From Arcticibacter eurypsychrophilus (GTDB lineage: Bacteria > Bacteroidota > Bacteroidia > Sphingobacteriales > Sphingobacteriaceae), in the NCBI RefSeq assembly GCF_001730525.1, contig NZ_MDFN01000029.1, positions 1 to 64,000 on the forward strand: a stretch of 64,000 nucleotides of DNA. Reading direction: 5' to 3'. Of the stretch, positions 1 through 64,000 are shown piece by piece. Each line of letters starts with the position of its first letter. Positions within the stretch are counted from its first letter, which is position 1. A model generated the notes under the pieces. That model was not told where the DNA came from and did no database searches. It was given only the letters and a program-made list of their open reading frames with translations. The translations under genes and the position numbers were made by a program.

Positions 1-13
1 GTGTATAGCTATA

Positions 14-73
14 TTAGGACGAGACATCATGATCATATTGGCTATATTGCTGGTTCGATGCTGCTTCGACCAT
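14..73 (-). CDS. Mini-ORF 2 of a possible leader (19 aa)
   Basis: An ATG at 73 opens a 19-codon frame ending in TAA at 14-16; the product begins MVEAASNQQY and ends HDVSS. It starts only 6 nt after the stop of the preceding mini-ORF, and both ATGs have the same ACC before them. No homology is recognised. It could be the second peptide of a regulatory leader for an operon to the left of the window, or chance. Nothing outside the edge can be seen. Confidence 0.35.
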   Translation of the reverse strand: MVEAASNQQYSQYDHDVSS

Positions 74-79
74 GGTAGC

Positions 80-142
80 TTAGTGCACCCTTGGTTGTTC
101 GCCTTCGCACGAGCGAGCGAGCTGTCGAGAAGCTTTTAGCAT
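80..142 (-). CDS. Mini-ORF 1 of a possible leader (20 aa)
   Basis: A 20-codon frame runs from ATG at 142 to TAA at 80-82. The product begins MLKASRQLAR and contains a single cysteine (SCEGEQ). An AGGTG stretch lies about 6 nt before the ATG, and a promoter-like element sits 17 nt upstream. The stretch is visibly richer in GC than its surroundings, with a CTCG triplet repeat. A short peptide directly behind a promoter is typical of attenuation leaders, but which residue would be sensed is unknown. Methionine genes lie nearby on the other side, so a sulfur-related operon to the left is only a guess. Confidence 0.4.
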   Translation of the reverse strand: MLKASRQLARSCEGEQPRVH

Positions 143-158
143 GGTATCACCTACGTTA

Positions 159-166
159 CAAATATA
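159..166 (-). promoter_or_regulatory. Promoter -7 element, TATATTTG
   Basis: Read on the minus strand this is TATATTTG, an exact match to the Bacteroidetes primary-sigma consensus TAnnTTTG. Transcription would start near 152, about 10 nt before mini-ORF 1. No clear -33 TTTG is visible. Confidence 0.4.
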
Positions 167-169
167 TAC

Positions 170-404
170 ACTTTGTACAGCTGCCTCCTAGCTGGTACTT
201 ACCCGAATACAATAACAATCAATAAATCTACCAAACTTATTATCCACTTAAATCTTCTAAAACATACACTTGATTGTAAATTCGTTGATTTAATACGAAT
301 TAACCATGAACAGTGCACCTTTATATTTGACTTAAGGAAGAACTTTTCAAAAAGATTATACCTATTATAACCACATTTCACAATTAAGAAACATCGGTTG
401 GCGT
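170..404. other. Intergenic stretch without a recognised gene
   Basis: AT-rich DNA. Open frames of about 60 codons exist on both strands (173-370 plus, 199-381 minus), but they overlap each other, have unconvincing composition and match no family I know. Nothing else was seen here. Confidence 0.5.
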
Positions 405-412
405 TATATTTG
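405..412 (+). promoter_or_regulatory. Promoter -7 element, TATATTTG
   Basis: An exact TAnnTTTG match about 57 nt before the start of the hypothetical gene at 469. A TTTC at 376-379 is a poor, over-spaced -33 candidate. Confidence 0.45.
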
Positions 413-468
413 TAATAGCATTTATATCTTTATATTAATTACAGAGGCACTTATTACTACCGAATAAT

Positions 469-1035
469 ATGCACGAGATTGAACCATTTTATCGCTGGCG
501 GGATGATTATGTAGCTGCTGAAGACGAGCTTTCGCCGTTTTATCAGACGGAATACAGCGAGTTTGAATTTGACAAAAAAATATACAATTACTTCATCCAT
601 CCGCAATGGGATTACTTTGGGTCGCAAACGTTATACCTTAAAATCCTTTTTGCTGATTATGACAACAACTTCGCCATAATCGAATTTATTGGCGAATGGA
701 ATGACACTATTTATAACGACGTCATGCTTTTAAAACGCGAAATTATTGAGGTGATGATGCACGAAGGAATAAATAAATTTATCCTCATTGGGGAAAATAT
801 ATTAAATTTCCATTCCTCAGATGATCTCTATTACGAAGAATGGTTCCAGGATGTGGAAGACGGATGGATTGCCGCAATCAATTTTCAGGAGCACGTTATA
901 GAAGAATTTAAAAAGAGCAATATCGATTACTATATCAATTTCGGAGGACATTTAGACGATCTACCCTGGCGGAGTCTGAATCCGGTTCAATTATTCATGC
1001 GCGTAGAAGAACAACTAACCAAAAGGCTTAATTAG
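469..1035 (+). CDS. Conserved-looking hypothetical protein (188 aa)
   Basis: A soluble, acidic protein rich in aromatic residues, with no signal peptide or membrane segment. The frame has normal codon use and follows a TATATTTG promoter element, so it is very likely a real gene. The middle (about residues 60-110) reads like an alternating strand-helix fold, with the hydrophobic stretches YLKILF, FAIIEFIG and KFILIGENI. I do not recognise a catalytic motif or a named family. It stands alone; the next gene starts 160 bp downstream on the same strand. Confidence 0.75.
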   Translation: MHEIEPFYRWRDDYVAAEDELSPFYQTEYSEFEFDKKIYNYFIHPQWDYFGSQTLYLKILFADYDNNFAIIEFIGEWNDTIYNDVMLLKREIIEVMMHEGINKFILIGENILNFHSSDDLYYEEWFQDVEDGWIAAINFQEHVIEEFKKSNIDYYINFGGHLDDLPWRSLNPVQLFMRVEEQLTKRLN

Positions 1036-1108
1036 ATATCTCAGCGCTCAAATCTTTCTTGAATTATCTACACTATAAGCCTATTAGCGTAGCCTATTAA
1101 CAAAAATT

Positions 1109-1243
1109 ATGTCTCTGACAGATAAACAAGAATTCAAGGTTGATTTTGCTTCTGATAGTTGTACAATTAAATTTAACCTGATAAAAGAAAGTAACCAATG
1201 GCATCTTCAAAACCTACATTTAAAACACTTCGGCTTATTTTAG
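1109..1243 (+). CDS. Small ORF overlapping the photolyase start (44 aa)
   Basis: ATG at 1109 opens a 44-codon frame (beginning MSLTDKQEFKVDFA) that fills most of the gap before the photolyase-like gene and runs 46 nt into it in another frame. Codon choice in the first 30 codons looks natural. It could be a small protein translationally coupled to the next gene, a remnant of a larger gene, or chance. No family recognised. Confidence 0.25.
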   Translation: MSLTDKQEFKVDFASDSCTIKFNLIKESNQWHLQNLHLKHFGLF

Positions 1244-2751
1244 GAGATCAACTAAATAGCAATCATTCCTGGTTTAAAACGGTTGATCCTTCGGTTACAT
1301 ACGTAATGATGGAAGTTCGGACGGAAACAGACTATGTCTGGCATCATATCCAAAAAGTGGCTGCTTTTTTTTCGGCTATGCGGCATTTTGCAGAGGAATT
1401 GAAGCATAAAGGACATCAGGTTATTTACATCCGCTTAAGCGACGTTGGGAATTTACAATCATTTCAGCACAACCTGGATCTATTAATAGACAAGGAAGCA
1501 TTTACACACTTCGACTATCAGCTACCGGATGAATACCGACTGGACCAACTATTAAAGAGTTATACTGACTCCCTTTCGATAATAACTCATGTAGTGGACT
1601 CTGAACATTTTATGAGTACCAGGGATGAGCTGGGCGAGTTTTTTCAAGGCAAGAAGATTTTCCTCATGGAAAGTTTTTACCGCTATATGCGTAAAAAACA
1701 TCATGTACTGATGCAAGGCGATGAGCCTGTAAATGACAAATGGAACTTTGATAGTGATAACCGTAAAAAGTTGCCGGCCAATCATAAAGCCATCCCTCCT
1801 TTCGTATACGCCAATGATGTTTCAGAAATTGTGAATGAGATCGAGGGCACCACTATTAAAACAATAGGCACAATAGATGCGAAAAACCTGATTTGGCCAG
1901 TTACAAGAGAGCAAGCTTTGGAGCAGTTAGCCTTTTTTGTCAGGGAATGTTTACCTCTTTTTGGAACCTATCAGGATGCCATGACGCCTCACGAATGGTC
2001 TTTATACCACTCCCGGCTTTCCTTTACCATGAATACAAAAATACTTTCGCCTTTGGAGGTAATTAATAGGGCAGTAGAGGAATGGAAAAATCGCCCAAAG
2101 GAAATTGCTTATAACCAACTGGAGGGTTTTGTCAGACAAATTATCGGTTGGCGCGAGTACATGCGTGGCATGTATTGGTTAAAAATGCCTGAATATGCTT
2201 CAGCTAATTACTTTGATCATCAAAATAAATTACCTGTTTGGTACTGGACAGGGAAAACAAAGATGAACTGCTTAAAATATGCGATCAGTCAATCTTTAGA
2301 ATTTGCCTATGCGCATCATATTCAACGGCTGATGATTACCGGAAACTTCGCCTTACTGGCTGGTGTCCATCCTGATGAAGTGGATCAGTGGTATCTGGGA
2401 ATTTACATTGATGCCATCGAGTGGGTTGAAATTACAAATACCCGGGGAATGAGTCAATTTGCGGATGGAGGAACTGTTGGAACTAAGCCCTATGTAAGTT
2501 CTGCTGCATATATCGACAAAATGAGTCATTATTGTACTTCATGTTATTATTATAAAGCTAAAAAAACGGGTGACAGAGCATGTCCGTTTAACAGCTTATA
2601 CTGGAATTTTTATGATAAACATGAAGATAAATTGGCTAAAAATCCTCGTATCGGAATGATGTACAACATATGGCATAAAATGCAGCCAGATACCAAAGCA
2701 GAATTACTGGAACAAGCTGAATATTATTTAAAACACATCGACGAATTATAA
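1198..2751 (+). CDS. Iron-sulfur (FeS-BCP) cryptochrome/photolyase family protein
   Basis: This 517-residue protein belongs to the photolyase-related family of prokaryotic iron-sulfur (6-4) photolyases and cryptochromes. The N-terminus (LRLILGDQLNSNHSW) is the family's Rossmann-type antenna domain, and the C-terminal half is the helical FAD-binding domain. Cysteines at residues 358, 446, 449 and 462 have the same spacing (88, 3, 13) as the four [4Fe-4S] ligands of Agrobacterium PhrB (350, 438, 441, 454). That strongly supports a cluster-bearing enzyme that repairs (6-4) photoproducts with light or acts as a light sensor. Start: ATG at 1198, just before the conserved domain. It has no partner gene nearby. 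Confidence 0.92.
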   Translation: MASSKPTFKTLRLILGDQLNSNHSWFKTVDPSVTYVMMEVRTETDYVWHHIQKVAAFFSAMRHFAEELKHKGHQVIYIRLSDVGNLQSFQHNLDLLIDKEAFTHFDYQLPDEYRLDQLLKSYTDSLSIITHVVDSEHFMSTRDELGEFFQGKKIFLMESFYRYMRKKHHVLMQGDEPVNDKWNFDSDNRKKLPANHKAIPPFVYANDVSEIVNEIEGTTIKTIGTIDAKNLIWPVTREQALEQLAFFVRECLPLFGTYQDAMTPHEWSLYHSRLSFTMNTKILSPLEVINRAVEEWKNRPKEIAYNQLEGFVRQIIGWREYMRGMYWLKMPEYASANYFDHQNKLPVWYWTGKTKMNCLKYAISQSLEFAYAHHIQRLMITGNFALLAGVHPDEVDQWYLGIYIDAIEWVEITNTRGMSQFADGGTVGTKPYVSSAAYIDKMSHYCTSCYYYKAKKTGDRACPFNSLYWNFYDKHEDKLAKNPRIGMMYNIWHKMQPDTKAELLEQAEYYLKHIDEL

Positions 2752-2800
2752 GCGCATGGAACCTTAAATTTTGTCATATAATCATCCCTTTACGCCAGTA

Positions 2801-2832
2801 TTTGCATTTCAGCAAATTATATCGCATTTTTG
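2801..2832 (+). promoter_or_regulatory. Promoter of the metH leader
   Basis: TTTG at 2801-2804 and CATTTTTG at 2825-2832 are separated by 20 nt, which fits the Bacteroidetes -33 TTTG / -7 TAnnTTTG arrangement with one mismatch. The predicted start, around 2838, coincides with the first base of the S-box P1 stem, which supports the assignment. Confidence 0.55.
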
Positions 2833-2837
2833 CATTG

Positions 2838-2935
2838 CTTATTCAGAAAGACGGAGGGATTAGACCCAACGAAGTCTTAGCAACCTGTGCTTACAAGGTG
2901 CTAAATTCTATCTCATAACAATGGGAGAAGATAAG
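2838..2935 (+). ncRNA. SAM-I (S-box) riboswitch aptamer
   Basis: The segment carries the S-box hallmarks in order: a P1 5' strand CTTAT (2838-2842), the GACGGAGGGATTAGACCC core and GAAGTC of P2, AGCAACCT...AAGGTGCTAA of P3, a P4 hairpin TCTC/GAGA (2911-2928), and the P1 3' strand ATAAG (2931-2935). The family binds S-adenosylmethionine and turns down methionine genes when SAM is plentiful. It lies directly in front of metH, as expected. The downstream 80 nt hold the expression platform, annotated separately. Confidence 0.93.
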
Positions 2936-2954
2936 TTTATGACAGCATCCAAAG

Positions 2955-2993
2955 GATCTTTCAAAGATAAGCTTCATGCAGGAGAACACCTGC
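2955..2993 (+). promoter_or_regulatory. S-box expression platform, probably translational
   Basis: A second copy of the P1 3' strand, AGATAAG (2965-2971), follows the aptamer, and a hairpin GCAGG-AGAACA-CCTGC (2978-2993) encloses the only purine-rich AGGAGA before the metH ATG at 3013. There is no T-run, so control of ribosome access is more likely than transcription termination. This is inferred from pairing only. Confidence 0.5.
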
Positions 2994-3012
2994 TAATTTG
3001 CTATATACAACA

Positions 3013-6000
3013 ATGGACATTAGGAAAGAATTAGAAAAACGCATTCTCGTGATTGATGGGGCGATGGGTACAATGATCCAGCGCTATACATTAACGGAGG
3101 ACGATTTTCGTGGCGAGCGGTTTAAGAACCACCCAAGTGATGTAAAAGGGAATAATGACTTGCTTAACCTCACACGACCTGACATCATTAAAGCGATTCA
3201 TGCTGAATATATGGAAGCCGGTGCCGATATAATTGAAACCAATACCTTTAGTACGCAGCGGATTTCCATGGCTGATTATAAGATGGAAGATCTGGCATAC
3301 GAACTGAGCTTTGAGGGTGCCCGCATTGCAAAAGAAGTGGCTGCCGAATTTACAGCTCGCAATCCGGGCAAACCCCGCTTTGTTGCAGGGGCAGTGGGTC
3401 CGACTAACCGGACAGCCTCTATGTCGCCCGATGTGAATGATCCAGGTTACCGTGCAGTTTCTTTTGATGATCTGGTTGGCGCATACGATGAACAGATCAG
3501 AGGGTTGATAGATGGCGGTGCAGATATGCTGCTAATTGAAACCATCTTTGACACCCTGAATGCTAAGGCAGCGATATTTGCTATAAAAGAATATGAAAAA
3601 GTTATTGGCAGGAATATAGATATTATGATTTCCGGCACGATAACAGATGCAAGTGGGAGAACATTATCCGGACAAACAGTCGAAGCCTTTTTAAATTCGC
3701 TTACTCATGCCAATCTGTTGAGTATCGGCTTAAACTGTGCATTGGGTGCAAAGGAGATGCGTCCGCATATTGAAGAGTTATCCAACAAAGCACCTTGTTA
3801 TATATCGGCGTATCCGAATGCAGGATTGCCAAATGAATTTGGCGCTTACGATGAAACCGCTCACGAAACAGCCCATTTACTGGAAGATTTTATTGATAGT
3901 GGATTTGTAAATATCGTTGGAGGATGTTGTGGAACCACACCAGAACATATAGGATGTATTGCGGCTAAGGCTGCAAAAGTAGCTCCACGTAAAATCCCTG
4001 TGATAGAACCTTACCTGCGATTGAGTGGATTGGAGCCCGTTACGGTAAAACCAGATACGATGTTTATCAATATCGGGGAACGTACAAATATTACAGGATC
4101 GCCTAAGTTTTCTAAACTGATCCTGGGTGGCGATTATGAAGCGGCGCTTGCCGTTGCGCTGCAACAAGTTGAAGGTGGAGCTCAGATCATTGACGTGAAC
4201 ATGGATGAGGGGATGCTGGACTCGGAAGCAGCAATGACGCGCTTCTTAAATCTAATTGCCTCCGAACCTGATATTGCTAAATTGCCTATCATGGTCGACT
4301 CCTCGAAATGGAGTGTCATTGAAAATGGATTAAAATGTATACAGGGTAAGGGGATCGTGAATTCGATTTCGCTGAAGGAAGGGAAGGAAAAGTTTGTAAA
4401 CGGGGCTAAAAAGATCATGCAATATGGCGCTGCTATTGTCGTGATGGCTTTTGATGAGCAAGGCCAGGCAGATAGCTACCAGCGTAGAACGGAGATCTGT
4501 AAACGGTCTTATGATATTTTGGTGGATGAAGTGGGCTTTCCTCCGCAGGACATTATTTTCGACCCTAATATATTAACGGTTGCAACCGGATTGGAGGAGC
4601 ATAATAATTATGCGGTAGACTTTATCAATGCAACCCGTTGGATTAAAGAAAATCTGCCTCACGCCAAAGTAAGTGGTGGGGTATCCAATATATCTTTCTC
4701 TTTCAGAGGGAACAATGTGGTCCGTGAGGCCATGCATTCTGCCTTTTTATACCACGCCATTAAAGCGGGTTTGGATATGGGAATTGTAAATGCGGGCATG
4801 CTGGAAGTGTATGAAGAAATCCCTAAAGAGTTATTGTTACGGGTGGAAGATGTGTTATTAAACCGTCGGGATGATGCAACGGAACGGTTGGTTGACTTTG
4901 CGGAAACGATTAAGACTAAGGGAAAAGAGCTGGTTAAAAATGAAGAATGGCGCGATGCTCCGGTTGAAAAGCGCCTGTCGCATTCTCTTGTTAAAGGTAT
5001 TATTGAATACCTGGATGCCGATGTGGAGGAAGCCCGCCAGATGTATGACCGCCCGTTGCATGTTATTGAAGGTCCGTTGATGGACGGGATGAATATTGTG
5101 GGCGACTTGTTTGGGGAGGGAAAAATGTTCCTTCCGCAGGTAGTAAAATCGGCCCGTGTAATGAAAAAGGCGGTTGCTTATCTCCTTCCGTTTATAGAGG
5201 AGGAGAAACTTTTAAACCCATCGGATACGAGTTCAAGCTCAGCAGGAAAGGTGTTAATGGCCACGGTTAAAGGCGATGTGCACGATATAGGTAAGAACAT
5301 CGTGGGGGTTGTATTGGCTTGTAACAATTTTGAAGTGATTGACATGGGGGTAATGGTGCCCGCTCAGGAAATACTGAAGCGCGCCATAGCCGAAAAGGTT
5401 GACATTATAGGTTTAAGTGGGTTGATTACTCCTTCGCTGGATGAAATGGTACATTTTGCGAAAGAAATGGAACGTGAAGGTTTTACTTTGCCACTTATGA
5501 TTGGTGGTGCAACAACATCCCGGATACATGCGGCCGTTAAAGTAGATCCTCATTATTCGGGAGGGGTGATTCATGTCCTGGATGCTTCCAGAAGTGTTTC
5601 GGTATGCAGCCACCTGATGAATCCTGATCTTCGGGACGGCTATATTAAGAATATTAAGAGTGAATATACCAAAGCAAGAGAGGCTCATGCTAATCGAACC
5701 TCGGATAAAAGGTTTAAAACAATTGAAGAAGCGCGTACTGAAGCTTATAAAATTGATTTAGATCAGGTAGTGGCAACGCCCCCTTCTTTTATCGGTACGC
5801 GAAACTTTGACAATTATCCGCTGGAAGAACTGGTTCCTTATATTGATTGGACGCCTTTCTTCCATACCTGGGAATTGAGGGGTACATATCCCCGGATCTT
5901 TGATGATGCAACGGTAGGAACGGAAGCAAAGTCCTTATTTAATGATGCGCAGGAGTTAATGAATCGGATCATCAAGGAAAAGCTGCTGACTGCCAGGGCT

Positions 6001-6696
6001 GTAGTTGGTTTCTGGCCTGCGTATGCAGATGGGGATGATATCGTGGTGAATGCTCCCGGTAATGGGCATTTTGAAGAAAGCGGCAAGGCTGTTATTCATA
6101 CCTTGAGGCAACAGGCGGAGAAAGTAAAGGGTGATCCGTATTATGCTTTGTCAGACTTTATTGCGCCAAAGGAATCGGGCATCCAGGATTACTTTGGAGG
6201 TTTCGCTGTCACAGCAGGGATCGGTACGGATGAACTGGTAGAGAGTTTTCAAAAGGTACAGGATGATTATAATGGCATCATGGTTAAAGCGCTGGCAGAT
6301 CGTTTTGCGGAGGCTTTTGCCGAACGCATGCATGAATTGGTTAGAACAGAACTTTGGGGTTATGCCAAAAACGAGGGGTTGACCAATACCGACCTGATCA
6401 AGGAAAAATATCAGGGAATCAGACCGGCACCAGGTTACCCTGCTTGTCCGGATCATACTGAAAAAAGAACTTTATTTGACTTGCTGGATGCGGAAAAGAA
6501 TGTAGACATGCATCTTACTGAAAGCTTTGCTATGTATCCTGCTTCTTCAGTGAGTGGCTTTTACTTCTCTCATCCGGAATCGCGCTATTTTGCATTGGGC
6601 AAAATCAGCAAGGATCAGGTTGAAGAATATGCCGTCAGGAAAGGTCTTTCTATGGATGACACAGAAAGATGGCTAGGTCCTAATCTGGCTTATTAA
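3013..6696 (+). CDS. metH: Cobalamin-dependent methionine synthase MetH
   Basis: A full-length 1227-residue MetH, which transfers a methyl group from 5-methyl-tetrahydrofolate to homocysteine through methylcobalamin. The domains are in the usual order: a homocysteine domain with zinc-ligand cysteines (NCALG near residue 240, GGCCGT near 302), a pterin domain, the cobalamin cap, the B12-binding motif DVHDIGKN near 754 with its axial histidine, and the C-terminal SAM-dependent reactivation domain ([12 protein letters not shown] near 1136). The ATG at 3013 ([10 protein letters not shown]) is preferred over a TTG at 2998, which lies against the leader hairpin. The gene is under S-box control and followed by a terminator and then metF, which makes its folate substrate. 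Confidence 0.97.
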
Positions 6697-6731
6697 GTTA
6701 TTTAAACTATTCGTACACAATAGGATGATTT

Positions 6732-6769
6732 GCATAGTGCTTTATTAGTTTAAAGTACTATGCTTTTTT
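6732..6769 (+). terminator. Rho-independent terminator after metH
   Basis: A 13-bp stem GCATAGTGCTTTA / TAAAGTACTATGC, with one G-U pair and a 6-nt loop, is followed by six T. It separates metH from metF, so metF probably has its own promoter. Confidence 0.85.
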
Positions 6770-6835
6770 ATACTTACAAAGCGATATAAACATACCGCTC
6801 ATTATAAAAACAAAAAGACAATACTTAACCGTAAA

Positions 6836-7792
6836 ATGAAAATTGTAGACCATATAACCAACGCGAAGGGTAAGACCTTATTCTCATTTGAACTTCTTCC
6901 ACCAATAAAGGGACAAAGCATCAAGGGTATTTTTGATGCGATAGATCCGCTGATGGAGTTCAATCCTCCTTTTATTGACGTAACTTATCTACGCGAAGAT
7001 TATATCTATAAACAACATGCCAATGGTTTACTTGAAAAGGTAGCTTACCGTAAAAGGCCGAGTACAGTGGCTACTTGTGCGGCCATTATGAACAAGTATA
7101 AAGTCGATGCGGTGCCTCATTTAATTTGTGGTGGGTTCACTAAAGATGAAACGGAAAATGCCTTGATCGACCTGCAGTTTTTAGGAATTGATAATGTGTT
7201 GGTACTGCGGGGTGATGCCCGAAAGAGTGATAATGCGTTCATCCCTACGCCAAATGGGTATGCTTATGCATCGGAACTTTTGCAGCATGTGGTGGACATG
7301 AACAACGGACGGTATCTGCATGATGACATGGAGAGTGCGGAAAAAACAGACTTTTGTATTGGTGTTTCTGGTTATCCGGAAAAGCATTTTGAATCGCCTA
7401 ACCTGGATACAGACTTTAAATACATTAAGCTTAAAGTTGATCTGGGTGCTGAGTTTATTGTAACGCAGATGTTTTTTGACACTAGTAAATATAAAGCGTT
7501 TGTAGATAAATGCAGGGCAAACGGTATTCATGTGCCTATTATCCCTGGATTGAAACCTATTACCAATAGCAAACAGCTGATTAGTCTGCCTAAAACCTTT
7601 CATTTAGATATTCCATTAGATCTGACGGAGGCTATCCAGTCCTGCAGCAATGAAAAGGAAGTAAAAGAAGTGGGAATAGAGTGGATGATTAATCAATGTA
7701 AAGAGCTTAAAGAGATGGGTGCTCCTGTATTGCATTTTTATACGATGGGAAATGCGGAACCTACTAAAAGAATTGCTCAGGCGATATTTTAG
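6836..7792 (+). CDS. metF: 5,10-methylenetetrahydrofolate reductase MetF
   Basis: A 318-residue flavoprotein of the MTHFR family that reduces 5,10-methylene-THF to 5-methyl-THF, the methyl donor for MetH. Visible family features are FSFELLPP near the N-terminus (the conserved Glu of the barrel's first strand), VTYLRED, VPHLICGG, NVLVLRGD around residue 121-128, and GAEFIVTQMFFD, which shapes the folate site. The length fits the bacterial single-domain enzyme. It lies 139 bp after metH behind a terminator and has no visible riboswitch of its own. Confidence 0.96.
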   Translation: MKIVDHITNAKGKTLFSFELLPPIKGQSIKGIFDAIDPLMEFNPPFIDVTYLREDYIYKQHANGLLEKVAYRKRPSTVATCAAIMNKYKVDAVPHLICGGFTKDETENALIDLQFLGIDNVLVLRGDARKSDNAFIPTPNGYAYASELLQHVVDMNNGRYLHDDMESAEKTDFCIGVSGYPEKHFESPNLDTDFKYIKLKVDLGAEFIVTQMFFDTSKYKAFVDKCRANGIHVPIIPGLKPITNSKQLISLPKTFHLDIPLDLTEAIQSCSNEKEVKEVGIEWMINQCKELKEMGAPVLHFYTMGNAEPTKRIAQAIF

Positions 7793-7815
7793 GGGTTGAC
7801 ATTATCGAACTCATT

Positions 7816-7857
7816 AAACAGAAAAAGATCATCCGGCTGGATGATCTTTTTCTGTTT
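7816..7857. terminator. Bidirectional terminator between metF and thrC
   Basis: A perfect 19-bp inverted repeat (AAACAGAAAAAGATCATCC and its complement) around a 4-nt GGCT loop, with A-rich and T-rich outer arms. It can therefore end transcription of metF on the plus strand and of thrC on the minus strand. Confidence 0.9.
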
Positions 7858-7930
7858 ATGTCCTATATGTTTGCAAGTCTGTAAATTGCAATTCATTAAC
7901 AACTAGCTTTTTGAACTTTGGGGTTTCCTA

Positions 7931-9238
7931 TTAATTTTCCAGCAGATACTGTTTAAATAAATCAAAATCTGCCTGAAGTTGAACAGTAAGGATAGGCTTA
8001 CCAAGAAGCTCCTTTACCTGTTCGGGAATAGTGATGCTTGCTTTTATTTCGCCCTCATACATATCGGGAAATTTACAAGGATGCGCTGTGGCTAAGAATA
8101 CGGCTGAGGAGGTGTCATCTTTGGTATCATAACGATACTGGCCGATGGCCATCCAGGCGATTGCAGTATGCGGGCAAACTACATATTTGAAATCATCATA
8201 GACAATATTCACCGCATCACGGGTTTGTTCGTCATCATAACTGTAGGCGGTAACAATCTCTTTCAGCGCTTCTGTATCATCCTTGAAAAGATTCATTATG
8301 CGTACCCAGTTGCTTGGATTTCCAACGTCCATGGCATTGGAGAGGGTGGCAACAGATGGCTTTGGGGTATAAACGCCTGTCTCGAAAAAGGAGGGTACCG
8401 TATCATTGCTATTTGTGGCAGCAATAAACTGTTTCACAGGAAGACCCATCTTCCAGGCTAACAGTCCTGCACCTATATTTCCAAAATTACCGCTTGGCAC
8501 AGAAAATACAATATCGGTCTTTCCCTGGCGCTTTAATTGTGCATAAGCATTGAAGTAATAGAACGTCTGTGGAATCAAACGGGCTATATTGATGGAGTTA
8601 GCGGAGGTTAGGCGGAACTTCGCATTTAATTCGGGATCGGTAAAGGCTTGTTTAACCAGTGCCTGACAGTCGTCAAATGTACCGTCTATTTCAATAGCAC
8701 GAATATTCTGTCCGTTTGTAGTCAGTTGTAATTCCTGAACCGCACTCACTTTTCCTTTGGGATACAAGATTGTAACCAGCGTATTGGGTACGCCTAGAAA
8801 ACCAAGGGCAACGGCTCCACCTGTATCTCCAGAAGTAGCTACCAGCACATTCAGCATCTTCTCTCCTGTTTCCATAAAGTATCCCATTACACGACTCATA
8901 AAGCGTGCACCGAAATCTTTGAAGGCTAAAGAAGGTCCGTGAAACAGTTCCAGCACGTAGGTCTTTTCATCCAGTTGGATGACAGGAGCAGGAAAGTTGA
9001 TCGCTTTTTCTATGATATTCTTCAGGTCAGCTTCAGGAATCGCACCATTCAGGATATGATTAGCCACTTTAAAGGCAATCTGAGGTAGGGAAAACTGATC
9101 TATATTTTCAATAAATTCCGGATCAAGCACAGGAATAGATGCCGGCATATAAAGGCCTTTATCCTGAGGCATGCTGTTAAATACGGCTTCCTTGAAATCT
9201 ACAAAAGAAGAGGGATTGTTGGTACTGTATAGTTTCAT
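7931..9238 (-). CDS. thrC: Threonine synthase ThrC
   Basis: A 435-residue PLP enzyme that converts O-phosphohomoserine to threonine. The PLP-binding lysine is Lys107 in HGPSLAFKDFG, and the phosphate-binding and active-site segments TSGDTGGA and SVPSGNFGN are clear. Length and N-terminus (MKLYSTNNP) match the longer bacterial/fungal class. It is the last gene of the thrA-thrB-thrC operon, overlaps thrB by 4 nt (ATGA) and ends 74 bp before the shared terminator. Confidence 0.97.
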   Translation of the reverse strand: MKLYSTNNPSSFVDFKEAVFNSMPQDKGLYMPASIPVLDPEFIENIDQFSLPQIAFKVANHILNGAIPEADLKNIIEKAINFPAPVIQLDEKTYVLELFHGPSLAFKDFGARFMSRVMGYFMETGEKMLNVLVATSGDTGGAVALGFLGVPNTLVTILYPKGKVSAVQELQLTTNGQNIRAIEIDGTFDDCQALVKQAFTDPELNAKFRLTSANSINIARLIPQTFYYFNAYAQLKRQGKTDIVFSVPSGNFGNIGAGLLAWKMGLPVKQFIAATNSNDTVPSFFETGVYTPKPSVATLSNAMDVGNPSNWVRIMNLFKDDTEALKEIVTAYSYDDEQTRDAVNIVYDDFKYVVCPHTAIAWMAIGQYRYDTKDDTSSAVFLATAHPCKFPDMYEGEIKASITIPEQVKELLGKPILTVQLQADFDLFKQYLLEN

Positions 9239-10167
9239 AATATTCGTGGTCCTTCACCATTAATAGGGGAAACATAAGTTTGACATCCTATATGAAGGGC
9301 ATTTAAATGTTTTTTTATTTCTATAGTGATTTTATCGGCAGTGTCTTTATCCTTAGCAAAGGAGAAAACAGAAGGGCCTGATCCGGAGATTCCAAAACTA
9401 ATGGCACCCAGGCGCATGGCGATATCTCTTAATTTATAAAAGTCAGGTATCAGAATCGAACGTACTGGCTCTACCAGCACATCGATCATACTTCTTCCAA
9501 TCAGATCAAGATCCTTCATAAACAGGCCGGTTACCAGACCAGCAATATTTCCCCATTGGGTTACTGCATCTTTTAAAAGAACCTTATCCCGGATCATCCT
9601 TCGCGCATCACGGGTAGGGACATCCACTTCAGGAAATACAATAGCGCAATATAGGGATTCGGGAAAGGGTAATTTAATGAGATCTAAAGGCTTGTAACTC
9701 CTGATGAGCACAAATCCGCCCAGGAGAGCGGGGGCCACATTATCTGCGTGTCCTGAACCACAAGCCAGTTCCTCGCCCTTCATGGCAAATGGCACCATCT
9801 GCATTCTGGTAAGAGGCTCATCCAGCAAGGTATTGATGGCAAATAAACCGGCAACCGTACTGGCAGAACTGGAGCCAAGACCACTACCTATTGGCATCTT
9901 TTTATGCAATTCGATCTCCACACCAATATCAGTCCTTTCGATATAAGAAAGATAATCCTGAACACTGGCGCTTACTGTATTCTTGGAGGCTTCCATAGGA
10001 AGTCTTCCATCATCGCCTGTTATCTTCGTAATAACAACTCCGGGTTCAGCCTTACGGCGCATGATTACTTCATCGCCGGGCGCATCTACGGCGAAGCCTA
10101 AAATATCAAATCCACACACCACATTGGCTACAGTAGCCGGGGCAAATACCTTTATTGATTCTCTCAT
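9235..10167 (-). CDS. thrB: Homoserine kinase ThrB
   Basis: A 310-residue GHMP-family kinase that phosphorylates homoserine for ThrC. The ATP-binding motif PIGSGLGSSSAS (about residues 91-102) and the C-terminal glycine-rich motif ISGSGPSVFSF are present, and the N-terminus VKVFAPATVANVVCGFD type (here IKVFAPATVANV) is characteristic. Its ATG shares the last A of the thrA stop (TAATG), and it overlaps thrC by 4 nt, so the three genes are probably translationally coupled. Confidence 0.97.
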   Translation of the reverse strand: MRESIKVFAPATVANVVCGFDILGFAVDAPGDEVIMRRKAEPGVVITKITGDDGRLPMEASKNTVSASVQDYLSYIERTDIGVEIELHKKMPIGSGLGSSSASTVAGLFAINTLLDEPLTRMQMVPFAMKGEELACGSGHADNVAPALLGGFVLIRSYKPLDLIKLPFPESLYCAIVFPEVDVPTRDARRMIRDKVLLKDAVTQWGNIAGLVTGLFMKDLDLIGRSMIDVLVEPVRSILIPDFYKLRDIAMRLGAISFGISGSGPSVFSFAKDKDTADKITIEIKKHLNALHIGCQTYVSPINGEGPRIL

Positions 10168-12614
10168 TATGCCCCTACGTTTACAATGTCAGAAAATACA
10201 CCAGCGGCAGTAACTTCTGCTCCTGCCCCTGGACCTTTTACTACAAGTGGACGTTCTTTATACCGCTCTGTCGTAAATGAAATGATATTATCACTTCCTG
10301 ATAACATATAAAAGGGGTGTGCATCATCGACCATTTGCAGGGTTATTGCCACCTGACCATCTTCCAGTTTACCTATATACCGAAGCACTTTACCTTCAGC
10401 CTCGGCTTGTTGTTTAATCTGCTCAAAGTAATCGTTATTGGCAAGCAGCTCTGCGTAAAAGTCTGCTACAGTTTCTGCTTCCAGGCAGGATTGTGGAAGA
10501 ATATTCTGAATTTGGATATCTGCCTGCTCCAGGACATGACCGGCATCACGGGCAAGAATTAACATCTTCCTCATGAAATCCATTCCGCTTAAATCATCAC
10601 GTGGATCAGGTTCGGTAAAGCCTTTTTCCTGAGCAAGTTTCACTACATCATGGAACTTCACGTCTCCTTTAAAGTTATTAAAGATAAACGATATGGTACC
10701 TGAAAGAATTGCTTCGATACGGATCACCCTGTCGCCACTAAGCTGTAAATCTTTTAGCGTACGGATGATAGGCAGTCCGGCACCCACATTGGTTTCATAA
10801 TAGAAATCAACACCATGCTTGCGTGCCAGATCGCGGAAGGTTTTATATTGTTCGTAAGAAGAGGAGTTTCCTATTTTATTGCAGGTTACCACGGATACAT
10901 TAGAGCGAAAAACATCAGCATAACGGCTGATGGGTGCAGTACTCGCTGTATTGTCGACGAATACGGCATTTGGAAGATTCATCTCTTTCATGCGGGCAAT
11001 GAATAGATCAAGGTCAGCTGTTTCTTCAGATTGATCTAATGTTTCCTTCCAGTTCTCCAGATCCAGTCCTGCGGCATTAAACACCATCTTGCGACTGTTG
11101 CTGATTCCAATTACATTAACCAGGATTCCGTTTTGAAGCTGCAGGAATTCCCGATGCTCCTGTAATTGTTTAAATAATGTTCTCCCGATGTTACCGGTAC
11201 CCAGACAAAACACATTCAGTGTTTTCTTCAGGTCGGTATAATAGGCGTCATGAACCGCGTTTAAAGCTTTTGCAAGATCATGACGGGAGATGATTACGGA
11301 AATGTTATATTCAGAGGAGCCCTGTGCAATCGCGCGGACATTGATACCATTTCTACCCAGCGCGTGGAACAGCGTACCGGAAATACCCGGGGTTTGCTTC
11401 ATATTCTCGCCTACGATAGCCAGAATTGAAAGGGAATCTTCTATTACAGGAGAGTCTATTTTCTTAGCCTCCAGTTCGAGTTCAAATTCTTGTTCAATAA
11501 GTCTTTTTGCACTCAGCGCGTCAGCAGGTTTCACAGCAAAAGTTATACTGTGTTCGGAGGAAGATTGGGTAATCAGTATGATGTTGATCTGTTCCCTTGC
11601 TAACAAGGAGAATAAACGTCCACTGAAACCTGCTTTTCCTACCATTCCACTCCCTTGCAAATTCAGAATACTGATTTCATTGATGGAGGAAATTCCCTTA
11701 ATATTCTGTGTTGATTCGTGACAATCATGACGTATAACGGTGCCTTCAAACAAAGGTTCAAACGTATTGCGGATCACAATAGGAATCTTTTTCATGAAGG
11801 CAGGAATCATGGTAGGCGGATAAATAACCTTCGCCCCGAAATAGGAAAGCTCCATGGCTTCGGTATAGGAAAGTTCCTTTAAAGGAAAGGCTTTCTTCAC
11901 CATCTTTGGATCAGCCGTCATCATTCCATTGACATCTGTCCAGATCACAATTTCTTCGCAATGTAGCGCCGCACCTATAATCGCAGCGGTATAATCACTG
12001 CCTCCCCTGCCTAAAGTGGTTACCCGACCTTCGTTATTACTGGCAATAAAACCGGTAACGAAGATTAATTTCCCTTTGTGCTTGGCATAAAAATCCTGAA
12101 CCAGGATATCAGTAAGCTCCGTATTTACATACGCTTGTCCGTAACTACTATCCGTTTTAATTAATGCCGTAGCATCTGCAAAGACCGTTTCACCGAGATG
12201 TTGCTCTGCAATTTTACTAACCAGTAATGCGGAACAACGTTCCCCATAACTTAAAACCAGGTCATTGATCCTGGGAGTCAACTCACTCAAAATTGCAATT
12301 CCCTGTAAGATGTCCTCCAGATCGTTAAAATAGATTTTAAGTTGTGTATAAACCGGATTCTGACGAGGCACATCCAACAGCGTCTTTACGACTTCGAAAT
12401 GCCTGCTTTGCAGTTCTGTAAGGTACGTACTGAAATCATCACCAGCGGCAGCCTTAGAGGCCATGGCAGATAGAAGATTAGTCACACCTCCCATTGCAGA
12501 AAGTACGACAACCGGATTTCCGTTCGTCGTCACTTCACTTTTAAGAATATCTATTAAAGTACCTATACTCTTTACTGAACCAACGGAAGTACCGCCAAAT
12601 TTAAGGACCTTCAT
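10167..12614 (-). CDS. thrA: Bifunctional aspartokinase / homoserine dehydrogenase ThrA
   Basis: An 815-residue fusion that catalyses the first and third steps from aspartate to homoserine. The N-terminal aspartokinase starts MKVLKFGGTSVGS and has GRGGSDYTA. A central pair of ACT domains (about 310-460; GMVGKAGFSG and VRAIAQGSSEYNIS) gives threonine feedback. The homoserine dehydrogenase starts with an NAD(P)-binding site VFCLGTGNIG near 466 and includes TNVGAGLP and LSGTISFI. Length matches the E. coli ThrA type. It is the first structural gene of the operon, behind a Thr-rich leader peptide and an attenuator. Confidence 0.97.
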   Translation of the reverse strand: MKVLKFGGTSVGSVKSIGTLIDILKSEVTTNGNPVVVLSAMGGVTNLLSAMASKAAAGDDFSTYLTELQSRHFEVVKTLLDVPRQNPVYTQLKIYFNDLEDILQGIAILSELTPRINDLVLSYGERCSALLVSKIAEQHLGETVFADATALIKTDSSYGQAYVNTELTDILVQDFYAKHKGKLIFVTGFIASNNEGRVTTLGRGGSDYTAAIIGAALHCEEIVIWTDVNGMMTADPKMVKKAFPLKELSYTEAMELSYFGAKVIYPPTMIPAFMKKIPIVIRNTFEPLFEGTVIRHDCHESTQNIKGISSINEISILNLQGSGMVGKAGFSGRLFSLLAREQINIILITQSSSEHSITFAVKPADALSAKRLIEQEFELELEAKKIDSPVIEDSLSILAIVGENMKQTPGISGTLFHALGRNGINVRAIAQGSSEYNISVIISRHDLAKALNAVHDAYYTDLKKTLNVFCLGTGNIGRTLFKQLQEHREFLQLQNGILVNVIGISNSRKMVFNAAGLDLENWKETLDQSEETADLDLFIARMKEMNLPNAVFVDNTASTAPISRYADVFRSNVSVVTCNKIGNSSSYEQYKTFRDLARKHGVDFYYETNVGAGLPIIRTLKDLQLSGDRVIRIEAILSGTISFIFNNFKGDVKFHDVVKLAQEKGFTEPDPRDDLSGMDFMRKMLILARDAGHVLEQADIQIQNILPQSCLEAETVADFYAELLANNDYFEQIKQQAEAEGKVLRYIGKLEDGQVAITLQMVDDAHPFYMLSGSDNIISFTTERYKERPLVVKGPGAGAEVTAAGVFSDIVNVGA

Positions 12615-12635
12615 TTATTTGCTTTTTTTAAACAA

Positions 12636-12667
12636 AAGCGCCTTCCCTTTATCGGGGGAAGGCGCTT
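12636..12667 (-). terminator. Attenuator hairpin of the thr operon
   Basis: On the minus strand a 12-bp perfect stem, AAGCGCCTTCCC with its complement around an 8-nt loop, is followed by TTGTTT just before thrA. The leader bases GGAGGAAG (12712-12719) can pair at 7 of 8 positions with CTTCCCCC in the 5' arm and loop (12654-12661). That gives a plausible antiterminator when a ribosome stalls on the Thr codons. Confidence 0.85.
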
Positions 12668-12695
12668 GTACTGGTTTCTTTATCTATTTAAAGAT

Positions 12696-12779
12696 TTACA
12701 CCATAAACGATCTTCCTCCAGGCCTCGAGGGCGTGATGGTTGTGGTCGTACTCATATTGGCATAAATCATATTATTCAT
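12696..12779 (-). CDS. thrL: thr operon leader peptide (27 aa)
   Basis: A 27-codon frame from ATG at 12779 to TAA at 12696-12698 contains STTTTITP: five Thr codons and one Ile codon within six positions (12732-12749). A shorter start at the ATG at 12755 gives MSTTTTITP. A Thr/Ile run, followed by a terminator hairpin and then thrA, is the classic arrangement of threonine attenuation. Stalling at low charged tRNA-Thr or tRNA-Ile would free the GGAGGAAG stretch coded by residues 21-23 and prevent the terminator. The product itself has no other expected role. Confidence 0.85.
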   Translation of the reverse strand: MNNMIYANMSTTTTITPSRPGGRSFMV

Positions 12780-12804
12780 TTGTATTACTTCTCTAAAGTA
12801 GTAG

Positions 12805-12840
12805 TTTAATCTACAATATAAAAACAAATTGTAGATTAAA
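12805..12840. promoter_or_regulatory. Inverted repeat in the thr/rsgA divergent region
   Basis: A perfect 13-bp inverted repeat (TTTAATCTACAAT and its complement, 10-nt spacer), 26 bp upstream of the thr leader ATG. Related half-sites AATTGTAAATTA (12849-12860) and AATTGTAGAATA (12947-12958) lie in the same gap. It may be an operator; the regulator is unknown. The rest of 12840-12998 is AT-rich with nothing else recognised. Confidence 0.5.
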
Positions 12841-12998
12841 TGGAAATGAATTGTAAATTATATTTCCATTTGAGCATATAAACAATTACAAATCAACAAA
12901 ATACGATTCTATTTCGTATAAATTCTATTCCGGAAGTATCATTGTTAATTGTAGAATAAGGTATAAATACCGACTAATACGCTTAAATTTACAACTTT

Positions 12999-13919
12999 AT
13001 GCAGGGATTAGTTATTAAATCTACGGGAAGCTGGTATCAGGTCGCTACAGACGGTGGTGAACTGGTGGAATGCCGTATTAAAGGGAAATTCAGGACAAAG
13101 GACATTCAAACCACGAATCCGATTGCGGTGGGCGACCGTGTGAAGATTGAAATGGAGCCTGATCAGGATACAGGCGTCATTAAGGAGCTGATCCAAAGGA
13201 AGAACTACATCATCCGAAAATCGGTTAACCTGTCCAAACAAGCCCAAATTATTGCGGCAAATCTAGATCAGGCCTTTCTGGTTGTTACCCTGGCATCTCC
13301 CCGGACCTCACTGGGCTTTATTGATCGCTTTCTGGTCACTGCGGAAGCATATGACATTCCGGCGAAGCTTATTTTCAATAAACTTGACCTTTTTAGTGAA
13401 GAAGGAATGGAGATTCTGGCAGATTATCAGGCTATTTACACCAGCATTGGCTATCCTTGTTATGAGGTGTCTGCTCTGGAGGGAACAAACCTGAATATTC
13501 TGGAAGATCTGTTAAAAAATAAGGTCAGTCTCTTTACCGGCCACTCCGGTGTGGGCAAATCAACGCTTATTAATACCTTAATTCCTGGCATGGTATTAAA
13601 AACAGGTGCTATATCCGATTGGAGCGATCAGGGTAAACATACGACAACCTACGCGGAAATGCATCCCCTTCCTAAAGGAGGTTACTTGATTGACTCCCCG
13701 GGAATCAGGGAACTTGGTGTAATTGATATCGACAAAGCGGAGTTAGGCCATTTCTTCCCGGAGATGCGTGAACGGATGAACACCTGTCGCTTTAACAACT
13801 GCAGACATATAAACGAACCAGGATGTGCTGTTTTAGATGCGGTAGCCAATGAAGAAATTGAGCTATCACGCTATGAAAGCTATTTAAGCATTTACCATAA
13901 TAATGATACACGGAATTAA
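12999..13919 (+). CDS. rsgA: Ribosome small-subunit-dependent GTPase RsgA
   Basis: A 306-residue circularly permuted GTPase that checks late 30S assembly. An N-terminal OB fold (about 1-70) is followed by the permuted G motifs: NKLDL (G4, near 125), then the P-loop GHSGVGKSTLIN near 180, and DSPGIREL (G3). The C-terminal zinc site has CRFNNCRH and GCAV. Start: ATG at 12999 directly before MQGLVIKSTGSWY, typical for the family. The stop overlaps the dtd start as TAATG. Confidence 0.96.
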   Translation: MQGLVIKSTGSWYQVATDGGELVECRIKGKFRTKDIQTTNPIAVGDRVKIEMEPDQDTGVIKELIQRKNYIIRKSVNLSKQAQIIAANLDQAFLVVTLASPRTSLGFIDRFLVTAEAYDIPAKLIFNKLDLFSEEGMEILADYQAIYTSIGYPCYEVSALEGTNLNILEDLLKNKVSLFTGHSGVGKSTLINTLIPGMVLKTGAISDWSDQGKHTTTYAEMHPLPKGGYLIDSPGIRELGVIDIDKAELGHFFPEMRERMNTCRFNNCRHINEPGCAVLDAVANEEIELSRYESYLSIYHNNDTRN

Positions 13920-14377
13920 TGAGAGCTGTAATACAAAGGGTGACAGAGGCTTCCTGTTCGGTTGATGGAGAAATCACTGGCTCTATTGGTACGGGTCTAT
14001 TAGTCCTTTTGGGAATAGAAGATCCCGATACTGCCTTAGACATTAAATGGCTGGCTCAAAAGATTGTTAACCTCAGGATCTTTAGTGATGCGGACGACAA
14101 GATGAATCTGTCGCTGATGGATATAGATGGTGGAGTCCTTCTTATTTCTCAATTTACTTTATTCGCCAGTACGAAGAAAGGAAATCGCCCAGGCTTTACG
14201 CGTGCTGCTAAACCTGAAATAGCCATACCGCTTTATGAAGACATGATAAAGGAACTTGAACTCCTGAGTGGTAAAAAAACACAGGCTGGCATCTTTGGTG
14301 CGGATATGAAAATCAAGCTTTTAAATGACGGCCCGGTAACCCTTATTATGAACACCCATGATAAAGAAAATCATTAG
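13919..14377 (+). CDS. dtd: D-aminoacyl-tRNA deacylase Dtd
   Basis: A 152-residue DTD-family enzyme that removes D-amino acids (and Gly) mischarged onto tRNA. It starts MRAVIQRVTEASC and has both signature motifs: SQFTLFAS and NDGPVTL near the C-terminus. It is coupled to rsgA by a one-base overlap. The last six codons, including the stop, form the first copy of a 22-bp tandem repeat, so the C-terminal DKENH tail is repeat-derived. Confidence 0.96.
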   Translation: MRAVIQRVTEASCSVDGEITGSIGTGLLVLLGIEDPDTALDIKWLAQKIVNLRIFSDADDKMNLSLMDIDGGVLLISQFTLFASTKKGNRPGFTRAAKPEIAIPLYEDMIKELELLSGKKTQAGIFGADMKIKLLNDGPVTLIMNTHDKENH

Positions 14378-14447
14378 GCAGGATAAAGAAAATTACTAAT
14401 CAGAATAAAGACAATCATTAACCAGGATAAAGACAATCACTAATCTT
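14360..14447 (+). repeat. Four tandem copies of a 22-bp repeat
   Basis: Units 14360-14381, 14382-14403, 14404-14425 and 14426-14447 share the core (G/A)ATAAAGA(A/C)AAT(C/T)A(T/C)TAA. The first unit encodes the end of dtd, and the last stops 11 bp before the MazG-like ATG. Length variation between strains would be expected. Confidence 0.9.
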
Positions 14448-14458
14448 AATTGCAAACT

Positions 14459-14785
14459 ATGAGTCTTAAAGAAACACAAACTCGCGTAGATGACTGGATC
14501 AATACGACCGGAATCCGCTATTTTAATGAACTGACGAATACGGCAATCCTCATGGAAGAAGTGGGAGAAGTAGCGAGGATCATGTCCCGCCGTTACGGTG
14601 AACAATCTTTTAAAGAATCAGATAAAGCGGTAGATCTTGGAGATGAAATGGCCGATGTGCTGTTTGTGCTTATTTGTCTGGCCAATCAAACCGGCATTGA
14701 CCTGACTGAAGCCTTTGAAAAAAACATGCAAAAGAAAACGCTAAGGGACACGGATCGCCACAAGAATAACAACAAATTAATATAA
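14459..14785 (+). CDS. MazG-like nucleotide pyrophosphohydrolase (108 aa)
   Basis: A small all-alpha NTP pyrophosphatase that would cleave (d)NTPs to monophosphates, a nucleotide-pool cleaning role. Its metal-binding pattern is complete: EEVGEVARI followed about 30 residues later by GDEMADVLFVL, i.e. ExxE plus ExxD. The length fits the single-domain dimeric members. ATG at 14459 is preferred over a TTG at 14450 because the homology begins with the helix KETQTRVDDWI. It follows dtd after the tandem repeat and ends inside a terminator. Confidence 0.9.
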   Translation: MSLKETQTRVDDWINTTGIRYFNELTNTAILMEEVGEVARIMSRRYGEQSFKESDKAVDLGDEMADVLFVLICLANQTGIDLTEAFEKNMQKKTLRDTDRHKNNNKLI

Positions 14786-14806
14786 GGCCGAACCTTATAT
14801 TAATTT
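14774..14806. terminator. Bidirectional terminator spanning both stop codons
   Basis: A perfect 14-bp inverted repeat (AAATTAATATAAGG and complement) with a CCGAA loop. The arms contain the stop codons of the MazG-like gene (14783-14785) and of comB (14795-14797). Confidence 0.8.
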
Positions 14807-15532
14807 GATTAGTCTATCACCTTCAAGCACAGGAATAGCTGTTGTAATATCAACATTCAAACAAAAATCAATATCAGCCTCAATTCCCAACAACCTAAGG
14901 CGTTCACCATGTGAAGTTTTCTTTAAATAACCGCGCAAATCATCCTTTGCCAGAAGATACAGATCTTCAGCCGCAATAGAAGAGTCATCCAGTTTATAAC
15001 TTGCTCCGTTTAATTGATGCACCACCGCCCCTGCAAAAATACTATCCTCCAGATTAAACTTATTTTTCCAACCCGCACATACCAACAGTACATTCTCCTT
15101 CTTGCTAATCAAATAATCACAAAGAGCAGTCAGATTAAAAAATGAGCCAATCACAATTTGTTTAGCCATCTTGGAAAGGTGAATAGCATGTGTTCCATTG
15201 GTAGTGGTTAAAACCACTGTGCGGCCCGCTATCTTTTCAGGAACATACGAAAACGGTGAATTGCCGAAATCAAAACCTTCCACCACTTTTCCATCCCGTT
15301 CTGCTGCCAGAAGATGATCCGTACCATGATAAGCAGCACATTCTTCCACTTCGGAAACCGGAATAATTGCTGTTGCTCCATTATCGATGCCATAACAGAT
15401 CGAAGAGGTTGCTCTGAAAATGTCAATTACAACGACTATACTGTCATTGATGTTGTAAAGTGGCAATAAAGCTGGTGTAAGGCACACTTCTACATTTAAC
15501 TTTCCTGCTGAGGATAACTTAACTACTTTCAA
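14795..15532 (-). CDS. comB: 2-phosphosulfolactate phosphatase family protein (ComB)
   Basis: A 245-residue ComB-family protein. The archetype dephosphorylates 2-phosphosulfolactate to sulfolactate in coenzyme M synthesis. Conserved stretches seen include VVVIDIFRATSS, FGNSPF and VLTTTNGTHA. This lineage makes no coenzyme M; sulfonate metabolism such as sulfonolipid (capnine-type) synthesis is a possible use, but nothing in the window proves it. It begins 2 bp after gcvT, so the two are probably co-transcribed. Confidence 0.88.
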   Translation of the reverse strand: MKVVKLSSAGKLNVEVCLTPALLPLYNINDSIVVVIDIFRATSSICYGIDNGATAIIPVSEVEECAAYHGTDHLLAAERDGKVVEGFDFGNSPFSYVPEKIAGRTVVLTTTNGTHAIHLSKMAKQIVIGSFFNLTALCDYLISKKENVLLVCAGWKNKFNLEDSIFAGAVVHQLNGASYKLDDSSIAAEDLYLLAKDDLRGYLKKTSHGERLRLLGIEADIDFCLNVDITTAIPVLEGDRLIKLI

Positions 15533-15534
15533 TT

Positions 15535-16611
15535 TTATAAAACTGGAAATTTAACAACACTTGCTTTTATTGCAGCATTACGGATCGAAATAAATATCTC
15601 TGACCCTAAGGCGGAATATTCAGACTCCACATACCCCATACCAATCGCTTTATGAAGCGAAGGAGATTGCGTACCTGAAGTAACTTTCCCAATTACACGG
15701 CCTTCTGCATTTACGATCGGGTAATCATGACGCGGAATCCCACGATCAATCATTTCAAAACCAACCAGCTTTTTAAGTACCCCTGCCTTTTTCTGTGCTT
15801 CCAAAGCATCAGAATTAGTAAAATCTTTAGAAAATTTAGTGATCCATCCCAAGCCTGCTTCCAGAGGAGAGGTTGTATCATCTATATCATTACCATATAA
15901 ACAATATCCTTTTTCTAAGCGAAGTGTATCGCGGGCACCTAGACCGACCGGCTTGATATTTTGTTCTTTACCTGCTTCAAATATCGCGTCCCAAATCTTT
16001 TCTGCGTACTCATTGTCGAAATACAATTCAAAACCTCCTGCACCTGTATATCCTGTTGCTGAAATTAACACATTATCTACCCCAGCAAATTCACCCTTTT
16101 TAAAAGTGTAATACGCCATTGAACTCAAGTCTACAGGAGTTAACTTCTGCAATACTTCAATCGCAAGCGGACCTTGAACAGCCAACAAAGAAGTCCGTTC
16201 CGAAATATCCTTAATATCTACACCAAACGTATTAAACCGGGTGATCCAGTTTAAATCTTTTTCAATATTGGAAGCATTAACAACTAAAAAATACGTCTTT
16301 TCATCTATACGATATACCAGAAGGTCATCTACAATTCCACCATCCTCATTAGGCAAACAACTATATTGTACTTTTCCATCAACCAATATAGAAGCATCGT
16401 TAGAAGTTACATGTTGAATTAAGTCAAGAGCTTTGTCCCCTTTAAGAATAAATTCACCCATATGACTTACATCAAATACCCCTACTGCATTCCTTACTGT
16501 AAGATGCTCAGCGGTAATTCCTTCGTATTGAACAGGCATATTGTATCCTGCGAATGGCACCATCTTAGCTCCGAGTTGGATATGTTTATTGACTAAGGCT
16601 GTATTTTTCAT
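15535..16611 (-). CDS. gcvT: Glycine cleavage system T protein (aminomethyltransferase)
   Basis: This 358-residue protein transfers the methylene group from the aminomethyl-lipoyl H protein to tetrahydrofolate. It starts [20 protein letters not shown]; the conserved [31 protein letters not shown] and [11 protein letters not shown] stretches are all present. The open frame extends 24 codons upstream, but ATG at 16611 fits the family start. gcvH lies about 30 kb away at 45680 and gcvP is not in the window. A TATTTTTG promoter element lies upstream. Confidence 0.96.
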
Positions 16612-16680
16612 AAAATCTGTATTAGTATAGTTAGGACAAATATGCACAACAATGTTCTGCATATAAATGATATTGAACGG

Positions 16681-16688
16681 CAAAAATA
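16681..16688 (-). promoter_or_regulatory. Promoter -7 element, TATTTTTG, for gcvT
   Basis: On the minus strand this exactly matches TAnnTTTG and predicts a leader of about 65 nt before the gcvT ATG at 16611. No good -33 partner is seen. Confidence 0.45.
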
Positions 16689-16733
16689 GAAATATGAATT
16701 AGCATTTCGGGTATACTTTAAAGCGCTATGCGT

Positions 16734-17360
16734 TTAAATCGTGCCGGATTCCGCATGTACTGTTCGAAAAAGATCAAGCTGAGGGTCTGTAACACGGAAG
16801 GTTTTCCGATGATAAGGTGAAAAGCCGTACTGCAAAACAGCATTACGATGTTTGATAGTCGGGTAGCCCTTATTATTACACCAGTCATACTCAGGATGAA
16901 GTAATGAAATAGCTTGCATAAAGTCATCCCGATACGTTTTTGCCAGAATCGATGCTGCCGCAATAGAAAAGAACTTTCCGTCCCCTTTTACAATGCAGGA
17001 ATGAGGAAGATCCCGGTATGACTTAAACCTGTTTCCGTCAACCAGTATATATTCAGGTCGTAGCGCTAACAAATCAAGGGCCTTATGCATAGCCAGAAAT
17101 GAAGCATTTAATATATTGATCCGATCTATTTCTTCATGATCTACTTCGGCGACAGCCCAGGCAATAGCATTTTTTTCAATGAAAACACGTAGTTCGGCTC
17201 TTTCATCTGCTTTAAGTTGCTTTGAATCGGTTAATATTTCGTGATAGAAATCTCTGGGTAAGATGACCGCAGCGGCAAATACAGGTCCAGCCAGACAGCC
17301 TCTACCTGCCTCATCACAACCTGCTTCAATTCGTTCTTCCTGATAATAAGGCAATAACAT
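16734..17360 (-). CDS. rnhB: Ribonuclease HII
   Basis: A 208-residue type 2 RNase H that nicks RNA-DNA hybrids and single ribonucleotides in DNA. The catalytic motif GCDEAGRGCLAGPV supplies Asp and Glu; DSKQL, the LVDGN aspartate and the SIAAASILAK segment are also conserved. The first ATG fits. It starts 1 bp after the stop of the SpoIIE-type phosphatase gene, so it may be co-transcribed from it. Confidence 0.96.
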   Translation of the reverse strand: MLLPYYQEERIEAGCDEAGRGCLAGPVFAAAVILPRDFYHEILTDSKQLKADERAELRVFIEKNAIAWAVAEVDHEEIDRINILNASFLAMHKALDLLALRPEYILVDGNRFKSYRDLPHSCIVKGDGKFFSIAAASILAKTYRDDFMQAISLLHPEYDWCNNKGYPTIKHRNAVLQYGFSPYHRKTFRVTDPQLDLFRTVHAESGTI

Positions 17361-17361
17361 T

Positions 17362-18615
17362 TTAATGAATCTTTAAGGTAAGCAAAGTGATATCATCCGA
17401 GTTCATTTTAGCCCCTTTTGACTCTTTTATATCTGTTAAAACGCTTTTATTGATCCGCTCGGCCGTTTGATGACTATGCTTAAAAACATACCCCACTAAA
17501 TCCTCCTCCAAAACGAATGCATCTTCTTCGAAGCTTTCAATAAGACCATCTGTATAATTAAAGATCAAAGAATTTTCCGGGATTATCTGCTTACCCTGAT
17601 GTACAAAAGGTAGCTCATCAAATACACCCAAAAGCGTAGTGCCTGTTTTCAAGAAAGAAATTTGATCCCCAATAATTAATACCGGTGCGTTATGGCCAGC
17701 ATTTATATATTCCATTTCCCTGCTTATAATATTATATCTACCCAGGAATAACGTAATGAAACGTTCGCCTTTTGTATTGTTTGTGACCACTGCATTTAAC
17801 TTGCGGATTACTTCACCCAGATCACGCTCCACAGAAGTCCAGGCACGCAGACTAGCTTGCAGATTGGCCATCAGCAACGCAGCCGACACTCCCTTTCCCG
17901 ACACATCAGCAATACACCAAAGAAATTCATTTTCATTCAGATGAATAAAATCGAAATAATCGCCACCAATATTTTCATGAGGCAGATAGGTCGCCGCAAT
18001 TTCATAAGCTCTACTCTTGGGTAATCTCAAGGGCACAAGCATATTCTGCACTTCACCTGCCAGTTCAATATCACGCTGAAGTCTTTCCCTTTGTACCCGC
18101 TCTCGAAATAGCTTCTTATTTTCTAAAGCCACCATTACAATATTAAGCAGGGTTTGAATATAGCTCAGCTCATGACTTAATAATTCCGGAACTGCATTAA
18201 AATCTCCAATCAGAACAAAGGCAAGCGTTGTATCATTATGCCTTACAGGAACATAATAATCATACTTTTTGAGATTTGGAATCTCATATTCAGCAAGGGC
18301 CGTGATGGCTTTGAGCGTAATAAGCTGTGAACACATTTTTTGAATACCTACAAAGCTATCATCAGGTTTACCAAAATGCGAAGCACAATCGAAATGATCT
18401 TCCTCTTTTACAAGGAGTAACATGCTGCCTACTTTAAGATTAACCTGAAGAATAATCTTAAGCATTTCAAAAAGTACCGAAGCCGAACTATTTTTATTAA
18501 TAGCCAGTGTAATTTCAAGTAATGAGTTCAATTCCGCCTGCCGCTTTAACAGCATTTGAACTAATTCGTTATCAGAGGGATTCTCAATATGCTTCACTTC
18601 TTCCAAAGTAGCCAT
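17362..18615 (-). CDS. GAF-SpoIIE type PP2C serine phosphatase
   Basis: A 417-residue signalling protein. An N-terminal coiled-coil and GAF-like domain (about 20-170) is followed by a PPM/SpoIIE phosphatase domain (about 200-415). The latter has the metal-binding acidic motifs GGDYFDF and ADVSGKGVSAALLMA and the late NYTDGLIE. The family (RsbU-like) dephosphorylates anti-sigma-factor antagonists or other partners in response to a sensed ligand. No RsbV or RsbW partner lies nearby, so the target is unknown. Confidence 0.9.
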   Translation of the reverse strand: MATLEEVKHIENPSDNELVQMLLKRQAELNSLLEITLAINKNSSASVLFEMLKIILQVNLKVGSMLLLVKEEDHFDCASHFGKPDDSFVGIQKMCSQLITLKAITALAEYEIPNLKKYDYYVPVRHNDTTLAFVLIGDFNAVPELLSHELSYIQTLLNIVMVALENKKLFRERVQRERLQRDIELAGEVQNMLVPLRLPKSRAYEIAATYLPHENIGGDYFDFIHLNENEFLWCIADVSGKGVSAALLMANLQASLRAWTSVERDLGEVIRKLNAVVTNNTKGERFITLFLGRYNIISREMEYINAGHNAPVLIIGDQISFLKTGTTLLGVFDELPFVHQGKQIIPENSLIFNYTDGLIESFEEDAFVLEEDLVGYVFKHSHQTAERINKSVLTDIKESKGAKMNSDDITLLTLKIH

Positions 18616-18680
18616 TATAAAGTTAAAAAATTAATCTTTACTCTCCTGATACACCAAGAAAGCTTAATATACATGAAATA

Positions 18681-19844
18681 CTAACGAACAAGTCTGTCTT
18701 TCCATATATATTTTCCTGAATTTCCCGCTATGCCAATGTAAATGATATAAATAACATGCACAACCGATAATAATGGAAGATATTTTAGAAGTTCTGTTCG
18801 ATGCGCAAACCGGGTAACAGGTTTTAGAAACAGCATTTCCGCCAGGGCCTTCAAAACCAAAGCCAGTAAAGCAGTAATCCAATTTCTCGAGTCAAAAAAC
18901 CCGGCAAGCATACTTACCAGCAGCATGACGTTAAAGAACCATATAGCCACACCTAATACCACAATCTTTTTATCCTTGTAACGGGTACTTTTAGATGCCC
19001 ATCTTTTACGCTGACTAATAAATTCCGACAAACTAGCTTTTGCGTCTGTAAATACGATTGCATCACTGGATTTGCAAAAACCGATACTTTCAGGGTAACG
19101 TGATGCTACCTTATGCAAAAAGAGTTCATCATCTCCCGAAGCAAGGTCGTCAATTCCTTTGAAACCACCCAATTCAACAAAAACCTCTTTCTTGTAGGCC
19201 AAATTAGCACCATTACATGTAGAGGGCATCTTATTCCCGATAGTTGAAGCGCCTAATCCGATCAGGTACAAAAACTCAAGGGTTTGTAACCTTTCAAAAA
19301 AACTTATCTCGTTTGCGTATACTACAGGTGAAGAAATCAACTTACTGCCCGTCTCTTCATAAAATCCTACAATCGCTTTTAACCAATACGGTTTCATCCT
19401 GCAATCCGCATCGGTCGTAATAATCAATTCACCAGTAGCCAGATTTATGGCCTCAGATATAGCCTTCTTTTTATACGAATTAAGCTTTTCCTTTTCATTT
19501 AACTTGATTAAACGTACTCCCCTATCCCGGTAACTTAAAATGATAGCTGAGGTTTGATCGCTTGAATGATCATCTACCACAATCAGCTCCCGTAAATCTG
19601 CGGGATATGACTGGGCCAGAATATTCTCAATCGTTAAAGCAATCTTATCTTCCTCATTCCTTGCTGCTATTAAGATACTCACTTTTGTTCGGGGAATTCC
19701 TTGAACCGAAACATAAGGAGGAATTGAAAGCCACCCTTTCCTAAGAAATAATATCGCTGAAACATACAAACATGTCAGCATCAGAGTTAAAAAACTAATT
19801 ACGAGCAGTACCAAAGAAATTAAGCTTAAAGACGAAACCAGCAC
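18681..19844 (-). CDS. Membrane glycosyltransferase, family 2
   Basis: A 387-residue GT-A glycosyltransferase. An N-terminal membrane segment (about 5-35) is followed by a GT2 domain with VDDHSSD and DADCRM (the metal-binding DxD type) and SQRKRW, the QxxRW motif of processive synthases. Two or three membrane helices lie at the C-terminus. It probably adds sugars to a lipid or surface polymer; the acceptor is unknown. ATG at 19844 overlaps the upstream gene by 50 bp; a start at 19781 would remove the overlap but shorten the first helix. Confidence 0.88.
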   Translation of the reverse strand: MLVSSLSLISLVLLVISFLTLMLTCLYVSAILFLRKGWLSIPPYVSVQGIPRTKVSILIAARNEEDKIALTIENILAQSYPADLRELIVVDDHSSDQTSAIILSYRDRGVRLIKLNEKEKLNSYKKKAISEAINLATGELIITTDADCRMKPYWLKAIVGFYEETGSKLISSPVVYANEISFFERLQTLEFLYLIGLGASTIGNKMPSTCNGANLAYKKEVFVELGGFKGIDDLASGDDELFLHKVASRYPESIGFCKSSDAIVFTDAKASLSEFISQRKRWASKSTRYKDKKIVVLGVAIWFFNVMLLVSMLAGFFDSRNWITALLALVLKALAEMLFLKPVTRFAHRTELLKYLPLLSVVHVIYIIYIGIAGNSGKYIWKDRLVR

Positions 19845-20769
19845 CTAAAATAGCCGGAATAATTAAATTAATAAACCAAATACAAGCAGTAGAGGCCATA
19901 ATTGCAACTTCGTGTTGTGTGATAAAACTAAAAAAATACGTGGCAGTCATGGCCCTTACTCCTACATCCAAGAGATCCAGGGAAGGTAGAGCTGATTGTA
20001 CAAAGAACAGGATAAAAATCATCATGACCATTCCTAAAATAGGAATTTCAGGAATAAGTAAGTGAATTACCAAACAATACTGCGAAGTAAAGACAATAAA
20101 TCGGGTCATCGCATAATTAAAAACGATCATCAAATCGCGCTTACTATACCGTGCCAGGATCATATAAAACTTTTTAAACTGCTTCAGGAAGGAAATTCTC
20201 GAGAGTAAACCAATGAGCCATTTGATGTTGAAATAGAATAGCAAAAAGAAGAGGGAAAAGACAATAACGACAGGAATAAGGGCATATAACAGCCATTTAT
20301 CAATCGGTATAAAGTTCCATATAAACCATAAAACGGCCACAGCACCTACTACATTGGTAATGACCATTTGGCCAACGGCCCCAACAGCCATGGCTATAGC
20401 ACCAAAAACGCGTTTGCGTGGTGTTAAGAAAAATATCCTGCCACCATACTCGCCAATTCGATTTGGTGTAAATATCGCCCATGTCAGACCGCAAAAAACT
20501 GACTCCACGGCTTTCAAGATACTAATTCGCTCTATATGCTGAACCAGAAACTTCCATTTTAAAGACTCAAGAAACCAGTTTAACAACATCAGTATAAACA
20601 AAGCTATCATCGCGCTATACACCTGCTTATCAGACAATTGATTTACAAGTCGCTTAAAATCGCTTAAGTTGGTGTTATGATTCAGCTTATATACAATAAA
20701 TATGGTCGCAAGAATCAGTACAGAACACTTGACAAGAATACTTATCGCTTTTTTGTTATTTAGATTCAA
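19795..20769 (-). CDS. UPF0104 / lysylphosphatidylglycerol-synthase-like membrane protein
   Basis: A 324-residue integral membrane protein with about eight hydrophobic segments, resembling the UPF0104 family (the flippase-like part of MprF/LPG synthase). The segment LTWAIFTPNRIGEYGGR carries the family's characteristic PxRxGE-like pattern. The soluble lysyl-transfer domain of MprF is absent. It is paired with the downstream glycosyltransferase (50-bp overlap), which suggests joint work on a membrane glycolipid, but the substrate is not shown by the sequence. Confidence 0.82.
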   Translation of the reverse strand: MNLNNKKAISILVKCSVLILATIFIVYKLNHNTNLSDFKRLVNQLSDKQVYSAMIALFILMLLNWFLESLKWKFLVQHIERISILKAVESVFCGLTWAIFTPNRIGEYGGRIFFLTPRKRVFGAIAMAVGAVGQMVITNVVGAVAVLWFIWNFIPIDKWLLYALIPVVIVFSLFFLLFYFNIKWLIGLLSRISFLKQFKKFYMILARYSKRDLMIVFNYAMTRFIVFTSQYCLVIHLLIPEIPILGMVMMIFILFFVQSALPSLDLLDVGVRAMTATYFFSFITQHEVAIMASTACIWFINLIIPAILGAGFVFKLNFFGTARN

Positions 20770-20852
20770 CTGTTTTGAAAGTTTGATACAATGTTACGGA
20801 AAAGTTAACAAGCCGTATATAAAGTTTGATTTTTCCATCGTAATATTGCCAG

Positions 20853-21422
20853 GTGTTAGAAAAAGAAAAATCCATAGAACGAGTGATCCTGGGAATAGAT
20901 CCGGGAACTGCAATTATGGGATACGGGTTGATTAAGGAAGTGAAGAGTAACATAGAGCTCATCAGCATGGGAGTAGTCAAGATGGATCATCTGGATGATC
21001 ATCCTTTAAAGCTGAAAAGAATCTTTGAAAAGACCATTTCTTTAATAGACCAGTATCATCCGGATTGTCTGGCTATTGAAGCCCCTTTTTATGGAAAAAA
21101 CATCCAGGTGATGCTCAAACTAGGACGCGCTCAGGGTATTGCCATAGCTGCGGCCCTGTCAAGAGACATCCCTATTTTTGAATATGCACCCCGAAAAATC
21201 AAACAGTCGATCACCGGAAATGGAAATGCCGCCAAAGAACAGGTCGCAGCCATGCTTCAAAGTTTATTAAAATTTACAGAAACCCCACAGTTTTTAGATG
21301 CCACGGACGGCCTCGCTGTAGCGGTATGCCATTCCTTTCAGCGAAACGCAAGTATACCGGGTAAAAAGTCTTATTCAGGATGGGAAGCTTTTGTAAAAGA
21401 TAATCCGGCAAGAAAGAAATAA
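20853..21422 (+). CDS. ruvC: Holliday junction endonuclease RuvC
   Basis: A 189-residue resolvase that cuts Holliday junctions, working with RuvAB; ruvA lies 32 kb away. The acidic catalytic residues are in VILGIDPGTAIMGYG, AIEAPFYGKN and DATDGLAVAVCH. The likely start is GTG at 20853, about 10 codons before the first beta strand; no ATG lies upstream in frame. It is divergent from the membrane protein gene on the left. Confidence 0.95.
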   Translation: MLEKEKSIERVILGIDPGTAIMGYGLIKEVKSNIELISMGVVKMDHLDDHPLKLKRIFEKTISLIDQYHPDCLAIEAPFYGKNIQVMLKLGRAQGIAIAAALSRDIPIFEYAPRKIKQSITGNGNAAKEQVAAMLQSLLKFTETPQFLDATDGLAVAVCHSFQRNASIPGKKSYSGWEAFVKDNPARKK

Positions 21423-21471
21423 CCTGTTGGATTTCGTTATGATCAATTTAAAAAACTATCTCCCATTAATT

Positions 21472-21870
21472 TCAGGGAATAAATTCAATTGCAATCTTTT
21501 TTGCAGTCATTTCCAGCTCTTCAGCAGAAGGACTGAGCTTAGGTAATGTAAAATCCAGATCCTGCATCGCGTTCATTGGCACCAGGTGGATATGTGTGTG
21601 AGGAACCTCCAGGCCCATCACAACCACCCCTACCCGTTTACAAACGATGGCTTTTTTAATACTAAGCGCTACTTTTTTAGCAAAAAGCTGTAGCCCGATA
21701 TAAGTCTCATCGTCCAGATCAAAAATATAATCCACCTCTTTTTTAGGGATCACCAATACATGACCCACTACAAGTGGATTAATATCTAAAAAGGCAAGGT
21801 AATGCTCGTCTTCAGCTACTTTATGCGAAGGAATTTCACCCAAGGCTATTTTTGAAAAAACAGATGCCAT
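21472..21870 (-). CDS. HIT family protein (HINT-like)
   Basis: A 132-residue histidine-triad protein with the signature HTHIHLVPM and the N-terminal pattern FSKIALGEIPSHKVAEDE. HINT proteins hydrolyse adenosine phosphoramidates and similar nucleotidyl bonds. It begins 2 bp after greA, so the two form an operon. The exact substrate is unknown. Confidence 0.93.
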   Translation of the reverse strand: MASVFSKIALGEIPSHKVAEDEHYLAFLDINPLVVGHVLVIPKKEVDYIFDLDDETYIGLQLFAKKVALSIKKAIVCKRVGVVVMGLEVPHTHIHLVPMNAMQDLDFTLPKLSPSAEELEMTAKKIAIEFIP

Positions 21871-21872
21871 AA

Positions 21873-22346
21873 TTATCTTGATATTTCGAGAACTTCAAAC
21901 TCCACTTTTCCGGCAGGAACATCAATTTCCACTTTATCTCCTACAGACTTCCCAAAAAGACCTTTTGCGATAGGTGATTTCACAGAGATTTTGCCCGACT
22001 TTAAATCGGCCTCTGTTTCCGAAACCAGCTGATACTGCATCACACTTCCATTTTTGGTATTCCGGATCTTCACAATAGAAAGAGCCAGCACTTTTGAAGT
22101 ATCCAGCTTAGATTCATCAATTAAGCGAGCATTCGCATAAACACCTTCCAGCTTAGAAATCTTCGCTTCATGATGACCCTGCGCTTCTTTAGCCGCATCA
22201 TATTCTGCGTTTTCTGAAAGATCTCCCTTATCCCGCGCTTCAGCTATTGCCTTTGCAATCTGGTAACGACCTTCTGTCTTTAAAAAATGAAGCTCCTTTT
22301 TTAGGTTTTCTAATCCTTCCTTAGAATAGTATATTAATTCTGACAT
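21873..22346 (-). CDS. greA: Transcription elongation factor GreA
   Basis: A 157-residue GreA that rescues backtracked RNA polymerase by stimulating transcript cleavage. The N-terminal coiled coil (about 1-75) carries the acidic tip and GDLSENAEYDAAKEAQ; the C-terminal FKBP-like domain follows with SPIAKGLFGKSVGD. Length is standard. It is separated from dxs upstream by a terminator-like hairpin. Confidence 0.96.
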   Translation of the reverse strand: MSELIYYSKEGLENLKKELHFLKTEGRYQIAKAIAEARDKGDLSENAEYDAAKEAQGHHEAKISKLEGVYANARLIDESKLDTSKVLALSIVKIRNTKNGSVMQYQLVSETEADLKSGKISVKSPIAKGLFGKSVGDKVEIDVPAGKVEFEVLEISR

Positions 22347-22369
22347 TATCTTTTTGTTTAAAACCGTAT

Positions 22370-22417
22370 AAAAAAAGACAAGACCACACCTGCAGTAAAG
22401 CCGATATAGTCTTGTCT
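22370..22417 (-). terminator. Terminator-like hairpin between dxs and greA
   Basis: On the minus strand AGACAAGAC and GTCTTGTCT form a 9-bp stem around a long 24-nt loop, followed by seven T. It most likely ends the dxs transcript. The long loop also leaves room for an attenuation role in front of greA. Confidence 0.7.
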
Positions 22418-22493
22418 ATTAATAATACGAATATATATTTACATTATTACAATTGCAAATTAGGTTTAATTCTTAAATGAAAATCACAAACAG

Positions 22494-24422
22494 TTAACAA
22501 GCCATACTATCAGTAATTATCCCAATAGCCAGCTTTTTTATTGTCGCCACAATTGAAGCAGCATCATACCCACATTCTGCCCATAGTTCCTTTTGTTCCC
22601 CATGTTCAATAAACTGATCAGGAATACCTAAGCGAATAACCGTAGCGGAATAATGATGATCCGCCATAAATTCCAGCACGGCAGTACCCATTCCCCCCTG
22701 CTTGCATCCATCTTCTATGGTTACGATTTTTTTATATTTTGAAAACACTTCATGAAGCAACTCTTCGTCAATAGGCTTTACAAAACGCATATCATAATGA
22801 GCCGGATTTATACCTTCGGCAGAAAGCTCCAGTCTTGCTTTAACAGCTTCATTTCCAATATGCCCAATAGTAAGGATGGCTACCTCTTCGCCATCACAAA
22901 GCTTCCTTCCTTTTCCAATCGGAATCGCCCTCATCGGCTGACGCCAATGCTGCATTACGCCATTCCCTCTTGGATAACGAATAGAAAAAGGCCCCATATC
23001 GTCCTGCTGTGCCGTGTACATTAAATTACGCAACTCCTCTTCGTTCATGGGTGCAGATACGATCATATTAGGAATGCACCTCATGTAAGCCAAATCAAAC
23101 GCCCCATGATGTGTAGCCCCATCCGCACCTGCCAAACCTGCCCTGTCCAGACAAAACACTACATTTAATTTTTGTATAGCAACATCATGGATCACCTGAT
23201 CATAAGCCCTTTGCATAAAACTAGAATAGATATTACAAAAAGGCAACATCCCCTGAGTAGCAAGTCCCGCCGAGAATGTAACAGCATGTTGTTCCGCTAT
23301 TCCTACATCAAATGCCCGCTTTGGCATTGCTTTCATCATAATATTCAAAGAACTGCCACTTGGCATAGCTGGAGTAACACCCATAATCTTTGGATTAACC
23401 TCTGCAAGCTCTACAAGAGTAAGTCCAAAAACATCCTGATATTTAGGAGGTTGTGGTTTATCATTACCCGACTTGGTTATTTCACCGGTAATTTTATCAA
23501 ACAGTCCCGGCGCATGCCACTTCGTTTGATCCTTTTCTGCCAGTGCATATCCCTTTCCTTTCACCGTTACACAATGAAGTATTTTCGGTCCCGGGATATT
23601 CTTTAAATCTTTTAATACTTTAACAAGTTGTTTAATATCGTGACCATCAATAGGACCAAAATATCTAAAATTAAGTGCTTCAAAAAGGTTGCTCTCTTTC
23701 AAAAGAGTACCTTTAATACTCTTCTCAATTTTTTTAATCGTCTTATGCGCATTAGGCCCAAGTTCTGATATTTTACCAAGAACATGCGATATGTCATCCC
23801 TGAATCTATTGTAAGGTCTTGAGGTTGCAATCCTGGTCAGATATTCTTTCAAAGCACCTACATTTGGATCAATAGACATGCAGTTATCATTCAGGATCAC
23901 CAAAAGATTGGTATTTTCAATCCCGGCATGGTTCAGCGCTTCAAAAGCCAAACCGGCTGTCATTGCACCATCACCAATTACAGCTACGTGCTGACGATCG
24001 GTTTCCCCTTTATAATGCGATGCGACTGCCATTCCCAAAGCTGCGGAAATAGAGGTAGACGAATGCCCGACACCAAAAGTATCGTATTCACTCTCTGCCC
24101 GCTTAGGAAAACCGCTTATTCCCTTATAAAGTCTGTTGGTATGAAACATGGGTCTGCGGCCAGTCAGTATTTTATGCCCGTATGCTTGATGTCCCACGTC
24201 CCAAACTAGCTGGTCATAAGGCGTATTTAAAACATAGTGTAAGGCTACAGAGAGCTCAACTACGCCTAAACTAGCACCAAAATGTCCTCCGTTTACCGAT
24301 ACAACATCAATAATATACTGACGCAATTCCTGTGATACCTGCTCTAATTCACTTTCGTTAAGTAATTTTAAATCAGACGGATAATTTATTTTATCAAGTA
24401 GCTCCCCAGACTTTACTTCCAT
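22494..24422 (-). CDS. dxs: 1-deoxy-D-xylulose-5-phosphate synthase
   Basis: A 642-residue thiamine diphosphate enzyme that condenses pyruvate and glyceraldehyde-3-phosphate, the entry to the MEP isoprenoid pathway. The ThDP motif [18 protein letters not shown], then [11 protein letters not shown], the transketolase-like [13 protein letters not shown] and [15 protein letters not shown] are all present. Length is typical. It is divergent from scpA. Confidence 0.97.
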
Positions 24423-24527
24423 ACAGTAATAGCATAAAAAAATTCAGACGACAAAGTAACTCAATATTATTAATAAATTATTGCCCTAAGCTGTTTTATT
24501 TATAATTTACAGATCAAATTAAATCTT

Positions 24528-24535
24528 TATTTTTG
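24528..24535 (+). promoter_or_regulatory. Promoter -7 element, TATTTTTG, for scpA
   Basis: An exact TAnnTTTG match. The predicted start, about 24540, lies at the GTG codon at 24542, implying a leaderless or nearly leaderless mRNA. A TTTA at 24506-24509 could serve as a weak -33. Confidence 0.45.
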
Positions 24536-24541
24536 AATGTT

Positions 24542-25321
24542 GTGAAAGATCAGGATACTTATGGAATTAGATTGCCCCAGTTCGAAGGCCCATTTGACCT
24601 CTTGCTGTTTTTTATCGAGCGCGATGAGCTCGATATACATGAGATCGCTATAGCAAAAATTACAGATGATTTTTTATCTTACATGTTAAAAATGAACGCT
24701 TTGAACATAGAGTTAGCCAGCGAATTTATATTTGTTGCCGCTACCCTTATGCGCATAAAATCCAAGACGCTTTTACCACGACATGAGCCGGATGAGGATG
24801 GAAACGAACTGAATACGCGCCGCGATCTGATCCAAAAGCTGATCGATTACAAGCATTTCAAACAGATCTCCGAAAAGATGTACCTGCTCGAAGAGTCCCG
24901 GACGCACATATCAAGACGAGGAAATATTTTAGCCGATCTCTCCCTGATCACAGAAAAGGCAGAGCCGGCAGAAGAACTTTCATCGCTGGGCCTATACAAG
25001 CTGCTGATTATATATAAAAAAGTACTGGCAAAATATCAGACAAAAAACACACATGTAGTACATACAGTTGCTCCATACCCCTATACGATAGCACAGCAAA
25101 AAAAAGTCATTGCCGAGCTGCTGCAAATAAACAAACAAATAGACTTTTCGGACATGAAAAAGCATTCCGCTAACAAAGTTCAGTTTGTTTACAATTTTCT
25201 TGCGGTACTCGAAATGCTTCAACAACAGTTAATTTCCATTCAAACAGGATCACTATTTAATGATTTCAGGATAACAGGTACAACTTTCCCTGAAAATAAT
25301 ATACAATTAAACAATATATAA
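24542..25321 (+). CDS. scpA: Segregation and condensation protein ScpA
   Basis: A kleisin subunit that bridges SMC heads with ScpB in chromosome condensation. The N-terminal stretch [21 protein letters not shown] is the family signature, and the C-terminal winged-helix region includes [16 protein letters not shown]. There is no ATG: GTG at 24542 is chosen because the alternative TTG at 24533 lies inside a promoter-like element. The stop is fused to the glyA start as TAATG. scpB is not in the window. Confidence 0.92.
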
Positions 25322-26592
25322 TGAACAGAGACAACGTAGTTTTCAAACTCATTGATGAAGAGCAGGAACGACAGGAAAGCGGTATTGAACTTATTGCATC
25401 CGAAAATTTTGTAAGCAAGCAAGTGATGGAGGCAGCAGGTTCTGTTCTTACCAACAAATACGCCGAAGGGTTACCAGGAAAACGCTATTACGGCGGTTGC
25501 GAAGTTGTAGATGAGATTGAAACTATTGCCATTGAACGCGCAAAAAAACTATTTAATGCAGAATGGGCCAATGTTCAGCCACATTCAGGCGCTCAGGCGA
25601 ATGCTGCAGTATTACTTGCTGTTTTGCAACCAGGAGATAAGATTCTTGGATTTGACCTATCGCACGGTGGACATCTGACTCATGGTTCTCCAGTTAACTT
25701 TTCTGGTAAAATATACACCCCTTTCTTTTATGGTGTAGAAAAAGAAACCGGACGAATTGACTACAAAAAGCTGGAAGAAGTTGCCTTAGCCGAAAAACCA
25801 AAGCTGATTATCTGCGGTGCTTCTGCTTATTCCAGAGATTGGGATTATAAATTTATTCGTTCTGTAGCGGATAAGATCGGTGCATTAGTTTTAGCTGATA
25901 TCTCCCATCCAGCAGGATTTATTGCACGTGGATTGCTTGACAACCCACTTCCATATTGTCATATCGTTACCACTACCACGCATAAAACATTGAGAGGTCC
26001 CCGTGGAGGTCTGATATTATTGGGTAAAGATTTTAACAATCCTTTCGGAATAAAAACACCTAAAGGCGAAATACGCAAAATGTCATCCCTGCTTGATATG
26101 GCTGTTTTCCCGGGCACACAAGGTGGACCCTTGGAACACATTATAGCAGCAAAAGCAATAGCCTTTGGCGAAGCTTTAAGCGATGAATATTTGGAATATA
26201 TCACTCAGGTTAAGAAAAATGCTGCTGCAATGGCCAAAGCATTTGTTGCCCGTGATTACCAGATCATATCAGGTGGCACAGATAATCACATGATGCTGAT
26301 TGACCTTCGGAATAAAAATATTACTGGAAAACTTGCTGAAGCTGCACTTCAACAAGCCGATATCACCGTAAATAAAAATATGGTACCTTTCGATGATAAA
26401 TCACCATTTGTCACTTCAGGGATTCGTGTGGGTACTGCTGCAATTACAACACGTGGTTTTAAAGAGGAACAAATGGAGACTATTGTAGACTTTATTGATG
26501 CGGTACTATCAGACCCTGAAAATCAGGAAAGTTTGAAGCTAATCAACGCTAAGGTTAAAACAATGGTAGCTGATTATCCTTTATATAAATAA
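25321..26592 (+). CDS. glyA: Serine hydroxymethyltransferase
   Basis: A 423-residue PLP enzyme that interconverts serine and glycine and charges tetrahydrofolate with a one-carbon unit, feeding MetF and the glycine cleavage system. The PLP lysine lies in [36 protein letters not shown] and [11 protein letters not shown] are conserved. Coupled to scpA by a one-base overlap. Confidence 0.97.
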
Positions 26593-26617
26593 TAAAGATT
26601 TAGCAACATCGCTCATA

Positions 26618-27028
26618 ATGAATTCAGAACTTCCATTAACAGGTAAGATCCTCGTTGTCGAAGACAACGAAATTAATAGATTTTTGGTTAACAAACTACT
26701 GAGCACATGGGGTATTCATGTAGAATTTGCCGAGAATGGCCAGGTTGCTGTTGAAAAGGTGACAAGCAGACCTTACGACGTTGTTTTGATGGATGTGCAC
26801 ATGCCTGTTATGGATGGATTTGAAGCTGCGCGAACAATCAGATGTTACAATAAGGGCCAGTTTAAAAGCCTTCCTATAATAGCTTTAACAGCCTCTGTGA
26901 TGCAGAATGATCTGGATGAAATTATGTTGTCGGGTATGAATGGGTACATCATTAAACCTTTTGTACAAGCTGAATTAAGGCTTAAGATCTCAGACCTTTT
27001 GAATAATGCTGCTTTAAATAAGAACTAA
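26618..27028 (+). CDS. Single-domain response regulator (CheY-like)
   Basis: A 136-residue receiver domain with no output domain. The phosphorylation aspartate is in VVLMDVHMPVMDGFEA; the acidic pocket (VVEDNE), the conserved Thr (ALTAS) and Lys (IIKPF) are all present. The LMDVHMPVMDG sequence is typical of receivers paired with hybrid histidine kinases. No kinase is nearby. It follows glyA by 25 bp and may share its transcript. Confidence 0.93.
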   Translation: MNSELPLTGKILVVEDNEINRFLVNKLLSTWGIHVEFAENGQVAVEKVTSRPYDVVLMDVHMPVMDGFEAARTIRCYNKGQFKSLPIIALTASVMQNDLDEIMLSGMNGYIIKPFVQAELRLKISDLLNNAALNKN

Positions 27029-27072
27029 AGAAGAAAAAGCCGGGAACCGATATGGTTTCCGACTTCTTCTAT
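27029..27072 (+). terminator. Terminator after the response regulator gene
   Basis: An imperfect hairpin with arms AGAAGAA...GCCGGGAACC and GGTTTCCGAC...TTCTTCT, followed by a short T/A stretch. The T-run is poor, so confidence is moderate. Confidence 0.5.
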
Positions 27073-27184
27073 CTAAATTAACGCTCTCATATACTTATAC
27101 GACGAAAAAGTGTTTATGTTACATTAATATTGTTTTATTTATTTTAAAATATATTATTCGTATTTTTAATATAGTGATCATCTT

Positions 27185-27262
27185 AATTATCAGGCAGATT
27201 ACCCGGACCTAAGTCGCACATCCTCCGCACCTTGTCCGCTCGCCAAGCAACTCAGCTGAATT
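27185..27262. other. GC-rich island in an AT-rich gap
   Basis: About 70 bp of markedly higher GC inside a 267-bp gap. A hairpin CGGAC-(CT)-AAG...CTT-GTCCG (27204-27238) can form. On the minus strand GGAGG directly precedes an ATG opening a 12-codon frame (MCDLGPGNLPDN). It could be a dispersed intergenic repeat or a structured RNA. The flanks of the gap show nothing else. Confidence 0.4.
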
Positions 27263-27295
27263 TAATATCATAATTAATTCAAATAAAAATAAATA

Positions 27296-27997
27296 CTAAT
27301 GTGCAAAGGCGATACTGACTATACTAACACGTACCCCCGGAATGGTCAGCAACATTGAAGCACACGCTTCCAACGTTGCCCCGGTAGTAACCACATCATC
27401 AACCAGCAAAATATGTTTACCTTCTAGTTCATGAGCGTGCTCCAGGGTAAATACCTCTGTCATGTTTTCAAAACGAGAAAACCTGTTTTTATGCGTTTGG
27501 GTATCTGTTGCTTTATGTCTTAGTAAATACTTCTCCGATACCGGGATCTCTAACACGGAAGAGAGGCCAACTGCTATACAATTGCTTTGGTTATACCCCC
27601 TTTCATTAAGTCGGGAATGATGCAGCGGCACAGGAATCAGAAGATCTGTACCCGAGGAATGAACGAGTTCATGGAGTACTTTTCCATACATCCTCCCGAT
27701 CAGGTGACCAAGCTCCGGCTTATTTTTATACTTCAGTTGATGGATTAAATCCTGAACATTGGTGTGTTTATGAAAATAGAGAAAGGCGCAGGCATAAACA
27801 AGAGGAACTCGGCCCCAAAACTGTCGGGCAACCGGGTTATCGGGTTGCAAGTGAAAATTGGTATAAGGTAAATTGTAGATACAAGCTGTACAGAGCAGAT
27901 TTTCATACGCAATAAGGTGTTTTCCGCAGGCACAACATACCTTAGGGAAAAACAGGGATAAAAAATCTTCCGCATATTGTTTAACCACATGAAGCAT
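27296..27997 (-). CDS. ComF family phosphoribosyltransferase-like protein
   Basis: A 233-residue ComF-type protein. An N-terminal zinc ribbon (CCACGKHL...CTACIY) is followed by a type I phosphoribosyltransferase fold with the PRPP loop ILLVDDVVTTGAT and the RGYNQS motif. ComF helps take up transforming DNA in competent bacteria; in non-competent species its role is unclear. It starts 7 bp after rlmN, so the two share an operon. Confidence 0.92.
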   Translation of the reverse strand: MLHVVKQYAEDFLSLFFPKVCCACGKHLIAYENLLCTACIYNLPYTNFHLQPDNPVARQFWGRVPLVYACAFLYFHKHTNVQDLIHQLKYKNKPELGHLIGRMYGKVLHELVHSSGTDLLIPVPLHHSRLNERGYNQSNCIAVGLSSVLEIPVSEKYLLRHKATDTQTHKNRFSRFENMTEVFTLEHAHELEGKHILLVDDVVTTGATLEACASMLLTIPGVRVSIVSIAFAH

Positions 27998-28004
27998 GTG
28001 CGGG

Positions 28005-29054
28005 TTAGCTTTCTTTTATGGCCAGCTGTCCGCAAGCCGCGTCAATATCCTTCCCCCTACTTCTCCTGATATTCGTAATCACCCCTTGTTTCTTTAAAAA
28101 AGCAGCAAAAGCTTCTGTTTTATCTTCTTCGGCATTTTGGAACGAGGCAAATGATATCGGATTATATTCAATGATATTAACCTTGCAGGGAATATGTCTA
28201 CAGAACTTAGCCAGTTCAGCAGCGTCTTCTAAGCTATCGTTAAAATCATCAAACAGAATATATTCGTAAGTAACGGGATTCTTGGTTTTTAAGAAATAGT
28301 ATTTTAGCGATTCAGCAAGTGCCTTCAAGGTATTCTGCTCATTAATGGGCATGATCTCATTTCGCTTGGCATCATTTGCAGCATGAAGAGAAAGGGCCAG
28401 ATTAAACTTGACCTGATCGTCGCCTAATTTTTTAATCATCTTTGCAATTCCCGCAGTAGAAACGGTGATACGCTTTGGCGACATATTCAAACCATCCTCA
28501 GCAGTCAGCCTATCAATCGAGCGCATTACATTCGCATAGTTCAACAACGGTTCGCCCATTCCCATATAAACAATATTAGAAAGAGGGATGTCGTAGTTTG
28601 CCTTTGCCTGCTGATCGATGAGTACAACCTGATCGTAGATTTCACCTGCATCCAGATTTCGCTTCCGGTCCATATAACCTGTGGCACAAAACTTACAGGA
28701 TAAACTACAACCTACCTGAGAGCTTACACATGCAGTCATGCGCTCCGCAGTAGGAATTAATACGCCTTCGATAATATTATTATCAAATAAACGGAATGTG
28801 TTTTTAATCGTCTTGTCTGAACTATGTTGAGACTGATGAATTGTTATAGCATTAATAGTGAATCTGTTATTGAGTTTTTCACGCAACGCCTTTGGCAGAT
28901 TACTCATTTCGTCGAAAGTCTGGGCAGATTTCATCCATAACCATTCTAAAATTTGTTTAGCTCTAAAAGCCGGCTCGCCTTCAACAGCAAGAATTCCTTT
29001 TAAATCCTCTATAGAAATATTTCTTATCTCTTTTTTTTTAACAATCTCATTCAC
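28005..29054 (-). CDS. rlmN: 23S rRNA/tRNA adenine-C2 methyltransferase RlmN
   Basis: A radical-SAM enzyme that methylates C2 of A2503 in 23S rRNA and A37 in some tRNAs. The cluster motif is GCSLSCKFCATG; the N-terminal accessory domain, GEPLLNY and SLHAAND follow. GTG at 29054 gives the usual length of 349. The frame continues to an ATG at 29129, but that would add 25 residues, and a TACATTTG element (29059-29066) ends only 4 nt before the GTG. Confidence 0.94.
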   Translation of the reverse strand: MNEIVKKKEIRNISIEDLKGILAVEGEPAFRAKQILEWLWMKSAQTFDEMSNLPKALREKLNNRFTINAITIHQSQHSSDKTIKNTFRLFDNNIIEGVLIPTAERMTACVSSQVGCSLSCKFCATGYMDRKRNLDAGEIYDQVVLIDQQAKANYDIPLSNIVYMGMGEPLLNYANVMRSIDRLTAEDGLNMSPKRITVSTAGIAKMIKKLGDDQVKFNLALSLHAANDAKRNEIMPINEQNTLKALAESLKYYFLKTKNPVTYEYILFDDFNDSLEDAAELAKFCRHIPCKVNIIEYNPISFASFQNAEEDKTEAFAAFLKKQGVITNIRRSRGKDIDAACGQLAIKES

Positions 29055-29058
29055 AGCG

Positions 29059-29066
29059 CAAATGTA
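29059..29066 (-). promoter_or_regulatory. Promoter -7 element, TACATTTG, for rlmN
   Basis: An exact TAnnTTTG on the minus strand, 4 nt before the preferred GTG start. This suggests a nearly leaderless mRNA. No clear -33. Confidence 0.35.
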
Positions 29067-29229
29067 CTTAATAATCTGAGCATCATTATAATCATACTGC
29101 AAGGATCCTGCAATTGAAACAAATTTCATATAAATTAAAAACTCCAGTTAATAAATTCGTATTATTGTTATAAGAAATTAATAATAACAGACGTTTATCC
29201 ATGCAGAATAATTCTGTTATCCCTTATAT

Positions 29230-30408
29230 ATGAATACTTATTATTCGGCAGACTATATTCTTACCGCATCCGGACCTCCTATCCAAAATGGATATATCGA
29301 GTTGGATGACAGAAATGTTATTCAAGGCATCTATCAGGAAGACGAGTTAAAGTTGCCCGACACCTCAATCGTTCAGCGTTTTAGCGGGATCCTCGTCCCA
29401 GGTTTTGTTAATACCCATTGCCATCTGGAACTTTCCTGGTTGAAGGGAAAAGTTGAAAAAAAAACAGGCCTGATTCCTTTTATACAAGAGGTTATAAGCA
29501 AGGACAGATTGCGTACAAAGGACTATATGGAAGCCATGCAAATTGCAGATCAGCGCATGACGGATAACGGTATTGTAGCGGTTGGCGATGTTTCAAACAC
29601 GATTGATTCGCGCGATGTGAAGTTAAAAAGCACTATTCACTACCATACCTTTGTAGAAGCACTGGGCTTCGATCCTGATAAAGCGAAAGATATCTTCCGT
29701 TCGGCTGTTGAACTAAATGAATCCTTTGCGCCTTTAAAATCTTCGATTGTACCTCATGCTCCCTATTCCATATCGAAAGAACTATTACGTTTTATCAGCC
29801 ATTTTTGCGGACAATCAGAAAGTCTGATGTCTATTCATAATCAGGAAAGTGAAGAAGAGAACGCACTATTTCGCTATAAAAAAGGACTTTTTCTGGATTT
29901 CTACAAGGGCATGAATCTGGATATAGATTTCTTTAAAGCGCAGGCAAGGAGTTCTATACAATCTATTTTACCTCATCTTTCAAAAAATCAGAAAATTTTG
30001 CTGGTGCATAACACGTATACCACCTTGAAAGATATTTACTCTACAAAACGCACAGACAGGGATATCTTCTGGTGTTTGTGTCCTAATGCAAACATGTATA
30101 TTGAAAACAAACTTCCCAAGATAGATCTTTTTATAAAAAATGATCTGGTAATCACCCTGGGAACGGACAGCCTGGCTTCCAATGATGATTTGAGCATTCT
30201 TTCTGAGTTAAAGACGTTGCATCGTTATTTTCCCTCTTTACGCTTGGAGCAAACTATTGAATGGGCAACTATAAATGGAGCGAAATTTCTAAATATCGAC
30301 GCTGATTACGGGAGTTTTACGGTTGGTAAAAGTCCGGGGATTAATTTAATTACTCATGTAGAAGGACTTCAGCTCAGTGATGATTCTAGTGTGCAAAAAA
30401 TTGTTTAA
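29230..30408 (+). CDS. Amidohydrolase family protein (cytosine deaminase/chlorohydrolase-like)
   Basis: A 392-residue metal-dependent hydrolase of the ATZ/TRZ type. The barrel's metal ligands are visible: NTHCHLELSW (HxH), PHAPYS, HNQESEEE and TLGTDSLASN. The family deaminates or dechlorinates purine- and pyrimidine-like rings; some members act on aminofutalosine in menaquinone synthesis. The true substrate cannot be told from the sequence. It heads a plus-strand run of envelope genes and is divergent from rlmN. Confidence 0.88.
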   Translation: MNTYYSADYILTASGPPIQNGYIELDDRNVIQGIYQEDELKLPDTSIVQRFSGILVPGFVNTHCHLELSWLKGKVEKKTGLIPFIQEVISKDRLRTKDYMEAMQIADQRMTDNGIVAVGDVSNTIDSRDVKLKSTIHYHTFVEALGFDPDKAKDIFRSAVELNESFAPLKSSIVPHAPYSISKELLRFISHFCGQSESLMSIHNQESEEENALFRYKKGLFLDFYKGMNLDIDFFKAQARSSIQSILPHLSKNQKILLVHNTYTTLKDIYSTKRTDRDIFWCLCPNANMYIENKLPKIDLFIKNDLVITLGTDSLASNDDLSILSELKTLHRYFPSLRLEQTIEWATINGAKFLNIDADYGSFTVGKSPGINLITHVEGLQLSDDSSVQKIV

Positions 30409-30432
30409 CGGGTTAATAGAGGTTATTTGCAG

Positions 30433-30714
30433 ATGAAGCATATCACAATCATTATATATGGTAAGGTCCAGGGTGTATCTTTCAGGGCGGCAACAAAGGC
30501 AATCGCTAATCAATTGTCGATCACCGGACTGATCAAAAACGAAAAAGACGGTTATGTTTATATCGAAGCGGAAGGTGACAAGTTTTCACTTGACTTTTTG
30601 GTAGATTGGTGCAAAACAGGTCCCGATCGAGCAATTGTAGAAAAAGTAGAGGTAACGGAAGGCGAATTAAAAAACTACCTTAACTTTGAGGTCGTAAAAA
30701 GACATAGTATATAA
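30433..30714 (+). CDS. acyP: Acylphosphatase
   Basis: A 93-residue enzyme that hydrolyses acyl phosphates. The catalytic arginine (Arg18 in GKVQGVSFRA) and asparagine (Asn36 in GLIKNEKDGYV) have the usual spacing of 18. ATG at 30433 is chosen over a TTG at 30427. It sits between the amidohydrolase and the flippase genes. Confidence 0.94.
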   Translation: MKHITIIIYGKVQGVSFRAATKAIANQLSITGLIKNEKDGYVYIEAEGDKFSLDFLVDWCKTGPDRAIVEKVEVTEGELKNYLNFEVVKRHSI

Positions 30715-30725
30715 ACGATCTGTAA

Positions 30726-32237
30726 TTGTCAACCTTAAAGAAATTTGCCGGACAAACTGTTATTTATGGATTAAGTACAGTACTATCACGTGTACTTAGT
30801 TTCCTGCTCACCAAGCTATATGTAAAGCTTTATCCTGCAAAAGTTTACGGTGTATTTATTAATATGTATGCCTGGGCATCCATATTAAATGCGGTTTTGG
30901 CTTTCGGCATGGAAACCACTTTTTTCAGGTATTTAAACAAATCAGAACACGACAAAGAAAAGGTATACAGCAATACGTTTATTATTATTCTGTTTCTATG
31001 CTCCATTTTCCTGGTTATTGCGTTTGTTTTTTCGGGAAACATTGCCTTATGGTTATTGAGCGACGATACAACCAGTCTGTCTGATTATGAACATTACGTC
31101 CGGTTTTTCATTCTGATTCTGGTGGTCGATTCGCTGAGTGTGATTCCTTTTGCACGACTCAGAGCAGATGGACGACCGTTACGCTTTGGCATGATCCGGA
31201 TACTGAACATCTTATCTTTTATAGGGTTTAATCTATTTCTACTTGTTACTGTTCCTTCTATCATTGCCAATAAGGGATTTCTGGCCGAATACTTTACCCC
31301 CTGGTATCGTGAAGGCTGGTTAGGATATGTATTTATCTCCAACCTGGTAGCCAGTTGTCTGACACTATTGTTTTTGTTGCCGGAATTCAGAAAACTAAAA
31401 TTCAGTTTTGATAAACCACTGGTTTTAGATATGCTGAGCTACAGTTTTCCGGTACTAATAGCCAACCTGTCTTTTATCATAAATGAAAATTCGGATAAGA
31501 TCTTTTTGAAAGAACTTTTGCCTCCTAATAATGGAGCTCAGGAAGCAGGGATCTATGGGGCTTGCGGAAAGATTGCAATATTCCTGATGATCTTCATTCA
31601 AGCATTTAGGTTAGGGGCAGAACCTTTCTTTTTCAGTCATGCTAAAAATAAAAACTCAGGAGAGACCTACAGTAAGATCATGAATTATTTCATTATAGCT
31701 ATTTCATTAATCTTTGTGGGAATAGCGGCAAATATTGAGATCCTAAAGCATTTTATCGGCTCAGACAATCCCGTTCAGCGCGAATTGTACTGGTCAGGAT
31801 TAAAAATCATCCCAATCCTTCTTTTAGGATACGTTAGTTTGGGGATCTATATGAATTTGTCCATCTGGTATAAGCTTTCCGATCAAACCCGGTTTGGCTT
31901 ATATATCTCAGGAATAGGGGCCATACTAACCATCGTGTTAAACGTGCTCTTCATTCCTGAATACGGGTATATCGCTTCGGCCTGGATCTCCTTTACCGCC
32001 TATACTACCATGATGGTGATGTCATATTTGACAGGGCAAAAACATTATCCTATACCCTATGATGTGAAGAAGGCACTCGCTTATTTAAGTACAGCGGTGA
32101 TTATTGTCATCATATCCTATCATTTTTTAAACCGCAATTTAATTGCCGGAAACATCTTATTCATCGCATTTGCAGCAGGCCTCGCTTATGTAGAAAGAAA
32201 AGACCTGCGTAAAATAATAACAGGAAACATAAATTAA
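30726..32237 (+). CDS. Polysaccharide flippase (Wzx/MATE-like)
   Basis: A 503-residue membrane protein with about 12-14 hydrophobic segments and the N-terminal pattern LKKFAGQTVIYGLSTVLSR that is typical of the polysaccharide-transport superfamily. Such proteins flip lipid-linked oligosaccharides across the inner membrane. The only suitable start is TTG at 30726, directly before that pattern. The substrate is unknown. It is followed closely by dut. Confidence 0.9.
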   Translation: MSTLKKFAGQTVIYGLSTVLSRVLSFLLTKLYVKLYPAKVYGVFINMYAWASILNAVLAFGMETTFFRYLNKSEHDKEKVYSNTFIIILFLCSIFLVIAFVFSGNIALWLLSDDTTSLSDYEHYVRFFILILVVDSLSVIPFARLRADGRPLRFGMIRILNILSFIGFNLFLLVTVPSIIANKGFLAEYFTPWYREGWLGYVFISNLVASCLTLLFLLPEFRKLKFSFDKPLVLDMLSYSFPVLIANLSFIINENSDKIFLKELLPPNNGAQEAGIYGACGKIAIFLMIFIQAFRLGAEPFFFSHAKNKNSGETYSKIMNYFIIAISLIFVGIAANIEILKHFIGSDNPVQRELYWSGLKIIPILLLGYVSLGIYMNLSIWYKLSDQTRFGLYISGIGAILTIVLNVLFIPEYGYIASAWISFTAYTTMMVMSYLTGQKHYPIPYDVKKALAYLSTAVIIVIISYHFLNRNLIAGNILFIAFAAGLAYVERKDLRKIITGNIN

Positions 32238-32252
32238 TACTATACCATACAC

Positions 32253-32684
32253 ATGAACGTTAAAGTAATCAATAAATCAAATAATCAATTACCAGCATAT
32301 GAAACGGCTTTTTCGGCCGGAATGGATATAAGGGCTTTTATTACTGAAGAACTTACGCTAAAGCCTTTTCAACGTATGCTGATCCCGAGTGGTTTATTTA
32401 TTGAATTGCCACAGGGTTTTGAAGCTCAGATCCGCCCAAGAAGCGGTTTAGCTCTTAAATTTGGCATTACGGTATTAAATTCACCTGGAACTATTGATGC
32501 TGATTACAGGGGAGAACTTAAGATCTTGCTGATCAATTTATCAGATACCGATTTCCAAATTAAGAGTGGTGACCGTATTGCTCAGATGATTATTGCCAGA
32601 CATGAACAGGTTCTTTGGGAAAATGCAACTATTTTAAATGAAACAAACCGTGGCGCTGGAGGTTACGGACATACAGGGGTATAA
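32253..32684 (+). CDS. dut: dUTP diphosphatase
   Basis: A 143-residue trimeric dUTPase that hydrolyses dUTP to dUMP, keeping uracil out of DNA and supplying dTMP synthesis. All five motifs are recognisable, including [35 protein letters not shown] and the C-terminal arm [11 protein letters not shown]. The gene is packed between the flippase gene and the TPR gene. Confidence 0.97.
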
Positions 32685-32687
32685 TAC

Positions 32688-34415
32688 ATGTTAAAGAAAA
32701 CGTTTCTTATTGCCTTTGCACTTTGGTCAGCAGGGTTCAGCTATGCGCAGGTTAAAAATAAAGCAGGCAGTACATCACCTGCAAAGGTGCTAAGCGGCAT
32801 TGACAGCATTGAAGTAAGAAACGATTTTTTTGCAGGCCTGAAAGAAAAAACATCTGGCCGATCAGATCAGGCTGAAGTGTATTTCAAGGAGGTGATTAAA
32901 AAAGATCCTTTAAATGATGCCGCTTTATACGAACTCAGCAACCTATACCGCGCCCAGCAGAAAGATGACCTGGCAGAAGAATATGCAAAAAAAGCTACGG
33001 ATGCCAATCCTTCTAATAAGTGGTATTTTCTGCTGTTATCGGATATTTATAAACAGAGACAAAAGATTGATAAGCTGCCCGCTGTACTGGATAACCTGAT
33101 CCGGATAGATCCTGACTCGCAGATGTATTACCTCGACAAGGCAAATGCCTATGTTCTGTTGAAAAAGACTAAAGAAGCCCAGCTCACCTATCAGGCTATA
33201 GAAAACCGTTTCGGCCCATCTGACGATTTAGAAACACTAAAACAACGTCTGGTTATTAATCAGGATGACCCTCTAAAAGCAATCGCTTCCTTAAAAGAAT
33301 CGATCAAGAAAGACCCATCTAATGCGAGTAACTATTTAGCGATAAGTGAATTATATATTAAAACAGGGGCAAAAGACAAAGCTTTAACTGTATTAAAACA
33401 GGCACATGAGGTAGATACCCAAAACCCTTATGTAATTCTGCTTATGGCAGATATTTACCGATCTGACGGAAAAGACAGCGAAGCTTTCACTGAATTAAAA
33501 AAGGTGGTATCCGACCCTGCGGTAGACATTGATATTAAAATGCAGATTATCCTGTCGTACTTTCCAAAGTTAAAAAATCCTACTTCTCTATCTGAAGCAA
33601 CCGCGCTGGCACTATTAACGACCAAAATGCATCCTGCCGACCCAAAAGGCTTTGCAATTTTTGGCGATTTACAGGCACAATCTGATAACTTTACCGGAGC
33701 AAAAATCGCCTATAAAGAAGCTTTAAAATTAAACAAAAATGTATTTCAGGTTTGGGAGCAATTACTGCAGATTGAAACTGCTGAAGGCAATTATAACTCC
33801 GTGATTAAAGATGGAGAAGAGGCCCTGGTGTTATTCCCTGAGCGATCTCCCTTGTACTTGTTTACCGGCATAGCCTATGCGGGTCAAAATAATCATGAGA
33901 AAGCAATTGTCAACTTCCTTAAAGCCGCAAGTATTGATCCTGAAAATGCGGTGTATCAGTCGCAGGTTTATGCCAGTCTGGCAAATTCATTAAACAGCTT
34001 AAAAAAATACAAAGAATCGGATGCTGCCTTTGATAAAGCGCTTCAGCTGGATCCGATAAATGCATTCGCACTAAACAATTATGCCTACTTTTTATCGCTA
34101 CGGGTAGAGCGTTTGGAAAGAGCGGCTGAAATGTCCAAGCAAACAAACGAACTTCAGCCGGAAAACGCCTCCTTTCAGGATACCTATGCCTGGGTGCTTT
34201 TTAAACAAAATAAGTATGACGATGCACGGATATGGATGGAAAAGGCAATTAAAAACAACAAAGAGAACGGTGTGCAGTTAGAACATTACGGCGACATCCT
34301 GTTTCATCTGAGACAGGAAAAACAGGCTGTTGAATATTGGATTAAAGCGAAAGAATTAGGCGTCAAGTCGGCAATCTTGGATAAGAAAATAAATGAAAAG
34401 AAATACACAGATTAA
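32688..34415 (+). CDS. Secreted TPR-repeat protein (575 aa)
   Basis: An N-terminal signal peptide (LIAFALWSAGFSYAQ) leads into about a dozen tetratricopeptide repeats spread over residues 50-560, with units such as DAALYELSNLYRAQ and AFALNNYAYFLS. It is probably a periplasmic or outer-membrane scaffold. It is 3 bp behind dut and overlaps the DUF4292 lipoprotein by 23 bp. In Bacteroidetes this neighbourhood is conserved, and envelope assembly is a reasonable inference. No enzyme domain seen. Confidence 0.9.
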   Translation: MLKKTFLIAFALWSAGFSYAQVKNKAGSTSPAKVLSGIDSIEVRNDFFAGLKEKTSGRSDQAEVYFKEVIKKDPLNDAALYELSNLYRAQQKDDLAEEYAKKATDANPSNKWYFLLLSDIYKQRQKIDKLPAVLDNLIRIDPDSQMYYLDKANAYVLLKKTKEAQLTYQAIENRFGPSDDLETLKQRLVINQDDPLKAIASLKESIKKDPSNASNYLAISELYIKTGAKDKALTVLKQAHEVDTQNPYVILLMADIYRSDGKDSEAFTELKKVVSDPAVDIDIKMQIILSYFPKLKNPTSLSEATALALLTTKMHPADPKGFAIFGDLQAQSDNFTGAKIAYKEALKLNKNVFQVWEQLLQIETAEGNYNSVIKDGEEALVLFPERSPLYLFTGIAYAGQNNHEKAIVNFLKAASIDPENAVYQSQVYASLANSLNSLKKYKESDAAFDKALQLDPINAFALNNYAYFLSLRVERLERAAEMSKQTNELQPENASFQDTYAWVLFKQNKYDDARIWMEKAIKNNKENGVQLEHYGDILFHLRQEKQAVEYWIKAKELGVKSAILDKKINEKKYTD

Positions 34416-35178
34416 ACTCCTGGTTCTGTTAAGTGTGATCTTATCAGGTTTTGGGTGCAAGACAAGAAAGGAAGCAAAACCAGCGGTAGTACCACCTGTT
34501 GTGAAAGTGACCAGCAATAAATCAGCTGTAATTGCGGCCATCAACTCCAGCGCATTTGAATTTACCACGCTTTCGGCGAAATCAAAAGTTGGTTTAATGA
34601 TCAACACCAATTCCAATGATGTCAGTATGAACATCCGGATGCAGAATAAAAGCATTATCTGGATTTCGGTTACTGCTATAGCGGGTATTGAAGTAGCGCG
34701 TGTACTCATTACCCCCGATAGCATTAAGGTATTAAACCGCATACAGAGCTTGTATACAGCAAAACCATTCAGCTATATTTACCAATACGCCAACAAACAG
34801 ATCACTTTCGGTACGCTTCAAAATTTATTTTTAGGGAACGCCATTGAAGGTACGGTAACCGAATCTTCCATTTTCAGCGTCCATGAAAATCAAACTCAAA
34901 TTACTTCTGCCCTCAGTGGTATGCTTTATAAACTGATTATGAATGCAAATAACAAAGTAGTTGAAAACACATTGCAGGATCCGAAAGGACAGCGACTGAT
35001 TGCAAAATATGCTGATTTTCAAGCAGTAAACGGACGCAAGCTCCCCTATTCTATAAATTTGAGCTCAAATGCAACAAACAGAAATATTAAGATTGATTTA
35101 AAATATACCAGTGTTTCTGTGAATGAATCGCTGGATTTTCCATTCAGTGTCCCTAAAAGGTTTACAGTAAAGGATTAA
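34393..35178 (+). CDS. DUF4292 lipoprotein
   Basis: A 261-residue lipoprotein: the signal peptide ends in LSGFG before Cys22. The mature part resembles DUF4292, a family related in fold to LolA/LolB-like lipid or lipoprotein carriers. Conserved-looking segments include SAKSKVGLMIN, WISVTAIAGIEVARVLITPD and GRKLPYSINL. It lies between the TPR gene (23-bp overlap) and the EnvC-like gene, which supports an envelope role. Confidence 0.87.
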   Translation: MKRNTQIKLLVLLSVILSGFGCKTRKEAKPAVVPPVVKVTSNKSAVIAAINSSAFEFTTLSAKSKVGLMINTNSNDVSMNIRMQNKSIIWISVTAIAGIEVARVLITPDSIKVLNRIQSLYTAKPFSYIYQYANKQITFGTLQNLFLGNAIEGTVTESSIFSVHENQTQITSALSGMLYKLIMNANNKVVENTLQDPKGQRLIAKYADFQAVNGRKLPYSINLSSNATNRNIKIDLKYTSVSVNESLDFPFSVPKRFTVKD

Positions 35179-35196
35179 TTAAATAGATTTGTGCCC

Positions 35197-36456
35197 ATGA
35201 GTTTGATTCGGGTTTTCTTCATCTTCACATTTATACTAATTGCAGGAACAACTTTTGCACAAAGCAGTTCAGAATTAAAACGGCGCAAAGAATCGCTTAC
35301 ACGCGAGATTGAGATGCTGCGGAAATCGCAAAATAAGGTTGTGAATAACAAACGTTTGTCACTCCGGCAAATTAATGCATTAAATGCGCAGATCAGACTT
35401 CGTCAGGAAAAGATTACGACCATTAATTCGGAAGTTCGGCTCCTCGACAATCAGATTTCAGAAAACTCCAATAATGTACGATCCCTTCAGAGCCAGTTAA
35501 ACAGGTTAAAAAAGGAGTATGCCGCCATGATTCTCTTTGCCTTTAGGAATCAAAGTTCGTATAGTAAGCTCATGTTTATCTTTGCTTCAACCGATTTTAA
35601 TCAGGCCTATAAAAGATTAAAATACTTACAGCAATTTGGCGACTACCGTCGTAAGCAGGCCAATTACATTCAGCAGACCCAAAAAGATCTGGGATATAAG
35701 ATTGTGCAGCTCGATCATAATAAAAGAGAAAAGAGCACCTTGCTTCAGGATCAGGAAAAAGAAAAAGTAACGCTGGGAAAAGAAAAAAGCAATCAATCGG
35801 TACAGCTGAGTAAATTAAGTAAGCAGGAAAAAGAACTGAGAAAGGAGCTGTCTCAAAAACAAAGGGAATCAGCACGTCTTAACCGGGCGATAGAAGCTAC
35901 GATCCGCAGGGAAATAGAAGTTGAACGAAAAAAAGCTGTAGCCTTAGCAGCTGCAGCTGCCCGTGCAGCAGCAGCAAAAGGAGATGATGTAGTAGCTAAA
36001 CCAGTGGCCACAGGTACTAAAGTATTATCCGCTACTCCAGAATCAGCAAAAATGACTTCTGATTTTACAGGAAATAGAGGAAGTCTGCCATGGCCGGTTG
36101 CCAACGGAACGATTGTAGAAAGATTTGGAAGACATAACATTGGAAATGTTTCTACGGAAAACAATGGGGTCAACATCCAGACCAATGAAGGGGCAAGTGT
36201 CCGTGCCATATTTGCCGGTACCGTAACCAGTGTACTGAACATGGGTTCCTCCAGTGCAATCATCATCCGTCATGGGGAATACTTTACCGTATACACCAAC
36301 CTGCGCGCAGTGAACGTGTCAAAGGGACAAAAAGTAAGTGTAAAACAAGGAATAGGCACTGTTGCCAGTGATCCTTCTGATGGAAGCTCTGATGTACATC
36401 TGGAGATATGGAAAGGCAGTACGCCAATGAATCCGGAAGCCTGGTTAGCCAACTAA
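35197..36456 (+). CDS. EnvC-like murein hydrolase activator with degenerate M23/LytM domain
   Basis: A 419-residue exported protein. A signal peptide (about 1-19, ending TTFAQ) precedes a long coiled coil (about 20-240), then a linker and a C-terminal LytM domain. The zinc-ligand positions are altered: NNGVNIQTNEG stands where catalytic members have H..xD, and DVHLEIW where they have HxH. It is therefore probably not a peptidase but an activator of an amidase, as EnvC and NlpD are. ATG at 35197 is preferred over GTG at 35191. Confidence 0.9.
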   Translation: MSLIRVFFIFTFILIAGTTFAQSSSELKRRKESLTREIEMLRKSQNKVVNNKRLSLRQINALNAQIRLRQEKITTINSEVRLLDNQISENSNNVRSLQSQLNRLKKEYAAMILFAFRNQSSYSKLMFIFASTDFNQAYKRLKYLQQFGDYRRKQANYIQQTQKDLGYKIVQLDHNKREKSTLLQDQEKEKVTLGKEKSNQSVQLSKLSKQEKELRKELSQKQRESARLNRAIEATIRREIEVERKKAVALAAAAARAAAAKGDDVVAKPVATGTKVLSATPESAKMTSDFTGNRGSLPWPVANGTIVERFGRHNIGNVSTENNGVNIQTNEGASVRAIFAGTVTSVLNMGSSSAIIIRHGEYFTVYTNLRAVNVSKGQKVSVKQGIGTVASDPSDGSSDVHLEIWKGSTPMNPEAWLAN

Positions 36457-36512
36457 ATCAATTTCCGGTCATTTAATAATAAGCGTAAACAAATGGCGTT
36501 TAATTTTATTTA

Positions 36513-36520
36513 TATCTTTG
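36513..36520 (+). promoter_or_regulatory. Promoter -7 element, TATCTTTG, for tatA
   Basis: An exact TAnnTTTG match 20 nt before the first tatA ATG. Confidence 0.5.
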
Positions 36521-36539
36521 TAATATAAACATTTAGATC

Positions 36540-36863
36540 ATGCTGACTTCAGTATTATTATTTCTTAATATGGGCACACCCGAACTCATGTTAATCATGT
36601 TCGCCATCCTTTTATTGTTCGGAGGTAAGAAATTACCAGAACTGGCTAGAGGATTGGGTAAAGGTATCCGTGAATTTAAAGATGCTTCAGATGGTGTTAA
36701 ACGTGAAATTCAGCGTAATATCAACGATGTTAGTGACAATATGCAAGTGGACACGGAAAACAAATATCCAGAGCCAGAAACTTCTAAAAATGAATTACCG
36801 GAAGCTATAGCAGCACCGTCACCTCCATTTCAACAGACTGAGAAACCTCATATAAATCTTTAA
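36540..36863 (+). CDS. tatA: TatA/E family twin-arginine translocase protein, longer copy (107 aa)
   Basis: A single-helix TatA protein: a short N-terminus, a membrane segment (about 10-27, MLIMFAILLLFGG), the hinge KKLPELARGLGKG and an amphipathic helix. The polar tail (to 107) is longer than usual. TatA forms the pore-like assembly that exports folded proteins. tatC is not in the window. A second copy follows 1 bp later. Confidence 0.94.
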   Translation: MLTSVLLFLNMGTPELMLIMFAILLLFGGKKLPELARGLGKGIREFKDASDGVKREIQRNINDVSDNMQVDTENKYPEPETSKNELPEAIAAPSPPFQQTEKPHINL

Positions 36864-36864
36864 C

Positions 36865-37062
36865 ATGGTAAACACAATTTTATTAATTGGATTGGGAGCA
36901 CCCGAAATTATACTCATCGTGGTTGCTTTACTGCTACTTTTTGGTGGTAAGAAAATCCCTGAGTTAATGCGCGGACTAGGAAGAGGCGTTAAGGAATTTA
37001 AAGAAGGTAAAGATGGTGACGGTACTGATCCCGTTAAAGAAAACGACCCCAAAAAGTATTAA
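36865..37062 (+). CDS. tatA: TatA/E family twin-arginine translocase protein, short copy (65 aa)
   Basis: A compact TatA/E protein with the same layout as its neighbour: GAPEIILIVVALLLLFGGKKIPELMRGLGRGVKEF, i.e. membrane helix, hinge and amphipathic helix, then a short charged tail. The two copies share about half their residues in the first 50 positions, consistent with an old tandem duplication. They may act as TatA and TatE. Confidence 0.93.
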   Translation: MVNTILLIGLGAPEIILIVVALLLLFGGKKIPELMRGLGRGVKEFKEGKDGDGTDPVKENDPKKY

Positions 37063-37097
37063 GATTCTGAATAAAAACTTCTTTTATTAACAGATTA

Positions 37098-37135
37098 CCC
37101 CATATAATGCAAAAAATGCAGGATATGGGGTTTTT
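37098..37135 (+). terminator. Terminator after the tatA pair
   Basis: An 8-bp stem CCCCATAT / ATATGGGG around a 17-nt loop, followed by five T. It lies 30 bp before the amidase ATG. Confidence 0.8.
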
Positions 37136-37165
37136 CGGTTTAATGGAATTATGTACCTTCACGCC

Positions 37166-38599
37166 ATGGAACCGTATATTCCTTTAAACGTCTTACAGTT
37201 AAAGATCAAAAAGGGTAAACTCAATTTAACAACAGTAGTAGAACATTACCTGCGAAGAATTCAGGAAGAAGCTCATTTAAATGCTTTCATTGAAGTATAT
37301 GAGCAGGAAGCACTGGACCTTGCGCTGACCGTAAATGAGAAAATCATGAACGGGACTGCAGGTAAACTCGCCGGGATGGTAATAGGTATCAAAGATTTGA
37401 TTTGCTACAAGGATCACGGCGTATCTGCCGGATCAAAGATCCTTGAAAATTATGTCTCTATATTTTCCTCTACGGTAGTGGAACGCATGCTTGCAGAAGA
37501 TGTGATCATTATTGGCAGGCTGAATTGTGACGAATTTGCAATGGGCGGCTCTAATGAAAACTCTTATTTCGGGCCGGTGAAGAACTATGCAGATAACACG
37601 AAGGTTTCCGGAGGCTCCTCAGGGGGCTCTGCGGTAGCTGTGCAAGCAGGATTATGTATGGCCGCACTAGGAACAGACACAGGAGGTTCCGTAAGGCAAC
37701 CTGCTTCTTTTTGTGGTATCGTAGGACTTAAGCCTACATATGGACGCGTATCAAGGCATGGTATTGTGGCCTATGCGTCTTCATTTGACCAGGTTGGCCC
37801 TTTAACGAATTCCGTTGAAGATGCTGCCCTTATTATGGAGGTCATCGCAGGACGTGACGAATACGATAGCACCTCATCTTCCAAGCCTGTTCCCCTGTAT
37901 TCACAGGAACTTACTTTCGAAGGGAAAAAACGAATTGCTTATTTACCGGAAACATTGAATTCTGAGGGGCTCGATCCTGAAGTCAAGGCACTCTCCGAAG
38001 CCACTATAAAAAAACTACAAGACGAAGGTCATATCGTAGAGCCTATTTCGTTTCCGTATCTGAATTATGTAGTTCCTACTTATTACATATTAACGATGGC
38101 AGAATCGTCATCAAACTTAGCCCGCTATGATGGTGTTCATTATGGTTATAGAAGTCCCAATGCTGTAGATTTGGAATCTACGTACAAGAAATCCCGTTCT
38201 GAAGGATTTGGCACTGAAGTAAAACGCCGGATTTTATTGGGGACATTTGTATTAAGTGCCGGACATTATGATTCTTTTTATGGCAAGGCGCAGCAGGTAA
38301 GAAGATTAATCCGGGAGAAGACGGACGAGATCCTGCGGGATCATGACTTCATCCTCCTTCCTACATCTCCAGGACCCGCTTTTGGATTAGGGGAAAAGAC
38401 CGAAGATCCGGTTGTGATGTACCTGGCAGATATTTTTACGGTACAGGCTTCGCTGGCAGGAATTCCGGCCATCTCACTTCCCATACGTAATAACTCGCAA
38501 AACCTACCGTTAGGTATTCAACTCATTGGGAAACGTTTTGGTGAATCAGAGTTACTTGCTTTTTCGAAATATTTAATGGAAGTGACTAAAATTCAGTAA
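37166..38599 (+). CDS. gatA: GatA-type amidase (Asp/Glu-tRNA amidotransferase subunit A)
   Basis: A 477-residue amidase-signature enzyme with a complete Ser-Ser-Lys triad: GIKDLICYKD (Lys), SGGSSGGSAVAV and GTDTGGSVRQPASFCG. With GatB and GatC it would convert Glu-tRNA-Gln or Asp-tRNA-Asn using glutamine. The C-terminal stretches PLGIQLIG and FGLGEKTEDP fit GatA. gatB and gatC are not nearby, which is common. ATG at 37166 (MEPYIPLN) is preferred over 37151. Confidence 0.92.
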   Translation: MEPYIPLNVLQLKIKKGKLNLTTVVEHYLRRIQEEAHLNAFIEVYEQEALDLALTVNEKIMNGTAGKLAGMVIGIKDLICYKDHGVSAGSKILENYVSIFSSTVVERMLAEDVIIIGRLNCDEFAMGGSNENSYFGPVKNYADNTKVSGGSSGGSAVAVQAGLCMAALGTDTGGSVRQPASFCGIVGLKPTYGRVSRHGIVAYASSFDQVGPLTNSVEDAALIMEVIAGRDEYDSTSSSKPVPLYSQELTFEGKKRIAYLPETLNSEGLDPEVKALSEATIKKLQDEGHIVEPISFPYLNYVVPTYYILTMAESSSNLARYDGVHYGYRSPNAVDLESTYKKSRSEGFGTEVKRRILLGTFVLSAGHYDSFYGKAQQVRRLIREKTDEILRDHDFILLPTSPGPAFGLGEKTEDPVVMYLADIFTVQASLAGIPAISLPIRNNSQNLPLGIQLIGKRFGESELLAFSKYLMEVTKIQ

Positions 38600-38656
38600 A
38601 TTATTCCTGACGCCCCATTCATCTTAACAGAATTATTTGGCTATAAGCGATATATA

Positions 38657-39841
38657 ATGATTAAAAATGCGGCATTAGCCCTTTTTTTGCTTGTTGGTTC
38701 TTTCGGCAGCACTTTTGCTGTTGCTCCATCAACTGGCAATCTGACTTCAAGAAACAGTGCAATCAGTCTATCTGATTCCTTAGTTTATAAACGCTCACTT
38801 CAGTCTATCCAGAACAGGGTTCCTTTAACCTACAATGCAGAGGTGCAAAAGTATATAGATAGCTATGTACGAGGGCAAAAGAGCCGGGTTTCAAGAATGC
38901 TGGGTCTCTCCAAATACTATTTTCCTATTTATGACAAGATATTTGAAAATCGTAATGTGCCTGAAGAACTCAAGTATATCTCGGTAATTGAGTCCTCGTT
39001 GGATCCGCATGCTGTATCGCATATGGGCGCAACTGGTCCATGGCAATTTTTGTATGAGATAGGTAAGTTATATGGTCTGCAAATCAATGATTGGATTGAT
39101 GAACGTAAAGATCCTAAACTAGCCTGTAATGCTGCGGCAAGCTACCTGCTGGAGTCGTATTATATGTATGATGACTGGTTAATGGCAATCGCCTCTTATA
39201 ACTGCGGAAGAAACAACATCAAGTGGGCTATGGAGAAAGCTGGAGGCAAAACTGATTACTGGTCGATCAGACCTTATTTACCCCTGGAAACACAAAATTA
39301 TGTCCCTGCTTATATTGCAACTGTATATATCATGAATAATTATTGGAAACATGATATTAAACCGGGAGAAGCAGAAATAACAGTGGAAACGAAAACCATA
39401 CCGGTAAGCAGCACCGTTTCTTTGGGCTCAATTGCGGCGGCCAGCAATATGACCATTGATGAGATTACGCTATTAAACCCTTCCTATATTCAGCAAACCA
39501 TTAAAGGGAGTCCGGAGAAGCCTCAGAATCTGGTTATTCCGCTTACGCGCAAAGTATATTACAGTCTGGTTGATGATGTGCTGAACGGAAAAGCAATAAC
39601 AGCCGGACAATTACAAGCGGCAAATAACCTGTTTTTTCAAAACCAAAGAACTGTTAGGAAGAGCATCGGTGCATCAGGTTTCGATTCTATAATTTCCTAC
39701 CGGGTGAAGGAAGGCGATACCTTATCGTCCATAGCAGAACAATTCAAAGGAGCAACAGAAGAAGAAATCAGGGTGATTAATAAACTCAAGGATCCTCCTG
39801 CTGTTAAGCCGGGTATGATCCTTAAAATTATTGGAGGATAG
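38657..39841 (+). CDS. MltD-like lytic transglycosylase with LysM
   Basis: A 394-residue exported murein hydrolase. A signal peptide (about 1-21) is followed by a lysozyme-like SLT domain (about 95-230) with the catalytic Glu in VIESSLDPHAVSHMGATG and the YNCGRNN motif. A degenerate LysM-like region and a clear C-terminal LysM (VKEGDTLSSIAEQF) bind peptidoglycan. It fits MltD. It is separate from the amidase gene by 57 bp. Confidence 0.94.
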   Translation: MIKNAALALFLLVGSFGSTFAVAPSTGNLTSRNSAISLSDSLVYKRSLQSIQNRVPLTYNAEVQKYIDSYVRGQKSRVSRMLGLSKYYFPIYDKIFENRNVPEELKYISVIESSLDPHAVSHMGATGPWQFLYEIGKLYGLQINDWIDERKDPKLACNAAASYLLESYYMYDDWLMAIASYNCGRNNIKWAMEKAGGKTDYWSIRPYLPLETQNYVPAYIATVYIMNNYWKHDIKPGEAEITVETKTIPVSSTVSLGSIAAASNMTIDEITLLNPSYIQQTIKGSPEKPQNLVIPLTRKVYYSLVDDVLNGKAITAGQLQAANNLFFQNQRTVRKSIGASGFDSIISYRVKEGDTLSSIAEQFKGATEEEIRVINKLKDPPAVKPGMILKIIGG

Positions 39842-39866
39842 CCCATCAGGATCATACCTGCAAAAC

Positions 39867-40394
39867 TTATTTAGCTCTAGAAATAATTATTTCCACACGC
39901 CTGTTTTTAGCTCTTCCTTCAGGAGTACTGTTATCGGCAACTGGTTTTGTATCTCCATAACCTACGGTACCGATTGAGGCATCTGAAATGCCCAAACTTA
40001 CAGCAAACGCTTTCACCGATAATGCTCTTTTTTCGGATAACCATTTATTATAATCTGGGGGGCCTGTTTTGTCGGTGTGCCCTTCAATTGACAAATTAGT
40101 ATGCCCTTTTTGTTTAATTATCTCTAACAAACTTGACAGCTTCGCTTTTGCGGGCTCTGTCAGATAAGAAGAATTGATAGGAAACAGGATTTCTGAGTCG
40201 AAAGTAACCTTCAACCCACTTTGAACCCGATCTATTTTTGTATCAGGTAACTTATTCCGGTAAGCGTCGTATTCCGCGTCGCTGTCGGAAGCAGATGTAC
40301 CCACGGGCATAGATACCAGTGCTTTTTTACTTTTACAGGAACTAAACGAACCAAATGCGACTATTAAAACGAGTATCCAGGTTTTTTTGATCAT
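39867..40394 (-). CDS. OmpA-family peptidoglycan-binding lipoprotein
   Basis: A 175-residue lipoprotein (Cys20 after FGSFSS) with a C-terminal OmpA domain (about 60-175): LSIEGHTDKTG and AKNRRVEIII are the diaminopimelate-binding signatures. It anchors the outer membrane to peptidoglycan, as Pal does, although the Tol genes are not nearby. It starts 2 bp after the DUF4198-like gene. Confidence 0.93.
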   Translation of the reverse strand: MIKKTWILVLIVAFGSFSSCKSKKALVSMPVGTSASDSDAEYDAYRNKLPDTKIDRVQSGLKVTFDSEILFPINSSYLTEPAKAKLSSLLEIIKQKGHTNLSIEGHTDKTGPPDYNKWLSEKRALSVKAFAVSLGISDASIGTVGYGDTKPVADNSTPEGRAKNRRVEIIISRAK

Positions 40395-40396
40395 AA

Positions 40397-41185
40397 TTAT
40401 AAGTTATTAAAACTGAAGCTATAAGAAGAAAACCACCTGTCGAAGTCCGCTTCCTTTTCCGCAGGCACAATATTAATCGCTTTTATCAGCCAGATTCCAG
40501 CTCTGTTTAGTTTCACATATACCTTTCCATCATCATCAGTGATCTGCTCTGAGCTGAATAAACTTCCACTCAGTGTTTTAGTTACAATGGACACATGAAC
40601 CTTAGGCAATGATTTCCCTTTAGAAAGTATCTGTACGGTAACATCTTCCCCATATTTCATTTTATACGGATTCTGCATCAATACAATTTCAAAATCACTT
40701 TCAGAAGGCATCTTATAGGCATCACCTGATGGCTTCTCCGCCATGATTAATGTTTTGACTGCATAGTGATTGTTTATAGAAAACAATTGCTTCATAGCGA
40801 TCTTTTCAGCCAAATCGGCAAATCCTTCTTCGGTAAACTGATTACTTAAAGAAGTCTTTGATTTCTGTTCTACACTGCCATACAACTCTACAGATGTCAG
40901 GTAAAGTCCCTTATCCTTCAACGGAATCAGAAAGGAAGATTTTAAGGCTCCTGCGCTATCGATAAGTGATACCGGTTTTGAGTCCTTAAAATATGCTGCA
41001 CTTTTAATTTTTACATTTTCAATCTTCCTGTCTACTGCTGTATCAAATTTATTGCCTCGATAAAGGTCTATAACGACTTCCTTTTCTGAATTTGGCATGA
41101 ATGTTTGAGGTTTAAGATAATATTCCTGCGCTGATCCAGCTCCTGCGAAAAGTAAAATTATGAATGTTGTATATATATATTTCAT
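40397..41185 (-). CDS. Exported DUF4198-like protein
   Basis: A 262-residue protein with a signal peptide (cleavage after AGAGSA). The body resembles DUF4198: paired beta domains with an N-terminal EYYLKPQTFMP, a central YGEDVTVQILSKGKSLP and a C-terminal TDDDGKVYVKLNRAGIWLIKA. Some relatives act near metal transport, but that is not evidence for this one. It is upstream of the OmpA gene in a two-gene operon. Confidence 0.75.
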   Translation of the reverse strand: MKYIYTTFIILLFAGAGSAQEYYLKPQTFMPNSEKEVVIDLYRGNKFDTAVDRKIENVKIKSAAYFKDSKPVSLIDSAGALKSSFLIPLKDKGLYLTSVELYGSVEQKSKTSLSNQFTEEGFADLAEKIAMKQLFSINNHYAVKTLIMAEKPSGDAYKMPSESDFEIVLMQNPYKMKYGEDVTVQILSKGKSLPKVHVSIVTKTLSGSLFSSEQITDDDGKVYVKLNRAGIWLIKAINIVPAEKEADFDRWFSSYSFSFNNL

Positions 41186-41312
41186 TTTGCTTTTTTGAAA
41201 CTCAAACTTACAAGTTTTTAATCTGTGTTTAATAGAATGAAATAGGCAAATTACATTGAAATATGTTAAATTTTGTCCTTTTGCGGTTAAATTAATCTAA
41301 ACGGTTTGCCTT

Positions 41313-41320
41313 TATTTTTG
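41313..41320 (+). promoter_or_regulatory. Promoter -7 element, TATTTTTG
   Basis: An exact TAnnTTTG match 33 nt before the ATG at 41354. It overlaps a possible upstream TTG start, which makes the later start the better choice. Confidence 0.5.
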
Positions 41321-41353
41321 TTTATAGGATACATGTGCATGACAAAAACATTC

Positions 41354-42139
41354 ATGAAAATAGGTATTTCATATTATATATTTTCTTTTATTCTCCTTTT
41401 TTCCCTCTCTTCCTGCGACCGCATAAAGCAAAAACAGAAGCATCCCCAATCTCTGATGAGTGCTGACAAATCGGCTTATACGGATGAAAGAGGCATCAGC
41501 AGGTATGGAGATTCTTTAGATATTCTGGTTCCTGAATATGAAAAAAAACAAAGTATGATCTATACGCTGGGTGATTACTCCTTTTATATTACCGCTTATC
41601 TCAACAATGGGGAACCACTGTTATATATTGAGAATGGCGAAAGCAACCAATACGGTCATATTACAAAACACTACTATCTGCACAAAGGCAAAGTGATCCT
41701 GTTTAAAGAAAATCATCATAATGAATCCATTGATTTCGCTTACCAGTCTGAAAGGGAATATTTCAGGAACAATGTTTTATTTTATGCGGAATCAAAAAAA
41801 GGAAGTAATTCTTCCGATTTCAATGCCGCTCCTTATAATCCGGTAAAAGGTGTTACACGAGATTTGGACAGTACTGTTTCATTCATGACAGATGCGCTTA
41901 AAAGAGAAGGTAAATTCAATTTAGTACTTGAAGGAATTACAGAAGATTCCAGAGTAAGGTATATCGTCCTCAGCCGGCCGGGATTAGGTACCTACAGAAC
42001 GGTGATCCGGGTAGAAAAAGAAGATGAATTTATCAGGGAACTGGTATCAAATACCGAAAAATTTATAGGAGATAAACTTCACCTTAATTTCGATATTATT
42101 GATAATGAAGCCGTTTATAAAAGTGGAAGTATCAACTAA
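41354..42139 (+). CDS. Hypothetical lipoprotein (261 aa)
   Basis: Starts at ATG 41354 (MKIGISYYIFSF) with a lipobox before Cys21 (FSLSSC). The mature part is polar, with a beta-rich look (YTLGDYSFYITAYLNNGEPLLYIE) and a C-terminal segment around a charged core. No family recognised. An earlier ATG at 41342 is possible. Its C-terminus meets the convergent SprT-like gene with a 4-bp overlap of the two ends. Confidence 0.8.
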   Translation: MKIGISYYIFSFILLFSLSSCDRIKQKQKHPQSLMSADKSAYTDERGISRYGDSLDILVPEYEKKQSMIYTLGDYSFYITAYLNNGEPLLYIENGESNQYGHITKHYYLHKGKVILFKENHHNESIDFAYQSEREYFRNNVLFYAESKKGSNSSDFNAAPYNPVKGVTRDLDSTVSFMTDALKREGKFNLVLEGITEDSRVRYIVLSRPGLGTYRTVIRVEKEDEFIRELVSNTEKFIGDKLHLNFDIIDNEAVYKSGSIN

Positions 42140-42756
42140 TCTTTATTTTCTAAAGGTGGTACGAGCACAACCTGAGCCATAGGATGGAAAAGGTAAATTT
42201 TACCGGTACTTACTTCCATACAGCTGAATCGGGTTCGAATTTTATTCCCCTTTTTAAACAAGCGATTTTTCAACAGGAAAGACGATTCAACAGGGAGACT
42301 TTCAACAAACCGGAGATCTGAAGCAGCATTATAGGCCTGCAACGCCCTAAATAACTTTAAATCGCTACAACTTGAAGCAGCTGGATTTTGCAGATAACGC
42401 TCAATGATTTGATGCAGATCTTCAGGAAATAGCTGCATGTCAAAAAAAGGCTTCATCATCCTCTTGAAGTTATTCTTCCATTCTGCACCATGAGGTTTCA
42501 CCCTATTCTTATTTTCATTCCAGGTAAGCAAATGTGCAAATTCATGAACCGTAGTAATCAAAAATCCATAAGGATTAAGGTCATGATTAACAGAGATACG
42601 ATGATTCTGACCTTTAAAAGGGGCTCGGTAATCGCCCATTTTGGTACTTCTTTTCACAGAAACTTTGAAATCGCATTTATAGTAATCTATCCACCTGGCT
42701 ATTACCGGAGCTGCTTGTTCGGGTATGTATTTAGCAAGAATTTTAACTTTATCCAC
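42136..42756 (-). CDS. SprT-like zinc metalloprotease domain protein
   Basis: A 206-residue protein with a gluzincin motif HEFAHLLTW in the first half (near residue 71) and the surrounding SprT-like pattern (ISVNHDLNP, WKNNFKRMMKPF). SprT/Spartan relatives remove DNA-protein crosslinks in eukaryotes; the bacterial role is not settled. It follows feoB by 11 bp and may be on the feoAB transcript, but no functional link to iron is evident. Confidence 0.85.
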   Translation of the reverse strand: MDKVKILAKYIPEQAAPVIARWIDYYKCDFKVSVKRSTKMGDYRAPFKGQNHRISVNHDLNPYGFLITTVHEFAHLLTWNENKNRVKPHGAEWKNNFKRMMKPFFDMQLFPEDLHQIIERYLQNPAASSCSDLKLFRALQAYNAASDLRFVESLPVESSFLLKNRLFKKGNKIRTRFSCMEVSTGKIYLFHPMAQVVLVPPLENKD

Positions 42757-42767
42757 GAAATCTGTTC

Positions 42768-44870
42768 CTATTTTAAGAGGTTAAATACAATAAGACTTGC
42801 AAAATAAGCAAGCGCTGTCATATAAACAAATTGAATCAAAGGCCATCTCCAGGATTTGGTTTCCCGGTACACTACTGCAATTGTACTGATACATTGCATC
42901 GCAAAGGCATAAAAGATCATAAGTGAAAAAGAAGAGGCCAATGTAAAAACAGGAAGTCCTGTATCAGGATTCCGCGCATCCCTCATTTTATCTGTAACAG
43001 ATGAAATATGCGCCTCATCATTACTCACACTATAAATGGTAGCCATAGTACCTACAAAAACTTCCCTGGCAGCAAATGAAGTGATCAGGGCAATCCCTAT
43101 TTTCCAGTCATATCCAAGGGGAACAATAGCCGGCTCAATAAATTTACCGATCACCCCGGCATAAGATGATTCCAGTAATTCGGATGAACGATGCAGATTG
43201 AGTTCTTCGGGTGTATACGTATTGGCTACTTCTGCAGACTGATATTTACTTTCTACCTGAGCCCGCTTGCCCGGCGGACCATAATTGGAGAGTCCCCATA
43301 ACACAATAGAAACAGCAACAATTACTTTTCCCGCCTCCAGAACAAATGTCTTTACCTTCTCATACATGGTCAGCAATACATTGTCCCAGCGCGGCATTCT
43401 ATATACGGGAAGCTCCATGATGAAATATCCTTTTTCCTTTGCTTTCAACACCAGTTTAAACACAAGAGCCACTACAATAGCCGCAATAAAACTAATGAAA
43501 TACATACCCATCAATGCCAGTCCCTGCAGATTTAGAAACCCAAAGATTTTAGTATCAGGTACCACTAAGGCGATTAAAACGGCATATACGGGAAGCCTGG
43601 CGGAACAGCTAATCAAAGGAACAATCATAATAGTGATCATCCTGTCTTTCCAGCTTTCAATATTCCGGGTACTCATAATGGAGGGAACGGCACAAGCTAA
43701 ACTGCCAATCATAGGAACAACAGACTTTCCGTTAAGCCCTACCTTCCGCATCACTTTATCCATCATAAAGGTGACCCTAGACATGTAGCCGGTATCTTCC
43801 AGAATAGAGATAAAGGCAAACAAAATAGCGATTTGAGGAATGAATACCAGCACTCCACTTAAACCGGCAATAATTCCGTCACTCAGCAGATCTGTCAATA
43901 CCCCGGTAGGTAAATGAGTATGCACTAAACCCGTCAGCCACATAAAAGCATTTTCTATCAGTGACATGGGGTAGGCAGACCAGGCAAAAATGGATTGAAA
44001 TATGATAAAAAGAATAAAAAAGAAAATGACAAAACCCCAGATCCTGTGCGTTAATACTTTGTCTATTCTATTGCTTGGCGTTTCTTTCTTCGGTTCAGAG
44101 CTTGTGGTAACGGTGTCTGCAAGAATTATATTAATATAATTATATCGGGCTATGGTTTCTTCTGCTTTTGATGATTGAGAGTGAAAAGAGAATTCTTGTT
44201 CGAGTTCTTCAATCCGGCTGCTCTCGTCGTGCGTCAGGAAACGCAAATTCTCATGCTGATGTGCCATCTGAAGTGCCACATAAGGGCTATCCAACAGCAA
44301 TTCTTCACCAATCTTATGGATCAGTTCCGGTGCAAGGAGACTTACCTCAATCGTGTCTTTTTGCAAAGCAATCGCCGGATTGAAAGCAATCGCCTCTTTC
44401 AATTTATCAACATTGATCCCCTGCCTGGCGGTAACGGGCACAATCTGGACACCCAATTTATCCGAAAGGGCATCTACGTCAATGACTGAACCCGACTTAT
44501 TAGCCAGATCCATCATATTCAAAGCAATAATTACGGGGATTTTAAGATCGGCAACCTGCGTGTAGAGCAGTAGATTTCGCTTTAAATTAGTGGCATCTAC
44601 CACCACAATGATCAGGTCGGGATGTACAGGATTCTTCACATCAGCAAGAACCTCAAACACAATAGATTCGTCTTTACTTTTTGGATAAAGACTATAGGTT
44701 CCGGGAAGATCAATGATCAGTGCGTTTCTTTTATCCGGTAGCTTGCATGTTCCTGTCTTTTTATCGACGGTAATACCTGGAAAGTTGCCAACCTTCTGAT
44801 TTAATCCTGTTAGAACGTTGAATAACGTAGATTTACCTGTGTTAGGGTTACCAACTAGCGCTACCTTCAA
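42768..44870 (-). CDS. feoB: Ferrous iron transporter FeoB
   Basis: A 700-residue Fe(II) permease. The N-terminal G domain (about 1-165) has GNPNTGKSTLFN, DLPGTYSL and NMMDLA. A helical spacer is followed by the membrane part with two gate repeats: SVVPMIGSLACAVPSIMSTR (conserved Cys) and AAREVFVGTMATIY. Length is at the short end of the family. It sits 10 bp after feoA. Confidence 0.97.
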   Translation of the reverse strand: MKVALVGNPNTGKSTLFNVLTGLNQKVGNFPGITVDKKTGTCKLPDKRNALIIDLPGTYSLYPKSKDESIVFEVLADVKNPVHPDLIIVVVDATNLKRNLLLYTQVADLKIPVIIALNMMDLANKSGSVIDVDALSDKLGVQIVPVTARQGINVDKLKEAIAFNPAIALQKDTIEVSLLAPELIHKIGEELLLDSPYVALQMAHQHENLRFLTHDESSRIEELEQEFSFHSQSSKAEETIARYNYINIILADTVTTSSEPKKETPSNRIDKVLTHRIWGFVIFFFILFIIFQSIFAWSAYPMSLIENAFMWLTGLVHTHLPTGVLTDLLSDGIIAGLSGVLVFIPQIAILFAFISILEDTGYMSRVTFMMDKVMRKVGLNGKSVVPMIGSLACAVPSIMSTRNIESWKDRMITIMIVPLISCSARLPVYAVLIALVVPDTKIFGFLNLQGLALMGMYFISFIAAIVVALVFKLVLKAKEKGYFIMELPVYRMPRWDNVLLTMYEKVKTFVLEAGKVIVAVSIVLWGLSNYGPPGKRAQVESKYQSAEVANTYTPEELNLHRSSELLESSYAGVIGKFIEPAIVPLGYDWKIGIALITSFAAREVFVGTMATIYSVSNDEAHISSVTDKMRDARNPDTGLPVFTLASSFSLMIFYAFAMQCISTIAVVYRETKSWRWPLIQFVYMTALAYFASLIVFNLLK

Positions 44871-44880
44871 GTTAATTTAA

Positions 44881-45102
44881 TTATAAGTGCTGCAATACTA
44901 TAGTTGAAGCTTCCTGCATACGTAAGCTCAACTGGTAACCAGATACTGTAATCGCTATTGGGTCTCCTAAAGGAGCATAACGATCAACTAAAATCAATTC
45001 TCCGGGTAAACATCCCATTTCCATTAACTTAACCGACATTTCCAAATCAGTGAATTCTTTAATGATACCTGATTGACCCGGGCGCAATTGCGATAGCTTC
45101 AT
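44881..45102 (-). CDS. feoA: FeoA family ferrous iron transport protein
   Basis: A 73-residue SH3-like partner of FeoB: MKLSQLRPGQSGIIKEF at the start and LMEMGCLPGELILVDRYAPLGDPI in the middle are typical. A TTG at 45123 would add seven residues, but it lies inside the -7 element TATGTTTG, so ATG at 45102 is the start. The promoter carries a palindrome, annotated separately. Confidence 0.93.
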   Translation of the reverse strand: MKLSQLRPGQSGIIKEFTDLEMSVKLMEMGCLPGELILVDRYAPLGDPIAITVSGYQLSLRMQEASTIVLQHL

Positions 45103-45120
45103 TTGTAATTGTTCTATATG

Positions 45121-45128
45121 CAAACATA
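45121..45128 (-). promoter_or_regulatory. Promoter -7 element, TATGTTTG, of feoAB
   Basis: An exact TAnnTTTG on the minus strand, about 18 nt before the feoA ATG. Confidence 0.55.
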
Positions 45129-45131
45129 GTC

Positions 45132-45156
45132 CTTATTTGGTATAAATCCAAATAAG
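45132..45156. promoter_or_regulatory. Palindromic operator candidate over the feoAB promoter
   Basis: A perfect 9-bp inverted repeat CTTATTTGG-N7-CCAAATAAG ending 3 bp upstream of the -7 element, so a bound protein would block RNA polymerase. There is no T-run, which argues against a terminator. A Fur- or DtxR-type iron regulator is a natural guess; no regulator gene is in the window. Confidence 0.55.
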
Positions 45157-45169
45157 ACTTCTACTAAGA

Positions 45170-45301
45170 TTACCTTTTAATTGTAAAATTAATATGCTGT
45201 TTACTAAAGTGCGGACAATTGCATTTTTTTCGAAAGATTCCACAAGAACTGGACACCAGGATAATAAGAACCAGAATAATCAGCTTAAATCTTCTTTCCA
45301 T
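45170..45301 (-). CDS. Small lipoprotein with a CxC motif (43 aa)
   Basis: ATG at 45301 (inside the 3' end of the VanZ-like gene, in another frame) opens a 43-codon frame. A basic start, a strongly hydrophobic core (LIILVLIILV) and a lipobox SSSC with Cys20 make an excellent lipoprotein signal; the mature part is only about 24 residues and has KKCNCPHF. The product is too patterned to be chance. Function unknown. It ends 14 bp before the feo palindrome. Confidence 0.75.
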   Translation of the reverse strand: MERRFKLIILVLIILVSSSCGIFRKKCNCPHFSKQHINFTIKR

Positions 45302-45683
45302 GTCGCGTTCTGCATAAAACTAAATAGCTAAAAACGGCCATTCCTACACCTACTGTATCGCAAAATAGATCCCACCAATCACCCGAGCGATAAGTAAAGA
45401 CTTTCCATTGCAGCACTTCAATAAACGCCCCGAAAAAAAAACTTAAAAAAGCAATTTTAAAAATGGTAAAAAAGCTTAAAAACAGGCTCTTATGAGAATT
45501 GATGCTACCGTAGAAAATCAGGGTGGTTAAAACAAAGAACAAACCAGTATGAACTGTTTTATCAAAACCCTCATAATATTCTTGAGAACTTCCCGGTATA
45601 TCATTCATCGGCACATTGCAAATCACCAGTACCAGTACCAGCCATAAAATGGCAGGTAACTGATATTTTAAGCTTTTGATCAT
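45285..45683 (-). CDS. VanZ-like membrane protein
   Basis: A 132-residue protein with about four transmembrane helices and the VanZ-like pattern [11 protein letters not shown]...[14 protein letters not shown]. VanZ gives slight teicoplanin resistance in enterococci; other members are of unknown role. It overlaps gcvH by 4 bp and lies in the conserved sprA-gcvH-vanZ order seen in many Bacteroidetes. Confidence 0.88.
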
Positions 45684-46063
45684 TGTACGCCAATCTGATC
45701 TTTATATTCCTCAGCATTCAGAAGGTCATCAAAATCAAGAATAGACTTCACCTCGATTTTAACCATCCAGCCATCACCATAAGGATCCTGGTTCACAAAT
45801 TCAGGATTAGCATCCAGTTTATCATTCAGTTCAAGCACCGTACCTGTCACAGGCATAAATAGATCAGAAACCGTTTTAACCGCTTCCACTGTACCGAATA
45901 CATCATTCTTTGCCACTTCCTGACCGATGGTATTGATATCAATATACACAATATCCCCTAATTCACTTTGTGCAAACTCAGTAATACCGATTATAGCATT
46001 ATTACCATCTAAACGGATCCACTCGTGATCTTTGGTATATTTTAACTCTGAAGGAAAATTCAT
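45680..46063 (-). CDS. gcvH: Glycine cleavage system H protein
   Basis: A 127-residue lipoyl carrier that shuttles the aminomethyl group to GcvT. The lipoylated lysine is in [30 protein letters not shown] is the family's N-terminus. ATG at 46063 replaces a longer frame start at 46105, which has no family similarity and overlaps sprA. gcvT is 30 kb away. Confidence 0.96.
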
Positions 46064-46108
46064 GTTGTTTTTTTTCAAAAATACTGTAATGAAATTACTT
46101 TCCAATGC

Positions 46109-49100
46109 TTACTGGATAGTAAACTTCAGATTTATTCCAAAATTACTAAACGAGGTATTAAAAGTTTGCGAAGTATATGGCTTATTGACACTTCCATCAT
46201 AGAACAAACGGACATTTAACCGCTGATTCAATATATAATCCAAAGAAGGTTTTATACTGATTGTTTTAGCGCCTGATGACACTTCGGCATCTTCTACATC
46301 CGCACGATAAATAACCGTTTTTATATCATTTATAGCAACATCCATTTTAAGATTCACATCGTTCTTCGACTTCCTGGAGGCAAACAACCCAAAAGGAAAG
46401 CGGAAATTAGCGGAACGATAACCCATACCCATAACAAAACCCTTTTCTTCCTGCTGAGCAAGCTGACTATTGGTTAAGCTCAAGCTCAATCCCCTGGTTT
46501 GGCGGTATTCACAGTTCAGCGACACATTATTCTTCAACCGGAAGTCAACACCGATCAACGGAACGAACTGCTCAAATAAAGTCACTTGCGTAAACTGATA
46601 ATAAGGAAGAAAATTACCCTGCGCATCCTTCACACTCACCGCACCATCCACTTCTGCATATCGTACCAGCGAATTGAATCCATTTACATTATAAGTGGAA
46701 CGGTAGCTATGATTTAAATTAAAAGAGCTAAACATATTGCTAAAGAAATCGTACTTCGTTAAACCATTATATGAAATTCGCCAGTTTGGTATAGGTATGC
46801 CTGGAAAACGTTTCAAGCTAACAGATGAAACATCCTGTCCTGTATACGCAGCGATAAAAGAGGCTACAACAACATCCTGAGAGTTCTTACCATATCCATC
46901 CGCATAACCATCCGTCACACCATTTGAATTCGGATTTCCTGCAGCAAGTCTGGAGGATATAAGGGACCTGTTCGCCTCAAACTTCCGGAATAGATTGGTA
47001 TTTCCTGATGAAGCATTTTTCCCAAATGCAGTACGCAAGGCGATAAAGGAGATACTGAAGTCGCCACTTGTAACCGGACTTTGATTCTCAAACTCGTTGG
47101 TCACTTGGTTAAACCTGAAGTTAGTTGAATAATTAAAGTTCGAACTTTTCAATGCGATGAGCTCAATCCGCAAATCCTTGATAGGTTCAATCGTTCCTCT
47201 TAAATTGATATCTTCTTTTCTGCTGGTCACGTACAATTGATTCAGTAAGGTATCACGCGTAATCCAGCCCTTTTCAACCGCCTTTCCCCGTATATCTTGC
47301 TGACTTCCAAAAATGAAGCCCCAGCCCGGTGCATTTTCATCCAGATCATAACCAAGTAGATTTGTACCCGGAAGATAACCCGGCATAAACGTCCCATTTG
47401 TAATGGTATAAGCACCCGTCAAGTTTTTAATACTTGTAACCGTACCCACCAGGAAGGAACTTAAAGACCCTTTATCCCTGGATGCTTTCCGTACAAAATC
47501 AAACTTATTATATAACCCTACAAAATTTAAAGTTGGATTAATCTGGATGATCCTCGAATTCTGAATCGTATTACCGTAATCAATAGCCGGATCACGAAGC
47601 GTAATTAAAGGCTCGGTTTTCCAACTAAAATTAGTTCCATAACGGGCAATGACATTCGTCCAGCTGAACCCCGGAATCTTATTTACCGGAAGTGTATAGC
47701 TTACATTCATCGTGTGGTTATAATCAGTTGTCCGCCCCAGCTTTTTCAGGTTCTCCCAAATCGTGTCTCTTGCCAGTCCATTCACCTTTCCCTGCGGCTC
47801 ATCAATTATAGAATAATTCGTCGCGTTGAAATCCACCTGCAGAGACTTAGTCAAATTCCAGCTGATCCCATACAATCTGCTCATCTGAAAGTTCTTATTA
47901 AACGTGGACAGCGGCAACACATTTCCCGGATCATTATCCCGAAGCGAGTTTTCCGTATACAAACGGTCCACATCTATTCGAAAGTTCAGAACCGAGGGCA
48001 TGAGGTTGAAATTAAAATCACGCAATAGCGCAAATGTGTTCGACTTAATGATCTTCGCGAAAGGCGTGTAGTTCCTTGGTTTACTATTATAGTTATAGGC
48101 CAGACTTCCACGATAAGTCTTCTGTACTGATTTTTCAGTGATATAATCCCGGTGACTGTAATCCGTAAACGAATAAGAAGCACTCAGATTCTCCACATCC
48201 CAAATCCTGCTTTTACTCGTCGGATCCGTTTTGATTTTACGCACATTAGTCAGATTAAAACTCCTCCTTTGTGTATAATCATCTACGATCCGGTGAATAG
48301 AATCCTGCTTCGCTTTAGAAAGATTCTTCAACACTGTTTTTAACTCCAGATCCGAAGACCGTGGATCATATTGCGGCGTACTGTTCTGAGTGGAAACCTG
48401 CACAAACACCGGAATCTGAATTCCTGATTTAGCCGGGAAAAACTTACCGAGCTCTACATTAGCAGCTACGTCCACCGATTTGTCATCATTTCTGTTGCGC
48501 TCACTGGTACGCTGATCAATAGACCCGAAACCAACTGTACTTTTACTTCCCGAAACCGTCACATCAGCGAAATCAGCCAGTTTCGCATTCATTCTCGCTG
48601 TAGCAGCCCATCCCCCACGCTCGTCAAAATCCGTTAATCGCAGTTCATTGAACCATACCTGTCCCGATTTCTCTAATCCATCATCACCTCCCGGCCTGGT
48701 ACTGGTACGCAAAGGATTCTTAATCCCAACCATATAGACCCTCACCTTACTTAGATCGGGCTGTCCCATTACCCGGATGGTATTCAAGCCATCCGTATAC
48801 ACATAAGGCACATTTACGGGCCAGGGTAAGCCATCCAGTAAAGCACTGTTTCTTTCCGCCTTTGCAGCCTGCAGATTCTTAAGATCCAGATCCATCGCAT
48901 TGCTTTCAGGCCAGATCGAATACGGATCACCTGTACCTGCCGGAGTAATCTGCAACGGAATCTCATACTCATAGTAATTATCCTGATTATCCGTTCCTAT
49001 CCTGACTACAGCAGAAATTTCATTGTCCTGAAGCAAGTCGCCTTCCGCATGGATAAACATTTCCAAACGGCCATACGACCTGAAATCATTATAGCCTGTT

Positions 49101-52100
49101 TTAAATGCAGCCCTCGTATACCCATCCCTCAGATTCTTCACATTAACCAACAGCGATTGCTCATTTTGCTGCGTATCGCCCGTATAATTGGTTAAATCAC
49201 GCTCCCTGTTAATGCCAGGCGGTACCACATAAGGAATAGGACTACGCTTTCCATTCTCTTCAATATTGATCGTACTCACATCCAGAACCGAATTATCTAA
49301 ACCGGGGTTAGTGCCTAAAGTAGGATCAACCAATACTTTCGCCGGACTGCTCTCCGAATTATACCTGCGCCACTCCCCTCTTGCCAACTGTAATTTAGCC
49401 AGCCGAAGCACGGAAGAATCAGCAAAGTCAGTCATAAACATCCGCATAAAACGAATGGACTTAAAATCTTCAATATTTCCTACCCGCTGCTGATACTGCG
49501 AAATAGGAATTTTAAACTGATACCAGGAAACCTGTTGCGTACTTCCATTGGCCAGTTTCACTGTGGAAGTCACTTTATCTGCAATAAAGTTCTGACCCAC
49601 CACCATATCCTGTGGACGGATTGAAATCTTATACTGATAATATTCATCCGTTAACGACATGTTATTGTCCCGGTTAATATCCTCCCCATCCGGCAAAGAT
49701 GTCGCCGCTGAGTTCTCAATGCCGGTTTCCGAAAGCGACTGCGCTATCGTTTTCGAATTACCCTCTGTTCCATTGTACTTCTCATACCGCTTTAATATTC
49801 CGGCATTCGTATCTTCCAGACTTCCTCCTCTGTAATACTGATAATTATCTGATGATGGATCCGCATTGATCTCCGCAGCTGCAGAACTAGTCAACTGGCC
49901 CGATACTTGGTTCACAAACGGAGCGAAATATTGCTTCTCAATCCCGTCACCCAATCCATCCAAGCCCACATCCTGCACCTTTCTAACCTCTGGATTATTG
50001 TCAAACGCCTGAATAATAGGCTGAAGTTTAGGCACCCTTCCCCATTGCGTACTATCCGTGCGACTTTCGCCCCCATCAGCAGGCAATCCATTTTCCAATG
50101 ACTTCCTGCCATCTTTCAGGATATCCTCTGAGATATTACCCAAATTCAAATACAAATCTCCACCCTCCGAATTCGGTTTGTAAATAAAAGGATCCATCAT
50201 CCAAATCTCCACAAACTCCACGTTTAACGACTCAAAGTCAGTCGTTTCCAGTTTACGGAATAAACCGCCCCAACGGCTTTTTGGATTAAGCAGCTGCCCA
50301 TTCTGGTTCAGCCCGGTCGTCGTATAATTATAAGGACCTCGCAACATCGGATAAAACGCCAGGTCAAAAGTAGGCAGCGTCAGCGCCAAACCTGTAGGCG
50401 ACTGTTTCAGCGGAAATACCTCCTGCTCGTAAACCTCCCGCACATAATGATTCGAAAGCTCATCTTTATTCGAACGGATACTAGCAGGCGCAGTAGAACC
50501 CGCCCGGTTAAAAAATATAGGATCCAGGTTATAAAACGCCAAACGAGAACGATTATAACCATACGAACGATCATTACTCAGTGTTGATTCAGGAAACAAT
50601 TGCGGCGTACCCGATAATTGCCAGCCAATTGCACTCTTCAAATCTATAATAGAACGTGTCCCCTCAAAATCATCCACATAACTCACCCCATTCGTACTAC
50701 CGGCAAAATCCAGTGACTTAGGATGACCGGGAATCAGGTTGGCAAATTCACCCGACATCGTCACCGAAGAAAGCACCTTAGTATCAATAAATGGTATTTT
50801 ATCCACCATCCGTGTCAGCCATCTCGAATCTGAACTATAATTCGCATCAAGCCCCCACATCGTATTTGAAATAGGTTCCTCGCCAATGTTTACCTTAGCG
50901 GTCAAAGGTTTTTCCGTCAGGTTCATAATCGTTCCCCCAATATTAAAACGGTCGCTCACTTTATAATCCAGACGGGAGCCGAATAAAGAACGCTGCTGAA
51001 GTCCAAACAACTCATTACTCTCCAATTTAATCCGGATCGTCTGACCTGAATTCAGCAATGCCTGGTTCAGAATCCGCACCCTCCCAATATTATAATCCAC
51101 AGTAAAATCTACCCCCTCTGCCAGCGGAAGCGTCCCTGCGAAAACTTGTACAGAGCCAGCAGGAATATTAGTCGCGTTCAACTGAAACTCAGAACTAACT
51201 TCCGACTGATACGTTCCTTTAATAATATAGCGATTCAACTTTGGAAACAACTGTTGTGCAATCACACGCGTAGAGTCATACAACGGCTGATACGCATACT
51301 TATCCTTCAAACTTTGCTCAGCCGGCGTAAACTGGGCAGCCAGATCAGCACCGAAAGGCTCTACCAGCGGAAAAGTAATCCGGCCATAAAGAGGGTCAAT
51401 CGTAACGCCATCCACAAAATCAAACGTTCCATCAGCACCCCTATCGCCCGCCTGATTCAAATTATCCAGATCCGTTAACTGCAGCCAGCGTTGCCCAGCC
51501 GTATTCTGCCCTTCAGACATCTGCGGTTTCTCTACTCCCGAATTCTCATCCAGACGATAAACATTCAGATTAAAATCAGTTCTACTCACTTGGTAAGCCC
51601 CCAAAGAATAGATATTTTTCATCATCAGGTCCCAGGTAGGCAAACTCGTCTTCAAATTTTCATTCTTTAGCAACTTAGTCACCAATGTCTTTGGCGCATT
51701 CGGATCAACCGGAACATCCGACGAAAGCTGTCCCACCTGGTATTCCACACCATTACTATTATACCGATAGGCCACCGCCAAAACCTCATCTGCATTTAAT
51801 GCAAAATTAAGCGAGATATAACCCAAACGAGAATTAAGCACATACTCCTGATCGGTCAGCTTACGCGCATACGTTAATTTCGAGTAGTTATCCGTACCAC
51901 CATACTGTTGAAAATAAGCATTAATACCGTTCGAATTCGTCAGCAAAGCATCCTGGGGCAGGTTTTGCAACAAATTATTAGATTGCTGCGGAAATGCTGG
52001 ATCATTTATCGGTCCCCCCGCCGGAAGCTGCGAATATCCCCCTCCACCCTGAAATAAACCAGTCTGGTAAGGAGCATTCTCCCCTAGGTCCATAAAAGCC

Positions 52101-53191
52101 AGCACATCCCTTGAATCCGTTGCACTATTTGTACGGTTGGTAATCCATACCTCCACTTTCGTAATATTTACACTGCTCCTGATAATAGGAATACTTTGCA
52201 GCGCCTCATTATACCGGTTCCGAAAGTAATGCGCAAGAAAATAATGTTTGTTTGTCTCATAACTGTCCGCACTGATCCTGAACTCGTTCTGCTGCGAACC
52301 ATTTGTAATCGTGATCTCACTTTGCTGCGACTTCTGCTGCGAAAACACACTCGTCACACTCAATGGCCCAAACTGAAGCTGTGTTTTCAATCCAAATAAA
52401 GCCTGACTCCCTGTAATCAGGGAAGAACTCAGTGGCATACTCACATTCCCAATCTCGATCTTCTGTATAATATCATCCGGTTTACCCTTCAAATCCAGCT
52501 TAATCTCGTTTTCAAAGTCAAACTGCGATTCCGTATTGTAATTGGTCGCCATGCGAAACCGCGTACCAATCTGTCCCGTCACATTCATCTGAATCCGCTG
52601 ATCAAAATCCAGGTTAAATTGCTGCCTTTGCCTTTCCGTCAACAGCGGATTCTCATTTTTATTAATCTTGCCCGAAAGGGTGATATCCGCCGATCCTTGT
52701 GCACGAATGTCAATGTTCGTGCCCCCAAAAATGGTATTAAACAAAGGACTGTTCACCGAAAAGGAAGGAATTAACCCTCCCTGCTGTTTAGTTGAATCTA
52801 CCTTAGCTGAAGATATCCCTTTCCAGAAATCATATTTAAGCTGCTGATTTTCATACCGCTGGTAGTCATCTATGGTCATATATTGCGGAGCACGGTATAA
52901 ATGCTCGCCTATTTTCTCCTGAATGATGTAACGTCGGGTTGCCGGATCAAATTCAACCGTACGGATAATATTAGATGGATTGGGCAATATCATTCCCGAC
53001 GGTTTCCGAAGCTCTAAAAGACGCGAGTCTTTAAAAGGGTAGGGAACCCTTAAACTGTCCGCATGTTTATCTTGAGAATGTACCAGTCTATTTTGTGCAT
53101 ATAATGGTAATGCGGAGAAGGAAACAAGAAATAAAAACCATACTGCAACGACAGTATTAAATCGTTTAAAAACAGGGGATATTTCCGTAAT
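46109..53191 (-). CDS. sprA: SprA, giant outer-membrane translocon of the type 9 secretion / gliding system
   Basis: A protein of about 2360 residues. SprA is the very large outer-membrane beta barrel that forms the exit channel of the type 9 secretion system, and in gliding relatives is needed for surface motility. Many aromatic, Asn-rich beta segments and a C-terminal strand ending in Phe/Gln (GINLKFTIQ) fit a barrel. The first in-frame ATG (52993) starts 30 residues after a good signal peptide, AVWFLFLVSFSALPLYAQ. No ATG, GTG or TTG lies in the 66 codons above it; the frame opens after a TAA that overlaps ruvA. The best start is ATT at 53189-53191, sharing the final A of the ruvA stop. Confidence 0.9.
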   Translation of the reverse strand: MTEISPVFKRFNTVVAVWFLFLVSFSALPLYAQNRLVHSQDKHADSLRVPYPFKDSRLLELRKPSGMILPNPSNIIRTVEFDPATRRYIIQEKIGEHLYRAPQYMTIDDYQRYENQQLKYDFWKGISSAKVDSTKQQGGLIPSFSVNSPLFNTIFGGTNIDIRAQGSADITLSGKINKNENPLLTERQRQQFNLDFDQRIQMNVTGQIGTRFRMATNYNTESQFDFENEIKLDLKGKPDDIIQKIEIGNVSMPLSSSLITGSQALFGLKTQLQFGPLSVTSVFSQQKSQQSEITITNGSQQNEFRISADSYETNKHYFLAHYFRNRYNEALQSIPIIRSSVNITKVEVWITNRTNSATDSRDVLAFMDLGENAPYQTGLFQGGGGYSQLPAGGPINDPAFPQQSNNLLQNLPQDALLTNSNGINAYFQQYGGTDNYSKLTYARKLTDQEYVLNSRLGYISLNFALNADEVLAVAYRYNSNGVEYQVGQLSSDVPVDPNAPKTLVTKLLKNENLKTSLPTWDLMMKNIYSLGAYQVSRTDFNLNVYRLDENSGVEKPQMSEGQNTAGQRWLQLTDLDNLNQAGDRGADGTFDFVDGVTIDPLYGRITFPLVEPFGADLAAQFTPAEQSLKDKYAYQPLYDSTRVIAQQLFPKLNRYIIKGTYQSEVSSEFQLNATNIPAGSVQVFAGTLPLAEGVDFTVDYNIGRVRILNQALLNSGQTIRIKLESNELFGLQQRSLFGSRLDYKVSDRFNIGGTIMNLTEKPLTAKVNIGEEPISNTMWGLDANYSSDSRWLTRMVDKIPFIDTKVLSSVTMSGEFANLIPGHPKSLDFAGSTNGVSYVDDFEGTRSIIDLKSAIGWQLSGTPQLFPESTLSNDRSYGYNRSRLAFYNLDPIFFNRAGSTAPASIRSNKDELSNHYVREVYEQEVFPLKQSPTGLALTLPTFDLAFYPMLRGPYNYTTTGLNQNGQLLNPKSRWGGLFRKLETTDFESLNVEFVEIWMMDPFIYKPNSEGGDLYLNLGNISEDILKDGRKSLENGLPADGGESRTDSTQWGRVPKLQPIIQAFDNNPEVRKVQDVGLDGLGDGIEKQYFAPFVNQVSGQLTSSAAAEINADPSSDNYQYYRGGSLEDTNAGILKRYEKYNGTEGNSKTIAQSLSETGIENSAATSLPDGEDINRDNNMSLTDEYYQYKISIRPQDMVVGQNFIADKVTSTVKLANGSTQQVSWYQFKIPISQYQQRVGNIEDFKSIRFMRMFMTDFADSSVLRLAKLQLARGEWRRYNSESSPAKVLVDPTLGTNPGLDNSVLDVSTINIEENGKRSPIPYVVPPGINRERDLTNYTGDTQQNEQSLLVNVKNLRDGYTRAAFKTGYNDFRSYGRLEMFIHAEGDLLQDNEISAVVRIGTDNQDNYYEYEIPLQITPAGTGDPYSIWPESNAMDLDLKNLQAAKAERNSALLDGLPWPVNVPYVYTDGLNTIRVMGQPDLSKVRVYMVGIKNPLRTSTRPGGDDGLEKSGQVWFNELRLTDFDERGGWAATARMNAKLADFADVTVSGSKSTVGFGSIDQRTSERNRNDDKSVDVAANVELGKFFPAKSGIQIPVFVQVSTQNSTPQYDPRSSDLELKTVLKNLSKAKQDSIHRIVDDYTQRRSFNLTNVRKIKTDPTSKSRIWDVENLSASYSFTDYSHRDYITEKSVQKTYRGSLAYNYNSKPRNYTPFAKIIKSNTFALLRDFNFNLMPSVLNFRIDVDRLYTENSLRDNDPGNVLPLSTFNKNFQMSRLYGISWNLTKSLQVDFNATNYSIIDEPQGKVNGLARDTIWENLKKLGRTTDYNHTMNVSYTLPVNKIPGFSWTNVIARYGTNFSWKTEPLITLRDPAIDYGNTIQNSRIIQINPTLNFVGLYNKFDFVRKASRDKGSLSSFLVGTVTSIKNLTGAYTITNGTFMPGYLPGTNLLGYDLDENAPGWGFIFGSQQDIRGKAVEKGWITRDTLLNQLYVTSRKEDINLRGTIEPIKDLRIELIALKSSNFNYSTNFRFNQVTNEFENQSPVTSGDFSISFIALRTAFGKNASSGNTNLFRKFEANRSLISSRLAAGNPNSNGVTDGYADGYGKNSQDVVVASFIAAYTGQDVSSVSLKRFPGIPIPNWRISYNGLTKYDFFSNMFSSFNLNHSYRSTYNVNGFNSLVRYAEVDGAVSVKDAQGNFLPYYQFTQVTLFEQFVPLIGVDFRLKNNVSLNCEYRQTRGLSLSLTNSQLAQQEEKGFVMGMGYRSANFRFPFGLFASRKSKNDVNLKMDVAINDIKTVIYRADVEDAEVSSGAKTISIKPSLDYILNQRLNVRLFYDGSVNKPYTSQTFNTSFSNFGINLKFTIQ

Positions 53192-53775
53192 TACAAACTT
53201 TTAAGTGCAAATTTAATGAGCTGCTCTACTGATAAGTCACCAGTCTCTCTTTTATATACATTATCTAAAGCTTTTTCTGCTACATTCTTTGCAAAACCTA
53301 ACATTACCAATGCAGACAAAGCTTCGTTTTTAATCGTATTATACTGGGGAAGAGATGATAAGGTTTCAATCCCTTCTTTTTTTAATTTATCCTGCAATTC
53401 CAGGATCATTCTTTGTGCAGTCTTCGGACCTATTCCTTTAATCTTCTGGATCAGAGGCACGTCCCCCTTCACAATTGCAATCTGGATCTCATCAGGCGTA
53501 ATCGACGATAAGATCATCCGTCCGGTACCGGGACCAATTCCCGACACAGAAATCAGATGAAGGAATACACGTCGTTCTCCTTCATCTGCGAACCCGTATA
53601 AAGTATGCGCATCTTCTTTAATATGCTGCCAAACGTACAGCTTACAATTCTCCGTTTCCGGCAGCTTAGCATAAGTATGAATGGATATATTGATGTGGTA
53701 ACCTACGCCACCAGCTTCTATAATCACATACGCAGCGCATTTAAACACCAACTTTCCATCAATATAAGCGAACAT
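53191..53775 (-). CDS. ruvA: Holliday junction branch migration protein RuvA
   Basis: A 194-residue RuvA. An N-terminal OB fold (MFAYIDGKLVFKCAAYVII) is followed by two helix-hairpin-helix motifs (LISVSGIGPGTGRMIL and IQKIKGIGPKTAQRMILEL) and a C-terminal domain that contacts RuvB. It forms the tetramer holding the four-way junction. It is 8 bp after the malic enzyme gene and ends in TAATT, which leads into sprA. Confidence 0.97.
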   Translation of the reverse strand: MFAYIDGKLVFKCAAYVIIEAGGVGYHINISIHTYAKLPETENCKLYVWQHIKEDAHTLYGFADEGERRVFLHLISVSGIGPGTGRMILSSITPDEIQIAIVKGDVPLIQKIKGIGPKTAQRMILELQDKLKKEGIETLSSLPQYNTIKNEALSALVMLGFAKNVAEKALDNVYKRETGDLSVEQLIKFALKSL

Positions 53776-53783
53776 ACTTTCTA

Positions 53784-56075
53784 CTATTTAAATAACATTT
53801 GAGCAGCATCTTTTTGCTTCTCCTGAACTTCCACCACCGCAATGGTCACCATGTTGACGATCTCGCGCACAGAACTTCCCATTTGCAAAACGTGCACCGG
53901 TTTGTTTAAACCTAATAAAATAGGTCCCACAGCCTCCGCTTCGCCCAATTCCTGAAGTAATTTATAAGCAATATTTCCTGACTCCAGGTTAGGGAATACC
54001 AAAGTATTCGCAGGAGCGTCAATCAGCTTACTGAAAGGGAAATTTTCTTTCAGCAAACATTTGTTTACTGCAAAGTTCCCCTGCATTTCACCATCTACCA
54101 CTATCTGTGGATAATATTCATGCAACAAACGAACAGCCTCCCTGGTCTTTTCAGGAACAACCCCTTCATTGGAGCCGAAATTCGAATAAGACAATACAGC
54201 AATCCGGGGACTGACATTAAACTTCCGCACAGACTTATCCAGCAAAAGTGCAATGCTGACCAGATCCTCAGCAGTAGGATCTTTATTTACAGTGGTATCC
54301 CCAAAAAACACAGGGCCCTTTTTCGTCAGCATCATATACATCCCAGCCACACGATTAATCTCCGGATCAGCACCAATTACCTGTAAAGCAGGTTTCAGTG
54401 TGGAGCCATAATCATTCGTCAAACCAGTAATTAAGGCATCCGCATCACCAAACTGTACCATACTTGATCCGTAATAATTACGGTCACGCATCAGTTTACG
54501 TGCCTGGAATAAACTTACACCCCTTCTTTTTCTCTTTTGATATAGGAATTCCGAATACTCCTCAAAACGGTCACCACTCTCAAGCGGGTCAATAATTGTG
54601 ACGCCCCTCAAATCCAGGTCGTGCTCCTTGATGATCTTTAAAATATTCGTTCTGTTGCCCAATAAGATAGGAGTCGCTATTCCCTCCTCTTTCACGATCT
54701 GAGCCGCTTTTAAAATCTTGTATTGATCCGCCTCAGCAAAAACCACACGCTTCGGATCCAGCTTAGCCCTGTTGCTCAATGCTCTTAAAATAGCATCGTC
54801 ACCACCCAGGCGCCTGCTTAACTGCTCCTTATATGCATCCCAATCCGTAATTACAGTACGCGCAACACCCGATTCAATAGCCGCAAAAGCCACTGCCGAT
54901 GATACCGTTGTAATCAAACGCGGATCCATTGGTTTCGGGATGATATAATCCTTTCCAAACTTCAAATTCTGGATATTATACGCCAGCATCACCGCTTCAG
55001 GAACCGTTTTCTTTGCCATATCAGCAATAGCCCTAACCGCAGCAATCTTCATTTCCTCATTGATTGTGGTCGCCCGCACATCCATTGCACCGCGAAAAAT
55101 GTAGGGAAAGCCCAATACATTATTCACCATATTCGGATAATCCGAACGGCCGGTCGCCATAATAAGATCCTGACGGGTAGCAGTAGCCAATTCATACGAA
55201 ATCTCAGGGTTTGGATTCGCCATCGCGAAAACAATAGGGTCCTTTGCCATAGAAAGCAAAGCAGCAGCAGAAAGCGAATCAGCAGCCGAAAGCCCGATAA
55301 ATACATCCGCATTCACCATTGCCTCTTCCAGTGTATGCAAGTCCTTCGTAGTGGCAAACTCTTTCTTCAACGCCTCCAGGTTTACACGATCAGCACGAAT
55401 CACACCCTTTCGGTCCACCATCACAATATTTTCCCGCTTTGCACCCAGCGTAACATACATTCTGGAACAGGATATCGCAGCAGCACCCGCACCATTCACT
55501 ACGATACGCACCTTATCCAGGTCCTTATTTTGCAGCTCGCAGGCATTCAATAAAGCAGCAGTAGAAATGATCGCCGTACCATGCTGATCATCATGCATCA
55601 CCGGAATCTTCATCTCTGCCTTCAAGCGGCGCTCAATTTCAAAACACTCCGGAGCCTTAATATCTTCCAGGTTAATCCCACCAAAAGTAGGTTCCAACGC
55701 TTTCACAATCGTTACAAACTCATCAATATCCGTGGTATTCAACTCGAGGTCAAACACATCAATATCTGCGAAAATCTTAAAAAGTAATCCCTTTCCCTCC
55801 ATCACAGGTTTACCTGCTTCCGGACCAATATTTCCCAGTCCCAATACCGCAGTACCGTTACTGATCACCGCAACTAAATTACCTTTAGCTGTATATTTAT
55901 AAACATCTTCTACGTTTTCAACGATCTTCAAACAAGGTTCAGCTACTCCCGGAGAATAGGCTAAAGTAAGGTCACGCTGTGAATTAGTAGGTTTGGTTGG
56001 TATGACCTCAATTTTACCCGGACGCCCCTGCGAATGATAATCCAGCGCATCTTTTTGCTTATTTAATTTATCCAT
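53784..56075 (-). CDS. maeB: NADP-dependent malic enzyme (MaeB type)
   Basis: A 763-residue two-domain malic enzyme that decarboxylates malate to pyruvate. The N-terminal catalytic part (about 1-430) has [20 protein letters not shown] and [10 protein letters not shown]; the C-terminal part (about 440-763) is a phosphotransacetylase-like domain thought to regulate the enzyme. Length is standard for MaeB. It precedes ruvA by 8 bp. Confidence 0.96.
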
Positions 56076-56140
56076 TTTTGCCCATTAAGAAGGGGCAAAA
56101 TTACAATTCTTTATATACAAGATTTAGAAAATAATATATT

Positions 56141-57532
56141 TTATAATTCATCTAAGTTCCGTTTCCCCTCTTTCCACTGTTTACTGAACGATTTAGGCGC
56201 TACAACAGGCAATTCACGGTGTTTTCCCCAACTTTTCTTAAAGAATGTGTTTAACATCATATTCTTTACCTTACCGCCCAACAGGTCCACCCAGCGACGC
56301 TTGAGCATAGCCATTTTCCATCCTTTCCAGCCAATTACCTCCACTTTGGGCGATAGTCCTGCCGAAACAGAATCCCTGCGGTTCAGCAATAACATTTTGT
56401 GGATATCAATCTTCACCGGACAAACTTCCGAACATTTACCACATAAACTCGAAGCAAAACTCAAATGCTTAAACTCCTCCATACCACTTAAATGCGGTGT
56501 AATAATAGAACCAATCGGGCCGCTATACGTCGTTTCATACGTGTGGCCACCAATATTTTTATAAATCGGACAAGCATTCAAACAAGCCCCGCAACGAATA
56601 CAGTATAATCCCTGCCGCTGTTCTTTCTGTGCCAGCAAGTTCGTGCGCCCATTATCCAGCAAAATCACATACATCTCTTCCGGACCATCCGTTTCGCCAT
56701 CCTGACGCGGACCACCTAAAATAGTATTATATACCGTCAGGTTTTGTCCCGTACCATGCGTAGAAAGCATTGGCCAAAACAAATCCAGGTCATTAAGAGA
56801 AGGAATCACTTTCTCCACACCAGCAATCGTAATCTGGATCCGCGGAAAAGTAGTCGAAAGCCTGGCATTCCCTTCATTTTCGGTAACCGCCACACTGCCC
56901 ACATCCGAAAGCAGAAAATTAGCCCCAGTAATGCCCACATCTGCAGTCGTATATTTCTCCCGCAGCAGCACTCTGGCCTTAGCCGTTAACTGTTCCGGTG
57001 TCGCATCCGCAGGCGTATCAAACCGCTCATGGAACAGTTTGGCAATATCCTCCTTGCTCAAATGCATGGCAGGAGTCACAATATGATAAGGCTTTTGTCC
57101 CAGCAGTTGCACAATAAATTCACCCAGGTCACTCTCCAGCGAGTCAATCTGATTGGCCTCCAGAAACTCATTCAAATGAATCTCCTCCGTAGTCATCGAC
57201 TTCGATTTAATCACCGTTTTGGCATTCGCACGCCTGATGATCTGCAGAATTTCCGCCTGCGCCTCCTCCTTATCATTCGCCCAGATCACCTTTCCGCCCT
57301 TTTTCTGAAAGTTCGACTCAAACTCCAGCAGATACTTATCCAGGTTCTCCATCACTTTCCACTTAATCACATGCCCCTTTTTCTTAGAAGCCTCCAGATT
57401 AGCCAATTTGGAAAGACCACGATTTACCGCAGTGGTATAGCGTCCAATATTAAAGTTGATGATCCGGCGATGATCCAGATCAAACGCCTTTTCTTCCGAA
57501 ACCTGTTGAAACTCCTCAGCGAATTTTGTCAT
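56141..57532 (-). CDS. LutB/LldF-like iron-sulfur protein
   Basis: A 463-residue protein with an LUD domain (about 70-300) followed by two 4Fe-4S sites (CIRCGACLNACP and CGKCSEVCP). LutB takes part, with LutA and LutC, in oxidising L-lactate to pyruvate. Neither partner lies nearby, so the name is by family only. It starts 12 bp after the M61 gene ends and is co-directional with maeB. Confidence 0.9.
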   Translation of the reverse strand: MTKFAEEFQQVSEEKAFDLDHRRIINFNIGRYTTAVNRGLSKLANLEASKKKGHVIKWKVMENLDKYLLEFESNFQKKGGKVIWANDKEEAQAEILQIIRRANAKTVIKSKSMTTEEIHLNEFLEANQIDSLESDLGEFIVQLLGQKPYHIVTPAMHLSKEDIAKLFHERFDTPADATPEQLTAKARVLLREKYTTADVGITGANFLLSDVGSVAVTENEGNARLSTTFPRIQITIAGVEKVIPSLNDLDLFWPMLSTHGTGQNLTVYNTILGGPRQDGETDGPEEMYVILLDNGRTNLLAQKEQRQGLYCIRCGACLNACPIYKNIGGHTYETTYSGPIGSIITPHLSGMEEFKHLSFASSLCGKCSEVCPVKIDIHKMLLLNRRDSVSAGLSPKVEVIGWKGWKMAMLKRRWVDLLGGKVKNMMLNTFFKKSWGKHRELPVVAPKSFSKQWKEGKRNLDEL

Positions 57533-57544
57533 ACCTAAATTCCG

Positions 57545-59368
57545 TTATAAATTAAGCCATCTCTTCCGTACTGCAAACTGATCCACAGTCGCATCATTCG
57601 AATTCTCTATATGAAATTTCCCCTTCGGATCCTTTTGCAGCGTCACAGACACTGTTTTAATCAACCCATCACGGGATAACAACACATTAACCTTTTCACC
57701 TGCCTTTCTGTTTGCAATATATTGATCCAGGTCCGTTGTTACTTTCGCAACCTCCACAGCACCGGTAAAACGATTACCATCAACCGCAATGATCTCGTCA
57801 TTTACGCTGATGCCCTCTTTCCAGGCTGCCCCATCACGCATCACACTGCTCACTATAAACTTTCCCTCTTTATTCGAGGCCACCAAACCTAAAGAAGCCA
57901 CTTCTTTACCCTGATAATCGTTCAGCAGGTTCAATCCTGCATGATCCAGATGGATCGAGTAATTAATCGGTCCCGCCTGATACACATACTCCCTATAGAA
58001 GGCATCCAATGAAATCCCGGACACCTTTTCAGCCATCGCTTTAAATTCCAGCGAAGTAAAACCCCTCTTCAACTTCAGGTAATACTCGTCGTACATCGCT
58101 TTCATTACATCATCCAGACCCTTTTGCGCCTTAGTTGCATTGATGATCTCCAAATCGAGAATCATCCCCAGCAAAGCACCTTTATTATAATAGGAGATCC
58201 CGGTGTTCTTCGAATTCTCATTCGGACGGTAATATTTAATCCAGGCATCAAAGCTCGATTCCGCAACAGGCTGAATCTTTGTACCCGCCTGGTTCTCCAC
58301 GATCTCAATATCACTACAAATCACATCCAGATATTTTTCCGGCGAATAAAAGTCATTGCGCCTTAAAATCAGGTTATCATAATAAGCCGTAAAACCCTCC
58401 GAAATCCACAAATCCGTCGTATAGTTTTCATTGTCGTAATCAAAAGGACCCAAAGCCTCAGGGCGCAGTCTTTTCACATTCCATAAATGGAAATATTCAT
58501 GTGCAACCAGTCCCAGAAAATTGGTATACCCCTTTTCTGTACCGTAACCATCACGCGAAGCACCCAATACCGTAGAATTCAAATGCTCCAGACCACCGCC
58601 ACCCTTCAGCATATTGTGCACAATAAACACATATCTCGTATTCGGCATGTGATCAAAAATAGATTTCTCCGAATTTACGATCTTCGCCATATCGACAGAC
58701 AACCGCGCCTTATCGTAATTGCCACTGCCAACCATCGCTACCGTATGTTTCGTACCAGCCGCATCAAATTCAAAAGTATCCTGGTTCCCGATCTCTATCG
58801 GCGAATCAAACAGCACATCAAAATCAGACGCCCTGTAGCTGAACCCCTTCAGCGGCTCCAATCCCGTAGACACCTTTTTCCATCCAGCAAAGGGCTGAAC
58901 CGTCACCACAGCAGGCAAATTCAGCATTCCGTTTACATACATAAAAACCCCTGTAGGCGAAATAAAGGCATGGGCGTCATCCACAAAACTCGTGCGCACC
59001 GAAATCTCAAAAGCATACACCTTATAAGAGACCGTTATTTTTTTATTATGATTCGTAGTAATCCTCCAGGTATTCTTGTTAATCTTCACAAAAGGCAGAA
59101 TCTCCGTACCCGATAATCCTTTCACGCCAAACTGCTCCACATTTTTAGAAAACTCTCTCACCAGGTACGAACCCGGCGCCCATACCGGCATTTTTACATC
59201 TATAAAATCAGCATCAACCCCCGAAAGGATCATGTTTACATCCACATAGTGCGCCTGAGGCTCTGAAAAAGACAACTCAAAGGCAATTTCCGTTTGAGCA
59301 TCCGCATTTTTTATAGTAAATAGCATAATAAAAAGTACCAGTACAGAGAAAAGAGTAAATTTATTCAT
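57545..59368 (-). CDS. M61 family metallopeptidase with PDZ domain
   Basis: A 607-residue exported peptidase. A signal peptide (about 1-25, NADAQ) precedes a beta-rich domain and a zinc motif HEYFHLWNVKRLRPE (HExxH) near residue 280; a PDZ domain fills about 490-590. M61 peptidases are glycyl aminopeptidases. A TACTTTTG element (59377-59384) lies 9 nt before the ATG, so the mRNA may be nearly leaderless. Confidence 0.94.
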   Translation of the reverse strand: MNKFTLFSVLVLFIMLFTIKNADAQTEIAFELSFSEPQAHYVDVNMILSGVDADFIDVKMPVWAPGSYLVREFSKNVEQFGVKGLSGTEILPFVKINKNTWRITTNHNKKITVSYKVYAFEISVRTSFVDDAHAFISPTGVFMYVNGMLNLPAVVTVQPFAGWKKVSTGLEPLKGFSYRASDFDVLFDSPIEIGNQDTFEFDAAGTKHTVAMVGSGNYDKARLSVDMAKIVNSEKSIFDHMPNTRYVFIVHNMLKGGGGLEHLNSTVLGASRDGYGTEKGYTNFLGLVAHEYFHLWNVKRLRPEALGPFDYDNENYTTDLWISEGFTAYYDNLILRRNDFYSPEKYLDVICSDIEIVENQAGTKIQPVAESSFDAWIKYYRPNENSKNTGISYYNKGALLGMILDLEIINATKAQKGLDDVMKAMYDEYYLKLKRGFTSLEFKAMAEKVSGISLDAFYREYVYQAGPINYSIHLDHAGLNLLNDYQGKEVASLGLVASNKEGKFIVSSVMRDGAAWKEGISVNDEIIAVDGNRFTGAVEVAKVTTDLDQYIANRKAGEKVNVLLSRDGLIKTVSVTLQKDPKGKFHIENSNDATVDQFAVRKRWLNL

Positions 59369-59376
59369 ATGATGGG

Positions 59377-59384
59377 CAAAAGTA
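59377..59384 (-). promoter_or_regulatory. Promoter -7 element, TACTTTTG, of the M61 gene
   Basis: An exact TAnnTTTG match. A CTTG at 59406-59409, 21 nt upstream, could be the -33 and lies inside the left arm of the palindrome described below. Confidence 0.5.
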
Positions 59385-59399
59385 ATGATTTCATTGCTA

Positions 59400-59443
59400 G
59401 TGTATCAAGCGTTAATTCAGGTAAAATACTTGATACACCTGAA
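59400..59443. promoter_or_regulatory. Two interleaved palindromes between M61 and RND genes
   Basis: GTGTATCAAG (59400-59409) and CTTGATACAC (59429-59438) form a perfect 10-bp inverted repeat with a 19-nt spacer. TTCAGGT (59416-59422) and ACCTGAA (59437-59443) form a second one that interleaves with it. Placed over the M61 promoter and upstream of the RND operon, they are likely operator sites; the regulator is not in the window. Confidence 0.55.
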
Positions 59444-59530
59444 AACACAAGCACTAACATTGTAATTTTACGATTACGGACAGAACGTAACCCAAACAAA
59501 GACGGTCAACCTTGTTGTATCCAATAACGT

Positions 59531-60601
59531 ATGAAACTAAAATATATCATTTACGCTTTGCTGATTGGTGGAGTAGCAGCTCTGGTTATTTACAGAATCA
59601 CCGCTAACAAAAAAGCTACCGCAGCTGAGTCCGCAGGCAAAGGAAATGCTTCTCAAAAAACAGCTACCGTAAACGGGATCATTGTAAGCCCAACCTCCTA
59701 CGCAAACACCCTTTCTATCACCGGTTCCATCGACGCCAACGAACGCGTAGACATCCGCAGCGAAGTTTCCGGAGTCGTACGCGGCATTACATTCAAAGAA
59801 GGCGGCAAAGTAAACAAAGGACAGGTACTCCTTAAGATTGACGATTCCGAACTCCGTGCACAACTTTCACAAGCCTTAACCCGACAGTCGCTAGCTGCCG
59901 GAACCGAAAACAGAGCCAGTCAGCTCCTGGCCAAAGAAGCCATCAGCCAGGAAGAGTTTGATATCGCACTTGCCGATCTGCGCTCACTAAAAGCACAAAC
60001 CCAATTGATCCGTGCCCAGTTAAACAAAACACAAGTACGCGCACCCTTCAGCGGAACCGTAGGACTCCGCAACACATCCGAAGGCGAATACCTCACCCCT
60101 ACCACTATAGTAGCCAGTTTAGTCGATACCGACCCCATCAAGATCACCTTTTCCGTACCCGAAAAGTACTCTTCCAAAGTAAAAAATAACACGAAGATCA
60201 CCTTTACTATCTCTGGCAGCAGCCGAAAATACAGCGCTACCGTATATGCCATAGAGCCACAGGTCGAAACCGCAACCCGAACCCTGCAACTCCGTGCCAA
60301 AGCCTCTAACCCCGATGGCACCCTGATCCCCGGATCATTTGCCAACATCGAGTTACCGCTCAGCAATGTCGATAAAGCCCTGCTCATTCCCAGCGAAGCC
60401 ATTATCCCCATTCAGAACGGCAAAAAAGTATTCATCGCCTCCAAAGGCAAAGCAAAGGAAGTAATGGTGGAAACATCCACACGAACAGAAAAAGATGTAC
60501 TGATCACCTCAGGATTGAAACAAGGTGACACCGTTCTTACCACCGGTGTAATGACCCTAAAAGAAGGAAATCCTGTCAAAGTGGTTATTTCAAAGAAATA
60601 A
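59531..60601 (+). CDS. RND efflux periplasmic adaptor (MFP)
   Basis: A 356-residue membrane fusion protein of the HlyD/AcrA type. An N-terminal helix (about 4-22) anchors it; a lipoyl-like domain (VRGITFKEGGKVNKGQVLLKID), an alpha-hairpin coiled coil (about 105-165) and beta barrel (RAPFSGTVGLRNTSEGEY, DPIKITFSVPEKY) follow. It links the inner-membrane pump with TolC. First gene of a three-gene operon, 9 bp before the pump. Confidence 0.95.
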   Translation: MKLKYIIYALLIGGVAALVIYRITANKKATAAESAGKGNASQKTATVNGIIVSPTSYANTLSITGSIDANERVDIRSEVSGVVRGITFKEGGKVNKGQVLLKIDDSELRAQLSQALTRQSLAAGTENRASQLLAKEAISQEEFDIALADLRSLKAQTQLIRAQLNKTQVRAPFSGTVGLRNTSEGEYLTPTTIVASLVDTDPIKITFSVPEKYSSKVKNNTKITFTISGSSRKYSATVYAIEPQVETATRTLQLRAKASNPDGTLIPGSFANIELPLSNVDKALLIPSEAIIPIQNGKKVFIASKGKAKEVMVETSTRTEKDVLITSGLKQGDTVLTTGVMTLKEGNPVKVVISKK

Positions 60602-60610
60602 TAACGAGCA

Positions 60611-63600
60611 ATGAGTTTATCTACCACAGCCATCAAAAGACCGGTTTTTACCATTGTAATCAACCTGGTACTCATTTTATTCGGAATCATCGGATATACC
60701 TTTCTGGGGATCAGGGAATTTCCCTCTATAGACCCCGCCGTGATCTCCGTCCGCACCGGTTATGCAGGAGCCAATCCCGACATCATCGAGTCGCAGATCA
60801 CCGAGCCACTCGAAAAATCCATCAACTCCATCGACGGCATCCGTAACATCACTTCCTCCAGCAACCAGGGATCCAGCAATATCACCATCGAATTTAACCT
60901 CGATAAAAACCTGGAAGAAGCCGCCAATGATGTGCGCGATAAAGTATCACAAGCCTCACGGAGTCTGCCACAGGATATTGATGCCCCTCCCGTCGTGTCA
61001 AAAGCAGATGCCGATTCGCAGCCCATCATCACGATGACGGCACAGAGCAGCGTCAGGGACCAGCTCGCTTTAAGCGACTATGCCGAAAATGTAATTTCAC
61101 AACGCATCCAAACCATTCCCGGTGTCAGCAGTGTACAGATCTGGGGACAAAAGCGTTACGCCATGCGCCTTTGGATCGACCCTATGAAACTCGCCTCTTT
61201 CGGCCTCACCGTAGCCGATGTGCGCAATGCCCTAGAAAGAGAAAATGTAGAACTCCCTTCCGGAAAATTAACCGGCGACAATACCGAATTAGGCGTAAAA
61301 ACCCTGGGAAACCTGGCTAACGAAGAACAATTCAACAACCTGATCATTCTGACAGAAGGCGATAAGATCATCCGCCTGAGCGATATCGGCAGGGCAACAC
61401 TCGGTCCCGAAAATCTCGAAACTGAAATGACGCAATCCGGCGAACCCATGGTAGGCTTAGCCATTATCCCGCAACCCGGTACCAATTATCTGGAGATTTC
61501 CAATGCCTTCCAGGAACGGTTTGAACAATTAAAAAGAGAACTACCCAAAGACATTAAACTCGATATAGCGGTAGATAATACCTTATTTATCAAGCAATCC
61601 GTAATCGAAGTAGTCGAAACGATCGGCATTTCCCTCATCCTCGTAATCCTCATCATTTACCTGTTTTTCAGGGACTGGAGCATTGCCATGAGGCCGCTTA
61701 TCGACATACCCGTTTCCCTGATCGCTACCTTTTTCATCATGTACGCGATGGGGTTCTCCATCAATGTCCTCACCCTTTTAGCTATTGTACTGGCAACAGG
61801 ACTGGTGGTCGACGATGGTATTGTCGTTACCGAAAACATCTTTAAAAAAGTAGAAGAAGGCATGTCGCCCATTGAAGCCGCCATCAAAGGCTCCAATGAA
61901 ATTTTCATGGCCGTTATCTCTATTTCAATCACCCTGGCGGCGGTATTCCTGCCCGTCATCTTTATGGAAGGATTTGTGGGGAGGCTCTTCAAAGAGTTTG
62001 GAGTCGTCATCGGGGCAGCCGTACTGATCTCCGCTTTCGTATCCCTTACCCTTACCCCGATGCTGAATGCTTACCTGATGAAAGCAGGGAAACATAAAAA
62101 GTCACGTTTTTACGACATCACCGAACCCTATTTCGTTAAACTGAATAAGGGATACGCTTCCGCACTCAGCAGCTTCATGACAAGAAAATGGCTTAGCTTC
62201 CCCATACTGTTAGCTTGTATTGGCCTGATTGGTCTTTTCTACACGATCATCCAAAAAGAGACAGCCCCTTATGATGACCGAAGTTACCTGCGTACCGTTG
62301 TAAGCGCCCCCGAAGGCGCCTCTTTCGAATACATGGAACGCTATATGAAAGATCTCACCAAACTCGTCAACGATTCCATCCCGGAGAAAAAAGTAAACCT
62401 GGTGATGACCTCCCCTGGATTCGGTTCCTCTTCCATCAATACAGGAAGGATGATCATTTCCCTGAGCCAACCCGACGAACGCGAAACAAGTCAAAAGGAA
62501 ATTGCCCAAAAACTTACCCGCCTTACCAAAAAATACAGCGAAGGCAAAACATTAGTTACCGAGCAGCCTACCATCTCAGTCAACAGGCGTGGAGGACTCC
62601 CCATCCAATTCATCATCCAGGCACCCAACTTCGAAATGCTCGAGAAAAAAGTGCCCGAATTTATGGACCTGGTATCACAGGACCCAACCTTCACCACTTC
62701 CGATGTCAATCTGAAGTTCAACAAACCCGAAATTAACATCACCATCAACCGCGAAAAAGCACAAAGTCTTGGCGTATCCGTCCTCGATGTAGCCCAAACC
62801 CTGCAACTCTCCCTCAGCGGACAGCGTTTCGCCTACTTCTTAATGAACGGCAGGCAATACCAGGTCATCGGGCAGTTTGACAAAGTGGACCGCGAAGCAC
62901 CAATTGACCTAACCTCCATCTATGTAAAAAGCAATACCGGGCAGCTTATTCAGCTCGACAACCTGGTCAGTTTAAAAGAACTGAGCAGTCCCCCACAACT
63001 CTACCATAATAACCGGTACCTTTCCGCAACCGTATCCGCAGGATTAGCTCCCGGAAAAAGTATAGGAGATGGCATAGACGCCATGGAACGCATTTCCGGC
63101 AAAGTATTAGACGATACCTTCACTACCGATCTTGGTGGCGAGTCCCGCGACTTTGTAGAAAGCGGATCCAATACCCTCTTTGCCTTTGGTCTGGCCCTGT
63201 TACTGATCTATCTGATCCTTGCCGCCCAGTTCGAAAGTTTCATCGACCCTCTCATCATTATTTTAACCGTCCCAATGGCCGTTGCCGGAGCCCTTTTATC
63301 GCTTTGGCTCAGCGGACAGACCTGGAATATCTTCAGCCAGATCGGAACGATCATGCTCATTGGGCTAGTCACGAAAAATGGAATTCTGATCGTGGAGTTT
63401 GCCAACCATCTGCGTCAGCAGGGAAAGAGCAAAATGGAAGCCATTCTCGAAGCATCAGAATCAAGACTGAGACCTATTTTAATGACCAGTCTAGCTATTT
63501 CTCTTGGTGCACTTCCAATTGCCCTGGCCTTAGGAGCAGCATCACAAAGCCGTATGGGAATGGGGATTGTCATTGTAGGAGGAACCATTTTCTCCCTCAT

Positions 63601-63718
63601 CCTTACCCTGTTCATCATTCCGGCCATCTATTCCATGTGGTCCAGGAAGCGCAGATCCGAAGAACGGTTAAAAGAAATCGACTCATTTGAAAAACACGAA
63701 ACTATTGAGGTTAATTAA
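60611..63718 (+). CDS. RND (HAE-1) multidrug efflux permease
   Basis: A 1035-residue proton-driven pump with twelve transmembrane helices and two large periplasmic loops. The proton-relay aspartates in GLVVDDGIVVTENI (helix 4) and the internal duplication are diagnostic, as are PSIDPAVISVRTGYAGANPDIIE and the C-terminal half's GLVTKNGILIVEFANHLR. The latter Lys and Asn agree with the HAE-1 type, so organic compounds rather than metals are the likely cargo. Substrates cannot be predicted. Confidence 0.96.
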   Translation: MSLSTTAIKRPVFTIVINLVLILFGIIGYTFLGIREFPSIDPAVISVRTGYAGANPDIIESQITEPLEKSINSIDGIRNITSSSNQGSSNITIEFNLDKNLEEAANDVRDKVSQASRSLPQDIDAPPVVSKADADSQPIITMTAQSSVRDQLALSDYAENVISQRIQTIPGVSSVQIWGQKRYAMRLWIDPMKLASFGLTVADVRNALERENVELPSGKLTGDNTELGVKTLGNLANEEQFNNLIILTEGDKIIRLSDIGRATLGPENLETEMTQSGEPMVGLAIIPQPGTNYLEISNAFQERFEQLKRELPKDIKLDIAVDNTLFIKQSVIEVVETIGISLILVILIIYLFFRDWSIAMRPLIDIPVSLIATFFIMYAMGFSINVLTLLAIVLATGLVVDDGIVVTENIFKKVEEGMSPIEAAIKGSNEIFMAVISISITLAAVFLPVIFMEGFVGRLFKEFGVVIGAAVLISAFVSLTLTPMLNAYLMKAGKHKKSRFYDITEPYFVKLNKGYASALSSFMTRKWLSFPILLACIGLIGLFYTIIQKETAPYDDRSYLRTVVSAPEGASFEYMERYMKDLTKLVNDSIPEKKVNLVMTSPGFGSSSINTGRMIISLSQPDERETSQKEIAQKLTRLTKKYSEGKTLVTEQPTISVNRRGGLPIQFIIQAPNFEMLEKKVPEFMDLVSQDPTFTTSDVNLKFNKPEINITINREKAQSLGVSVLDVAQTLQLSLSGQRFAYFLMNGRQYQVIGQFDKVDREAPIDLTSIYVKSNTGQLIQLDNLVSLKELSSPPQLYHNNRYLSATVSAGLAPGKSIGDGIDAMERISGKVLDDTFTTDLGGESRDFVESGSNTLFAFGLALLLIYLILAAQFESFIDPLIIILTVPMAVAGALLSLWLSGQTWNIFSQIGTIMLIGLVTKNGILIVEFANHLRQQGKSKMEAILEASESRLRPILMTSLAISLGALPIALALGAASQSRMGMGIVIVGGTIFSLILTLFIIPAIYSMWSRKRRSEERLKEIDSFEKHETIEVN

Positions 63719-63722
63719 GCAC

Positions 63723-64000
63723 ATGAGATTTAGCCCGATTAGTATCGCATTACTTCTGATCATTACCACGGTCAGTACCACCAAAATCAAGGCACAGGAA
63801 GTGTTGACCCTTGAACAAGCCATCCGCATCGCTTTGGAGAATAACTACAATATCCGGATCTCCAAAAACGAAACACAGGTCAGCAGCAATAATGTCAATC
63901 TGGCCAATGCCGGCCTGTTGCCTAATGCAAGTGGCAACTTCAGCAATGCCCATTCCATCCAGAATACCAGTCAGACCCAATCCGATGGATCCATCCGTAA
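63723..64000 (+). CDS. TolC-family outer-membrane efflux protein (N-terminal part)
   Basis: ATG at 63723 opens a frame of 92 codons that leaves the window. A signal peptide (FSPISIALLLIITTVS, ending in KIKAQE) precedes LTLEQAIRIALENNYNI, the TolC N-terminal repeat, and VNLANAGLLPNASGNFS. It is the third part of the efflux system. It starts 4 bp after the pump stop. Confidence 0.93.
   Translation, partial: MRFSPISIALLLIITTVSTTKIKAQEVLTLEQAIRIALENNYNIRISKNETQVSSNNVNLANAGLLPNASGNFSNAHSIQNTSQTQSDGSIR

Follow-up and report, generated by a model that had tools for sequence, protein, structure and literature searches.

The common description of start codons is one of drift to AUG under weak selection. 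AUU has natural precedent as a start codon in two Escherichia coli genes. One is infC (encoding IF3), whose start outside AUG, GUG and UUG has been kept weak over evolution; the other is pcnB, whose weak start is believed to hold down a protein that does harm at high levels. Judging from its sequence, sprA of Arcticibacter eurypsychrophilus would resemble infC in being a natural bacterial gene with an evolutionarily weak start outside this set, with no ATG, GTG or TTG found upstream of its conserved coding sequence. The comparison has its limits: infC is autoregulated, with IF3 rejecting AUU, whereas no part in initiation is known for SprA, and the pcnB product is a cytoplasmic enzyme. We know of no family-wide record of TTG or GTG preceding the AUU of pcnB. 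Unlike its E. coli counterpart, infC of Arcticibacter itself uses TTG (TTG GCA TTA GG in 6/6 genomes, L222-L227), in parallel with the weak infC start elsewhere.

In the window (the whole stretch of 64,000 nucleotides that was analysed), the minus strand carries genes for malic enzyme, ruvA, sprA, gcvH, a VanZ-family gene, feoA and feoB in this order (Table 1). The sprA product is a full-length SprA/Sov protein, matching TIGR04189 with 2629 bits (cut-off 200) over profile positions 4-2319 of 2319, and the match begins at residue 69. Ahead of it, the N-terminus reads as a Sec signal peptide with a basic n-region, a hydrophobic core and ALPLYA-Q, and can be aligned with those of relatives. Other parts of the T9SS were found in the same genome, namely GldM (361 bits) and three sorting-domain matches.

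Table 1. Features of the ruvA-sprA junction in window coordinates.
Feature	Coordinates	Strand	Remarks
ruvA	53191..53775	-	TIGR00084; stop TAA at 53193-53191
sprA (T9SS outer-membrane translocon)	46109..53191	-	2360 codons counted from ATT; TIGR04189
ATT, candidate start	53189..53191	-	One-base overlap with ruvA stop; conserved in A. svalbardensis (L003); context score -6.6
ACG, near-cognate candidate	53186..53188	-	Context score 5.5 here, 3.4 in A. svalbardensis; most family-like
ATA, candidate start	53180..53182	-	Context score -14.9, poor
TTT, at the probable place of the ancestral TTG/GTG start	53168..53170	-	Ungapped alignment and distance from ruvA
Leader and signal peptide (ITEISPVFKRFNTVVAVWFLFLVSFSALPLYA)	53096..53191	-	3/108 nt differ from A. 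svalbardensis, 0 synonymous
First in-frame ATG of sprA	52991..52993	-	Too late for the signal peptide

The sprA frame follows an in-frame TAA at 53203-53201, within ruvA, and is open from 53200 through to 46109. As the earlier note had observed, it offers no ATG, GTG or TTG until ATG 52993, which lies 69 codons into the frame, 66 codons past the ATT and beyond the codons for the signal peptide ending ALPLYAQ; the open-frame check bore this out, and the ATT indeed shares its A with the TAA of ruvA. Among 351 model-called genes from a genome sample of about 0.46 Mb, sprA ranked third by coding score ahead of the first NTG, and its start-less frame is more than chance. The top-ranked frame in that scan (L232, minus strand, 215 codons, offset 15328 of the reverse complement) resembles an internal part of an HlyD-type protein and is probably a frameshifted or broken gene.

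We compared six Arcticibacter genomes, among them that of A. svalbardensis MN12-7 (genome G004, sprA locus L003), whose SprA is 97% identical at the protein level over a 400-residue query. Over 679 codons of sprA the two species differ at 159/2037 nt (7.8%), and the sprA frame of A. svalbardensis is equally start-less, with ATT, ACG, ATA and TTT at identical places and TTT AAA CGA shared. The earlier note had offered a wrong base call as an alternative to initiation at ATT or the nearby ATA. A sequencing or assembly error at the start codon has in its favour that one base change would restore TTG; however, the identical error would have had to occur twice, in separate assemblies, which makes it extremely improbable. 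Of that earlier set of choices, the need for an unusual start held up and ATT keeps its place as a candidate, while the wrong base call does not survive the comparison.

Between the two species, dS is 0.41 and dN 0.016 (dN/dS ~0.04) in the part of sprA compared, a mark of strong purifying selection on a gene that is functional in both. Synonymous sites differ at 31%, and for the 36 codons of the leader and signal peptide 34 differences would be expected if the stretch were untranslated and neutral (P = 4e-14 for the number seen; Table 1). This bears directly on the reading in which translation of sprA begins at ATG 52993 and leaves out the signal peptide, or in which the pair is losing the gene by decay. 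That ATG is the first standard start and exists in A. svalbardensis as well, but the conservation of the signal-peptide stretch led us to reject it, and the intact 2360 codons and the low dN/dS oppose decay; taken together, we consider this reading very unlikely. Given a conserved signal peptide and purifying selection on the gene in both species, sprA must, as far as its sequence can tell, initiate at a codon other than ATG, GTG or TTG, and we are fairly confident that such a start lies between 53191 and 53168.

Within the first 42 codons of sprA there are no synonymous changes at all, whereas the longest such run elsewhere in the gene is 20 codons; 4/20000 shuffles gave a comparable result. 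Several species pairs with an ordinary TTG start show 5' damping of synonymous change too (for example, 1/21 versus 114/256 and 0/22 versus 30/115), and the start site of the start-less pair thus behaves as if it were an active initiation region, although the damping does not tell which codon serves. It suggests a nucleotide-level constraint on the initiation region of sprA. In several species pairs, synonymous change in the signal-peptide codons was likewise suppressed relative to the remainder of the gene. Several TTG-start pairs also have a conserved ruvA-sprA spacer, so its conservation is no proof of translation, and we dropped leader conservation as an argument of that kind. An Rfam search of the junction matched no RNA element, and the folding of the start region was no better than that of shuffled sequences.

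Protein alignment and the distance from ruvA both place the ancestral start at 53170-53168. Counted from the end of the signal peptide, the TTT there aligns without gaps with GTG in the genus mates L004 and L006, and the TTG of three other loci (L012, L016, L017; GTT TTG AAA/AGA) is one codon off. The TTT lies 20 nt from the ruvA stop, and the starts of four other genus mates lie at 15, 19, 20 and 22 nt. On these two grounds, the window species and A. svalbardensis most likely lost a TTG or GTG start at this homologous position by substitution to TTT.

The earlier note had instead derived the TAATT at the ruvA stop from a TAATG junction with a changed third base, by analogy with three other gene pairs of the window that are joined by TAATG. 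Those junctions exist (13919 and 25321 on the plus strand, 10167 on the minus strand), but we rejected the derivation because TAATT is older and relatives begin sprA at least 10 nt downstream. TAATT follows ruvA at 54 Sphingobacteriaceae loci, 44 of them outside an open sprA frame, and is thus the usual sequence at this stop in the family; none of the relatives examined has a TAATG start for sprA. The proposed comparison of the junction in relatives confirmed the missing ATG, GTG and TTG in A. svalbardensis, but showed that the other relatives start at TTG or GTG 10-262 nt past the ruvA stop and not at the stop itself. TAATT(AC) after the stop (53193-53187 in the window; also L010, L022 and L031) does not code for RuvA and in most cases lies outside the sprA frame. 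A TATAATTA is found across the feoA stop near 44880 as well.

On the choice of the initiating codon, codon identity and context point in different directions. Four codons in the region are one mismatch from AUG (AAG 53200, ATT 53191, ACG 53188 and ATA 53182), and TTT 53170 is two mismatches away. The earlier note had named ATT and ATA but not ACG. In a survey of codon-anticodon pairs, Watson-Crick pairing was required at codon positions 1-2, the third position was looser, and AUU read by a CAU anticodon yielded some product (PMC10158994). Since weakness at the third position is better tolerated, ATT and ATA are favoured by codon over TTT and ACG. We tentatively regard ATT 53191 as the start codon of sprA, with a confidence that stays a little short of even. 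Judged by codon, ATT comes first, but the context typical of the family would favour ACG 53188 and TTT 53170 instead.

Initiation at the ancestral place or at another near-cognate (ACG 53188, ATA 53182 or TTT 53170), with the context rather than the codon positioning the ribosome, is accordingly the main competitor of ATT. Initiation in Bacteroidia relies on upstream adenines (at -3, -6, -12 and -13) and low structure and not on Shine-Dalgarno pairing (PMC9976891), and none of these adenines precedes ATT. A context model trained on 93 family starts ordered the codons ACG > TTT > ATT > ATA > AAG, with TTT scoring 0.4 and ATT falling at around the 5th percentile for starts in the family. TTT, moreover, sits at the ancestral distance from ruvA and the AAA codon that follows it was kept. 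Against this, ACG and TTT are mismatched at codon positions 2 and 1, respectively, and the survey, which concerned IF3, found mostly third-position weakness to be tolerated (PMC10158994); the model ranked the true start first in only 71/93 cases, and the score of TTT may be a mere relic. We judge such a start unlikely, if well worth keeping in mind. A far smaller chance attaches to recoding, that is, a frameshift into sprA from the ruvA frame at, for example, TTTAAAC (53170-53164), or near the ruvA stop. Read as T TTA AAC in the ruvA frame, this run, common to both species, would enter the sprA frame by a -1 shift. The ruvA frame is, however, closed by TAA 53193-53191, CTG is the sole near-cognate start before the run, relatives require no frameshift, and TTTAAA is the trivial outcome of TTG AAA losing its G. 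A ruvA-sprA fusion by frameshifting was rejected, the shared open stretch being 7 nt long and without a good slippery site.

Across the family, ATG is avoided at sprA. Among 93 distinct Sphingobacteriaceae loci with a recognisable start, in a sample covering 25 genera, 82 start with TTG, 11 with GTG and none with ATG; since loci share ancestry, such counts are not counts of independent events. A further 40 loci, of which a few may duplicate a species, all proved to have TTG or GTG after inspection, including two that the script had labelled ATG (L248) and none (L255) and that both have TTG. In two loci (L007, L020), an ATG within the hydrophobic core or at its border is a possible alternative start. 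The neighbouring ruvA starts with ATG in 121/122 of the fetched stretches. Outside Sphingobacteriaceae, 72/88 sampled sprA loci offer GTG or TTG only and 14 have an ATG candidate; the bias against ATG is thus wide beyond the family, yet not absolute. Belinky et al. 2017 (PMC5622118) likewise described start codons evolving by single substitutions, with 43/2468 ancestral UUG starts changing to AUG and 0 to AUU, and 1/5080 GUG starts changing to AUU. Selection there was for AUG; sprA behaves in the opposite manner. The pattern suggests that SprA production is held low by selection. Literature searches of open-licence papers did not turn up any description of sprA with a conserved non-AUG start.

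The explanation that we favour, and hold to be probable, is selection for a weak start on sprA, with initiation moved in this pair to a rarer codon within 53191-53168. In Sphingobacteriaceae, sprA would be kept at TTG or GTG to limit how many ribosomes start on this very long outer-membrane protein. The window species and A. svalbardensis, the only two species seen to carry the change, would have inherited it from a common ancestor in which TTG or GTG became TTT; translation would since have proceeded from a rarer in-frame codon at or just upstream of TTT, the likeliest being ATT 53191. Given its one-base overlap with the ruvA stop, ATT could plausibly receive ribosomes fresh from finishing ruvA by re-initiation. 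The start would thus wander among weak codons and, in this lineage, exit the NTG set. A broader version must be put more cautiously: possibly, selection has long favoured a sub-optimal start codon for sprA in Bacteroidota as a whole, as a translational brake on the T9SS translocon, with one Arcticibacter lineage having gone past UUG/GUG to AUU, ACG or UUU, placed by an SD-independent context and ruvA-coupled re-initiation.

If true, sprA would offer a clear-cut example from nature of poor initiation being selected for, in a phylum without Shine-Dalgarno use, and it would lend itself to testing directly whether initiation limits the abundance of SprA. For annotation, gene callers are expected to cut sprA back to 52993 in these species, with loss of the signal peptide. 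By a rough coding-model estimate, 95/351 genes of this genome have non-ATG starts. The nearby feoB apparently starts at TTG (LKVALVGNPN; window 44870), with an in-frame ATT AAT just upstream, right after the feoA stop.
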